Source of the DNA: a virus
Length of the DNA: 44,316 nucleotides
Virus record (IMG/VR): IMGVR_UViG_3300006621_000010
Span: 1 to 44,316 of that record
Reading direction: 5' to 3' (one strand)
Positions 1 to 44,316 of the stretch are shown here, in pieces (the first letter of the stretch is position 1; every line of letters starts with the position of its first letter). The notes below the pieces were generated by a model that saw only the letters and a list, made by a program, of their open reading frames with translations, ran no database searches and had not been told where the DNA came from. A program made the position numbers and the translations under genes.

Positions 1-47
1 GCGCATTCAGCCTCATGCTTTTCTAAAGCTGCCTGTGGATCTATCAT
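1..47 (-). CDS. Small membrane protein, N-terminal part (gene crosses the window ends)
   Basis: This is the first 16 residues (MIDPQAALEKHEAECA) of a protein whose reading frame continues without a break at position 44316 and stops at 44187. The joined protein has 58 residues. The start overlaps the stop of the upstream gene as ATGA (44-47), the usual coupling in this genome. The soluble N-terminus is followed, in the other piece, by one hydrophobic segment. Short proteins beginning with a similar EKHEAECA-type stretch are common beside holin and lysis genes in marine phages, but the function is unknown. The in-frame join is the main evidence that the window is a closed circle. Confidence 0.85.
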   Translation of the reverse strand, partial: MIDPQAALEKHEAEC

Positions 48-370
48 TTCGGAAACTCAGATTTAACGGCTAACCGTTGTGTCTGAATGTCCGCGATGTC
101 ATCAGATGTAAGACCATCTGTTTCCACTAGCTTTTCCCACATAGCAACAATAAGCTGATCTGTAGAAGGGTAACGCTCTATTCGAGACATGTTTCGGGTA
201 TCTATTGTAGCTTGTGCTTCAATCTTTGCCCATTCAGTTTCCAACTGTTCTTGGGTAGGCTTATCGCCCTCATCGTTCCACACGATACCTTCGTATGTTT
301 CATCCATGCATCCATATTGTTTGCCCGCACAGAGACTGTGCATAGCTAGGTCATATTTTACTGTACTCAT
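44..370 (-). CDS. Tail fibre-associated hypothetical protein
   Basis: The protein has 108 residues. The ATG at 370 is preferred over a GTG at 373 because AAGGAG lies six bases before the ATG. The C-terminal half contains RYPSTDQLIVAMWEKLVETD, resembling the YPS-x-DQL-x-x-x-W motif of small proteins encoded just after phage tail fibre genes, some of them fibre assembly or attachment proteins. It follows three fibre-like genes and its stop overlaps the next start as ATGA. A role in fibre maturation is inferred from position and this motif only. Confidence 0.75.
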   Translation of the reverse strand: MSTVKYDLAMHSLCAGKQYGCMDETYEGIVWNDEGDKPTQEQLETEWAKIEAQATIDTRNMSRIERYPSTDQLIVAMWEKLVETDGLTSDDIADIQTQRLAVKSEFPK

Positions 371-380
371 CACAGTCTCC

Positions 381-1208
381 TTATGTCAGTGTTATGTATT
401 CTTCCATAATCCAATATGGATACGCATTATTACCTACGCCAGCTTGGGTATAATTTGTCCAAGTGGTGGCATGAAACATGCCTTTGTAGTTAGCATTGTT
501 GTGAGCAGCCGAAAGTATTCCAATACGCTTTGCGTCTGTTCCCCACGTTTGGTTATAATTTCGTTTTACTTCCAACTCATAATGCGCCCAAGTGTTCTGG
601 TATGTAGTCGAGTGGTTCGAGTGTTGGAAACGCTCTTGTTGGTATATCAGTCCAGTTCCATCTGTGTTTGAAATACCAATATTCAATTCACAAATTAGAT
701 CTGAAGCCAGTGCGCGTCTTGCGTGAAAGCCAACTATAAACTTTAAGCGTGAGGTTGAGTAAAGCGGTGTGAAGTTATAATACAATCCTGGTACCCAAGC
801 CATAGTTATACTGTTAGTCCATGCTCCACCTCTGTATTGTTCATAGGAACGCTGAACCAATACCTCAGTTCCTGATGGAACGGACACACCATACTCTAAT
901 CCGTTACCGGCAGAATTTACTTTTAGAACTTGTCCGGCAGAACCTAAACTTAGGCGTTCTAATCCCGATGCCCCTTTAACTAAAAGGTCACCTTGTGTGG
1001 TCATAGTGGATGCAGGGTCGCCCCCTAGTGCCATTAGATCCCACGCTGGATGAGGTGTCTGTGGTGCAGAAGCAGTTATGCTGTTAGTTGCTACCCAAGC
1101 AGAACCACCGTACTCCACAACGTCATCTTTAACATAAGACGCAGTGACATCGTATGTACCGCGCCAGTTAAATTTGATCTTACCTAGATCAATAGTTGTT
1201 TGTGTCAT
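381..1208 (-). CDS. Tail fibre / receptor-binding-like protein 3
   Basis: The protein has 275 residues. It begins with a module (about residues 6-45: DLGKIKFNWRGTYD then KDDVVEYGGSAW) shared with the two genes upstream, followed by a short fibre-like segment (GDLLVKGASG, GSAGQVLKVN) and a unique C-terminal domain rich in Tyr, Trp and Asn, as in receptor-binding heads. The start overlaps the previous gene by four bases and has GAGG upstream. The shared N-terminus probably anchors the protein to the tail or to another fibre, and the variable C-terminus would contact the host surface. Both roles are inferred from architecture and position after the T7-type fibre gene. Confidence 0.7.
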   Translation of the reverse strand: MTQTTIDLGKIKFNWRGTYDVTASYVKDDVVEYGGSAWVATNSITASAPQTPHPAWDLMALGGDPASTMTTQGDLLVKGASGLERLSLGSAGQVLKVNSAGNGLEYGVSVPSGTEVLVQRSYEQYRGGAWTNSITMAWVPGLYYNFTPLYSTSRLKFIVGFHARRALASDLICELNIGISNTDGTGLIYQQERFQHSNHSTTYQNTWAHYELEVKRNYNQTWGTDAKRIGILSAAHNNANYKGMFHATTWTNYTQAGVGNNAYPYWIMEEYITLT

Positions 1209-3289
1209 AGCAACACCTCTTCAATAGTCCAGTTAGCTGTACCTTTTCGACCGTAAAGCTGATTGTTATAACCGTATGTCCACCCATTATAGATGTAACC
1301 AGTGTTATTCAGTATTTTAAATTGAACCTTATACTGATAGGTGTAGCCCGGAGTCACCGCTTGATCTACAAACGGTAACACAACATTCTCACCCTGATAG
1401 ACATAGGTTGCGGCGTTGGTTGTGTACGCATAAACACCGAAATGGACATCGTTTCGTGAAGTTGCAGCAGTATATGATTCAACAAGGCCTGGGGCTGTTT
1501 CCCAACTTCCCCAAGTTTGTCCACCGTCTGAAGATGCACGGCGCATAATACGCCCGCCTTGGTGTCTAGAAGTGTGATCCCAACCAACGTGCATTCTAAT
1601 CATATGCTTTAAACCTACGGTTGCTCCAGTGTCAGCCTTTAGGGTTATTTGTGGTCTGAAGAATTCACCTTGATCCCAAGCCCCACCTGGTTCCTGAATC
1701 GTAGTAAGCTGTCTATTATCCCAAGTAGCTGCGGTATAGCCGGTTGGCGTATAGACATGGAGATATCCATCATACCAAACATTGTTTGACATCAATGAAC
1801 CCTGATTTACATAACTTATCCGTAATTCGTTCACATTTACGATCTGGATAACAGAACTTGCAGTTGTGTATCCAATGCTTGAAGTCAGCGGATGGGCGAC
1901 CGGATTGATCTCTAGTGTTGTAAACGGACTAGTCTCAGTCATGTCATACATATAGATGGTTGGGGCAGTCGGTGGGATAGCGTAAACTATGTTTGCGCCC
2001 ACTGTACCCTCAGTACCAGTAAAGGTGATGTTATCAACGGTTGTATGCCCGAACATGCTTACTGTTCCATAAGCAGTCGTTGTTGTTGCCCCTGTATCAT
2101 CAAAAGCAACCCATAGACCACCAATACCAGTAATAGTATCAAAGGTGTCATTAACGTGTTGGTATGCTGGACGGCCATTAATCAGAAGTACTTCAGTACC
2201 ATCTGACAGAGTGTTCTGTGAAATAGTCGCTGTTATGTCTGCGTCCGCTGATACAGTTCCTGTCACCAGTACATAAGGCCAGTCTGACCCTGTGTATGTT
2301 GGTGAGAACGCTGAGTCATTTACATAAGAGTAAATAGGGCGTTGAACTGTGACCGCTGTTCCACCATTAGTCATCCCAGCAACATTTGACGTTACTGATA
2401 GATACTTATTACCATTGCTATCCTCAATATAAGAGACATGTGTATTTGTCTGATTGCCGTGGATACCATTTGGTATTGAACTGAAACGAGGTGGGTGACC
2501 AACCATAGAAGTGTCAGACACATCAAGAGTGATGGTGTCTTGCTCAAAAGGTGTATAAGATGCAACAACCTGAGTACCACCGGTTACGGTAATAGCATTG
2601 CCCATCGGATCACCGTGGATCGAACAATAATATCTCAAACCATCTGGTGCAGACTCTGGAACAGTAAAGGTTACTGTGGCGTTAGCCGTGCCTTCTGTTC
2701 CTGTTATTGTTGTACCTAAAGTATAGGCTGAACCACCATCTTCCTTAATTCGGAAAGGATGCCCAGTGTTGGTTGCATCAGATACATCAAAGATGTAGGT
2801 GCTACCGCGCACCATTGTCAGCGCAGTTGCTACAACACCATCAATAAAGAACTTATTGTTACCAGCGTCTTGAGCAACGGTAATCACATAAGTTGTTGAT
2901 GTTGGCGCAGCGTTTGCAAGATATAAATTACCTGAATTAACATTCAGATACTTTGTTTGTGATGCTGGTGCGGGAACTGTGCTTTTACTGACAATTGCTT
3001 TTGAACCGGCGCGTGTTGCGCCAAGGTCGCCTGTAAAGTCATAGTCAACAGCAAGTCTAGAATTTAGACCGCTACTATCACCAGTAATCAAATCCCCCTC
3101 AGAAGTTATGACATCAATACCCTCAAGCATGATGTTTACATTTGATGGATTCCAAGGCCCAAAGTGGTTAGCAGTAAAAAACCATATACCACCTTGATAC
3201 CTTACGACATCACGTTCTTCATATGGTGTGGCATCGCTGAAATCACCCTTCCAATCGAAGCGTAATTTGCCAAGGTCTACAACAGCCAT
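1205..3289 (-). CDS. Large tail fibre protein with cupredoxin-like domain
   Basis: The protein has 694 residues. Residues 5-40 repeat the anchor module of the neighbouring fibre genes (DLGKLRFDWKGDF, ERDVVRYQGGIW). Residues about 133-236 look like a cupredoxin (plastocyanin-type) domain with TGHPF, then YYCSIHGDPMG. His177, Cys222, His225 and Met229 match the type-1 copper ligand order. A weaker copy follows (TLDVSDTSMVGHP, near 252-267). The C-terminal third is a Tyr/Trp/Asn-rich head. The start overlaps the previous stop (TAATG) and GGAGG lies just before it. It is probably a virion fibre that binds host surface. Copper binding is inferred from residues only. Confidence 0.75.
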   Translation of the reverse strand: MAVVDLGKLRFDWKGDFSDATPYEERDVVRYQGGIWFFTANHFGPWNPSNVNIMLEGIDVITSEGDLITGDSSGLNSRLAVDYDFTGDLGATRAGSKAIVSKSTVPAPASQTKYLNVNSGNLYLANAAPTSTTYVITVAQDAGNNKFFIDGVVATALTMVRGSTYIFDVSDATNTGHPFRIKEDGGSAYTLGTTITGTEGTANATVTFTVPESAPDGLRYYCSIHGDPMGNAITVTGGTQVVASYTPFEQDTITLDVSDTSMVGHPPRFSSIPNGIHGNQTNTHVSYIEDSNGNKYLSVTSNVAGMTNGGTAVTVQRPIYSYVNDSAFSPTYTGSDWPYVLVTGTVSADADITATISQNTLSDGTEVLLINGRPAYQHVNDTFDTITGIGGLWVAFDDTGATTTTAYGTVSMFGHTTVDNITFTGTEGTVGANIVYAIPPTAPTIYMYDMTETSPFTTLEINPVAHPLTSSIGYTTASSVIQIVNVNELRISYVNQGSLMSNNVWYDGYLHVYTPTGYTAATWDNRQLTTIQEPGGAWDQGEFFRPQITLKADTGATVGLKHMIRMHVGWDHTSRHQGGRIMRRASSDGGQTWGSWETAPGLVESYTAATSRNDVHFGVYAYTTNAATYVYQGENVVLPFVDQAVTPGYTYQYKVQFKILNNTGYIYNGWTYGYNNQLYGRKGTANWTIEEVLL

Positions 3290-4107
3290 TATGTGCCTCC
3301 ATTGTAAGTGATTGAGTTAAAATCAGAATTAAGTTCTGACAGGATTATTGTACTTTGCGCGTTTTCATATGCGGCAGTAACAGTTCCGTTAGCTGTCCAA
3401 TTGCCATTATAGCAAGCTATTCTAAAGGAAATCGGGTTGAGTGTTGAAAAGGCTTGGAGCAAGGTACAAGATGAGTGGCCAGGTGTTGATGAATAGTCAA
3501 CCTCATACGCGCCGAATTGCCCGTGTCGATTTGCGCCGTATATTGACATACGCAAATTCAACCATGTTGTTCCACCATCTGTTGAGTATTGAACTCGATA
3601 ACTAGCGTTATGACTATTAGGCTCACCAAATAATTCAATCTCGCACTTTATGACGCTAGTAAATTTACGAGGGGTTATTGTGACACCGGTTGCACTCTGT
3701 CCAAAGTAGTAGAAACTTCCAGAAGTGACGACAGCGCGGACATAGTCTGTGTATGCACGTTGTTGAATTACCGGCGCAACAAGGTCTGGTGTTTGCCAAG
3801 CTGGTACATTAAGTCCACCTTGTGTAAGAACTTGGCCTTGTGCGCCAGCCCCTACATTCTGAAATGCAGAGCCATCATAATAAAAGATATCACCAGCGTT
3901 TGCTGCCACAGAGCCTAAGTCTGAGCCTAACGCCATCACTTGCCAAAACGGATTAGCGGATGTTACGGGTGTAACTCCGGTCACACTGTTGATACAAACG
4001 AATGAAGTGCCTGATTGAGATACAACATCATCTTTTTCGTAAGTGGTTGTATTATCGTAAGGGCCACGCCATGAGAATTTGATTTTTCCTAGATCGACTT
4101 CAAACAT
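3289..4107 (-). CDS. Tail fibre / receptor-binding-like protein 1
   Basis: The protein has 272 residues with the same N-terminal module as the next two genes (VDLGKIKFSWRGPYD, EKDDVVSQSGTSF), a short linker with fibre-like repeats (GDIFYYDGSAF, GAQGQVLTQGG) and a distinct C-terminal domain with beta-rich character. GAGG lies upstream of the ATG. It sits two bases after the T7-type fibre adaptor gene and overlaps the next fibre gene by one base, so the four proteins are probably made together. The specific receptor is not visible from sequence. Confidence 0.72.
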   Translation of the reverse strand: MFEVDLGKIKFSWRGPYDNTTTYEKDDVVSQSGTSFVCINSVTGVTPVTSANPFWQVMALGSDLGSVAANAGDIFYYDGSAFQNVGAGAQGQVLTQGGLNVPAWQTPDLVAPVIQQRAYTDYVRAVVTSGSFYYFGQSATGVTITPRKFTSVIKCEIELFGEPNSHNASYRVQYSTDGGTTWLNLRMSIYGANRHGQFGAYEVDYSSTPGHSSCTLLQAFSTLNPISFRIACYNGNWTANGTVTAAYENAQSTIILSELNSDFNSITYNGGT

Positions 4108-4109
4108 AA

Positions 4110-4991
4110 TTAGTACCTCACTTTCAAGTGACCATCTGTGTCGATGAGTATTTCAACATCTGACAACGCGAAGAACCAATCATTATAATCCGATGTTACA
4201 AATGTGTTGTTAGCTGTTCCGTGTGTCCACTTTAGAGAACCGTCAGCGTCAACATACAGACCCTGAAATTCAGTCTGAACGCTTGTGTTATAAGGTAGGA
4301 AAGAAGCACCATCACTAACCTTCAACGTGTCGGTCTGGGTGTCAAACCACATACGACCTTCAAGTTGAGCGGGAGCGGTTGCCCCTTGTTTATAGTAATT
4401 GTTAAACCCAGCAATCTCTGTGGCTGTACCACCAGCTGCAATCTCTTCGATGGCATCAAGTGTTCCGGCGACTAGACTGATGTCTGATATCGAATTACCA
4501 ACATCGGTAATCTGTGTAAGATTTGCGTTTACATTGTTAATCGCTGGAAGATTTGTGGATATAAACGATTTGTTTACAGCATCGTTGTTATCAATTGGGG
4601 CAGCCACATTAGTAATACGTCTATTTGCGCCTTCCCATTGATCTTGCGCGTTTTTGGCAAGCACAAGTTCTTTAACATCATTAGCTTCTTGAGCAAGGAA
4701 AAAGCCCTGCAAGCTGTCGGTATCAAGAATTTCTTCAGACAGAACTGAGCCTGTCTGGTAGTCAACCAGCCGTTCAGCCGGTGATGTCTCACGCGTTAAG
4801 ACAACGATTGCACCAAATGGTGCGGCAGTTACAAGCTGTATCTGTCCATCGTTGAGCCAGTTGAAATCTGTGGTAGCTGTACCGTTCACTGACACTTTAA
4901 CGTGAGACTTTTGAAGATAAGCAAAGTTGACATTGAAGTCGGTTTCACCCGCCGCATCTGTCACTTCGTAAACATCTCTAGCAAAAGCCAT
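4110..4991 (-). CDS. T7-type tail fibre protein (gp17 N-terminal domain)
   Basis: The 293-residue protein matches the N-terminal tail-attachment domain of T7 gp17: an opening beta domain (DFNVNFAYLQKSHVKVSVNG), the ETSPAERLVDYQTGSVL segment that parallels T7 VTSTTDRLVDFTDGSIL, and RRITNVAAPIDNNDAVN. T7 gp17 has over 550 residues and carries its own receptor tip, whereas this protein ends early with a short repeat (EGRMWFDTQTDTLKVSDG). It is therefore probably an adaptor that holds the three following fibre proteins on the tail. The ribosome site AGGAG lies just upstream, downstream of a terminator hairpin. Confidence 0.88.
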   Translation of the reverse strand: MAFARDVYEVTDAAGETDFNVNFAYLQKSHVKVSVNGTATTDFNWLNDGQIQLVTAAPFGAIVVLTRETSPAERLVDYQTGSVLSEEILDTDSLQGFFLAQEANDVKELVLAKNAQDQWEGANRRITNVAAPIDNNDAVNKSFISTNLPAINNVNANLTQITDVGNSISDISLVAGTLDAIEEIAAGGTATEIAGFNNYYKQGATAPAQLEGRMWFDTQTDTLKVSDGASFLPYNTSVQTEFQGLYVDADGSLKWTHGTANNTFVTSDYNDWFFALSDVEILIDTDGHLKVRY

Positions 4992-5002
4992 TTGTTTCTC
5001 CT

Positions 5003-5030
5003 GAAAAAGTGTGGGGGCATTTCGCCCCCT
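5003..5030 (-). terminator. Rho-independent terminator between internal virion protein and tail fibre genes
   Basis: On the minus strand GGGGGCGAAATGCCCCC forms a hairpin with a five-base loop, followed after ACAC by TTTTT. It lies in the 42-base gap between the large internal virion gene and the tail fibre gene, so it should reduce read-through into the fibre operon. Confidence 0.8.
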
Positions 5031-5033
5031 TTG

Positions 5034-8000
5034 TTAGAATTTTTCTAAAGCCACGTCTGCTATCTGTTTGTATAGCTTGAACGGCATCAGCTTTGTTGCA
5101 ACCTGACTAAATCGGTCACCGTCTCCGGCGACAGTAGCATCCTTGAGATCCAACAAGTCGTTGATAAGACCACCTGAAGGCCCTGCAAGCAGAGCCAGAC
5201 GGTTCTTTTCCATCGAGTATCGGGATGAACCCCCAAGACCAGCTTGTTGAATACCGGCTGATATGGGTGTCGATAGGAACATTAAGAACCCTGCGCGGTC
5301 TACGATGTCGTATCCCCACTGTCCTAATGATCTTTTCTTTATCTCACCACTACGTTTAAGGTCAGTTGCCGCCACAATCCCATAGCCAAGACCGGCTGCT
5401 AGAACCATTGACATAAACGCTTGCATGTCTCCGTACTGCGCCATCCGCTGGAAAGCAGGGAGCATATACTTATTGAGACTTACGAAACCGTATGTCTGGA
5501 ACTGTAGCAACATCTTTGCGTAGTTTCTGGACATCAGGAACGGCGTGTCACCTTTACCTGGTGTCATAATGGCGCGTGTTGCTACACTGTTGAGCGCGAT
5601 ATTAACGGCTTCATATGCTTGCTGACCCTCGAAACCTTCTTCGAGCCAACGACCCATATTTAACTCATACACACCTTCTGCAAGTTCTGGCTCATGTTTA
5701 GCCATCATCTTTCTGATTGCACGGATTTGATCCGCACCCAGCCCTACACTGGCCATCTCAGCGATGATCTTTTGTGAGGCTAAATTGTTGGCAGAAGCCG
5801 ACCCTAAAATGGCATCCCATCTATTCAGATGCCGGACAAAAGTGTCTTGCATAGCGACCATAGCCAGTGCTTTCATGCGCGTGTTCCACCATGACATACC
5901 AGACGTAACATTAGTCGCTTCTGATAGACCACCTAGAACACGTTCAATCGTGCTTGTTGTGTAATGTGTCTTTGTGCCGTAATCACCAACACCCGTCAGT
6001 TCCCTTGCAGATTCTGCTTGGTTCATCTTCATCACAGTACTGTTGTGTAAGATACGCTCAGAGCCAATAGCTAACAGTCTGATCTCACGATTGCTCATAC
6101 CGGACATCGTTCTGTTCCATGCTTTAAAGTTCTTAGCAGTGAACGTGCCGAAGCCTGATGTAAACGTGACGTTAGCCAGATCAGCCGTAGACGGGATCAA
6201 GAAGCCAGAACCATAACGCACATAGTTAAACTGACGTGCCATTTGCCCAGCCCATGCCAATATAGACTCTGCATTTTCAGGGAGTCCTAATACACCTAGA
6301 TGTCTAGCAAAACCAAACTCAACATGTTGGAGTGATTTACGTTGTTGACCTTCTAGCTGACGAACTCTGCGGTTCTTACCGGCTTTCTTTGCCGCATCGA
6401 TTAGAGGTCTAAAGTCATCGCGAATACCAGTTTGGATATCCTCGATCATCTGACTTATGCCCTTGTTACCGAATACATCATTCAGCGCAAAGCGTGTGGT
6501 CAGATCATCTACAGACTTACTAAGAATGGCATATAGGTCAGCATCAAGAATACCTAACTCGATAGCCCTACGGCGTTGCTCATTAGTCAGTCTGATGTGT
6601 CTGCGTTTAGTTCTTCCAGATTCAGTAACTACAAATTCACTATCGTATCCACCAAATGGGTCTTTCTTTTTGTTACCTAGCTTCAACAGTAAATCATCAA
6701 TATAGAGATGTAATGGTGCTTTAGCTTCAGTTGCTTTAGCTTTACGCTTTAGTTTCTTTAGATCACGTTTGGCTTTACGAGCGACTTTCTTCGTCTCGTT
6801 AGCTAACGCTGTCTTCAGTTTCTTCATGTCGATGAGTGACTGCTTACGCATGGTTGCTTCAGCGACAGTTTTGGTAAATGCCTCAAGTTTGAGATCCAAC
6901 GCGTCCATAGCGTCTTGTTTTGTCTTGATACGCATTTCAAGCTGGCGAATACGCTCTTGTAGTGTAGCCAATCGCCGGCTGCTTACTGGTTTCTTAGCCG
7001 CCTCTTTGACAGCCGCGTCCAGCGCATCGTCACCTGACAGTCTCAATTCGTTGTCAGCGCGTACCACTTGATCACGGGCAAAATCATTATCTGCCTTAGA
7101 TGCTCCTGTACCTTCGCCCTCAACCATCTTGAGAAGTGCTTCAGCTTCTTTGACGTTTGCGCCGCGCTGTTTTTTATTCTTAGCCACGGCTGTAGTTGTG
7201 TCATGAAACTGATTGGCGCGTATCTTCATTTCTTCTTCTGCTGCTTTTAGTTCCTCACCAGCTTTCTTACGTTCTGCTTTTAGCTTATCGACTTCAGATT
7301 TTGACCTCGCACGTTGTGCGTTCTTTTTATCCAATAGCTTCTTTAGTTCATCGAGTGACGCATTCTTAATGTCAGTCCAGTGTGTGCGTTGAGAGCGACC
7401 AGCAAGAACAGCGTCACGCTGAGTGCGAACAACAGCTTCTTCAGCCGCTGCGATCTGCGCTTCAAGTTCCGCTTCTTCTAGTGACTTCTCACCAGCATTC
7501 CACTCTTCCAACATCTCTGTCTTTTGAATACGACCTTCCTCGATGTTTAGCTTTTCGGACTTACCATTAACTGTGACTGTGACTTCCTCACGCCCTAGTT
7601 TCTCGAACTGTTCTGGTGTCAGTCCATACTCTTCGATGAAATCATCAGACGGTTTAGTGCCTAGTACTTCATGAAAGAACATACGGGCTTCATCAGTCTT
7701 GTCGCGAATGCCTTTAGAATTCCAAAGCTGTGCAACCCCATAGTCTTTACCTAAGTCCTCGAACTCATAACCTTTCTCACGCATTACATCAGCATGATGT
7801 TCATTCATTTTGTGAATGCGATCAGCCTGACGTTTTGCTGATTGAATGATAAGATTTGCGCCCTGTTCACCAAAACGCCCTACGAGGTTTGCCATCTCGT
7901 CAGGAATGATATCATCAAATAATTGTTTCATCGTAAGATCGTGAAGTTCCCATTCGTTAAGAACTTTGTCTTCAGTCAACTTCCTCTGACGCTGTCTCAT

Positions 8001-9314
8001 ACCATCAATCCCTGACAGTATATCTTTACCTAATTGTTTAGAGCGTTGACCAGCGTCCGCTAGGGTCGCTGCTGTGTCACTAAATGGCTTTCCATCAGCA
8101 AGATCGATACGCAGACTGATGTACTCATCTTTCGCCATCGCCAGAACTTCATTTTCAAAAACCTGTTGACGCACTAACTTTTTGTCTTCGACAGAATGTT
8201 TAGCGTTACCCGCTTTCATTCCTTCGGTCATAATACCGCCAATGTTAAAACTATCTTCAGTGTAATTACGCATGGTTTTTGATGGTGATGTTAGTCCAAA
8301 AACGATAGGACTAACTACTGCGCCAAGTTTCTTGGTGACAAACTCACCGCCTTTACCAATAGCTTTGATAGGTACTCTTGCCGCGCCCTGCGCTGTTACT
8401 GCGCCAGCTTTAGCAAGTTCAGTTGTCTTAGCGGCGGCCGCGCCCACGGACTGACCGACCGGTGTTTCAGCGGCTAGTTTCCATGTAGCCTCACCGTTCT
8501 TGATGATAGGCTTTAGCACCACATTGTTTGCCATCCCTGCACCAATACGACCGATGCCCATACGGACAGGGTTGCTTGGACTGAGCGGGTTGTTAGGGCC
8601 TTTGTAATACATAGGAGACGATGGATCTAACGCACGACCAAAGACACCAAAGCCACCACCGATAACTACACCACCGATGGTGTTATAGATTGACTCATCC
8701 ATTGTCCGGAGTTCTTGACGTGTGTGTAGTGCAGCTTCCTGTACGGCTGAGTAATAACCACCAGCCAATGCCCAGCTACCGATGCGTCTAACCGTGTTAG
8801 CTTTTTTAGCTAAACCAACGCCGGGAATGAGTGTAGTAATGTCAACGAACCCAGCAAGACCACCAACCAGCATACCGGCGAAGTTGCCGTTCTGTAGCTG
8901 GTCGCGATAACCTTGTGCAGTCCGTAGTCTGTCTACACGCGCTTTGAATTGTTCTTCATCATAGACATCTTCAAACAAGTAAGACTTGATGTGAAGTTCC
9001 ATATCCGCCAATGTGTCGCGGTTGTCCACAAAGTATTTGTACGGGTTGAACCCACCAGGTTTGTACTCATAGTTAAAGTAACGCTTATCAACTGGCACGA
9101 TGCCATAACGCATCATGTCACCGACCATAGTCTCTTGCATATACATCTCGTAAGACGTAGCGAAGAAGCCAAGTGATCCGGCTGACTGTTGTGTTTGGTA
9201 GTCACTACCCGACACCGCCTGACGCGCTCTCACGACCTCTCTACGGTCATAGGGTGACTCAGGTAGTTCCTGTTGGGTAAAATGACCTGAATCAGCAAAT
9301 ACTGGATCAGCCAT
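5034..9314 (-). CDS. Large internal virion protein (T7 gp16-like)
   Basis: At 1426 residues this is the largest gene, with the size and position of T7 gp16 (internal virion protein D), which is ejected to help form the DNA channel across the envelope. The N-terminal 300 residues hold Gly/Ala-rich hydrophobic stretches (GMLVGGLAGFVDITTLIPG, VVIGGGFGVFG). A Lys/Glu/Ala-rich coiled-coil region spans about 590-890, and the C-terminal 500 residues again have hydrophobic Gly/Ala segments. I see no lytic transglycosylase motif at the N-terminus, unlike T7 gp16. A lysozyme-like domain is instead in the neighbouring gene. AAGGAG precedes the ATG by seven bases. Confidence 0.82.
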   Translation of the reverse strand: MADPVFADSGHFTQQELPESPYDRREVVRARQAVSGSDYQTQQSAGSLGFFATSYEMYMQETMVGDMMRYGIVPVDKRYFNYEYKPGGFNPYKYFVDNRDTLADMELHIKSYLFEDVYDEEQFKARVDRLRTAQGYRDQLQNGNFAGMLVGGLAGFVDITTLIPGVGLAKKANTVRRIGSWALAGGYYSAVQEAALHTRQELRTMDESIYNTIGGVVIGGGFGVFGRALDPSSPMYYKGPNNPLSPSNPVRMGIGRIGAGMANNVVLKPIIKNGEATWKLAAETPVGQSVGAAAAKTTELAKAGAVTAQGAARVPIKAIGKGGEFVTKKLGAVVSPIVFGLTSPSKTMRNYTEDSFNIGGIMTEGMKAGNAKHSVEDKKLVRQQVFENEVLAMAKDEYISLRIDLADGKPFSDTAATLADAGQRSKQLGKDILSGIDGMRQRQRKLTEDKVLNEWELHDLTMKQLFDDIIPDEMANLVGRFGEQGANLIIQSAKRQADRIHKMNEHHADVMREKGYEFEDLGKDYGVAQLWNSKGIRDKTDEARMFFHEVLGTKPSDDFIEEYGLTPEQFEKLGREEVTVTVNGKSEKLNIEEGRIQKTEMLEEWNAGEKSLEEAELEAQIAAAEEAVVRTQRDAVLAGRSQRTHWTDIKNASLDELKKLLDKKNAQRARSKSEVDKLKAERKKAGEELKAAEEEMKIRANQFHDTTTAVAKNKKQRGANVKEAEALLKMVEGEGTGASKADNDFARDQVVRADNELRLSGDDALDAAVKEAAKKPVSSRRLATLQERIRQLEMRIKTKQDAMDALDLKLEAFTKTVAEATMRKQSLIDMKKLKTALANETKKVARKAKRDLKKLKRKAKATEAKAPLHLYIDDLLLKLGNKKKDPFGGYDSEFVVTESGRTKRRHIRLTNEQRRRAIELGILDADLYAILSKSVDDLTTRFALNDVFGNKGISQMIEDIQTGIRDDFRPLIDAAKKAGKNRRVRQLEGQQRKSLQHVEFGFARHLGVLGLPENAESILAWAGQMARQFNYVRYGSGFLIPSTADLANVTFTSGFGTFTAKNFKAWNRTMSGMSNREIRLLAIGSERILHNSTVMKMNQAESARELTGVGDYGTKTHYTTSTIERVLGGLSEATNVTSGMSWWNTRMKALAMVAMQDTFVRHLNRWDAILGSASANNLASQKIIAEMASVGLGADQIRAIRKMMAKHEPELAEGVYELNMGRWLEEGFEGQQAYEAVNIALNSVATRAIMTPGKGDTPFLMSRNYAKMLLQFQTYGFVSLNKYMLPAFQRMAQYGDMQAFMSMVLAAGLGYGIVAATDLKRSGEIKKRSLGQWGYDIVDRAGFLMFLSTPISAGIQQAGLGGSSRYSMEKNRLALLAGPSGGLINDLLDLKDATVAGDGDRFSQVATKLMPFKLYKQIADVALEKF

Positions 9315-9324
9315 CTAGTTCTCC

Positions 9325-10989
9325 TTATAATACAAGTCTAAATTTAAATGCTGGCTTTTCGCCTCTGTCATCTGTAGCACCACGCTCTTTGCTATAAGCA
9401 GAGTCACGCTTCTTCATGCCCGTAAAGTTATAGACATCCTCGATGACAATACGCCCTTGGTCATCACGCGAGAACGAGAAGCGACCAATGGTCAGACCAA
9501 GTGCTAGTACGGGGTCAAAGCTATCTTGTGCCAGCTTTGCCATGCTGATGTAATGATCAGCCGTTTCACCTAGTAAGCTGTCTGTACCATACGCTGCTTC
9601 ATGAAGTTCCTGATCGTTGAGGCGTTTGATGCCACGTTTTCCATACTCAGACTGAATGCGCTCCAGACCTTCTGCCGATCCAACAACCTCTGACAGATAC
9701 ATACCGTTGACTTCTCGAATTCCGAAGAACTCATCGTAGTCGTAGTATTGTGCAGATGTTTTACCTTGTGACTCTAGATACAAGACAAAGTTCTTCAGTG
9801 TATCCATCTCGTTAGGATTGAAGAAATCATTACCGTATGTCTCAGTCTCAAAGTTGAATGTAGCTTTTTGCGCCTTGTAGAAACCATACGCCCGTGCGGG
9901 TGTGGCAACTTGTGGACGCGTAAGTTTTTGGAACAGAGAAGGATAAACCTCTTTAGCAAAATCATTGATGTTGTTGTATTTCATCATTGGGTCTTTTGAC
10001 TTAGGTCTATCTGGTCGAGGCTTTGGTATTGGTATATCTACTGATTTCTCAGTCTCTATTGTTTGCATATCGTGACCATGAACAGCCATCGCCGCTAAGA
10101 TCTTATTAGGCTTATTACCTATAGGCGCTTCATAGATATCGCTTCGACCACTTGGGTTTAGTGTTCCTGCTTGTGCTGTACTTATTCCAAACAAAGAAGC
10201 AATATTAAACCCAGATCTTAAATCATCACCTTTACTGACTTCAGCCCACTTTTTGTCGTAGCCGAAGAACATATCGTGTTCTCTTTTACGTCTGGAGTCG
10301 AGCGCGGCAAGTCCGTTTCCGTTGGACTTGTTAAGGATTTCATAGCTGACATCTTCCGCTGAACCAGCCTTGAGATGCTTCGTAAGATTAGGGCCGATAA
10401 GGGCGGGCGCGTTGTATGCCATGCTGACCAGAGCAATCCGTTGGGTAGCATTGAGGGGAACTCCTTCTAACTTATTTGAAACTACATTCTCAGCGTCTTT
10501 AACAGCCGCTTCAAACAGCAATCGTCCTTGACGTTCTGTGATTAGCGTTTCGCCTGACATCAGCTTGGAGAAGCCTTTGTCATCTAGCTTTAGTACTTCT
10601 CTGGCGATATCACCATTAGCCTCTAGGTTCAGCCCGTAGCCGATGTGTGGCACACCATTCAGCATATACATACTGTTGCGATACTGTTCTTCAGCCGCAA
10701 TAAAGTCGAACCGGCTTTGAGTGTAGTCAGCATCTTCTTTGTTGAAAGCAGATGGGCCTTTATAGTTTAAGATAGCGTTATGTGTATTCTGTATGCCGCT
10801 CTCGATATTAGTGCCGTGATAGTGTTGTTTAACTGAGCCATCGGTGGGTGACATATAGCCACCCGACCGCATATCTCTGTTTACATCACTGAAATACTGA
10901 TTAGTCCACTCAGCCTCACTCATGATGCCATCAGTTGGCATGGCGACACTGGTGTCCTTTTTTCCAAAATAGTCGGACATTCCCGCCAT
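9325..10989 (-). CDS. Internal virion protein with lysozyme-like muramidase domain
   Basis: The protein has 554 residues. Residues about 95-260 resemble phage T4-type (GH24-like) muramidases: a candidate catalytic Glu in AAEEQYRN (100/101), then HIGYGLNLE (115-123), and later LNATQRIALVSMAYNAP and the typical end SRRKREHDMFFG. The rest has no recognised domain and ends with a region probably packed in the virion. It lies between the gp15-like and gp16-like genes, so it probably travels in the particle and opens peptidoglycan during DNA entry, the role of the gp16 N-terminus in T7. AAGGAG precedes the start. The usual Asp and Thr of the T4 active site are not obvious. Confidence 0.78.
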   Translation of the reverse strand: MAGMSDYFGKKDTSVAMPTDGIMSEAEWTNQYFSDVNRDMRSGGYMSPTDGSVKQHYHGTNIESGIQNTHNAILNYKGPSAFNKEDADYTQSRFDFIAAEEQYRNSMYMLNGVPHIGYGLNLEANGDIAREVLKLDDKGFSKLMSGETLITERQGRLLFEAAVKDAENVVSNKLEGVPLNATQRIALVSMAYNAPALIGPNLTKHLKAGSAEDVSYEILNKSNGNGLAALDSRRKREHDMFFGYDKKWAEVSKGDDLRSGFNIASLFGISTAQAGTLNPSGRSDIYEAPIGNKPNKILAAMAVHGHDMQTIETEKSVDIPIPKPRPDRPKSKDPMMKYNNINDFAKEVYPSLFQKLTRPQVATPARAYGFYKAQKATFNFETETYGNDFFNPNEMDTLKNFVLYLESQGKTSAQYYDYDEFFGIREVNGMYLSEVVGSAEGLERIQSEYGKRGIKRLNDQELHEAAYGTDSLLGETADHYISMAKLAQDSFDPVLALGLTIGRFSFSRDDQGRIVIEDVYNFTGMKKRDSAYSKERGATDDRGEKPAFKFRLVL

Positions 10990-10999
10990 TGTTGTCTCC

Positions 11000-13537
11000 T
11001 TAGAATAGTAGTGACTGAATTTCTTGTTCCGTCATGTTCTTATAATCTGGAACAGATGGTTTCCAATTGCTGGACTCTGATAGTGACTGAAGTTCTGATT
11101 CCATCATCGTATCACCATCGACATCTTTGAAATAAGGTTCGATAGCTAGGCGATAATATGCTGGCTGGCCAGATTGTGCTTCCTCAGATATTAGACGTAC
11201 TGCGGGATGTAGATAACGCTTTAGAAGCATCTCATCCGTAACAATGTTACCTGTCAGTTTGAACTTACGCTCATTGTTATCTTCGGTTTGATACCAGCTA
11301 TACAATTCACCGTCTTCACGATACTGCAAGTTGCCGGTCATCTCTTTACCGATTTGTAGGGTGACGCTGTAACCACCATTTGTGACCTGATAAAGATTAC
11401 CGCCTGTTGTTGCAAAGGCCTCATTATAGTTAATACTGATGTCATCACCATCTTCGATGATCCCCAACCCAGACCCGCTAACAATAAGATTACGCAAGCC
11501 ATCTGGAATAGAGTCTGCTGCCATGTTCATATTCTCAATGACATTCTCCATGACACCTGATGGGTTCATCACATTGTTCGCAATCGGTATCGTGTTGTCT
11601 GGAACTTCACGCATAGGAACTAAGCGATTTTCATTAATAGCCAGCATTGCGCCAGCTACAGATGACACTCTGTTCTTTAAGACCTCTGGGTCTACCTGAC
11701 CATTCCCGCTATTACGCATCTGAACAATCTGGTCTTCAGTAACTTGACGTAACACCTTCATAGCTTGGTCACTTACATTAGGACTGCTAAACCATTCGTC
11801 CATCCCGAAGTTCTTTGAGATTTGGTTAGAGACACCATCAAACCAATCGGCTACTGGTTCAACGCGTTCTTCCTTGTTAAGTTTTGCCCAATCCTCGATA
11901 AAGTAACTCTCTATGTCATTAGACCTAACTAGTTCTCTAGTTGCTACGAGATCAGGACGATTAGCCATATCCATGTTGAACTCGATTGAACCATCAGATG
12001 CGGCAGTCAGTAAGTTTAATTTACCAAACTCCTCACCCATCATCTGAGTAGCGACAGCCATATTATTCCCAGACATATTGGTAATAACATTAAATGCGTT
12101 AGCCTGTACCTTGGGGTCGGGTGATGTTAGACCGGCAGTGATCATGTCTTTAACATCATCATCAAGTATATCATTACCAAATCTGCTAGTTGCACCTTGC
12201 AGTATCTTACCAGCCATAACGCCAGCATTCGGGTCACGATTGATTATGAAGTTATAGTCAAACTCTCCTAGCATTTCAGGCAGTATCTTTTTAACTTCCT
12301 CACCATTCAATGCTGGGTGTAATTCACCTGTTTTGGATAAATGCTCCAATCGTTCATAATTCACCGCCATAGACCTTGCGGTTATAAGTTGGTTGGTTAG
12401 CTGGCCTTTAGCCTCTGCAAACATCTGTGCGTTTACGCCCGGTGTATTTGCAAGTTCTCCAAGGTTCGCATGTAGTTTTTTCAAAGCACTGATACGGTTT
12501 GCCGTATTGCCATCTGTCGTTGTTATAGCTTGAGCAACTGCCGTTGAAAAATTAGCCGCTGCCTGTTGACCACCCATAGTCACAAACGCCTGTTGCTTGG
12601 CATAGACATTTTGACGTAACTGAGCCATATCTAATGGAAAGCGTTCAGATAATGATGGTGCGGTAACTCCGACAGGTTGCCCTGCGTCTCCAGAAACATC
12701 TGAAGCATCGAGGAATGACAGAAAGTTCTGTATGCTTTTCTGACCGTTAGCAATTGATGCGGACGCAAGGATATCGAGCGTTGCTGCCCGTGCCTTGCCC
12801 TCAGTCATCGTTGGGTTAATACCCTTAACCTGAGTGAATAGCTTGTTGTATTCAGTGTGACCCCAGCCACCCTTCTGGGTTACGAAGGTTGACGCTGCGT
12901 TACTTGCCGCTTCTAGAGCCGCCTCACGCTGGTTCTCGATAGTCTTTAAGGACTTATCAACACGCATCTGTTGGTACTGTTTGTTAAAGGCTGACTGTAC
13001 CTGTAGATCAACAACCTCAGATCCAGTACCTTCACCAAACCGCTTTGTCCACCAATCGGATGCCCAAGTTTCAAACTGTTCCGATGGTACGCCTACAGAT
13101 TCAATCTGCATATCAGTTATCATCTTACCGCCAATGGCTTGTCCGTATGACTCTTGGAATGCTTGGCTGTAACCATACTGACCAGCGAATTCACTGGTAG
13201 AGTTAGCCATCGCCTTTCCAGCATCCATGTCGTAGTTGTTAGATGCTGCCATTTCTTTAGCATCATTTGCACCGATGGTGCGTCTACGGACTGCTTCACG
13301 TTGGGCATCTATCTTGTCAGATTCAAACTCACTCGCTTGTAATGTCGAAAGAGCATCCCCTGCTTTGTTGAAGAAAGCATTAAAAGCATTTGTCAGGTCA
13401 CCAGCAAACGGATTGATCCCCTCACGGGTTGCAACCTTATTTACCTGAACGTGGTTGAAAGATTTATTTTTAGTTCTAGCAGATACCTGACCTGGAGCGT
13501 TGGTCTGCGCTAGTATATTTTGGGAACGAGCAACCAT
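11000..13537 (-). CDS. Internal virion protein (T7 gp15-like)
   Basis: The protein has 845 residues, close to T7 gp15 (747), and occupies the same place after the gp14-like gene. It is rich in Asn, Gln, Ala and Met with long predicted helices, and has no enzyme motif that I can see. Proteins of this type form part of the internal core and the ejected periplasmic tube. AAGGAG lies five bases before the ATG. The assignment rests on gene order, length and composition more than on a diagnostic motif. Confidence 0.72.
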   Translation of the reverse strand: MVARSQNILAQTNAPGQVSARTKNKSFNHVQVNKVATREGINPFAGDLTNAFNAFFNKAGDALSTLQASEFESDKIDAQREAVRRRTIGANDAKEMAASNNYDMDAGKAMANSTSEFAGQYGYSQAFQESYGQAIGGKMITDMQIESVGVPSEQFETWASDWWTKRFGEGTGSEVVDLQVQSAFNKQYQQMRVDKSLKTIENQREAALEAASNAASTFVTQKGGWGHTEYNKLFTQVKGINPTMTEGKARAATLDILASASIANGQKSIQNFLSFLDASDVSGDAGQPVGVTAPSLSERFPLDMAQLRQNVYAKQQAFVTMGGQQAAANFSTAVAQAITTTDGNTANRISALKKLHANLGELANTPGVNAQMFAEAKGQLTNQLITARSMAVNYERLEHLSKTGELHPALNGEEVKKILPEMLGEFDYNFIINRDPNAGVMAGKILQGATSRFGNDILDDDVKDMITAGLTSPDPKVQANAFNVITNMSGNNMAVATQMMGEEFGKLNLLTAASDGSIEFNMDMANRPDLVATRELVRSNDIESYFIEDWAKLNKEERVEPVADWFDGVSNQISKNFGMDEWFSSPNVSDQAMKVLRQVTEDQIVQMRNSGNGQVDPEVLKNRVSSVAGAMLAINENRLVPMREVPDNTIPIANNVMNPSGVMENVIENMNMAADSIPDGLRNLIVSGSGLGIIEDGDDISINYNEAFATTGGNLYQVTNGGYSVTLQIGKEMTGNLQYREDGELYSWYQTEDNNERKFKLTGNIVTDEMLLKRYLHPAVRLISEEAQSGQPAYYRLAIEPYFKDVDGDTMMESELQSLSESSNWKPSVPDYKNMTEQEIQSLLF

Positions 13538-13546
13538 AACGACTCC

Positions 13547-14110
13547 TTATGACGTTTTAATGTTACCCAGCGATTTTTGCTGGTAGTTATATTTAGCACC
13601 AATACTCAGACCACTACCGATTGCCCCCATGAACGCTTCTGACGCTCTGGCGTTAGCTTCTCGTATCTGATTACCGGCTTCATTCTGAGCCACTGTGGTT
13701 TGATTTATGTAGTTGATTTCTGCACCAGACTTCTCAGACTCTAACGCCCAGAACATTCGTTTCTGATTACGATCCATACGAACCGCTTCGAGACTGTCGC
13801 CGTACATTTGCTCAAACGCAATTGTTCCTAACGATGAGTCTGACAAAGCAGTCTCAGCGGCACGGAATGTTCCCATCGAATAGTTTGACTCTCTGATTGC
13901 GTCAGACCGTTCATCCAATGCATCAATCTGTGACTCAGCAATCTTACGATTAGTCTCAGCATACTGTGCTTCAGTATTAGCTTTAGCCGCCGCATACTGA
14001 GACTCCGCATTTGCCGCTGCGGCCGCCGCCGCTTGTTTGGCTTGCTGTTGTGCTTGTTGCGCCGCGACAGCGGTCATCGCTAATTGTGCGACCATTAATG
14101 TCATACACAT
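13547..14110 (-). CDS. Internal virion protein (T7 gp14-like)
   Basis: The protein has 187 residues with the ATG at 14110, which has AGGGG eight bases upstream. A longer reading from 14152 would run into the tail tube gene and has no such site. The N-terminus is hydrophobic (MTLMVAQLAMTAVAAQQAQQ) and leads into an Ala/Gln-rich helix, then a middle part with repeated Glu/Ala/Asn, as in T7 gp14, which forms the outer-membrane part of the ejection channel. It follows tail tube B directly, the T7 order. Confidence 0.75.
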   Translation of the reverse strand: MCMTLMVAQLAMTAVAAQQAQQQAKQAAAAAAANAESQYAAAKANTEAQYAETNRKIAESQIDALDERSDAIRESNYSMGTFRAAETALSDSSLGTIAFEQMYGDSLEAVRMDRNQKRMFWALESEKSGAEINYINQTTVAQNEAGNQIREANARASEAFMGAIGSGLSIGAKYNYQQKSLGNIKTS

Positions 14111-14114
14111 GATG

Positions 14115-16439
14115 TTACCCCTGTCTCGTAATTTCGTTGAAATAGCCCACATAATCGATTGATGTGACGTTGAATGGTTTCTCAGTGTCGTTGAAAATCC
14201 TAATTTTAACTTTATTAGAATTAGCCCTGACCGGTACTTTGAATTGACCTAATTCCTCTACTGGTGCGACACCAACTTTAGAAGTACCACTACCCACAAC
14301 ACGACCAGTAAACTGGAAGGTTACAGGCTGACGGAAGTCAGGTGTGATTTCGACTTTGAAGAAACCAGTAGTCTTGTAATTAAATTGGATATTACGAAGC
14401 TGGAAACGACCAGACGTTATCGCAATTCTCAAGTTATTTGGGTCACGCGGGTATAGATTAGATAGCACCACAGAGGACATAAAGACCTCACCAGCTATCG
14501 CGTCACCACCGCTGTAGTTACCCACCGCCGTAATGGTAGTGGTCGATGGATACTGGATTGTAAGCACCTCACCTTTTTGACCAGCTGGAAAGTCAGTCGA
14601 AAGAATAAGGCTGGCTTTGTTTTGATGATCATACGGTGTTGTCCATGTTGTGAGATTTGTCGTGACATCATAAACACCGGTAATTGCAACCTGTCTGTCC
14701 ATCGCGATTTGGTATGGATGTTTATCTTCAGATAGTTCGTAACGTAGGAAAGTTTTCTCGAAGAACACTGTGCCGTTACGCGACAAGACCATGAATAATT
14801 CACCATCGATCACTTCCATCCATTTGATTTTTGTATTTTCGCCATATGTCCAACGCGCCCACGCTGACTGTGCCTTTGCACCACCATCTGAATACATCTT
14901 GTATATGTATAGAGCGTTGGGTTCTTCGTCACACAATAGCATCAGCATATCGTTGGTAGGGTCACCAGCCATCCGCCCGATAGGGGCTGGAATGTATCCC
15001 AGCGCATGGAGCGTGATGTCGGACGCTACGTTTGACACCTGTTCGTCAGAGTAAGTGTACTCAAAGACAATAGCATCACGACCTGACTTGGCCGCGAAGT
15101 ACAGCTTGTTTCCCAGCGTAATAGGCTTACACTTTTCTTCTGTTAGATATGACGTGGCAAGGTCAACTGTTGCTGACTTCGGTGTAAGAACCGCTGCGCC
15201 TGACACCTCGAATTGTGCTTTGTTAGATGTCAAGAAGAGTGCTTTACGGAAACCAACAGCGTGACGTAAGTCGTTCACTGTCTCCGATGAAGCTGTAAGA
15301 CCGAATGAATCAGAGTCCAGCGTCTGAGTACTGAAGTCAGGCCAGAAGGTAAAATACTTACCAGACTGACTAAAGCTGACATTTTCACCTGACACAAATG
15401 CTAGTCTGTTCCGATGGAACGCAAGTGCGCTGACCTTACCACCTACAAAATCAGGCGGCGGTACGATATCATTGTCACCTGAAATACGTTCAGGGTAGTC
15501 GCCTTGTCTAAAGGTAAATGTGCCATCAGCTTCTCTAACCAAGAAGTGAGGCATAGTAGATATCTCATACTCATTTTCTTCATATGGATTTACACTTTCT
15601 ACCCAGCCACCTTCGGAAGCATCAAACCTAGCCCAATAACCAAACTGATCACCATCGATGTTCTGACCTACACGGATGTAATAGTTATCAGGGGCTTTAG
15701 CTGGAAGATATTCCCGTTGTGGAACGGTATCTGTCATTGTCCAGAAGCCATAGGTAGCGTCAGATCCAAAGTGTCTTACTTGGAAATCTTGGTTACCTGT
15801 AATAACAATTGTCTCTGCAAGTCGATACTTACTGAAGCCACTTGGTAAACTTATATTAGCATTCACATCATCGGCTAGTTGAGTGTTAGAAAGCGCAGTA
15901 GTAACAGTCTTGTTATATACTGTACTCCAACCGCCAGTAGTTTTGATCTGGATCTTATAGTTACTATTAGTGTTTGTGGTACGACAATTGACCAGAGCGC
16001 GAGGCGATTGTGTGTATGTGTTTGGGGCCATCGAGACTACTTGTTGCGCGTTTGCAATAATTGTGAAGTCTGCGATAGTCACAAAGCTGAAGTCATCTTT
16101 TTCATTGGTAGACGCAAGGTATGTCTTGCCGTCCGGAAAGTTGACAGTCTTCTCAACACCATCTAGGTCATAAACTTTAAGGTCACCATCATTGATGATG
16201 ATCATATACCGCTCTAGCGCATCACGCGAATACGCATAAATAGCGGGGGTGTCAGTTGGTTGAATGTAGCTAATATCGTTGATGTATCTAGACGCTGGAC
16301 GGTTTTCGATACCACCAGACACAATAGATACCAAAATGTTGTCTGCCTCTTCTACCTGACCGGGCAGACGCACGGGATCAGGCTGTCGGGAAACCCCCTG
16401 ATACATCGTCTTAATAGACTGCTCGACCAGTTTACCCAT
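14115..16439 (-). CDS. Tail tubular protein B (T7 gp12-like nozzle)
   Basis: The protein has 774 residues, near T7 gp12 (794). The N-terminus QSIKTMYQGVSRQPDPVRLP and EADNILVSIVSGGIENRPAS is the hallmark opening of podoviral nozzle proteins, and ALAFHRNRLAFVSGENVSFS with SSETVNDLRHAVGFRKALFL fits the middle of the family. It forms the tail nozzle below the adaptor protein and carries the fibres. The start has GGGGGAG upstream, and three bases separate it from the tail tube A gene. Confidence 0.93.
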   Translation of the reverse strand: MGKLVEQSIKTMYQGVSRQPDPVRLPGQVEEADNILVSIVSGGIENRPASRYINDISYIQPTDTPAIYAYSRDALERYMIIINDGDLKVYDLDGVEKTVNFPDGKTYLASTNEKDDFSFVTIADFTIIANAQQVVSMAPNTYTQSPRALVNCRTTNTNSNYKIQIKTTGGWSTVYNKTVTTALSNTQLADDVNANISLPSGFSKYRLAETIVITGNQDFQVRHFGSDATYGFWTMTDTVPQREYLPAKAPDNYYIRVGQNIDGDQFGYWARFDASEGGWVESVNPYEENEYEISTMPHFLVREADGTFTFRQGDYPERISGDNDIVPPPDFVGGKVSALAFHRNRLAFVSGENVSFSQSGKYFTFWPDFSTQTLDSDSFGLTASSETVNDLRHAVGFRKALFLTSNKAQFEVSGAAVLTPKSATVDLATSYLTEEKCKPITLGNKLYFAAKSGRDAIVFEYTYSDEQVSNVASDITLHALGYIPAPIGRMAGDPTNDMLMLLCDEEPNALYIYKMYSDGGAKAQSAWARWTYGENTKIKWMEVIDGELFMVLSRNGTVFFEKTFLRYELSEDKHPYQIAMDRQVAITGVYDVTTNLTTWTTPYDHQNKASLILSTDFPAGQKGEVLTIQYPSTTTITAVGNYSGGDAIAGEVFMSSVVLSNLYPRDPNNLRIAITSGRFQLRNIQFNYKTTGFFKVEITPDFRQPVTFQFTGRVVGSGTSKVGVAPVEELGQFKVPVRANSNKVKIRIFNDTEKPFNVTSIDYVGYFNEITRQG

Positions 16440-16442
16440 ATC

Positions 16443-17042
16443 TTATCTCCCCCAACTTGGATGAAATCTGTACGTTGCATAAGACACATGAGGTGATGAT
16501 CTTATGATATTGTTATCTTCATTCTCAGCTTCTGCATCTTGCAGACCCGCCCACGCTTCCGCTTCACCGCGTACTGTAAATGAGTCTAGTGATGATGAGC
16601 CAAGGGAAGACTCTTGGAATTTACGCGCTGCGCGTGACGCGATGTAGTTCTGTAGTTCGACTGTCAATTCCTCAAACGGGATATCGATGATCAGGTCAAC
16701 TACAAGATCCTTTGTGAAAATGAAGGTACGCTTATTAACATCAAACAGCTTACGTTTACCGTTAGAGTATCGCTGTACAACATTGATACCTTTGTCACCG
16801 CCCGTGCTATCCACACGCAAATATATATTTGATAGAAGAATTTCTTGGTTTGCGTCACGCTTGAGCGTCACGTCTTTTTCAATGTTCTGATGCCAACCGC
16901 GTGACAAAATCTCAACCCGTACTTCGTCTAGCTTGGCTTCAGCCGCTTCCGCGTCAGGCAGACCAGATGTCAGGGAAGATACCGGTGACTCACCGATAGC
17001 ATCCAGAACCATGTTGACTGCTTCTAGTTTTGTCAAAGACAT
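16443..17042 (-). CDS. Tail tubular protein A (T7 gp11-like adaptor)
   Basis: The protein has 199 residues, like T7 gp11 (196). The opening KLEAVNMVLDAIGESPVSSL and later ILSRGWHQNIEKDVTL are typical of podoviral gatekeeper proteins that join the portal to the nozzle. It lies just after the capsid terminator, with AGGAG seven bases before its ATG. Confidence 0.92.
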   Translation of the reverse strand: MSLTKLEAVNMVLDAIGESPVSSLTSGLPDAEAAEAKLDEVRVEILSRGWHQNIEKDVTLKRDANQEILLSNIYLRVDSTGGDKGINVVQRYSNGKRKLFDVNKRTFIFTKDLVVDLIIDIPFEELTVELQNYIASRAARKFQESSLGSSSLDSFTVRGEAEAWAGLQDAEAENEDNNIIRSSPHVSYATYRFHPSWGR

Positions 17043-17055
17043 AGTTCACTCCTGT

Positions 17056-17086
17056 AAAAAAAAGGGAGAGCCACATGGACTCTCCC
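17056..17086 (-). terminator. Rho-independent terminator after the capsid gene
   Basis: The minus strand reads GGGAGAGTCCATGTGGCTCTCCC followed by eight T residues. The stem pairs GGGAGAG(T)CC with GG(C)TCTCCC. This is a strong terminator between the capsid gene and the tail genes, in the position of the T7 late terminator Tphi, and would favour capsid over tail mRNA. Confidence 0.92.
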
Positions 17087-17093
17087 GATAAAA

Positions 17094-18086
17094 TTAGGCT
17101 GTCTTCAATTCGATAGCCATTTCTGGGCGCATAGTGCCGTGGCCTACAAACATCTTTGCAACCATGAAATCTTCAAGTCTGCGAACATCCCGTTCGTTTT
17201 CCATGCTGATATCCATCAGCTTAACGGTTGCTACAGCTTGCGGACACCACATAACACCAACGGTGTTTGAGAAGTCTGCACGATACTTAGAGTAAACATC
17301 AGTTGATGCTGACTCATCTGTAGCAGGGATATTGCGTGACTTAACGATTGTCACACCATCGATCTTGATGGTTTCAGCGCGGCTTGAAATACCACCGGCT
17401 GCGTCTGCTTGGAAGTCGCGGTTTAGTACTAGGTACTGACCGTTGCTGTCCTTGGCATACTTGATTGCATCAAAGACTTCAGTGGTAACCGCGAGATAAC
17501 GCGGCATATCTTCTGGTACGTCTTTGTTGAACAAACGAATGTTTGCGTCACGGATTGCGTCAATCCAATCGATGCCGTTATAGACACCACCGGTTGCCGC
17601 AAGAGATGCGTCTGCGATGGACTCACCACCCGGGAAAGGTGACGAACCGGTATCACGCGCTGCGAGAAGTAGCTGGCGGAATACGTTCTTATCGAACACT
17701 TTAGCCAATGCTGTACCCATTTCTTTTGAAATGATGCTACGCATATCGAAGTGTGACAAGATGCGATCCAGATCAGCAATCGCATAGTGCGATACGAGGA
17801 TGTCATCTACGTTGATGGTTAGTTCACCAGTAGTGAAGTCATTACCCAAGAGTTCTTGACCAGGGGTATGGTATTCTGCTTCCGCTTTCCATGTCTTAGG
17901 GAAACGGTAAGACTTTGCTCCGCCGCTGAGAGATTTGATAGTATGCTTGTCAAGAGTGACCGTAGCATTATCAAAGGCCGTGATAATCTCGCCACCAAAC
18001 AGGTCTAAATAAAGTGACCTATTATCTACTGGGTTCGACTGACCTTTACCAAAGCGAACTGGACTAGAGTTATCGCCAAAAGCCAT
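17094..18086 (-). CDS. Major capsid protein (T7 gp10-like)
   Basis: The protein has 330 residues, similar to T7 gp10A (345). It contains features of T7-type HK97-fold capsids: GEIITAFDNATVTLDKHTIK and SGGAKSYRFPKTWKAEAEYH near the N-terminus, ILVSHYAIADLDRILSHFDM in the middle, and a C-terminal VMWCPQAVATVKLMDISMEN. It lies after the scaffold gene, is bracketed by two terminators, and has its own 180-base leader with stem-loops. GGAG precedes the ATG by eight bases. I saw no clear sign of a frameshifted second form. Confidence 0.94.
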   Translation of the reverse strand: MAFGDNSSPVRFGKGQSNPVDNRSLYLDLFGGEIITAFDNATVTLDKHTIKSLSGGAKSYRFPKTWKAEAEYHTPGQELLGNDFTTGELTINVDDILVSHYAIADLDRILSHFDMRSIISKEMGTALAKVFDKNVFRQLLLAARDTGSSPFPGGESIADASLAATGGVYNGIDWIDAIRDANIRLFNKDVPEDMPRYLAVTTEVFDAIKYAKDSNGQYLVLNRDFQADAAGGISSRAETIKIDGVTIVKSRNIPATDESASTDVYSKYRADFSNTVGVMWCPQAVATVKLMDISMENERDVRRLEDFMVAKMFVGHGTMRPEMAIELKTA

Positions 18087-18156
18087 AACATATTCTCCAT
18101 GTTTTTGAGTTAAGATTTGATTTAGGGTCGGTTATCACCATCTTCGGCGCAGATTA

Positions 18157-18216
18157 TCCGACTTATCGGGTCTGACTTACTTATGTGCATCACCTATTGC
18201 ACCGACTTTATCGGGC
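18157..18216 (-). promoter_or_regulatory. Repeated stem-loops in the capsid leader
   Basis: The 180 bases between scaffold and capsid hold, on the minus strand, CCCGATAAAGTCGG and CCCGATAAGTCGG as near-identical direct repeats, each a small hairpin. Between them is GTGCAATAGGTGATGCAC, a perfect 5-bp hairpin with an 8-base loop. A further CCGA/TCGG-like element (GCCGAAGATGG, ACCGAC) follows. The arrangement suggests a protein-binding or RNA-structured leader, or part of a late promoter, controlling capsid expression. The function is inferred from position. Confidence 0.5.
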
Positions 18217-18235
18217 AGAAGAACGCTTAATTAGT

Positions 18236-18262
18236 AAAAAATAGGGAGTCCGAAGACCCCCC
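18236..18262 (-). terminator. Rho-independent terminator after the scaffold gene
   Basis: The minus strand has GGGGGTC-TTCG-GACTCCC, a hairpin with one G-T pair and a stable TTCG tetraloop, followed by TATTTTTTA. It ends the upstream transcript just after the scaffold stop codon and implies that the capsid gene is served by a separate start or partial read-through. Confidence 0.85.
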
Positions 18263-18266
18263 ATTC

Positions 18267-19088
18267 TTAGTTTGTATCTAGATCCCATGTTGCTGACTGC
18301 ATCTTCCGCATCACATCCTGACGGAATGATGGGTCTTGTGCATATCTTGGGTCTGACATATCTGCTTTCATTTCAGACTTAGAGCGGTAACCAAAGGTCG
18401 ATCCGTTCTGTTGCTGACCTGACATTAGACTTGGCTCTCCAACACGATTTGGTGCGGCATCGCCCATGCGAACAGCAATAGCGTCCGCTGCGATACGCCA
18501 CTCAGGAGTACCTAGAAGATTGTTGTACTGTTCGATCTCACCTTCAGAGAGATTATTCAGACCCCAATCAACCATATCACGCCAGTTTTGCTCACCGCCA
18601 ACGTAGTCTAATGCTTCGTTGATAGTTTGCTCACGCCTGAAGTTTAGGTTCTCGACATACGTCTCTACAATGTCTCGCGGAAGTCCGACCCGCTCCAACG
18701 CAACCATCGCGTCTTCTGCGAGTTCTCCGTTGTCTTCGAGTTGTTGTCGCAACGTGTTGGGGTCGAGTCCAGCTTGACTGATGATGTCGTTGACGGCTGC
18801 TTGTTGCTCCGCCTCTTCACCGGTCTGTTTGTCTTCCACCGGCTGTTCAGGTTGTTGCTGTTGTGACAGCCTGTATTGCAGTTCTTTAGCATGGTTCTCC
18901 CAATTATATTGACCGGTTGATTGATCGTAGAATTTATCGAATCCACCTTCTGGCATTGGGTTTGTCGGTACGGGATCAGGTTGGTCACCTTGTACTGCAC
19001 CGTCACCTTGGTTCTGAAACTTATCAATCATACTTTGATTGTATTCATCAGATCCTGGCACCATGTCTGCTTGCGCTGTATCGTTCAT
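18267..19088 (-). CDS. Scaffolding protein (T7 gp9-like)
   Basis: The protein has 273 residues and is acidic and Gln/Glu/Asp-rich, with a long low-complexity helix region (QQQQPEQPVEDKQTGEEAEQ) and a C-terminal basic patch. These are the usual features of podoviral capsid assembly scaffolds, which fill the prohead and leave before packaging. It lies between portal and capsid, the T7 order. GAGG precedes the ATG. Confidence 0.87.
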   Translation of the reverse strand: MNDTAQADMVPGSDEYNQSMIDKFQNQGDGAVQGDQPDPVPTNPMPEGGFDKFYDQSTGQYNWENHAKELQYRLSQQQQPEQPVEDKQTGEEAEQQAAVNDIISQAGLDPNTLRQQLEDNGELAEDAMVALERVGLPRDIVETYVENLNFRREQTINEALDYVGGEQNWRDMVDWGLNNLSEGEIEQYNNLLGTPEWRIAADAIAVRMGDAAPNRVGEPSLMSGQQQNGSTFGYRSKSEMKADMSDPRYAQDPSFRQDVMRKMQSATWDLDTN

Positions 19089-19097
19089 ATTACCTCA

Positions 19098-20627
19098 CTA
19101 TTGTTGGCTCATTGCTTGTTGGACAACTGCTTCTGCACCCTGCATTCCGGCTTGCGATGCGGCACTTTGTGCGCCAGCCGCCATAGCCTGTTGACGGGCT
19201 TGTTGCATCTGTTCTTCTTGTACTTCCTCTTGATTACGAACAGCGTCAGGTAAATCCAGACCATGAAAGGCTTTACCAAGAAGCACATCCATCTTGATGA
19301 ACTTCATCATGTCAGGCGGCATACCCTGTAAGAATTGTAATGCCGTCTGCACCTTGTTGACATCTTGTTCACGACCCAACGCTTCCATCCCTGTCAGAAC
19401 TACAGGTTCGACAAGTCCATCAGGCCAAGGCGGCAGCTGACCATTACGTTTCATCTGGGCGATGAGACGTGCCAATCTAGCTTGTTGCATTGTTTCTGAT
19501 AACTGTGAGTAAACACCACCTAGAGTTTGCTCTAGTTCTTCGGTCATACGTCTGACCTCGAATGCTGTGGTACGTTCTGAATCACGGACTGTCGCCGCGC
19601 CCATCAAGAACGCTTGTGATACTTCACGGGTCTGACGCTCCAATTCAGCGGCACATAATTGCATACCGTTATTGTTCTGGAACTGTAGCATCACAATGTC
19701 TTCAGCATTACCGACAACGATGTCACCGTTATCTGCTTTTGCAATACGCCGTCTGAGGTTAATACCACCAGCCGCATTAGGTCGGATCATTGTGACGTTA
19801 CGCGAAGCCATTGCTGCGCCATCAATTAGTGATTTAGACAACGCATCGATGGTTCGTAGGTCTGGTAAATGTTCTTCGATTTTACCTCGACCGTAGTCTT
19901 CACCGACAACTGAAGTGTATCTCAGTGCGTTGTATGGGAGTATCGTATAGATACCTTTAGAGTCCGGAACTTGTTTGCTGTTGATTTCCTGATAGACCTC
20001 ATAGTTACCCTGCTTATCACGCTTAGTGTGCGTGTAGAGTGCCACACGGTTATCACTGAAATCTTCTGCCGTGACCATGCCTTTGGCTTGATCAGGTAAA
20101 CTCTCAGGACTCAAATATTCTTCTGTTATAATTTCCAGCAAATCACCCTGCATATCTCTCGATACACAGTACTGATCTAGCCTAAAAATTCTGATGGTGT
20201 TGTCAGGTTGCATATACTCTAAGCAATTGCCTGTCACCAGTAGATATTGTAAAGCGAGGTTCGTAGACCTACGCCATTGCTTCCGCTCGATTTCTGCACC
20301 GATCAGCGTTTCAGACATGACAAGACCCTGTTCAATATCAGGGGTCAATGCCATCTCACCAGACTGCAATCGTGCTTCTGGTGGTACGTCTAGTTTAAAC
20401 GATGATTTACCGGGCGGGTACATTGCGACCATTAATCTCGAAGCAAGGCTGACTGTCGCTCTAGCCCCTAGACCCTGATACGGCTCTGGAAGTAACGCAA
20501 ACTCGTTGTGTCCTTCCGGCGGTAACAGGGCAGGGATAGTCAGAGCGGCACAATCTCTTGCTCTCCGTAGATATGGGTCACGTTTCCGCTTCATCAATTC
20601 GTAGCGGGATCGTGCCGTTTCTGCCAT
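19098..20627 (-). CDS. Portal (head-tail connector) protein (T7 gp8-like)
   Basis: The protein has 509 residues (T7 gp8 has 536). The N-terminus with ARDCAALTIPALLPPEGH, GLGARATVSLASRLMVAMYP and the later EDYGRGKIEEHLPDLRTIDA match the T7-type portal family. The C-terminus is Gln/Met/Ala-rich. The protein forms the dodecameric ring through which DNA is packed and leaves. It follows the gp7.3-like gene and precedes the scaffold. Confidence 0.93.
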   Translation of the reverse strand: MAETARSRYELMKRKRDPYLRRARDCAALTIPALLPPEGHNEFALLPEPYQGLGARATVSLASRLMVAMYPPGKSSFKLDVPPEARLQSGEMALTPDIEQGLVMSETLIGAEIERKQWRRSTNLALQYLLVTGNCLEYMQPDNTIRIFRLDQYCVSRDMQGDLLEIITEEYLSPESLPDQAKGMVTAEDFSDNRVALYTHTKRDKQGNYEVYQEINSKQVPDSKGIYTILPYNALRYTSVVGEDYGRGKIEEHLPDLRTIDALSKSLIDGAAMASRNVTMIRPNAAGGINLRRRIAKADNGDIVVGNAEDIVMLQFQNNNGMQLCAAELERQTREVSQAFLMGAATVRDSERTTAFEVRRMTEELEQTLGGVYSQLSETMQQARLARLIAQMKRNGQLPPWPDGLVEPVVLTGMEALGREQDVNKVQTALQFLQGMPPDMMKFIKMDVLLGKAFHGLDLPDAVRNQEEVQEEQMQQARQQAMAAGAQSAASQAGMQGAEAVVQQAMSQQ

Positions 20628-20641
20628 TTTGGTTTCACCTA

Positions 20642-20869
20642 TTATTGATTTGTATTAATGCCTGTACCAACCGCTGTACCCATGCCGTTACCCTGATTCA
20701 ATTGAATCCGTAGGTTCTGACGCGCACTACCTTTTTTCTTCCGGCGAGACTGAATGTAGCCTTGAGCGTCTGGCAAGATTGCCGCGCTTGGGGCTGGTGC
20801 AGTCGGGGCTGGAGGTGGTGTCGGGGCTGGAGGTGGCGGCGGCGGGGCTGCTGGTCTGCTTCCACACAT
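20642..20869 (-). CDS. T7 gp7.3-like tail or assembly protein, proline-rich
   Basis: The protein has 75 residues from the ATG at 20869, which has AAAGGA nine bases upstream. The longer reading that overlaps the acetyltransferase is less likely. An N-terminal CGSRP is followed by a run of Pro/Ala/Thr (PPPPPPAPTPPPAPTAPAP). The C-terminus SRRKKKGSARQNLRI with a Gly/Asn tail parallels the GRKKARAGKKSLSV...GGGINI end of T7 gp7.3, a small protein needed for infective particles. Its place just before the portal supports this. Confidence 0.7.
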   Translation of the reverse strand: MCGSRPAAPPPPPPAPTPPPAPTAPAPSAAILPDAQGYIQSRRKKKGSARQNLRIQLNQGNGMGTAVGTGINTNQ

Positions 20870-20873
20870 GCCT

Positions 20874-21335
20874 TTAATTCCTTTTCCGTAAATAGAACGC
20901 TTTGTGAGAGAAACCCATTTTCTCAAACAATTTAGTTACACGTTCTGAGTTAATGTTAGTTGACGTGCCGATGTGTATCTCAGATGCACCCACATCTCTC
21001 GCCCATTGTTCATAGGCTTTGATGAGACGGATAGCGGTAGTACCGCCTCGCTCTTCAGGTGTCACATAAAGTGCTAAGTCACACGCGACTTTGTCATACC
21101 CAAACCAATGTTCTTGACAGACCCCTACGAACATACCGATGATCTTGTCTTCTTTCTCCGCAACGAAAGCACAGAACGCATCAGGTTGTGCAACAATCAT
21201 TTGCCATAGCTGGGTCAGCTTTAGTGGGGAGAAGTCCATTGTCTTGAAGTAACTTTCCAAGTGCATATCGTGACCCATAGCAATGCAAGTGTTTACATCA
21301 GACGGACTCATTGGACGTATCATTTTGTTCCTCAT
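20874..21335 (-). CDS. GNAT-family N-acetyltransferase
   Basis: The protein has 153 residues from the ATG at 21335 (AGGA six bases upstream). A second ATG at 21323 is also possible. The acetyl-CoA binding motif A is seen in LALYVTPEERGGTTAIRLIK (family R/Q-x-x-G-x-G/A), with the end LFEKMGFSHKAFYLRK typical of GNAT proteins. The substrate is unknown. Small GNAT enzymes occur beside portal genes in several marine T7-like phages and may modify a host or virion protein. The start overlaps the previous small gene. Confidence 0.85.
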   Translation of the reverse strand: MRNKMIRPMSPSDVNTCIAMGHDMHLESYFKTMDFSPLKLTQLWQMIVAQPDAFCAFVAEKEDKIIGMFVGVCQEHWFGYDKVACDLALYVTPEERGGTTAIRLIKAYEQWARDVGASEIHIGTSTNINSERVTKLFEKMGFSHKAFYLRKRN

Positions 21336-21516
21336 AGTATTCCTGTCGGGCAACGAGAAGCTGATCAATCAGTTCTCTAATACCCGCATAACGGTGGTGG
21401 GCGACTACGTCCTCTCCCTGCGCTAAACAGCGAGGCGGATAGGTCTGATCTAACATGTCAATCAGTTGAACCGCCGTTGCGGGGAATGGGTAGTCTTCGT
21501 CAAGTTTTGTAGTCAT
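21298..21516 (-). CDS. Small hypothetical protein
   Basis: The 72-residue soluble protein is acidic, with predicted helices (PATAVQLIDMLDQTYPP, AGIRELIDQLLVARQEYYEE). It overlaps the acetyltransferase start by 38 bases in another frame. I do not recognise the family. Its coupling to both neighbours and a GGGGG-type upstream sequence support translation. Confidence 0.65.
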   Translation of the reverse strand: MTTKLDEDYPFPATAVQLIDMLDQTYPPRCLAQGEDVVAHHRYAGIRELIDQLLVARQEYYEEQNDTSNESV

Positions 21517-21531
21517 GGGCAGAACCCCCCT

Positions 21532-21723
21532 CTATTCTTCGTGGATTTCAATTTGCATCTCTTCGCGATCAACTTGCTCTAGGAATCGGAGACGCATTTG
21601 TTCTTCAAGCCAGAACTTATTCTTCTCAGATCTAACAGCCGCATAGCCCCATGCCGCGAAGAACGCGACAAAGAGCCATACGAGAACTGATAGACCCCAC
21701 ATTCCAAATTCTTGGGGTGTCAT
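21532..21723 (-). CDS. Small single-pass membrane protein
   Basis: The protein has 63 residues from the ATG at 21723, which overlaps the reductase stop as TAATG. One strong membrane segment (LSVLVWLFVAFFAAWGYAAV, about residues 11-30) is followed by a charged C-terminal helix (EKNKFWLEEQMRLRFLEQ). The function is not recognised. Confidence 0.75.
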   Translation of the reverse strand: MTPQEFGMWGLSVLVWLFVAFFAAWGYAAVRSEKNKFWLEEQMRLRFLEQVDREEMQIEIHEE

Positions 21724-23429
21724 TAAGCACACTCCTTTTGTCCTGTATTGGGATCTATGAAACAGGCTTCAGCCTTTGGGGTATTGTCCTGTTTGTCTTC
21801 TTTAACTTCATTCAAAATTCCGTATCTTTTTCCAGCGGCACGAAACGTGGTTATTCCAGAACAGCCTAACTCGTAGGCATTCTCATACAGAGTCTTGAAG
21901 TCTTCATAGGTAACATCATCACCGACATTGCATGTCTTACTGACTGCGCTGTCCACAAGGCGCGAAGCCAACGCCAGTACACGGACATGGTCTTGCGCTG
22001 GGATCTCATTGGCTGTCTTACCAGACACACCTTGATTATATGCATAGTCCTCAACACGCTCGATGGTCTGTCCATCAAAGTTCTGGATGGTTCTGTCGTA
22101 GTACAATGCGAAGGGTGGCTCGATGCCGGACGATACGTTGTCGGCGGTCAGTGAGATTGTACCAGTGGGCGCGATGCTCAGTAGATGTGAGTTACGCAAT
22201 CCTTGCTGTATAATCTTTTCCTGAACCCACGGCGACAGCGTCTTATAGAATTCTCCCTGAGTGTATAGTTCTTCCTCATACAGCGGGAAGCTACCTTTCT
22301 CAGTTGCTAGATCAGCGGACGTTGCATAGCAATGGTCACGCAGAACAGACAATACCTTCTCCATCCATTCCATAAACTTCTGTGAAGCGAAAGGCATACC
22401 CATCAATTCACCAGCGTTGGCCAGGCCAGTTACACCCAGACCCATACGGCGTTTGTTCTTGGCTTCTTTCTCTTGCGCTGGGAGCGGATAGATTGTCCTG
22501 TCGATCACATTGTCCATTGCCCGCACGACATTCGCGATGTCACCGGTGAACAAACCGAAGTCAAACTGCTTGTCCAGAACGTACTTTACTAGGTTGAATG
22601 ACCCCAGCAAACACGCGCCATTATGAGGGAGAGGTTGCTCTCCGCACGGATTTGTGGCCGAGATAGTTTCGCAGTACCACAGATTGTTTTTCTTGTTGAT
22701 GGTGTCAACAAACAGTACCCCTGGCTCCGCCCAATCCCATGTGCTTTTCATGATGATATCCCATAGGGCAACCGGATCTACTTCTTTGTAGACTTTACCC
22801 TCGAACTCCAGCGGGAAGGGCTTCTTCTCGCGTAGATGCTCCATGAATTTATCAGTCACAAGGATAGATATATTGAAGCCCGTCAGCTTGTCGCTGTTGT
22901 GCTTGGCGTAAATGAATTCCTCGATTGAGGGGTGGTCTATTCTCATGCAACCCATCTGTGCGCCACGTCTGTGGCCGCTCGATGCGATGGTCTGACACAC
23001 GCTGTCAAAGATACCCATGAAACTGATAGGCCCTGATGACTTGGACTCCAGACTCTTGATGAGATCCCCGCGTGGTCGGATCTTGCTGAAGTCATAGCCG
23101 ATACCACCACCGCGTCTCATAGTCTCCGCCGCTTCCGTAGCGACAGCCATGATGCTTTCCATCGAGTCATTGATTTCACTACTGACAAAACAGTTGTACG
23201 CTGTAGTCATACGAGCCGCACCGACAGCATTCTGTACCCGACCGGCGGGTAGAAATCTCATGAGACGTAATGCGTCTTTAAAATTTTCAAAATGATTTGC
23301 ATCGTCTTTAAGTGCATTAGCAATACGGACAACTTTAGAATAAAAGTCCTCGCCCTGTTGCCTGTATTTGATTGTGTCTATCTCTTCTGAAAGCGGGAGA
23401 GATGGCCCGTAGTGTTGGTTGCTTATCAT
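21723..23429 (-). CDS. nrdJ: Class II (adenosylcobalamin-dependent) ribonucleotide reductase
   Basis: The 568-residue enzyme makes deoxynucleotides from ribonucleotides for phage DNA. Visible motifs include GIGYDFS (109-115), the first active cysteine region TTAYNCFVS (Cys80), ATNPCGEQPL with Cys262 for the thiyl radical, and GSFNL. A C-terminal cysteine pair (Cys556, Cys567) could serve thioredoxin-linked reduction. Its single-gene, oxygen-independent form implies that the host provides vitamin B12 coenzyme. Its start overlaps the MazG stop as ATGA. The family is common in marine T7-like podoviruses. Confidence 0.95.
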   Translation of the reverse strand: MISNQHYGPSLPLSEEIDTIKYRQQGEDFYSKVVRIANALKDDANHFENFKDALRLMRFLPAGRVQNAVGAARMTTAYNCFVSSEINDSMESIMAVATEAAETMRRGGGIGYDFSKIRPRGDLIKSLESKSSGPISFMGIFDSVCQTIASSGHRRGAQMGCMRIDHPSIEEFIYAKHNSDKLTGFNISILVTDKFMEHLREKKPFPLEFEGKVYKEVDPVALWDIIMKSTWDWAEPGVLFVDTINKKNNLWYCETISATNPCGEQPLPHNGACLLGSFNLVKYVLDKQFDFGLFTGDIANVVRAMDNVIDRTIYPLPAQEKEAKNKRRMGLGVTGLANAGELMGMPFASQKFMEWMEKVLSVLRDHCYATSADLATEKGSFPLYEEELYTQGEFYKTLSPWVQEKIIQQGLRNSHLLSIAPTGTISLTADNVSSGIEPPFALYYDRTIQNFDGQTIERVEDYAYNQGVSGKTANEIPAQDHVRVLALASRLVDSAVSKTCNVGDDVTYEDFKTLYENAYELGCSGITTFRAAGKRYGILNEVKEDKQDNTPKAEACFIDPNTGQKECA

Positions 23430-23830
23430 ACTAAATCCCTTAGATCTGGTTTTTTATAATTGGGGCCTTTCATTACCTTGCCGTCTTCGCGCATGACCGG
23501 CTTACCGTCATTGCCTAACTTCGACATATTGCTTTGATGCACTCGATTGAAAGCTGGGCGCAGCGGAAGGCCAAAGACCACTGCGAACCCAGATAGAACG
23601 TACTGAAGGTCAGCAAGTTCTTTGAGAAGGTTCTCTAGATTGTCGGGTGGCTTACTATGTGATAGTCGCCACGCCGCGCTGTGTACCTCTTGAGAGAACT
23701 CCGTGAACTCCTCACGGATTAGATCCAGCCGAAGCATCAGTTCATCGACTGTCATCTTCGTATTGACAGGTGACCCCATCGCCTCATTGAATCGGGTCAC
23801 CAGCATTTCACACGTCACATCACGCATCAT
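23426..23830 (-). CDS. MazG-like nucleotide pyrophosphohydrolase
   Basis: The protein has 134 residues. EEFTEF and KELADLQYVLSG form the EExxE...ExxD metal-binding pattern of the MazG / all-alpha NTP pyrophosphohydrolase fold, and NMSKLGNDGKPVMREDGKVM is the conserved C-terminal part of phage members. It may clear unusual nucleotides or lower ppGpp in the infected cell. The exact substrate cannot be told. The start overlaps the DUF3310 gene by four bases (ATGA). Confidence 0.88.
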   Translation of the reverse strand: MMRDVTCEMLVTRFNEAMGSPVNTKMTVDELMLRLDLIREEFTEFSQEVHSAAWRLSHSKPPDNLENLLKELADLQYVLSGFAVVFGLPLRPAFNRVHQSNMSKLGNDGKPVMREDGKVMKGPNYKKPDLRDLV

Positions 23831-24845
23831 TCTTCTTCCTTCTCTTTGATGATTTCTTTGAGGAACTCGCAGTACTCGATGGCTTTGTTGATGTCTCGCT
23901 TGACGTTGTCTTTGTGCTTTGTTCTGTATCGGCTGATGTATTTGAGGACGTTACTGACTGCCCATGCTTCTTCTCCATCAAGGGTTCGACAGACGGCTTT
24001 GATGTACTCTTTGGTTTCGATGTTGGCACGGACTCTTGTTCCGTCTTCGAGGGTAACCCATCCGGTGAATTGGTAGTGGCTGGGGCTGATAGCTTCATCC
24101 ATATATCTGGTTTCATGGGTGACCATAGTCTTACTTCTCCTGTTTGTTCTTTGTAGTCGCCATGTCTAAGGATGCGGGCAAGCCGTACCATTAGCAGGGC
24201 ATCTGCTTCTGTGAGTCCGTTGTTGATGAATGCGTCACGCGTGACATCCCATGCTAACTTTGGGTGTGGTGCATCTGCTAATATCTTCTCTGCTTTTACT
24301 GTACCTATACCCGGAATGCCTTTGTAGTTATCCGAAGAGTCACCGGTCATGGCTTGCTTGAATACTGCAAGGTCAGCCACATTAGGATTGATACGCATAG
24401 CACGGCGCATCTTGTCAGGATTAAAGACCTTACAAGGTAGCGTCATGATGTCCTTATCAATGCTGACAACAATCGGATTATCGATGTCAGGTTGTGTACC
24501 TAATATCCCCAACAGGTCATCAGCTTCGAGTCCGGCTTTCTGAACTACGCGGTATTTTTCAGACAAATAATTATAAGTAAAAGTAAGTGCAGAAGGTCGT
24601 TCCATTCCACCACGATTTGCTTTGTACTCAGGGAATATATCGTGACGATAATACTTGCGACTTGGATCTGAAAAACACATCAGCGTTACGTTAGGCTTCA
24701 GGTGTTTAGTCCACTCGTTCATCATGTAATCGACATACTCTTTTGCCCGCGCTGGGTCGAACTCCATGAGCGTGTCTTCTTTAACTGAGACAGCCGCTGC
24801 GCTCTTAAACGCAACGATGTCTCCATCGATTATTGCTGTTGTCAT
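23820..24845 (-). CDS. 5'-3' exonuclease (T7 gp6-like) with overprinted C-terminal tail
   Basis: Residues 1-242 are a FLAP/T7 gp6-type 5' nuclease: AIIDGDIVAFKS at the start, YKANRGGMERPS, GLEADDLLG, VVSIDKDIMTL and GDSSDNYKGIPGIGTVKAEK, carrying the acidic metal-binding residues and helix-hairpin-helix. Such enzymes remove RNA primers and degrade host DNA. After GEVRLWSP, where I would expect the protein to end, the frame stays open for about 99 more residues rich in Ser, Thr, Lys and Pro, and stops seven bases after the DUF3310 stop. This tail overlaps the DUF3310 gene fully. Start coupled to the upstream gene by ATGA. Confidence 0.9.
   Translation of the reverse strand: MTTAIIDGDIVAFKSAAAVSVKEDTLMEFDPARAKEYVDYMMNEWTKHLKPNVTLMCFSDPSRKYYRHDIFPEYKANRGGMERPSALTFTYNYLSEKYRVVQKAGLEADDLLGILGTQPDIDNPIVVSIDKDIMTLPCKVFNPDKMRRAMRINPNVADLAVFKQAMTGDSSDNYKGIPGIGTVKAEKILADAPHPKLAWDVTRDAFINNGLTEADALLMVRLARILRHGDYKEQTGEVRLWSPMKPDIWMKLSAPATTNSPDGLPSKTEQESVPTSKPKSTSKPSVEPLMEKKHGQSVTSSNTSADTEQSTKTTSSETSTKPSSTASSSKKSSKRRKKNDA
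23827..24126 (-). CDS. DUF3310 protein (T7 gp1.7-like nucleotide kinase family)
   Basis: The 99-residue protein has the DUF3310 signature: SPSHYQ near the start, then an Asn-Val-x-Lys-Tyr-Ile-x-Arg-Tyr motif (NVLKYISRYRTKHKDNVKRD) and INKAIEYCEFLKEII. T7 gp1.7, which belongs to this family, is a nucleoside monophosphate kinase. Activity here is inferred. The whole gene lies inside the C-terminal reading frame of the exonuclease, in a different frame. A GGAG lies upstream in the exonuclease coding sequence. Confidence 0.85.
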   Translation of the reverse strand: MVTHETRYMDEAISPSHYQFTGWVTLEDGTRVRANIETKEYIKAVCRTLDGEEAWAVSNVLKYISRYRTKHKDNVKRDINKAIEYCEFLKEIIKEKEEE

Positions 24846-25051
24846 GTCTGAATTCCAATCCTCTCACATTTCCAATACAAATCTGTCGGTGGCATTAACG
24901 CCAGTGATGTATGTGCCATATGCTTGGCACGGGCTTCACACTGCGCTTTGGTAGACCAAGGCCCCCACTCATCTTCCGCATGGATACACTGGTCACCACC
25001 TATCGGCGTACCGGCGGCACATAAGATCATGATAACTTTCCAAGTTCCCAT
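24842..25051 (-). CDS. Small cysteine-containing hypothetical protein
   Basis: The protein has 69 residues from the ATG at 25051, which overlaps the DNA polymerase stop as TGATG. The N-terminus is hydrophobic (WKVIMILCAAGTPIG) and may be a short signal or membrane-associated segment. Cys residues occur in GGDQCIHAEDEW, KAQCEARAK and YWKCERIG. The family is not recognised, and the start overlaps the exonuclease gene as ATGA. Confidence 0.7.
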   Translation of the reverse strand: MGTWKVIMILCAAGTPIGGDQCIHAEDEWGPWSTKAQCEARAKHMAHTSLALMPPTDLYWKCERIGIQT

Positions 25052-26781
25052 CAGTGTGTTTCCTTCCAGTTCGCACCGATGTCGTATGAACCAGACACCG
25101 GACATTTGAGTTTTAGTTGCTCCCCCGCAACCGCAATCGCGGCGGCGAATAGCTGACCTATTTCTTTTGCTTGTCCGTCACGCACAGACATCTGCACTTC
25201 GTCATGCACATTGGCGCAGTAATGAAAGGAGACAGGCTTATCGTGTTTGACGTGACCAGCTTTAGCCGCGATGTCATAATGGAATGCTACTAAGGCTTTC
25301 TTCATTACGATTGCACCGGCTGACTGTAAGCAGAAGTTCAACGCTGAGTGTGGTGACAGGATAGGAACTTTACGACCATCGATGCCCAGCAAGTATCCTC
25401 GCTCACAACGCTTGTCGATAATATCAGTCAGCTTCTCTAAGCCGGTGATACCTTTCTTCATACGCTGGCGTACTTCCTTGCCCTTCATATAGATGCCAAC
25501 GTCCTTCATAATGGACTGCAACTTGCGGTCACTTGCGCCGTATAAAAATGCGTAAGTGACCCGTTTTACGGTATCCCGGCATTTGACTCCTAGTGCCTTA
25601 CCGGTGCGTGAGTGTACGTCAGTACCATCGTCCTTCGATCCTTTGAGCAATGCATCAGCATACGCCCCGTTGTCGAAGTGACCCAGATAGTGGGCAAGCA
25701 TTCTGAGTTCGAGCGCGTCTGCGTCTACCCCCACCAGCTTGTCACCTTCGTCCGGCAACCAGACTTCACGCATCCTAAGATCACGCTTACTGATTTGCCC
25801 CATGTTAGGCCCCCAATGACTACAGCGTGACGTTGCTGTTCCAATGGTGTTGACCTTGCCATGCACATAGCCATCGCCGGTCACACACTTGAGCCATCCT
25901 GATTCACCCTCGCTGATTTGCGACAGTTGCTTCTGACAGAACAGATAGTTATTCAGTAGCTGGGCTTCGGGGTACTTTAGATAAGACAGTACAGTCTCAT
26001 CGATCTTCGGTGAGCCTGACGGTGAGAATGCTTTAGGCTTCCACCCGTACTTCTCTGTCAGACGTGATGCTATCTGTTGACGGGAACCAGGGTTGAACAC
26101 CTCGACATTATCCTTCAACCGCTTACCGGTCTTCTCTGACCAACGCTCATGCGTTATCGGTGGGAATGCCTCTTGGAGTTCAACCTCGATGTCCGACATC
26201 TTCTGACGTAGTTCGGCGCATAGTTCTTCAGCCATCTTTACGTTGAGCCTGAAGCCATGCTGTTCTTGTAAGTTCAATACATAAGCAAAGTCATGCTCAA
26301 GCTGGATAGACTCAGCCCACGTTGGATCTGATAGTTCGACCATCAGTTGCTCATAGACCTTGGCTGTCACCTCAACATCACGGGCGCAGTACTCAGCCAT
26401 CTCATCGCTGAACTTTTCCCAATCACTGAAGTCACCCTTCGGGTAACCAAGTTGCTCACCCCAGAATTCAAGTGAGTGTTTACGCTGGGTTGGTTTGGCA
26501 AGCCTAGACAATATAAGTGTATCTATAACTTTGGTTCGCTGTATTTGTAGGTCAGGAAAAATCCGCATCAGTGTTGGGTAATCGTATCCCAGACCGTTGT
26601 GCCAGACTGTCTTGTCCGCTGTCTCCAGCCTCGCTAGTCCGTCCTTTAGTGGTGGATAGTTCGGGTGATCTGCATACACTATCGTATCGGTCGGTGCATG
26701 GTAGTTCGCTATCGCTAAACAGTGAACCTTGGTCGCTATCAGACCGTCTGTCTCTATGTCTGCTATCAGTATTGTTTCCAA
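25051..26781 (-). CDS. DNA polymerase A family, T7 gp5-like, TTG start
   Basis: The 576-residue replicative polymerase carries 3'-5' exonuclease motifs (IADIETDGL at residues 6-14, KTVWHNGLGYDYPTL) and polymerase motifs A (VGVDADALELRMLAHYL), B (RDTVKRVTYAFLYGASD) and C (ANVHDEVQMSV). It is shorter than T7 gp5 (704) and probably uses a different processivity arrangement. The frame opens with TTG at 26781, preceded at nine bases by GAGG. No ATG lies before the essential exonuclease motif, so TTG is the likely start. The first 230 bases overlap the HNH reading frame. Confidence 0.95.
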   Translation of the reverse strand: METILIADIETDGLIATKVHCLAIANYHAPTDTIVYADHPNYPPLKDGLARLETADKTVWHNGLGYDYPTLMRIFPDLQIQRTKVIDTLILSRLAKPTQRKHSLEFWGEQLGYPKGDFSDWEKFSDEMAEYCARDVEVTAKVYEQLMVELSDPTWAESIQLEHDFAYVLNLQEQHGFRLNVKMAEELCAELRQKMSDIEVELQEAFPPITHERWSEKTGKRLKDNVEVFNPGSRQQIASRLTEKYGWKPKAFSPSGSPKIDETVLSYLKYPEAQLLNNYLFCQKQLSQISEGESGWLKCVTGDGYVHGKVNTIGTATSRCSHWGPNMGQISKRDLRMREVWLPDEGDKLVGVDADALELRMLAHYLGHFDNGAYADALLKGSKDDGTDVHSRTGKALGVKCRDTVKRVTYAFLYGASDRKLQSIMKDVGIYMKGKEVRQRMKKGITGLEKLTDIIDKRCERGYLLGIDGRKVPILSPHSALNFCLQSAGAIVMKKALVAFHYDIAAKAGHVKHDKPVSFHYCANVHDEVQMSVRDGQAKEIGQLFAAAIAVAGEQLKLKCPVSGSYDIGANWKETH

Positions 26782-27061
26782 AATATTTTACCTCGTTGTT
26801 TGCGTGTACCTGTCGATGACAGTTGGCACAAAGGAGCGCACACTTGTCCGCTTCTTCTACCAGCCGTTGCCAAGTGGTGGCACTCATCTGCGAAATTTGC
26901 AGAGTGAATTCCTTTTCGGCTGGATTCATGTGGTGGAAGTCATACACTTCCGGCGGGTATGATTGCTCACACCTAGCGCATTGATTACCGTGTCTTTCTA
27001 TGAGGGCTTTACGTCTTTCATTTCGTAGCTTGCGTTGGTAAATAACTTTTTTAGAAGCTAT
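26552..27061 (-). CDS. HNH homing-type endonuclease lacking a standard start codon
   Basis: The reading frame after the helicase stop encodes KKVIYQRKLRNERRKALIER, then HGNQCARCEQSY, YDFHHMNPAEKEF and ADKCALLCANCHRQVHANN, a complete HNH nuclease with two Cys pairs and the HH...N...H core. An in-frame TAG lies just upstream and no ATG, GTG or TTG occurs before the first Cys pair. The only candidates are ATA (27061) or ATT. A GTG at 26947 would remove part of the domain. The frame has no stop at the end of the domain and runs out of frame through the start of the polymerase gene. It may be translated by reinitiation after the helicase, or may be a decaying gene. Confidence 0.7.
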   Translation of the reverse strand: MASKKVIYQRKLRNERRKALIERHGNQCARCEQSYPPEVYDFHHMNPAEKEFTLQISQMSATTWQRLVEEADKCALLCANCHRQVHANNEVKYFGNNTDSRHRDRRSDSDQGSLFSDSELPCTDRYDSVCRSPELSTTKGRTSEAGDSGQDSLAQRSGIRLPNTDADFS

Positions 27062-28659
27062 AACCTAATGTCCTCATTGCTTGTGAACTCTGTCACCTCT
27101 TCGAGAAACGAAGTCTCACTATTGAACCGAAGATCACACACGTCACCGGTGCGTCCGGCGTGGCGATCCTTTAAACATTTAACACTTAGAATATTCTCAC
27201 CGTCACTCGCATTACGAGATACAGCTATGACTTGGTCGCTCAGTTGCGCCACACTCTGTGATCCCCGAAGACTTGACAGCGTTGGTATCTGTCCATCCTC
27301 AAAACCCTTGTCACCCGATGGGCGGCGTAGGTGTGAGATAACCATCATTCCCACATTTGTTTCTTGTGCGAATGACCGGAGTGTTGTCATGACATAGTCA
27401 ATCTGTTTACGTTCATCACCACCCGACACCATGAACTCACTGCCTGATAGTAAGATCGAAATGTGATCGAGTACTATGAAGTTACAACCACAAGCCTTAA
27501 CCATGTAGCGTAACTTGTTTAGCAAGTGTTTGAATTCCATAGAACCGAAGTGGTCATAAAGAACAAAGCGACCAGTGCCTAAAGTTTTGGCGAAGGCTTC
27601 TTGCCTTTCTTCTTCTGATATGTCTTGAGGCAAGTGCAAGGGCTTTCGTAAGGCATAAGACATGAACCGCAACCCAGTGCGCCCAACAGACTCTTCAAGT
27701 GCCACATAACCGATAGTTTTAGATTGGTTGACAGCGAGGTCATACGCAATCTGAGCAGCAATCGTACTCTTACCAACTCCAGATCCAGCCGTAAGGCAAA
27801 TGATCTCAGCCGGTCTAATGCCCATGAGGACATCGTTGAAAGATTTGAACGGATATGGTGTACCCATAACGATAGGTTTAGATACTGCATCCCAAATCTC
27901 CTTTCCATTTATAACCCCATCCGGTCTATGGGGCTTGGCGTTATATACTGCGTGTAACAATTCTTTGACCGCATTGTTTACAAGCATCTCATTTGCGTCT
28001 TTATATTTATCGAGCGTTGCGATTGTGGCTTTGCCCGGACTCAGTACTTCGGCACATTGCTTCGCAGCATTGATGCCTTGTTCATCCTGATCGAAGAGGA
28101 AACAAACTTCCTCGAACTGTTCAACCCAATCGATGTTACGAGCGATAGCTTTCGATGCTGACTGTGCGCCATTCGGGATGCTCACCACTGGCCAGGTTTT
28201 GGTACACTGGTGGTAAGAGAGCGCATCAATCTCACCCTCGACAACGACCAAGCGTTTCGATGGTTTCCAAAGATGCTGTCCGAATAACTGAACATCAGTC
28301 ATGTCGCCACGGGTCTGGAACTGCTTGCCCTCGAACCGTAGCTTCTGTCCGCACACGTCACCGGCTTTGTTTCGGTACGGGGCAACGTGGCAGACTTTGT
28401 CACCGACCTTTGCCAGCCGGTAACCATACTTCTTACAAGTGTCTTCAGTGATGCGTCTGTTCTGCAAGGCGCGGAACACACCACCACTAACTAGATTAGA
28501 GTCCATGATTTTCCTTACGGGTTGTCGTTCATCTGTCCACCTATGCTCCTGACAAGAGAAGCAATAGGTATGATCCTCATAGACTGTGAGTGCATCAGAT
28601 GACCCACAGTCCTCGCATGGTTCATGCGTCTTAATCACGGATGATTGCGTATCGTACAT
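27058..28659 (-). CDS. DNA primase-helicase (T7 gp4-like)
   Basis: The 533-residue protein has the three T7 gp4 parts in order: an N-terminal zinc finger (Cys15, Cys18, Cys33, Cys36), a TOPRIM primase core (VVVEGEIDALSYHQC, about 138-151) and a RecA-like hexameric helicase with Walker A AGSGVGKST (291-299) and LRGSQSVAQLSDQVIAVSRN near the end. It unwinds the fork and makes primers for the gp5-like polymerase encoded nearby. AGGA precedes the ATG. The start overlaps the small HTH gene by 29 bases. Confidence 0.95.
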   Translation of the reverse strand: MYDTQSSVIKTHEPCEDCGSSDALTVYEDHTYCFSCQEHRWTDERQPVRKIMDSNLVSGGVFRALQNRRITEDTCKKYGYRLAKVGDKVCHVAPYRNKAGDVCGQKLRFEGKQFQTRGDMTDVQLFGQHLWKPSKRLVVVEGEIDALSYHQCTKTWPVVSIPNGAQSASKAIARNIDWVEQFEEVCFLFDQDEQGINAAKQCAEVLSPGKATIATLDKYKDANEMLVNNAVKELLHAVYNAKPHRPDGVINGKEIWDAVSKPIVMGTPYPFKSFNDVLMGIRPAEIICLTAGSGVGKSTIAAQIAYDLAVNQSKTIGYVALEESVGRTGLRFMSYALRKPLHLPQDISEEERQEAFAKTLGTGRFVLYDHFGSMEFKHLLNKLRYMVKACGCNFIVLDHISILLSGSEFMVSGGDERKQIDYVMTTLRSFAQETNVGMMVISHLRRPSGDKGFEDGQIPTLSSLRGSQSVAQLSDQVIAVSRNASDGENILSVKCLKDRHAGRTGDVCDLRFNSETSFLEEVTEFTSNEDIRL

Positions 28660-28831
28660 ATCGTTGTCCTGTTGGATCAGTTTTACGGATGCGGTTGAAC
28701 TTCATGCCACGCTCTTCCAAATCACTGATACGTCTGGGCAACGCACGAATGCGGTACAGGTTTTGTGCTTCTATGTTCGTGATGGTTGAACGCATACTGA
28801 AGTGTTTCTTTAAGTTTTCTATCTGTGTCAT
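28631..28831 (-). CDS. Small winged-helix (HTH_39-like) protein
   Basis: The 66-residue protein has MTQIENLKKHFSMRSTITNI and EAQNLYRIRALPRRISDLEE followed by RGMKFNRIRK, the pattern of the small phage helix-turn-helix domain HTH_39. A DNA-binding role is inferred. It overlaps the resolvase as ATGA with GGAG upstream. Confidence 0.75.
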   Translation of the reverse strand: MTQIENLKKHFSMRSTITNIEAQNLYRIRALPRRISDLEERGMKFNRIRKTDPTGQRYVRYAIIRD

Positions 28832-29277
28832 ACTGTCTCCACATAAGTTATGTTAATGCCTACCGGCTCATCCGGTTCGGCGTATCGTTTGATCACCGCT
28901 AGTGCGAGGATCTGGTCATCATCGTTCCAAAAGAAACCATTGGTGGTCATGGAATCGAGAGGGCCTTTGGCGAAATTATCCACGTCTCCACGCGGGTAAT
29001 CTCTCTTTGATGTCTTCGGGCGTTTAGCCACGACTTCTATGAGACACTCGATGGGTTGTTCCATGTGCTTCACCGTGTCCTGAAATTGACGCAGTGCTTC
29101 TCTACATTTGACCCTGAAGTTGTCATACGTTTTGCCGTAGTAAGTACCCCACCTCGAAACGCGAGGTCTGGATGCGGGAACTGGTTCTACTTCTAGGAAG
29201 ATGACCGTTGCCCCGCGCTCCATAAGATAGTTCCGTACCAGTTCAGCAAACTTAGATTGCGATGTCGAAGTCATCAT
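28828..29277 (-). CDS. rusA: RusA-family Holliday junction resolvase
   Basis: The protein has about 149 residues from the ATG at 29277 (another ATG at 29274). The frame stays open upstream to 29355, but that stretch overlaps the SSB gene and looks out of frame. RusA-type features are EVEPVPASRPRVSRWGTYYG, YPRGDVDNFAKGPLDSM with the metal-binding Asp residues, and FWNDDDQILALAVIK. It should cut branched DNA before packaging. The genome shows no T7 gp3-type endonuclease I, so this enzyme probably replaces it. The start overlaps the acidic tail coding region of SSB. Confidence 0.85.
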   Translation of the reverse strand: MMTSTSQSKFAELVRNYLMERGATVIFLEVEPVPASRPRVSRWGTYYGKTYDNFRVKCREALRQFQDTVKHMEQPIECLIEVVAKRPKTSKRDYPRGDVDNFAKGPLDSMTTNGFFWNDDDQILALAVIKRYAEPDEPVGINITYVETV

Positions 29278-29809
29278 CGTCAGACGAATCCTTCTGCACA
29301 GCTTGGTGTTCGCCAAAGTCTCCGGCTGCGCCCTGACCCAAGTTGCGTTTGTCAATCAGCATCACATTGCGAAGCTGGCTGGTTACACCTTTGTTACCGC
29401 CGGTGTTGTACGCTTTGAGTTGGAACGATGCCTTGATCAGATCACCCGATGACGGGCAGTCTTCGACAGCCAGTGAACCTTTGTCGCTGGCTACAAATCC
29501 AGGCTGGAACTTTGTCTTAGCAGTGATGAGCCACTTGCCTTGGAAGTCTTCCTTCTCAGTATCATCACCATCCTTGAATGGCATCCGAAGATTGGAAGGT
29601 AGCTTCTTAAATTCAGCAGTCGCTAGTTCATTGGACACAGTCTTGAGTGTCTCGATAAACTTCTCGACTTCTGCGTCACCCTTGTTGAATACCATTGTGA
29701 CTTTGTATTTACCGTCAGAGAACTCTTGTCCTTCATCTGGCTTTGCCAACCATGCATAGGCGGCGACACAATTTGGGGAGACTTGGATGCTTGCTTTTTG
29801 ATTTGCCAT
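29252..29809 (-). CDS. Single-stranded DNA-binding protein (T7 gp2.5-like)
   Basis: The 185-residue protein has the OB-fold order of phage gp2.5 proteins, with SDGKYKVTMVFNKGD near the N-terminus and KASFQLKAYNTGGNKGVTSQ in the middle. It ends in a very acidic tail (SSDDDDFDIAI), which in this family contacts the helicase and polymerase. GAGG lies upstream of the ATG. Confidence 0.9.
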   Translation of the reverse strand: MANQKASIQVSPNCVAAYAWLAKPDEGQEFSDGKYKVTMVFNKGDAEVEKFIETLKTVSNELATAEFKKLPSNLRMPFKDGDDTEKEDFQGKWLITAKTKFQPGFVASDKGSLAVEDCPSSGDLIKASFQLKAYNTGGNKGVTSQLRNVMLIDKRNLGQGAAGDFGEHQAVQKDSSDDDDFDIAI

Positions 29810-29822
29810 AATAGCTTTTACC

Positions 29823-30017
29823 TCAGTGTTTAGTTTGTTCGTTTAGGTTTGGATGAAACATAAGGGCTTGGGATGTGAACCATTCGATGTCCACTCCCAT
29901 GTCCTCAAGTCTCGACTTGCAGTCATCAGGCAGATAGCCCAACGTCCAGAAGATGAATGCCATTTGTGTAATCAAGTCTTCTGCTTCTTGAGTACGGGCT
30001 GGGTATGTTGTTGGCAT
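29823..30017 (-). CDS. Small hypothetical protein after RNA polymerase
   Basis: The 64-residue protein has Trp/Phe and acidic residues (EAEDLITQMAFIFWTLGYLP, DMGVDIEWFTSQALMF). The family is not recognised. Its ATG lies inside the first copy of a repeated 26-base motif, with GAG-type pairing at a usable distance. Confidence 0.65.
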   Translation of the reverse strand: MPTTYPARTQEAEDLITQMAFIFWTLGYLPDDCKSRLEDMGVDIEWFTSQALMFHPNLNEQTKH

Positions 30018-30036
30018 AAGGATACTCTATTTGCTA
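30011..30036 (-). repeat. Intergenic 26-base motif, copy 1
   Basis: On the minus strand the element reads GCAAATAGAGTATCCTTATG then CCAA. It is nearly the same as elements at 35600-35625 and 34879-34904. It covers the start of the 64-residue gene. It may be a phage promoter, a regulator site or a duplicated leader. Confidence 0.5.
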
Positions 30037-30061
30037 GTGTTAGGTTTACTGTATAATAAGG

Positions 30062-32545
30062 TTAGGCAAAGAAATATTTAGCCTTCAAAACCTCTGACAC
30101 ATCGAATGATCCTTGCTCTGGATACTCAGGTAAATCCACATCCGGTGCGTACTCTTTTAAGTACGGATGGAATTCATCTTCAATCCAATTGCCTTTGAAC
30201 ATATCGTATGCTGTCTCGCGTATAACTTCACGCATGACATCCACGTTGTTAGGCAGTACTGCGAAGCTGTCATGAATCGCAGCGATGCTATGGATGTGAT
30301 GTTCCTCTCTAAGTTTAACCACTACCTTTTGCATCAGCGATGCATCGAGCGAGTGGATTATGTTTGGCGAGGAAGACAGCATTTGTTTCCTGACGCTCAG
30401 ACCACCTTCTGGATTTTCATCCCACATAAAGTAAGAACCCATGACAGTCTTCACGTCAGACTTAGCCACGTTCCAATAGGATTGCTGGATAGTAGAACCA
30501 GCGGGAGTAACCCATCGAAGTGGCTTGTCAAATTCCGCGAGTGCTACTGCACACTTCTGGAAATATTCCATGATAGGACGGCTGGCGACAATCGTCTGAT
30601 CGAGTGCTTGCACTAGCTTGTCTCGCATATAACCGGCGTTCTCTAGTTTATTTCCATCGAGTGCATCACAGAACCCATCCTTAATCAGTTGATCTTGGAT
30701 GCCTCGCGGTGTCACACCGTAGCTGGTAGTCATACAAGCCCGCTTACAGACAGACCTGTCGATACTACCAATCCACTTGTGCGCTTGCTCAAGGTTCACG
30801 CCGTTCTTAATATCATCAGCGACAAGACGTTGGACTACTTCAGCGGTGGCACTGTAGATGTCAAAGCGTTCCGGTAACGCGGAACAATTAGTTAGCTTTG
30901 CACCGACAGGATCACGACCGATGAGAGACAGAAGCTGGAGTCCGTTGTTCGATCCATCTTGGTGTACAGGCAGGGTGCATACAAACTTAGCTGGGTTGTC
31001 CATGCCAGTAGCTTGTGTCCAATCGACACACGTCTGCCAGAACTCAAGTTCTGAATCAGCGTGAGTCCATAGACGGTCGCCTGAACCAAAGGGATCTAGT
31101 GCGGACGCAACGATCAGATCATGGTTATCTGTCGCCCACTCTTGCATCTCTTCAAAAGTAATCTTGTCTTCTCCGTATGTATTACAGAGACGGACAGCCA
31201 GCCAGTGGAGTCCACGTTCACCTAACGGTTGCCCGTCAGCAAAACGCAGAACACCTCGCGCTAGACTATCACCTTGAGGGTTTAGATCTGGGGTCACATA
31301 GTACATGCGTGTCCGACTGTCACACTTGATGACATTATATAGGTCACGCCCTTTTACCTGATCGCCTAGATTTAACTTACGAATAGTAGCTTCACGCTTC
31401 GATACCTCGCGGGAATTCTTGTCGTGAATATTCGTTAGTTCATACTTCCAAGCTGCCCTGTCGATCTTCGACATAGCATCCCATTCGATCTCAGTCTTAC
31501 GGGCTGGAAGTTCTTGTGGGTCTGGCGATGGGATACACTCGATAGCTTGCGTGTCGTTTATGAAACAATCACGCGCTATTTCCAGCGCATCTTCATCAAT
31601 CCTAAATGGACACCAGCCCAGATAGTTTGCCGCCCGCTTGGTAGTGCGAGACAGCGGGTCATTCAAGACAGACGTATGTTTATGCAGTCCGCCTCTGATG
31701 AACTCGATATCTACCATGATGTAGCCACCATCATAACGCTGGTTCTCTTCATCCCATGACCACGGGCGAGGCTCGATGATCATCGGCTTGAGTACCGGTG
31801 TATTAAATTCTAGCTGGCTGTTGATGTCTTCCATCATGGCGCGACATGCATCACTTAGGAATACTTGTCGCTCTGTTTTGTTTCTGATCTGGACGTACTT
31901 GAGTTCGATAAATCCACCACCGTTCTCGATGAGTATGTCGAGGATTTTTGCTCCGATATGCATCCGGACATCACGTCTCCATTCGAGTGTTTCGATGGAT
32001 TTAATTCGTCTTGACCAGTTGCCCCATTGACGTTGGTTGAAGTTCTTCGCCGTCCTAACGAGACGAGCCGCGACATCAACGCCACCCGATTGTTGTGCTT
32101 CATCTTTAGAATTCCTTAACCATGTCTCGAACTCGACCTGTTGTTTCATTGCCAGACCAATTTCAAGACAGACGTTACGCGCTGGTCTGCCAAGGCTGGA
32201 CATTGCCAACCGGATAGATAAGACTGAGCGCAATGCGATGTACGCTATTTTCTCTGGAGATACGAAGCTGATGTACCACCACCAGACAGGTCGTACCCCT
32301 GGTCCGCTGTTGGCAATCCCTTCGATGGCTTCTTTTTGTGCTTCACGGATGGCTGGGATAATCAACTGCATAACTTCAGTGAATATCTTGCGCCCCGCTC
32401 CAGCGTCAGCGATACGTCCTTCCGCTAGTAACTTGCGGAACTTCTGCACCCCTTCTTCTACACCCGCCAACTCAATCCGCCGCTGTTGTTCTTCAAGTTT
32501 TGGATCGAGTGTGTGTGCTAGTAATGTGCCGAAATCATTATTCAT
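30062..32545 (-). CDS. Single-subunit phage RNA polymerase (T7 gp1-like)
   Basis: The 827-residue enzyme (T7 has 883) shows the palm motif VHQDGSNNGLQLLSLIGRD (T7 Asp537 region), the fingers motif KRACMTTSYGVTPRG (Lys631/Tyr639 region) and the second catalytic Asp in AAIHDSFAVLPNN (Asp759 here). The C-terminus ends FFA, near the FAFA end of T7. It would transcribe the replication, virion and lysis genes from its own promoters, which I could not identify with confidence. AAGGG precedes the ATG. Confidence 0.96.
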   Translation of the reverse strand: MNNDFGTLLAHTLDPKLEEQQRRIELAGVEEGVQKFRKLLAEGRIADAGAGRKIFTEVMQLIIPAIREAQKEAIEGIANSGPGVRPVWWWYISFVSPEKIAYIALRSVLSIRLAMSSLGRPARNVCLEIGLAMKQQVEFETWLRNSKDEAQQSGGVDVAARLVRTAKNFNQRQWGNWSRRIKSIETLEWRRDVRMHIGAKILDILIENGGGFIELKYVQIRNKTERQVFLSDACRAMMEDINSQLEFNTPVLKPMIIEPRPWSWDEENQRYDGGYIMVDIEFIRGGLHKHTSVLNDPLSRTTKRAANYLGWCPFRIDEDALEIARDCFINDTQAIECIPSPDPQELPARKTEIEWDAMSKIDRAAWKYELTNIHDKNSREVSKREATIRKLNLGDQVKGRDLYNVIKCDSRTRMYYVTPDLNPQGDSLARGVLRFADGQPLGERGLHWLAVRLCNTYGEDKITFEEMQEWATDNHDLIVASALDPFGSGDRLWTHADSELEFWQTCVDWTQATGMDNPAKFVCTLPVHQDGSNNGLQLLSLIGRDPVGAKLTNCSALPERFDIYSATAEVVQRLVADDIKNGVNLEQAHKWIGSIDRSVCKRACMTTSYGVTPRGIQDQLIKDGFCDALDGNKLENAGYMRDKLVQALDQTIVASRPIMEYFQKCAVALAEFDKPLRWVTPAGSTIQQSYWNVAKSDVKTVMGSYFMWDENPEGGLSVRKQMLSSSPNIIHSLDASLMQKVVVKLREEHHIHSIAAIHDSFAVLPNNVDVMREVIRETAYDMFKGNWIEDEFHPYLKEYAPDVDLPEYPEQGSFDVSEVLKAKYFFA

Positions 32546-32636
32546 GGTAACCCTTTGTGTTTACTGTATTTATAACTTAGCTTCACTGTAGTCGTTTGAT
32601 ATAGCAGTGAAAAATGTAATGGGTTCAATAGGTTAG
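32546..32636 (-). promoter_or_regulatory. Probable promoter and leader of the RNA polymerase gene
   Basis: This AT-rich gap lies between attP and the RNA polymerase start. On the minus strand it has TTGAAC followed about 17-19 bases on by GCTATATC, and nearer the gene TATAAATACAG. These resemble sigma-70 type elements, fitting a gene that must first be read by host polymerase. No transcript evidence is available. Confidence 0.35.
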
Positions 32637-32650
32637 TGCGGGGATTGCAG

Positions 32651-32696
32651 ACTCATAACCTGAAGGTCGTTGGTTCAAATCCAACCCCCGCAACCA
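32651..32696 (+). other. attP: attP core: 3' half of an initiator tRNA-Met (CAT)
   Basis: The plus strand carries CTCATAACCTGAAGGTCG, the T-arm GTTGG-TTCAAAT-CCAAC, the acceptor strand CCCCGCA and then ACCA. This is the anticodon loop to the 3' end of a bacterial tRNA-fMet. It is next to the integrase operon and the RNA polymerase gene, the same place as tRNA-matching sites in some marine T7-like phages. Integration here would rebuild the host tRNA. The 5' acceptor strand TGCGGGG also occurs at 32637-32643, but the D arm is absent. Confidence 0.85.
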
Positions 32697-32702
32697 AACT
32701 AA

Positions 32703-32954
32703 CTAACTGTCTTTCCTAGATAAATATGCGCCCGTGTACAGTAAATACTTGTTATGCATTTGCTGGATGTGCCGATAGTGTGCCGACTTCTGCCACCACA
32801 CCATGAAGAATAGAAAGAGTGTGAGTAGTGGGTGAGCCACAATAAAGATCCAGATGTTTAACTCTTCGTATGTCCAGCCCATTAAAGCTGCCCACTCGTT
32901 AAGTGCATCAACACACATCCAGAATATCTTATTCATAAATTGATCATAGTTCAT
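32703..32954 (-). CDS. Small membrane protein after integrase
   Basis: The 83-residue protein has one strong membrane segment (IWIFIVAHPLLTLFLFFMVWW, about residues 34-54) and a Trp-rich N-terminal part. The start overlaps the integrase stop as ATGA. The function is unknown. It could act in superinfection exclusion if expressed in lysogens, an inference from its place beside the integrase. Confidence 0.75.
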   Translation of the reverse strand: MNYDQFMNKIFWMCVDALNEWAALMGWTYEELNIWIFIVAHPLLTLFLFFMVWWQKSAHYRHIQQMHNKYLLYTGAYLSRKDS

Positions 32955-34093
32955 ACGTCAGTCCTCAAGTTGTTAAGAATGTCAGCCGCTTCGTTTGCCA
33001 CTTGGCTAGGCGATAGGTGTGCATAGCGTTGTGTCATTTGTGTATCACTGTGTCCAAGCAGTCGGCTAACTGCATAGAGTGACATCCCTGCTTGCACCAA
33101 TCGCGAGGCGAAAGTGTGGCGGAAGCAGTGAACAGTAAATCGCCCGTACCTTTGAACCAAGGGAGGAGTGTTCAAGTTGGCACGGGCGATAGCCTTACAC
33201 ATACCCTTCGTTGAGTACCCGCGAGGCTTGGACGGATCTGTAGGAGAAGCAAAGACATAATAGCTGTTGCCGGAAAGAGAGTAACGGCTTTGCAATATGT
33301 CCTTCAGTCGATCCGTCATAACCAGAAGACCCTCATTGCCTACCTTTTTGCGATAGACATTGATTGTCGTCCAGTTGGTGGTGTCTACGCTCGACCACTG
33401 TAACTCAGCGGCTTCAGAATAGCGGACACCGGTGTCGATTAGCACGACTGCTAGGTCGTACTGATCTTGTAGTTTCTGTTGTGTCTCAGGATGCCGGTCA
33501 CCGAATCCTGGCTGACCCTTGATGTCACGTTCAGGATGCAGTTCAGCTAACAGACGTTCCTCTTCCCCGTCCATCAGGTATCGGGTCTTCTGATTCACAG
33601 ATAACTTTAGCTTCTTAAAGTTTGTGCTTAGATCGACCGCCATGTTGTAGTCATCGCGGGCTTTCATGAACACAGAGATCCAGAAGGTGAGTTCGTTGTT
33701 GATGTATCTTGGAGACAGACCGTCCTGTAGTCGGGATGCTTTCAGCTTGGCAAGCCAATGCTTATTCAACCGACTGATAGGTTCGCTGCCTCGCGATTTA
33801 CTGGACAACTTACTCAGAAAAGTACGAGCGTCTTTGACCGATGGCTTGTTAGTCGCGACCAGTTCATTGATGTACATGGTGGCGGCATCAGCAATCGTTC
33901 CGCTTTCACGGATGCCAAGCTGGTCGCGGTCTTGTATCTTCTTTGCGATAGCTTGTGCAACCTTGCGGGCTTCACCTTTGTCTTTACGTTTGGTTGACCC
34001 ACGCTCATAGCTGATGACATGACCATCGTCATCGAGTACCGGAACTTTATAGTACCAGTACGGACTGTTAGGTCTGCTGTACACCTCTAGCAT
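32951..34093 (-). CDS. int: Tyrosine recombinase / integrase
   Basis: The 380-residue protein has an N-terminal arm-binding-like part, a core-binding domain (about 65-165) and a catalytic domain with Arg224 (DTGVRYSEAAEL), Lys249/250, His322 and Arg325 (VHCFRHTFASRL), His348 (LLGHSDTQMTQRYAHL) and nucleophile Tyr357. All catalytic residues are present, so it should be active. It lies about 250 bases from the tRNA-like attP, in an operon with the regulator. A dedicated excisionase is not recognised. Confidence 0.96.
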   Translation of the reverse strand: MLEVYSRPNSPYWYYKVPVLDDDGHVISYERGSTKRKDKGEARKVAQAIAKKIQDRDQLGIRESGTIADAATMYINELVATNKPSVKDARTFLSKLSSKSRGSEPISRLNKHWLAKLKASRLQDGLSPRYINNELTFWISVFMKARDDYNMAVDLSTNFKKLKLSVNQKTRYLMDGEEERLLAELHPERDIKGQPGFGDRHPETQQKLQDQYDLAVVLIDTGVRYSEAAELQWSSVDTTNWTTINVYRKKVGNEGLLVMTDRLKDILQSRYSLSGNSYYVFASPTDPSKPRGYSTKGMCKAIARANLNTPPLVQRYGRFTVHCFRHTFASRLVQAGMSLYAVSRLLGHSDTQMTQRYAHLSPSQVANEAADILNNLRTDV

Positions 34094-34449
34094 TATCGCA
34101 CCCCCTCTCTGACTTGGTCATAGACTGATGGCATTAGGGCAGCGAATAGTTCCTTGAGGCTGGTGGCAGTTGCAGTTCCCCAATTACCAGCGTGTCGATA
34201 GCCAGCTTGTGTGACTGATATCTCACCGACAATGACACTCTGTGAGATCCACAAAGAACCCTCACGGCGTTTCAGTAGCTTGCGAACAAGACACCACTCT
34301 TGGTCTTCGTCAGTTTGTCCGTAAATCAATTCATGTGGTAACTCCACACGATTGAACGCCTTGCACATATCACTAAGATATCTACGGTCATCGGTAGTGA
34401 ATAACAGGTTACTTTTACGATGGTTGTTTAGTGTTATTACGTTAGTCAT
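34093..34449 (-). CDS. Hypothetical protein between regulator and integrase
   Basis: The 118-residue protein has no domain that I recognise. It contains FTTDDRRYLSDMCKAFNRVE, a middle part with EDQEWCLVRKLLKRREGSLW, and ISVTQAGYRHAGNWG. It overlaps both neighbours (stop shares one base with the integrase start), so it belongs to the lysogeny operon. An excision or regulatory role is possible by position only. Confidence 0.7.
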   Translation of the reverse strand: MTNVITLNNHRKSNLLFTTDDRRYLSDMCKAFNRVELPHELIYGQTDEDQEWCLVRKLLKRREGSLWISQSVIVGEISVTQAGYRHAGNWGTATATSLKELFAALMPSVYDQVREGVR

Positions 34450-34753
34450 TCTTTACCTTCCCAGTTGTTATTGCGTGATGTGCATACGGATCATAATAAG
34501 ACAACATCTTCAGGGAAAATTCCTTTGGATCTTGTCTTAATGCTTTTGCAGTCTGAACCCATAGCTTCGGTGGTAACCTACCCTGACCACACTCAAGCTG
34601 AGAGATAAATGTATAGTACTCTAGCCCTAGTTGGTCAGAAAGTTTTCTTTGAGTGAGTTCCGCAGCGATGCGGAGTTTCTTAATGTAATCTCCGGCATCG
34701 GCTCTAAGTATCCGCGCCTCTCTAGAAGACGCATCATATGCATTATAAGCCAT
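34442..34753 (-). CDS. XRE-family (Cro/CI-type) HTH regulator
   Basis: The 103-residue protein contains a helix-turn-helix domain at about 21-75 (GDYIKKLRIAAELTQRKLSD, then LGLEYYTFISQLECGQGRLP and VQTAKALRQDP), typical of lambda Cro/CI and XRE regulators. There is no peptidase or dimerisation domain of CI type, so it is a short form. It heads the integrase operon, with 9-bp repeats upstream that may be its operators. Confidence 0.88.
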   Translation of the reverse strand: MAYNAYDASSREARILRADAGDYIKKLRIAAELTQRKLSDQLGLEYYTFISQLECGQGRLPPKLWVQTAKALRQDPKEFSLKMLSYYDPYAHHAITTGKVKND

Positions 34754-34825
34754 TGCTCTTATCGTCCTTACTTTTAGTTTAACTTTAGATACTTCTAGTT
34801 GTTATTCTATATGATAATACTCTTG

Positions 34826-34872
34826 AGGAACTATAGGTACTTTAAGTTATCTTTAGGAACTTTAGGAACTTA
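34826..34872. repeat. 9-bp direct repeats upstream of the XRE regulator
   Basis: The plus strand reads AGGAACTAT-AGGTACTTT, then an 11-base spacer, then AGGAACTTT-AGGAACTTA. The four units begin at 34826, 34835, 34855 and 34864. A related AT-rich stretch (TTTAGTTTAACTTTAGATAC) lies nearer the gene. These are candidate operator sites for the regulator, sitting in the only long non-coding gap of the lysogeny region. Confidence 0.6.
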
Positions 34873-34878
34873 TAGTCC

Positions 34879-34904
34879 ATGGCAAAAGGATGCTCTAATT
34901 GTCA
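34879..34904 (-). repeat. Intergenic 26-base motif, copy 3
   Basis: The minus strand reads GACAATTAGAGCATCCTTTT then GCCAT, matching most positions of the copies at 30011-30036 and 35600-35625. It lies next to the 9-bp repeats, in the 262-base gap (34754-35015) that otherwise holds no gene I can support. Confidence 0.45.
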
Positions 34905-35015
34905 CCCTATCGCCAGTGCTAAGAATAATATCGCTTGGAAGAGGACAAACCATCCGCTGATACGATCAACTGGATGTTGTCTTGTGTGTCTCATAGAGAC
35001 TAGGTCTTTGAACAT

Positions 35016-35360
35016 TCATTCTCCTGTAGTTACGTTAAGCTGCGTCTTGTACTGGTACATATAGCATTGCTGTACCTTTTCTTCAAGGCCTCTGTCTTTC
35101 AGTTCATTTTCGATAGCTGGATCTGAGACGTGACCATTGATTCCTAACTGTTCATTTAGTTCATATGATGCGCGATACTTAGCTTGCTTTTCGCGCCACA
35201 ACCTGGCCCTGGAATCCCATTCGTTCCATTCATAATCATCAGCAAAGTATCTACACCATGCATGACACTCGCGGGCTGTTCTGCCCCAGCCACGGCTGCT
35301 ATCAGTTCTGGGTGGCAACCGGTGTTCAGTTATCATAAAAATTTTCTGTGGGTTCTGCAT
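35016..35360 (-). CDS. Hypothetical early protein
   Basis: The 114-residue protein is rich in Trp, Arg, Glu and Tyr (DSSRGWGRTARECHAWCRYF, WNEWDSRARLWREKQAKYRA). The family is not recognised. Its start overlaps the previous stop as TAATG. A second start at MITEHRL is possible. It is the last gene of the early cluster before the regulatory gap. Confidence 0.68.
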   Translation of the reverse strand: MQNPQKIFMITEHRLPPRTDSSRGWGRTARECHAWCRYFADDYEWNEWDSRARLWREKQAKYRASYELNEQLGINGHVSDPAIENELKDRGLEEKVQQCYMYQYKTQLNVTTGE

Positions 35361-35566
35361 TATTCCTCCAGTACATACAATAGTCCATCTTCACATAGCG
35401 GACACGCGCCCGCTGGTATCTCATCAGCAATGCACAACTCCTGTTCAGACAGGTCGATGTCCAGTGCCTGAGACACACGCGGTTGGCTGTCGCACTTGTC
35501 GCATTCGCACCTTGCGTCCGGCGAAATATCGTCCGGTCGCGCAAAGCGCACCATCAAATTTATCAT
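35360..35566 (-). CDS. Small zinc-ribbon-like protein
   Basis: The 68-residue protein has two cysteine clusters, CECDKC (20-25) and CPLC (55-58), in the spacing of a small zinc ribbon, plus an acidic middle part. GGAG lies upstream of the ATG. Small zinc-ribbon proteins of early phage regions often bind host proteins or nucleic acid, but no target can be named. Confidence 0.7.
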   Translation of the reverse strand: MINLMVRFARPDDISPDARCECDKCDSQPRVSQALDIDLSEQELCIADEIPAGACPLCEDGLLYVLEE

Positions 35567-35599
35567 GGCAATTACTCCTGTTTTATGGTGGTCGTTTTA

Positions 35600-35625
35600 T
35601 TGGCATAAGGATGCTCCATTTGCAG
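35600..35625 (-). repeat. Intergenic 26-base motif, copy 2, with a 7-codon reading frame
   Basis: The minus strand reads GCAAATGGAGCATCCTTATG then CCAA, the closest match to copy 1. An ATG in the motif (35606), with GGAG seven bases before it, opens a tiny frame MPIKRPP ending at 35583, upstream of the zinc-ribbon gene. It may be a promoter, a leader peptide or a duplicated gene start. Confidence 0.5.
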
Positions 35626-35635
35626 CATTTTTCAG

Positions 35636-35839
35636 TTAGGCTGCGCGTATCATTTTAGCCACAATCAGGCTTAATTCAGCGCGATTGATGAAGGGCGCAA
35701 GGTCTGTAGACAATAGCCGATAGGGTGCTATCTGATACAACTGCCAGACCCCGCCACGATTAGCGATTTTCCAACCGCTGGGCTTGCCGTTCATATCGAC
35801 TGACAGCAAGCCCTGACCTGATTGATATACCTTAACCAT
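35636..35839 (-). CDS. Small hypothetical early protein
   Basis: The 67-residue protein (MVKVYQSGQGLLSVDMNGKP, GWKIANRGGVWQLYQ) looks like a small beta-rich domain followed by a helix. Its ATG follows the upstream TAG with no gap. No family is recognised. Confidence 0.65.
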   Translation of the reverse strand: MVKVYQSGQGLLSVDMNGKPSGWKIANRGGVWQLYQIAPYRLLSTDLAPFINRAELSLIVAKMIRAA

Positions 35840-36343
35840 CTAACAGCACTCACAGTCAGCGATAGGCTTACCATTGCGGCACACATCGTCTGTCTCGAAG
35901 TAACTCTCAGCCATGTGATGGTCGTAACGCTCATTGAAGATATCTTGCGCCCAATCTGAATAGCGAATGTCGCCGTTCTCTTCTTCCACATACACACCAA
36001 CACCGTCATCAGTCACCTCGCCATAGTGCAAGCCCTGCATGAACAGGTCGGCTTGTTCTGACGCATTCTCTATGCGCTCTGATTCAGTGAAGTACTTGCC
36101 CTGCATTCCCTTGAATGTCGCGGTGTTTATCTCATGCAGTTTTTGCTTGAATTCATCAGCCCTGTTTTGATGCAGATGCTGGATGGCTTCGTATAGTTTA
36201 CGCGCCATGTTCAGGTGTTCAGCGTTCAGCCAATCCAACTGCCCCAGCCCGTATTCCATATTCTTACGGGCGGCATTAACAGAGCGATGCTGTTGCGGTG
36301 TGTGGTCGGGATAAGTTTTTCCTGTCAAAATACATTTAGTCAT
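35840..36343 (-). CDS. Hypothetical early protein with C-terminal cysteines
   Basis: The protein has 167 residues from the ATG at 36343, which has AGGA nine bases upstream. An extension to 36394 lacks such a site. It begins MTKCILTGKTYPDHTPQQHR, has a helical middle part (NMARKLYEAIQHLHQNRADE) and ends with DVCRNGKPIADCECC. The Cys/His residues could bind metal. The family is not recognised. Confidence 0.65.
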   Translation of the reverse strand: MTKCILTGKTYPDHTPQQHRSVNAARKNMEYGLGQLDWLNAEHLNMARKLYEAIQHLHQNRADEFKQKLHEINTATFKGMQGKYFTESERIENASEQADLFMQGLHYGEVTDDGVGVYVEEENGDIRYSDWAQDIFNERYDHHMAESYFETDDVCRNGKPIADCECC

Positions 36344-36409
36344 TCTTTCAGTTCCTTTTTGTCGGCAGTCTGGCTCGTCAGTGCCGGTAGACAATCACCG
36401 GTCAGACAC

Positions 36410-36424
36410 CCCGCATTGCGCGGG
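36410..36424 (-). other. Stem-loop after a small early gene
   Basis: On the minus strand TAGGCGAAAC, which includes the stop codon of the upstream gene, is followed by CCCGC-GCAAT-GCGGG. There is no T-run, so it is not a standard terminator. The same TAGGCGAAAC and another hairpin follow the stop of the small membrane gene near 37813. Confidence 0.5.
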
Positions 36425-36433
36425 ATGTTTCGC

Positions 36434-36622
36434 CTAGTCAAAATTCAGTTCTGTTGGTTCATCATCCTGAAAGTTGAAATGCTCCATGATTTCCCTGTCG
36501 GCATCGTGCGCGCTCGTCAGGGCTGACCGGTAGGGCTTGCCGGTGGTGGTCGTTAGACCCCACCCAGCATCCGCAAAACGCCATTCATTGGTGTTTGAAA
36601 TTGTATCTAGCACTATTGACAT
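36434..36622 (-). CDS. Small hypothetical protein downstream of the methyltransferase
   Basis: The 62-residue acidic protein (EWRFADAGWGLTTTTGKPYR, DADREIMEHFNFQDDEPTEL) starts at the methyltransferase stop (TAATG), so it is probably co-translated. No family is recognised. A partner of the methyltransferase or a DNA mimic is possible, but only from charge and position. Confidence 0.65.
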   Translation of the reverse strand: MSIVLDTISNTNEWRFADAGWGLTTTTGKPYRSALTSAHDADREIMEHFNFQDDEPTELNFD

Positions 36623-37725
36623 TACGCTACCTCGCTTTGCTGTAGTTGCATTCCAGAAAATAGGTATTCGACAACCGGTACTGTCCAGCCATTGCCAAGC
36701 ATCCGGTAACGCTGGGTGTTTGAGACGTGCGCGGTGTAATCTGTCTTAACGCCTTGCAGGGCTTCGCATTCACGGGGCGTGAGTTTCCGCCATTTCACAT
36801 CATCAATTGATACAGCGACATTATCTTTCTGGACGGTTGTCAGGCTGTTTGTGCGCCCGTCTAGCTGTAACTCAAGACGCTGGCTCGTACCGCCGTCTGG
36901 GTCATAACGCCCGCGGAATGCACCGCACAAAACTTTCGGCTCTAGATTGCCCCCAGAATTGGCACACAATGACGGGGCTTTACCGTCTGGGTGATACACC
37001 CGCCGGTTATAGTCATGCCCCTTCAGGTCAGCATGTCCGGCTAGTATCAGACCGCTATCAACTTCAGCAACCAACTGCCGCCGGTGTTTCATGAAATATG
37101 AACGCAGATTGCCGCCTTTGAAGTAATTAGCATCAATACAATGCGCCTTGTCGCGGTCAGTAAATCCGCTTTCCAGAATGTCACCCAGCTTAATGCCGGC
37201 ATCGGCTGGCAATTGATTAAGCGGGATGTTTGTCCAATATACGCGGTGGCGGTTCTGGGCTGTGAACCGGTTGCTGTTTATATGCACCGGCTGAACGTCA
37301 TAACCAGCCTCTGCCAGATAGTCGGTGATAGCCTGTTCATTGGCTTTTTTCATGCGGACATTTTCCAGCAGAAAATAGCGGGGCTTGAGTGATTTTAATA
37401 GCCGGACGTATTCAAAGAATAATGCCCCGCGGTCGCCGCTAAATCCCGCTTGTTTACCGGCAAAGCTGAAATCCTGACAGGGTGATCCGCCTATCAATAA
37501 ATCGATCTTATGGGCGCGGTTGTCGCCGGTGGTTAATAAATATCCCTCTTCAGCATATACGCCCCGCACATCACCTAACTGGACGGTGTCCGGATAGTTT
37601 GCTTGCGTTACTTGGATAGCAAATTTATCTAATTCGCTGGCGAAATATTTAGTCACCGGAATACCGGCATTTTGCAAGGCTTGTTGCCCGCATGACATAC
37701 CGTCAAATAATGATAGAACATTCAT
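36622..37725 (-). CDS. DNA (cytosine-5-)-methyltransferase
   Basis: The 367-residue enzyme has the C5-methyltransferase motifs in order: I (LSLFDGMSCGQQAL), IV with nucleophile Cys83 (GGSPCQDFSFAG), VI (ENV, 121-123), VIII (QNRHR, 157-161), IX (LTPRECEALQG) and X (GNGWTVPV, 344-351). The target motif cannot be read from sequence. No cognate restriction enzyme is next to it, so it is probably an orphan methylase protecting phage DNA or changing host methylation. The surrounding sequence is CCGG-rich compared with the rest of the genome. Confidence 0.95.
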   Translation of the reverse strand: MNVLSLFDGMSCGQQALQNAGIPVTKYFASELDKFAIQVTQANYPDTVQLGDVRGVYAEEGYLLTTGDNRAHKIDLLIGGSPCQDFSFAGKQAGFSGDRGALFFEYVRLLKSLKPRYFLLENVRMKKANEQAITDYLAEAGYDVQPVHINSNRFTAQNRHRVYWTNIPLNQLPADAGIKLGDILESGFTDRDKAHCIDANYFKGGNLRSYFMKHRRQLVAEVDSGLILAGHADLKGHDYNRRVYHPDGKAPSLCANSGGNLEPKVLCGAFRGRYDPDGGTSQRLELQLDGRTNSLTTVQKDNVAVSIDDVKWRKLTPRECEALQGVKTDYTAHVSNTQRYRMLGNGWTVPVVEYLFSGMQLQQSEVA

Positions 37726-37792
37726 GATGTTTTTTCCTTTATGTTTGATTGCTTGCTGGCATCATCAGGACGGGCGAACAACCACCCGCCGA

Positions 37793-37806
37793 CCGGCTTT
37801 CGCCGG
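37793..37806 (-). other. Stem-loop between membrane gene and methyltransferase
   Basis: CCGGC-GAAA-GCCGG is a perfect 5-bp stem with a GAAA tetraloop on the minus strand, preceded by TAGGCGAAAC, which contains the upstream stop codon. No T-run follows. It may protect or separate mRNA segments in the early cassette. Confidence 0.55.
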
Positions 37807-37812
37807 TTTCGC

Positions 37813-37947
37813 CTATCGCCCTAATTTGCGCCGGTATTCTGCGCGATACATCCGCCGGAATTCCCCTACGCAATCCATGACAAACACGCACCAGCCGACC
37901 ATGCCGACCAGCGACCCAATTAGAAGAATTATAAAAATTATATTCAT
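37813..37947 (-). CDS. 44-residue membrane protein
   Basis: From the ATG at 37947 (GGAG eight bases upstream) the protein is MNIIFIILLIGSLVGMVGWC and continues VFVMDCVGEFRRMYRAEYRR. It has one membrane segment and a basic tail, so an N-out/C-in single-pass protein is likely. It fills the gap between two larger early genes. A longer upstream reading would overlap the previous gene and lacks a ribosome site. The function is unknown. Confidence 0.65.
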   Translation of the reverse strand: MNIIFIILLIGSLVGMVGWCVFVMDCVGEFRRMYRAEYRRKLGR

Positions 37948-37972
37948 AGTACTGCTCCAGATACTTCTAGTT

Positions 37973-38854
37973 TTACTGTACATCAACAACAAAGCCTGAA
38001 CGGTCAGTCTTTGCGCCGCCTTTAGCATATAGCGCAACAATAACGCCTGACGGCTCAAGAAACCGTAAATCGGTGTCATCGCCGTCTATGCAAGGCATCC
38101 CCAAAAATTCCGCCGGTATGCTTTCCCGCTTCCGGAATACAACCGCAATCCGATAGCCTAACTGGCGGGCGGTTTCGACCTGTTGCAGATAGCGGGGATT
38201 TGCGCCGGAATAGCTGAAAGTTAAATCATAAACGCCGGTATCTGGGATAATGCGATTAGCGATTTTTGTGTAGTCGTACCATTTAACCCCGCGCTTGCTA
38301 GTCGCGACCATTAGCGACCAGATATGATTTTCCCAGCGAATATCGCTAGTACCATTTGGGCGAATAGCCGGTGTTAAATTGCGCTTGGCACAATAGGCAA
38401 CCAGCTTATCAGCTTCTTTTGATAGTAGGGTTTTGAATGCTTCTGGATGATCAAACCAAAACAGCGTTTTGCGAATGCGATAAATCTGGACTGACTGCAT
38501 CTGCCCCCGACCGGCAGTGTTTAGGCATGGTTCGGCGCAATTTGCTAAATCAGCCATAGCACAAACATTGCGACCAGATAGTCGGTGCGGTGCGAGATAC
38601 AAAACGCCGGTGCGGATTTCTTTTTTCTCGCCTTTGATTGTCTTTGCATTCGCAAAGTTTAACAGGCGTTCCGGTAATTTGGTAAAATCGACCGACCATT
38701 TATCGCTGGATACTATCTGATTTTTGATATTGTCCGGCAAGTTTGCGAATGATGGATAAACGTCAATAATCCGCTTAAATCGCGCTAATGCTTCGAATGA
38801 TTTGATAAAATCAAAACGAGGTATTGTGACATCAATTTTGTTAATTGCATTCAT
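37973..38854 (-). CDS. Conserved phage protein, GP88/DUF7227-like, with cysteine triad
   Basis: The 293-residue protein has GVLYLAPHRLSGRNVC, then Cys98-x7-Cys106-x3-Cys110 followed by LNTAGRG, NGTSDIRWE (167-175), VYDLTFSYSGANP, YRIAVVFRKR and DGDDTDLRFLEPSGVIVALY. I recognise this as a phage protein family of unknown function. The cysteine triad suggests a metal or iron-sulfur site, by inference. It is the first well-supported gene of the early region, with AAGGAA upstream, and is CCGG-rich like the methyltransferase. Confidence 0.8.
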   Translation of the reverse strand: MNAINKIDVTIPRFDFIKSFEALARFKRIIDVYPSFANLPDNIKNQIVSSDKWSVDFTKLPERLLNFANAKTIKGEKKEIRTGVLYLAPHRLSGRNVCAMADLANCAEPCLNTAGRGQMQSVQIYRIRKTLFWFDHPEAFKTLLSKEADKLVAYCAKRNLTPAIRPNGTSDIRWENHIWSLMVATSKRGVKWYDYTKIANRIIPDTGVYDLTFSYSGANPRYLQQVETARQLGYRIAVVFRKRESIPAEFLGMPCIDGDDTDLRFLEPSGVIVALYAKGGAKTDRSGFVVDVQ

Positions 38855-38883
38855 GGTTTTAATTCCTTCTGCTTGCGTTTTGT

Positions 38884-39237
38884 TTACGTTTTGCGGGCAT
38901 TGCGCCCCATGACTACATTATAAGGCACAACAGCGCGATAATGTAAAGCGATAACTTCAGTATCACTGTACAAACAAAAAAACAGTGTATCGCATCGGTG
39001 CGCTATCTGGCAGAAATCCGCCGGTTTCACGCGATAACGCGCAAGCAGCCGAACTATAATTGCCAGCGATTGCCGGTCGAGCATTGCGATAACATGACAG
39101 CCCCACCCGCGACACGCCCGCATTGCATAGGGTTTGCCGGTCGCCGGTCGCGAATGTGCCAGCAATGTGCCGGTCGCGCCGTTTTTCGTGCAGAAAAAAT
39201 CTGCCAGACCCTGGCCAGCCTGGTCGAGGGGGGTCAT
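38884..39237 (-). CDS. Possible first early protein
   Basis: The 117-residue frame reads sensibly in its second half (CHVIAMLDRQSLAIIVRLLA, then RYRVKPADFCQIAH and LYSDTEVIALHYRAVVPYNV), with regular hydrophobic spacing. The first 35 residues and the ribosome site are weak, and another frame (38963-39250) is also open, so the start and even the gene are uncertain. The sequence has four GCCGGTCG copies. No family is recognised. Confidence 0.45.
   Translation of the reverse strand: MTPLDQAGQGLADFFCTKNGATGTLLAHSRPATGKPYAMRACRGWGCHVIAMLDRQSLAIIVRLLARYRVKPADFCQIAHRCDTLFFCLYSDTEVIALHYRAVVPYNVVMGRNARKT
39075..39182. repeat. GCCGGTCG repeats near the late-early junction
   Basis: On the plus strand GCCGGTCG occurs four times within about 110 bases (in ATTGCCGGTCGAGC, GTTTGCCGGTCGCCGGTCGC and GTGCCGGTCGCG). 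This is far denser than elsewhere. It lies inside the doubtful 117-residue reading frame and close to the predicted genome ends. Confidence 0.5.
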
Positions 39238-39309
39238 GGGGGGATCTCAATGCGGTTTGGCAAAAAAGACCCCATACAAGTCGAAGGCTATTTTTGAATC
39301 CGCGTTAGA

Positions 39310-39378
39310 AGCCCGTAGAAGCCCCGTGAGTGCCTTAGTCTACTGCGCGGGCTACTTACCCACTATAGTAGAACTAAG
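39310..39378. repeat. Tandem and inverted repeats after the endolysin gene
   Basis: The non-coding stretch 39238-39401 holds TAGAAGCCCG-TAGAAGCCCCG (tandem, near 39306) and an inverted repeat CTTAGTCTAC (39334-39343) with GTAGAACTAAG (39368-39378), one base bulged. T7-like phages have short repeats beside their terminal redundancy, so this is a candidate end region. It is not proof. Confidence 0.4.
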
Positions 39379-39401
39379 GTCACTGTACGATGATCCTACA
39401 G

Positions 39402-39812
39402 CTAAACAGGATGTCCTTCGACATCAGCCGGATATTCACCCCAAGGTAACTGAAAGTGCGGGCCGTCCTTGAAGCTAGTCCAATCGCCACCCCACTCCAG
39501 CGGAGTCTTGAGTTCATAAGCTGCCTGTTTGAATGCTTTTGCTATCGTTTCGTACAACGGCATCTCCCAACGAGCCATACCACCGACATATGCATAGACA
39601 TCAACTGCGTGTCCTGACAAATGCCTAGACTTCAATGTTGTTGATGCTCCCTTCGCTAAGTACTCCTTCTGTGTCTCAAGTGTCCTAAGACCTTCTGACA
39701 CACCAAAGTCTATCTCTGATAGTTCGATAGCCCGCTTAACGACATCAGCTAGTGACGGATGTACACCATCTAGCTTCGATAGGGATCGTTCTGATAATTT
39801 ATACTGACTCAT
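39402..39812 (-). CDS. Endolysin, M15-family peptidase
   Basis: The protein has 136 residues from the ATG at 39812 (AGGA seven bases upstream). The M15 signature S-x-H-x-x-G-x-A-x-D is present as SRHLSGHAVD (62-71), and GPHFQLPWG supplies the third ligand. His64, Asp71 and His119 should hold zinc. Enzymes of this VanY/L-Ala-D-Glu endopeptidase type cut the peptide cross-links of the wall. It overlaps the end of the terminase gene and is the last late gene before the non-coding junction. Confidence 0.93.
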   Translation of the reverse strand: MSQYKLSERSLSKLDGVHPSLADVVKRAIELSEIDFGVSEGLRTLETQKEYLAKGASTTLKSRHLSGHAVDVYAYVGGMARWEMPLYETIAKAFKQAAYELKTPLEWGGDWTSFKDGPHFQLPWGEYPADVEGHPV

Positions 39813-41664
39813 GTTGTTTCCTGTCACTCATCCAGACTTCGGTACGCTGACCACCACGCTTGACCCCACGGAACATCTGTCCACCGCCCTGCATCCAATC
39901 GATGAAATCTTCGATCTCTTCGTTCATACGCTGGTCACGGACACCCTGCGCTGCCTCGTTGACATCTTGTGCCATTGATCTCTGGTAGTGGGCTACAGCC
40001 CCAGCAAGTGCGTCCAGCCGGTCATCGTGTTTCAACGAGCCTCTGTCTCTTGTTATATGTGTTAATTGATATAGTAATGAATACCTATGGTCATCGGCAC
40101 GGGCTTCCGTCCTCGCTAGGTCTTCATCTACGACAAGCCGGTGTGCGCTTATGACCGGCTCTAGTGTATCGATGATACGCTGTTCTTTCTGTCCTCTAGC
40201 CCACTCAGATTCAACCACGGTACAGCCACCTGGCCATACGTTACTTAGGATCGGATTGAATGCGGTGACCCACATGCCTTGACCATAGTTAGGCTCAACT
40301 TCAACGGTTGCTACGTCATACTTCTTTGCATCCATCGCTATCTTCAGCATCGCATCGGCGGGGTCAGACGCGTAGCCACCAACATGAAGTACATACATCA
40401 TGCCGTTCAAAGCCCCTACGACAGCCCACGCAGTTTCATCTGCGCCTCTACCTGACGGGTCAACGAACAACACTTTGCTCTCATAGTCTTCCCAGCTACT
40501 GTCCACAAAGAGCGGACGTAGGAAGTGATCCCCTGAGAACCCCATGTTGGGTATGTCTTTCACTAGGTTGTGCTTATCGTTGTGTCTACCCCACTGAACT
40601 GTCAGCGGTGCTTTCTGGTAGTTGCACGACATCATGATGAGGTCATGCTGACGCAGCGGGTATCTCTCCGCATCTGACAAGCTGGTATCCAGCATATACT
40701 GTAATGCGAATGAGGCTTTACCTTTAGCCTCGATCTTCATGAGTTCTTCGTTGCCAAACCGTTGGTCTGTAGTTTCACCATGCGATAGTTCCTCATCTAC
40801 GAACATGGCTCGTAAGTAAGGCGCAAGGATGTCTTTCTCTTGACCGGTGTGGTTGTCTGTCATCAGGTAGTTCTTCAGCTTATCACCGGTCGGATATCGT
40901 ACCGGTATCGTAAAGCAGTTGAAGCCCATCTCTGTGACTAGCTTGTTGTACACTGACTCTTCTGTCTGTGGTGTACCTAGTAGGATGATGTCACCCTTAC
41001 CGTGTTCTGTCTTGGTAATCGGAACGAAGTCTGACTGAATAACCCTGACGATCCGTTGCCTCGCCTCTTCAGTTAAACTGTTACGTTCCACTTCTATGTC
41101 ATCGGCAACCAACAGCGTTGCACGACTACCTGTTATCTGTCCGGTGATGCCTCTGGCGGCAACACTGTACGATTGCGACAGAGAACCGCCAGCTACATCG
41201 AACTGGTCAGCCATGTCACGTCTGTTTGCTCCGGACTCGCGAGGGCCTTCTAACAGCCACTGAACGAGTTCCATAGACTCAAGGATACCCTTGGTCTGCG
41301 CCACGAACTCTTTAGCCTTAGAGCCGGTCGCAGACACGACAAGAATCTTCTCGTCTCTGGGGTTTCTCATGAGTCTCCAGATGGCGTAAGCGGACGTGAT
41401 GTAAGATTTTCCAAGGGAACGAAAGCAACGTATAATGTCCTCTCGCGGCCCTTCTATAGTTAGCCCATTGGCCATCTCCGCTGTATCTACGCCATGCTGA
41501 AGTCGGTGTGCTATCTCGTACTGAGCGCGTGTTGGCTCTGGCAAGCCAAGGTGTTGCCATACGAGAAACAAAAAGTTCCGGAAGTCGCCGTATGCTCCCC
41601 ACACTTCTTTCGGGAAAGTACTTTTCCAGTGTGGCTTACCGTCAATCTGTAGTGGGTTAAGCAT
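39799..41664 (-). CDS. Terminase large subunit (T7 gp19-like)
   Basis: The 621-residue packaging motor has Walker A CFRSLGKS (80-87), Walker B TLLVADDIE (183-191) and the nuclease domain with VLFVDPSGRGADETAWAVVG and later HDDRLDALAGAV. T7 gp19 has 586 residues. It packs DNA through the portal and cuts concatemers at the terminal repeats. AGGA precedes the ATG. The last bases overlap the endolysin start. Confidence 0.96.
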   Translation of the reverse strand: MLNPLQIDGKPHWKSTFPKEVWGAYGDFRNFLFLVWQHLGLPEPTRAQYEIAHRLQHGVDTAEMANGLTIEGPREDIIRCFRSLGKSYITSAYAIWRLMRNPRDEKILVVSATGSKAKEFVAQTKGILESMELVQWLLEGPRESGANRRDMADQFDVAGGSLSQSYSVAARGITGQITGSRATLLVADDIEVERNSLTEEARQRIVRVIQSDFVPITKTEHGKGDIILLGTPQTEESVYNKLVTEMGFNCFTIPVRYPTGDKLKNYLMTDNHTGQEKDILAPYLRAMFVDEELSHGETTDQRFGNEELMKIEAKGKASFALQYMLDTSLSDAERYPLRQHDLIMMSCNYQKAPLTVQWGRHNDKHNLVKDIPNMGFSGDHFLRPLFVDSSWEDYESKVLFVDPSGRGADETAWAVVGALNGMMYVLHVGGYASDPADAMLKIAMDAKKYDVATVEVEPNYGQGMWVTAFNPILSNVWPGGCTVVESEWARGQKEQRIIDTLEPVISAHRLVVDEDLARTEARADDHRYSLLYQLTHITRDRGSLKHDDRLDALAGAVAHYQRSMAQDVNEAAQGVRDQRMNEEIEDFIDWMQGGGQMFRGVKRGGQRTEVWMSDRKQHESV

Positions 41665-41665
41665 A

Positions 41666-42010
41666 CTATCTTCCTGTTAATAATGATGGTGATGATCCTC
41701 TAGCTACATAGCGTCTCTTACTGATACGCCTGTATCCATCGATGTTTGCGCCGACACCATTGACTGCACCAGCTACATCATCCTTCTCCTGTCGTGGCAA
41801 CATCGCGTCCTTTGCGTCTGCCACAGAGCCAGTTTTGTTGGATGTCTTCATAGTCTTTACGCTGGATGAACCAGATGCTTGTTGTTGCATATTACTGGTT
41901 GCCTGTTGTGCCGCTTGTTTTGCGGGTGTCTTGATAGCCATTGGATCTAAGACCATAATTGGTTGAGTACTCTTACCGGCAGTACCATCACCTAGACCTG
42001 AACGAACCAT
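41666..42010 (-). CDS. Hypothetical protein between terminase subunits
   Basis: The 114-residue protein is rich in Ala, Gln, Ser and Lys (KTPAKQAAQQATSNMQQQAS), with a basic C-terminus (YRRISKRRYVARGSS). It starts at the small terminase stop (TGATG) and ends just before the large terminase. It may be a packaging or virion accessory protein. No family is recognised. Confidence 0.68.
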   Translation of the reverse strand: MVRSGLGDGTAGKSTQPIMVLDPMAIKTPAKQAAQQATSNMQQQASGSSSVKTMKTSNKTGSVADAKDAMLPRQEKDDVAGAVNGVGANIDGYRRISKRRYVARGSSPSLLTGR

Positions 42011-42225
42011 CAGTGTTTACCGTCAAACGGCATCACGTTCTGATACTTCTTCAGACTGTCAGCAATCTTCTTGGCTGTCGGTAGGTCTTCAAGTTCTTCC
42101 GGTGGTGGAAATGTTTTGAGGAAGTTGACCACGGCTGACACCATCGAGGGTGACAACTCTTCGTCATCAACTATGGTGACAAGACGATTCAATAGTTTGT
42201 CACGCAGTAGCTTTGTATCAGTCAT
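42010..42225 (-). CDS. Terminase small subunit-like protein (T7 gp18-like)
   Basis: The 71-residue protein has LRDKLLNRLVTIVDDEELSP and SMVSAVVNFLKTFPPPEELE, which resemble short podoviral small terminase subunits. It lies one gene before the large subunit. T7 gp18 has 89 residues. It should recognise the end region of phage DNA. The assignment is by motif likeness and position. Confidence 0.72.
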   Translation of the reverse strand: MTDTKLLRDKLLNRLVTIVDDEELSPSMVSAVVNFLKTFPPPEELEDLPTAKKIADSLKKYQNVMPFDGKH

Positions 42226-42412
42226 TACCTTTTCCTGTCATGATATAGTTTGTCATTTTGTTCCAAGAGTTTTGCGCTTTCTGAATGACACTCACATCAC
42301 TCTTTTGCTGACGTGTGTATATGTTGTTGTGATTACGGGCGAAGCGACTACGTTTGTAGTTAGTGTTTTTCCAAGCGTAACTCCAAAAAGATCCTCTACT
42401 CTGGTCGCTCAT
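42218..42412 (-). CDS. Small basic hypothetical protein
   Basis: The 64-residue protein (SFWSYAWKNTNYKRSRFARN, VSVIQKAQNSWNKMTNYIMT) is rich in Asn, Lys and Trp. It overlaps the small terminase start by eight bases and the 37-residue gene upstream. The function is unknown. Confidence 0.65.
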   Translation of the reverse strand: MSDQSRGSFWSYAWKNTNYKRSRFARNHNNIYTRQQKSDVSVIQKAQNSWNKMTNYIMTGKGND

Positions 42413-42509
42413 ATTTCTTCTTCCTGTCTCTGTATAGGATCACATTGATGGTGGTGTTTATGACCACTGCGATCATAGTTATTAGGTGTAGTATTAAGTC
42501 GGGTGTCAT
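42396..42509 (-). CDS. 37-residue membrane peptide
   Basis: The frame from the ATG at 42509 encodes MTPDLILHLITMIAVVINTT then INVILYRDRKKKYERPE. It has one hydrophobic segment and a basic tail, as in small lysis-region membrane peptides. The start overlaps the previous stop as ATGA and the end overlaps the next gene, which strongly supports it despite its size. A role in lysis is possible but unproved. Confidence 0.65.
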   Translation of the reverse strand: MTPDLILHLITMIAVVINTTINVILYRDRKKKYERPE

Positions 42510-42799
42510 TTGTGCAGTTGTTCCATTCGCATCTTTAATTTTTCTATCTCTATCTCTAACTTTTGGACTTTCTGCACAGTCATCTGAACATCTTCAGGTG
42601 GCTTAAAATCATCTATCCAATCATCGTTTTCTTCGATCTCAATGATCATCATCTCTTGTTCATGCTCTAAGAAACTGAGGCGTTCTGTCAGACCGAAATA
42701 TACCCAAACGGATACGGCAGTGAACGCGATCATGGACACTAAGTTTCTCAGCGGGATCGTGATTTCACTTCCTTCATTTAATCGCGTTACTCTAGCCAT
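42506..42799 (-). CDS. Membrane protein with coiled coil, lysis region
   Basis: The 97-residue protein has a basic N-terminus, one membrane segment (LVSMIAFTAVSVWVYFGL, about residues 19-36), an acidic part (EIEENDDWIDDF), PPEDVQ, and a coiled coil to the end (VQKVQKLEIEIEKLKMRMEQ). This resembles inner-membrane spanin-type topology, though no outer-membrane partner is evident. It is a common neighbour of terminase genes in marine phages. Both ends overlap neighbours. Confidence 0.75.
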   Translation of the reverse strand: MARVTRLNEGSEITIPLRNLVSMIAFTAVSVWVYFGLTERLSFLEHEQEMMIIEIEENDDWIDDFKPPEDVQMTVQKVQKLEIEIEKLKMRMEQLHK

Positions 42800-42948
42800 T
42801 ATTTCTTCTTCGCTGTCTTCGCGCTCCTAGTAAAATTAGCTTTTGTCGGTGCGCCCTTTGCGCCCGGCTTCCTCATTTTCTCGCCTGACCCTGCGGATAT
42901 TCTTTTTCTCTTCGCATGGATGTTGGCATAAAGACCTTTACCCGCCAT
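42799..42948 (-). CDS. 49-residue basic protein
   Basis: The protein is MAGKGLYANIHAKRKRISAG then SGEKMRKPGAKGAPTKANFT and a Lys-rich end. Short proteins with this GLYANIHAKRKRI pattern recur in many marine phages. The function is unknown. Its stop overlaps the next start (TAATG). The net charge suggests nucleic acid binding. Confidence 0.75.
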   Translation of the reverse strand: MAGKGLYANIHAKRKRISAGSGEKMRKPGAKGAPTKANFTRSAKTAKKK

Positions 42949-42949
42949 G

Positions 42950-43054
42950 CTACTTCTTCTTCTTCACTGGCTTCTTCATGCCCGCAGCGGCTTTCTTTGC
43001 GGCGGCTTTACCTTTAGCGGTGTATGGATAGGATTTACCTTTTACGTTTGGCAT
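42950..43054 (-). CDS. 34-residue basic protein
   Basis: The frame from the ATG at 43054 encodes MPNVKGKSYPYTAKGKAAAK and a Lys/Ala-rich end (KKAAAGMKKPVKKKK). Short proteins of this pattern are frequent in marine phage lysis-packaging regions. It overlaps no gene but lies tightly between two small basic genes, with AAGGAG upstream. Confidence 0.65.
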   Translation of the reverse strand: MPNVKGKSYPYTAKGKAAAKKAAAGMKKPVKKKK

Positions 43055-43063
43055 AATGACTCC

Positions 43064-43315
43064 TTATGCTGTCGATGAATTACCACTACAGCCCCACCGT
43101 TTCCGGCTGAGACGTAATGGACTGTTAGGATCTGAGGCAGCTTTCTTATGCTTCTTCATCTGTGCATTAGATCGCGCACAGTAAGCATCGCCTTTACCTG
43201 TTCCGGGCTGGACACGGGCAGAACCATCCTTGGCTTTCCCCGCTTGCCCGTAAGATACACGGCGACCTTCTGCCGTGATCTTTAGTTTTGCTTTACCTTT
43301 AGCTGGCCCGCTCAT
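43064..43315 (-). CDS. DUF6321-like small basic protein
   Basis: The 83-residue protein contains GTGKGDAYCARSNAQMKKHK and DPNSPLRLSRKRWGCSG, a recognisable conserved phage domain with Cys46 and Cys76. The N-terminus is Lys/Gly-rich. The start overlaps the holin stop as ATGA. The function is unknown, and its charge and cysteines suggest nucleic acid or metal binding. Confidence 0.75.
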   Translation of the reverse strand: MSGPAKGKAKLKITAEGRRVSYGQAGKAKDGSARVQPGTGKGDAYCARSNAQMKKHKKAASDPNSPLRLSRKRWGCSGNSSTA

Positions 43316-43716
43316 TTTGATATGCCTTTCAGCTTTTCAAATGTTCTAAGTCCAGACATCCCAAGCATGGCGAGTGTTAGTTCTAATAGAATATCTGTCT
43401 TGATCTCCGGCATAGCTACGTCCACACCAGCCATCGCAACGCCCCACTGTGAGACGGGGAAGCCGATGAACACCCAGAAAATTCCTAGCGCACATGACCA
43501 ACCAATAGCTGGTCGCCAAGACGCAACGAACCAGTGACGGCTACCCGCTTCGATCTGATTTGTCTTGATGGTTTCGAGGCTGATATTCGCCGCGTTGTCT
43601 ACGAGGTTCTTCTCGATGTCCTGTAGGGCTTTCTCTTTTGCCCCTTTGTCTGGGATAGTTTTGTCCAACACGTTACTCACCAGAGGCAGTAACTGTGGTA
43701 TCAAAGCTGCTATCAT
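43312..43716 (-). CDS. Holin (3TM type)
   Basis: The 134-residue protein has an amphipathic N-terminus (ALIPQLLPLVSNVLDKTIPD), a middle hydrophobic region (WRPAIGWSCALGIFWVFIGF, about 67-86) and a last one (TDILLELTLAMLGMSGLRTF). The SRHWFVASWRPAIGW segment is characteristic of the gene transfer agent/3TM holin family. It should make holes for the endolysin to reach the wall. GGAG precedes the ATG. Confidence 0.85.
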   Translation of the reverse strand: MIAALIPQLLPLVSNVLDKTIPDKGAKEKALQDIEKNLVDNAANISLETIKTNQIEAGSRHWFVASWRPAIGWSCALGIFWVFIGFPVSQWGVAMAGVDVAMPEIKTDILLELTLAMLGMSGLRTFEKLKGISK

Positions 43717-43717
43717 T

Positions 43718-44176
43718 CTATGCTCCGTTTTGTTTCAGCCAGTACGCAAAGTAAAACAGCAGTGTCAGACCAGTTCCGACAACGACAATACCAGTTGCGA
43801 TAGCTATTATTTCTATGATTTGCTGACGTTTCTTAACGCGTTCAGCCGCGTCTTTTACTCGTTGCTTTCTTGCTTCTGCTTGGAATCTAACCCAATCCTG
43901 ATGCAAGCCGGGGCGACCATAATAAATCATCGCCTGTTCAATTTCTTTTTGTTGATTATTAATTGCCTCTAACGCCATAAAACTTTCTAACTCATTAGGG
44001 TTTTTGCCTCTGTGCCAGAATGAATTTTTGTCGCTATTTGCTTTTTTCGTGAGATCTTCCTTGGCATTAACCCACGCGCCAACGGCTGACCCTGCTTTAA
44101 GCAGTTCAGAACCATTGGCGATTGTTGAGCGAATTATTTTATAGGCAGCGTTAGCGGCGGCAAGTTCCGCCAGCAT
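43718..44176 (-). CDS. Membrane-anchored protein of the lysis region
   Basis: The protein has 152 residues from the ATG at 44176 (AGAGG six bases upstream). A GTG at 44179 is too close to that site. It is helical and Ala/Lys/Asn-rich, with SFWHRGKNPNELESFMALEA and YYGRPGLHQDWVRFQAEARK, then one strong C-terminal membrane segment (IIAIATGIVVVGTGLTLLFY, about 120-140). The family recurs in marine phages beside holins. A role in lysis is inferred. Confidence 0.75.
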   Translation of the reverse strand: MLAELAAANAAYKIIRSTIANGSELLKAGSAVGAWVNAKEDLTKKANSDKNSFWHRGKNPNELESFMALEAINNQQKEIEQAMIYYGRPGLHQDWVRFQAEARKQRVKDAAERVKKRQQIIEIIAIATGIVVVGTGLTLLFYFAYWLKQNGA

Positions 44177-44186
44177 CACACACCTC

Positions 44187-44316
44187 TTACATTTTACTGA
44201 ATATTACAGCGGCGAGAGACACGATCACGATTGTTGAACTCATGATCATAGCCTCTATCCGCCACATACGCTTATCTAAGTGAGACAACTGAAGTTGAAC
44301 TTGTTCATACCTCAGA
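44187..44316 (-). CDS. Small membrane protein, C-terminal part (continues from positions 47-1)
   Basis: The frame enters from position 1 with the codon GC|T split across the ends and reads LRYEQVQLQLSHLDKRMWRI then EAMIMSSTIVIVSLAAVIFS and KM before TAA at 44187. The last 17 residues are a membrane segment. With residues 1-16 from the other end it makes a 58-residue protein, upstream of the other lysis-region membrane genes. Confidence 0.85.
   Translation of the reverse strand, partial: LRYEQVQLQLSHLDKRMWRIEAMIMSSTIVIVSLAAVIFSKM

Follow-up and report, generated by a model that had tools for sequence, protein, structure and literature searches.

The polymerases of Nodaviridae and Bromoviridae possess disordered C-terminal extensions, which are overlapped by the silencing suppressors B2 and 2b (PMC3744397). 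Viral overlapping genes are enriched in C, Ser, and Pro, depleted in Tyr, Ile, and TA, and disorder-promoting (survey PMC6195259; review PMC8227390); the survey, in which phages were omitted, also reported an enrichment of Arg (PMC6195259). The embedded spanin genes Rz/Rz1 of phage lambda are an example of a phage gene located wholly inside another gene, in a different frame (PMC6139136). Among T7-like phages with a downstream gene that starts in the last codons of the exonuclease, Votkovvirus S28C10 has the two genes examined in our study in the same order, DUF3310 starting inside the exonuclease end. The overlap in Votkovvirus S28C10 is 47 bases long and the exonuclease stops soon past the nuclease, whereas in the window the entire DUF3310 gene is covered by the exonuclease reading frame.

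The window, the whole stretch of 44,316 nucleotides analysed here, is a 44-kb virus record (IMG/VR record IMGVR_UViG_3300006621_000010) with a T7-like gene content. It was found to contain genes for a single-subunit RNA polymerase, a primase/helicase, a family A polymerase, a terminase, and a head protein, as well as a ribonucleotide reductase gene. The exonuclease ORF is present on the minus strand at 23820–24845 and encodes 341 amino acids (stop codon 23820–23822). Residues 1–243 (24117–24845) form the conserved 5'-3' exonuclease (FEN-type) domain, followed by a tail of 98 codons (residues 244–341), which occupies 23820–24116 together with the stop codon. The DUF3310 gene (23827–24126, minus strand, 300 bases, 99 amino acids) lies wholly within the exonuclease ORF in another frame; its stop comes first and that of the exonuclease 7 bases further on. 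A MazG-like pyrophosphohydrolase gene (23426–23830, minus strand; Pfam PRA-PH 1.1e-10; PHROG nucleotide pyrophosphohydrolase) follows, and its start overlaps both of these stops. These ORF coordinates agree with the original prediction, made from the sequence of the window, that the exonuclease frame spans all 300 bases of DUF3310 and stops 7 bases beyond it. The nuclease homology was likewise seen to end at GEVRLWSP without a stop, at about residue 243.

Family support, which had been claimed for both proteins, was found for both. The exonuclease matched Pfam 5_3_exonuc_N (7e-13) and a PHROG exonuclease family (8e-52), and DUF3310 matched PF11753 (1.7e-7) with 31.6 bits against the curated Pfam cut-off of 24. 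The exonuclease relatives by sequence and fold included T5 D15, T4 RNase H, and ExoIX, with fold matches to the solved structures of T5 D15 and T4 RNase H. The acidic residues D7, D9, E107, D109, D110, D130, and D132 were invariant in the exonucleases of the clade described below. By domain match and conserved acidic residues, the protein is a T7 gp6/FEN-type 5'-3' exonuclease, the activity being predicted.

DUF3310 possesses its own putative ribosome-binding site, AGGAG (24137–24141, minus strand), within the GEV codons of the exonuclease, and a start codon ATG (24124–24126, minus strand) within CTATGG, which encodes the exonuclease Leu-Trp; both are thus embedded in the exonuclease codons for GEVRLW. 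A GGAG-like site precedes the start throughout the clade, and the start position is common to many short-tailed relatives. The conserved exonuclease end GEVxLW (24124–24141 in the window, minus strand) provides both the ribosome site and the ATG. Quite different downstream genes were found to start at GEVxLW in different phages (loci L045, L065, L108, L112, L121, and L130), and GEVxLW is, on these positions, a recurrent putative start site built into an enzyme motif.

A second overlap was observed nearby. A small ORF (26552–26947, minus strand), with an HNH-like C..C/CH pattern and no Pfam match, continues into the start of the DNA polymerase (ORF 25051–26781) in another frame. It extends 69 codons past a DIETDG motif in the window and its close relatives (probability of an open frame about 0.01), and 22–33 codons past it in most other clade members having the ORF.

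Relatives were collected by IMG/VR scans and a genome-contig scan, which together gave 147 distinct exonuclease loci; the genome-contig scan found remote nucleases only. In a megablast search, no phage record matched the region, so there is no close cultured relative among them; the records found by tblastn were all below 60% identity, and each of them covered less than 80% of the exonuclease. Tails of 50–112 residues were found in 32 of the 147 loci, including the window, with nuclease identity down to about 40%. The tail-bearing group consists of uncultured, mostly marine phages. In all 32 long-tailed loci the downstream gene begins at the same place, with TTG in L011 and ATG elsewhere. The tail frame was open in every clade member, and none had a tail shorter than about 50 codons.

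Outside the clade, more than 100 loci had an exonuclease that stopped 0–24 codons past the nuclease, directly behind LWxP, and the downstream gene, read in the shifted frame, held 1–13 stops. The exceptions were L055 (47 codons) and L069, a bacterial DNA-polymerase-like match. In a tree of the nuclease domain only, for which no root was inferred, the long-tailed rows of the clade were placed on a single branch (SH-aLRT 94) with zero short-tailed rows inside. The near outgroups L108, L112, L115, L116, and L118 contained a DUF3310-like gene at the identical ATG and their exonuclease stops at once. The early stops and the stop-filled shifted frame outside the clade indicate that the tail is a derived trait, confined to one clade and not general to the family; as the short state is widespread, stop loss in a single ancestor is the simple reading. 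The comparison of related phages proposed with the original prediction thus favoured a real extension, and a single-base sequencing error as the source of the open frame was excluded by the many independent contigs. The 47-codon tail of L055, which lies outside the clade and is a separate case in the tree, covers the N-terminal part of a DUF3310 gene and has raised A. It was considered as a second origin of the tail and set aside, as its probability of an open frame was 0.40 and there was no C shift; this extension is possibly a recent or neutral stop loss.

In the phase of this overlap, each tail codon consists of bases 2 and 3 of a DUF3310 codon followed by base 1 of the next. The third base of DUF3310, which is mostly free, is therefore the second base of the tail codon, and the overlap can be tested through the synonymous codons of DUF3310. 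The second base of the tail codon sets the residue class: C gives Ser/Thr/Pro/Ala, T gives hydrophobic residues, A gives polar or charged residues or a stop, and G gives Arg/Ser/Gly/Cys/Trp or a stop.

The best explanation overall, to which we assign a probability of about 0.88, is that a stop loss produced a disordered, net-basic tail by overprinting and that the tail is now kept by selection. In the ancestor, DUF3310 would have started in the last exonuclease codons, at the ATG in CTATGG of the conserved Leu-Trp, with the exonuclease stop a few codons further on. One clade would then have lost this stop, so that ribosomes read on through DUF3310 in the shifted frame, giving a tail of 50–112 residues. 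The first tail residues, around the conserved Trp, would have joined the nuclease fold and the remainder would have become an intrinsically disordered, hydrophilic, net-basic extension. DUF3310 would be translated independently by way of its own AGGAG site, and selection would constrain its synonymous codons so that the tail stays open and disordered. As far as sequence comparison can show it, the tail belongs to one clade, was lost in none of the sampled members, and is under selection against stops and order-promoting residues, with the bias present only in the overlap. Two ORFs open beyond chance, selection on both frames, and an older, widespread frame beside a clade-restricted one are the marks of overprinting found here. 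The selection is seen for DUF3310 in its conservation as a Pfam family and for the tail in the codon signature and the reduced synonymous change; DUF3310 is regarded as the older, widespread frame and the exonuclease tail as the newcomer.

The window tail contained 38 S/T, 10 P, and 17 K/R among its 98 codons, and the net charge was positive in 19 of the 19 tails checked (+1 to +14). The AlphaFold2 model, built from an input of 10 sequences and of modest confidence (mean pLDDT 61.6), contained the nuclease core and a strand at 248–251, followed by residues 252–341 without confident structure (pLDDT <50). These residues are predicted to be intrinsically disordered, from pLDDT and the disorder-promoting composition. 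Position-specific conserved columns were found mostly at the tail start (Pro and Trp), in keeping with the addition of a strand to the fold, followed by a composition-constrained tail. Beyond the first tail residues there was almost no position-specific conservation and no motif (distant-pair mean z 1.25), and a specific tail function is for this reason not evident. The tail may act as a flexible tether or solubility segment keeping the exonuclease near DNA or replication partners, a speculative role that falls a little short of even odds. In FEN-type enzymes, flexible basic tails can mediate binding to partners or to DNA, human FEN1 being the usual example, and a tether is the first guess for this reason.

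The residues of the tail were compared with those expected from the codons of DUF3310. Ser (2.1x), Thr (1.5x), Lys (1.7x), Glu (2.6x), Asp (2.7x), and Pro (2.1x) were favoured, whereas Tyr (0 observed, 13 expected), Cys (1/14), and Phe (4/25) were avoided and Leu/Ile/Val were at about 0.35–0.4x. The composition is partly mechanical, because an A at the second base of DUF3310 codons makes tail codons begin with A (Thr, Lys, Ser). Under the main alternative, the stop loss was accidental and the tail is functionless, with selection only preventing harm from hydrophobic residues. This alternative predicts the observed avoidance of hydrophobic residues, and the constraint past the first tail residues is indeed compositional and not position-specific. 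However, it leaves the avoidance of stops unexplained: tail-frame stops numbered 0 against 68.5 expected in the representatives, whereas 9–23 single-base changes synonymous in DUF3310 could end the tail in each clade sequence. The short-tailed relatives, moreover, do well without a tail, and no clade tail ends before about 50 codons. We therefore regard a functionless tail as unlikely.

Another explanation considers the peptide a by-product, the exonuclease ribosomes serving to tune the expression of DUF3310 or coupling to the MazG start. The stops of the exonuclease and DUF3310 and the start of MazG are found within 11 bases in the window, as such coupling would have it, but the position of the exonuclease stop varies between 47 bases upstream and 55 bases downstream of the DUF3310 stop. 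A role in ribosome traffic also does not predict a signature by tail residue class, such as the avoidance of Tyr and Cys, and it is accordingly a very improbable account.

The codon usage of DUF3310 was found to be altered in the overlap. Over the 18 representatives, the observed and expected third bases were 171 and 449 for T, 743 and 403 for C, 473 and 373 for A, and 136 and 298 for G. In the same DUF3310 genes past the exonuclease stop, they were 12 and 12.5 for T, 4 and 8.0 for C, and 26 and 19.2 for A (Fisher 4e-10). No comparable T or C shift was found in the nuclease part of the same exonuclease genes, and no third-base shift in the next gene. In short-tailed relatives, the genes beginning at the corresponding ATG also showed no shift (T 486/483, C 436/416, NTA codons 94/78). 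Among 52 minus-strand genes of the window, DUF3310 had the largest third-base deviation from genome codon usage (95 informative codons). The use of A depended on context. After a second base T (NTA codons) it was found 0 times against about 62 expected; such codons would place TAA, TAG, or Tyr in the tail frame, which explains their avoidance. After a second base A it was found 260 times against 174 expected, where the tail gains Lys or Asn, and it was raised after the second bases A, G, and C. Codon differences at conserved residues were 0.119 in the overlap and 0.258 in the nuclease, the overlap being lower in 19 of 19 pairs. The check on synonymous constraint suggested with the original prediction thus found codon change in the overlap at less than half that of the nuclease, which together with the open tail frame across the clade upholds a gene within a gene.

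Avoidance of mRNA structure, or high expression of DUF3310, could be proposed for the C shift without any translated tail, as the third bases move from G/T to C/A and pairing potential is lowered. Neither RNA structure nor DUF3310 expression predicts context dependence, and a third base that is absent after T and raised after A, G, and C points to the peptide. The shift also does not continue past the exonuclease stop, and short-tailed relatives lack it in the same gene; this reading was rejected on the context-dependent use of A and carries hardly any probability. The codon-choice signature is best explained by translation of the tail, and we infer that the tail protein is made in vivo.

A programmed -1 frameshift, by which the exonuclease would be fused to DUF3310 and the tail frame would not be a real product, is as improbable as the reading by mRNA structure. 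A -1 shift within the overlap would enter the DUF3310 frame, and XXXYYYZ heptamers are present in some members; however, the heptamer is missing from the exonuclease frame in the window and most representatives, and no common place was found. DUF3310 has its own ribosome site and start, and the stops and residues of the tail frame are under selection. The fusion was rejected for the lack of a common slippery site.

The open frame was compared with chance by shuffling synonymous codons while the DUF3310 protein and each contig's own codon usage were kept fixed. The window tail frame was this open in about 0.1% of the shuffles (0.0005 and 0.0013 in two runs). The probability per representative ranged from 0.0003 to 0.2, and the summed log10 probability over 18 representatives was -35, a value overstated by their relatedness, since the samples are non-independent. 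That the open frame is a mechanical outcome of the DUF3310 amino acids, as the partly mechanical composition and the highest single value (0.2, L166) might suggest, is the least probable reading of all, given these probabilities, the 0 of 13 DUF3310 genes elsewhere that are open in the tail frame, and the short-tailed relatives, whose downstream genes at this start all contain stops in that frame.

The preferred reading, a tail acquired by overprinting and kept by selection, was also examined over a different gene. L101 has a DUF6378 gene (3705–4022) in the place occupied by DUF3310 in clade relatives, and the exonuclease tail over it has 50 residues and is Lys/Arg/Ser-rich. Third base C was observed 22 times (14.6 expected) before the exonuclease stop and 12 times (18.9 expected) after it. 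L101 is thus an independent check of the codon signature, resting on one contig. The first codons of DUF6378 still give the tail a Trp-Met-Lys resembling the clade tails, as if only the remainder of the gene past these codons had been exchanged. Under a tentative and somewhat doubtful proposal, the tail would serve the exonuclease as a functional disordered module, perhaps tethering it to DNA, to single-strand binding protein, or to polymerase, and would be maintained over whatever gene underlies it. The underlying gene would then be exchangeable, the character of the tail being kept or rebuilt, and the overprinted segment would no longer be bound to one host gene.

The locus offers an unusually clean natural experiment in overprinting, in which synonymous codons give a direct record of the selection acting on a disordered tail. 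As internal controls there are this gene beyond the exonuclease stop, its counterpart in short-tailed relatives, and the different gene beneath the tail of L101. The case would show an enzyme gaining a disordered extension through stop loss in a compact genome. Such tails can be missed when annotation shortens or discards one member of a fully overlapping gene pair.

No description of the exonuclease/DUF3310 overlap was found in the open-access papers searched; overprinted disordered extensions and embedded phage genes are already known, and it is this instance that appears to be undescribed. The composition of the clade tails is like that of viral overlaps except for the basic residues. In the 18 representative tails, Arg was at 0.35x and Lys at 1.7x of the expectation from DUF3310 codons, which is opposite to the Arg enrichment in PMC6195259. 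The spanin partners act together at lysis, whereas in the window a replication nuclease is paired with a small protein unrelated to it, and another gene can lie underneath, as in L101. As in Nodaviridae and Bromoviridae, a replication enzyme has a disordered C-terminal extension whose bases also encode an unrelated gene in another frame. Those are RNA viruses in which the suppressor is, by codon usage and with some doubt, the younger frame, whereas in the window the tail of the enzyme would be the younger one.
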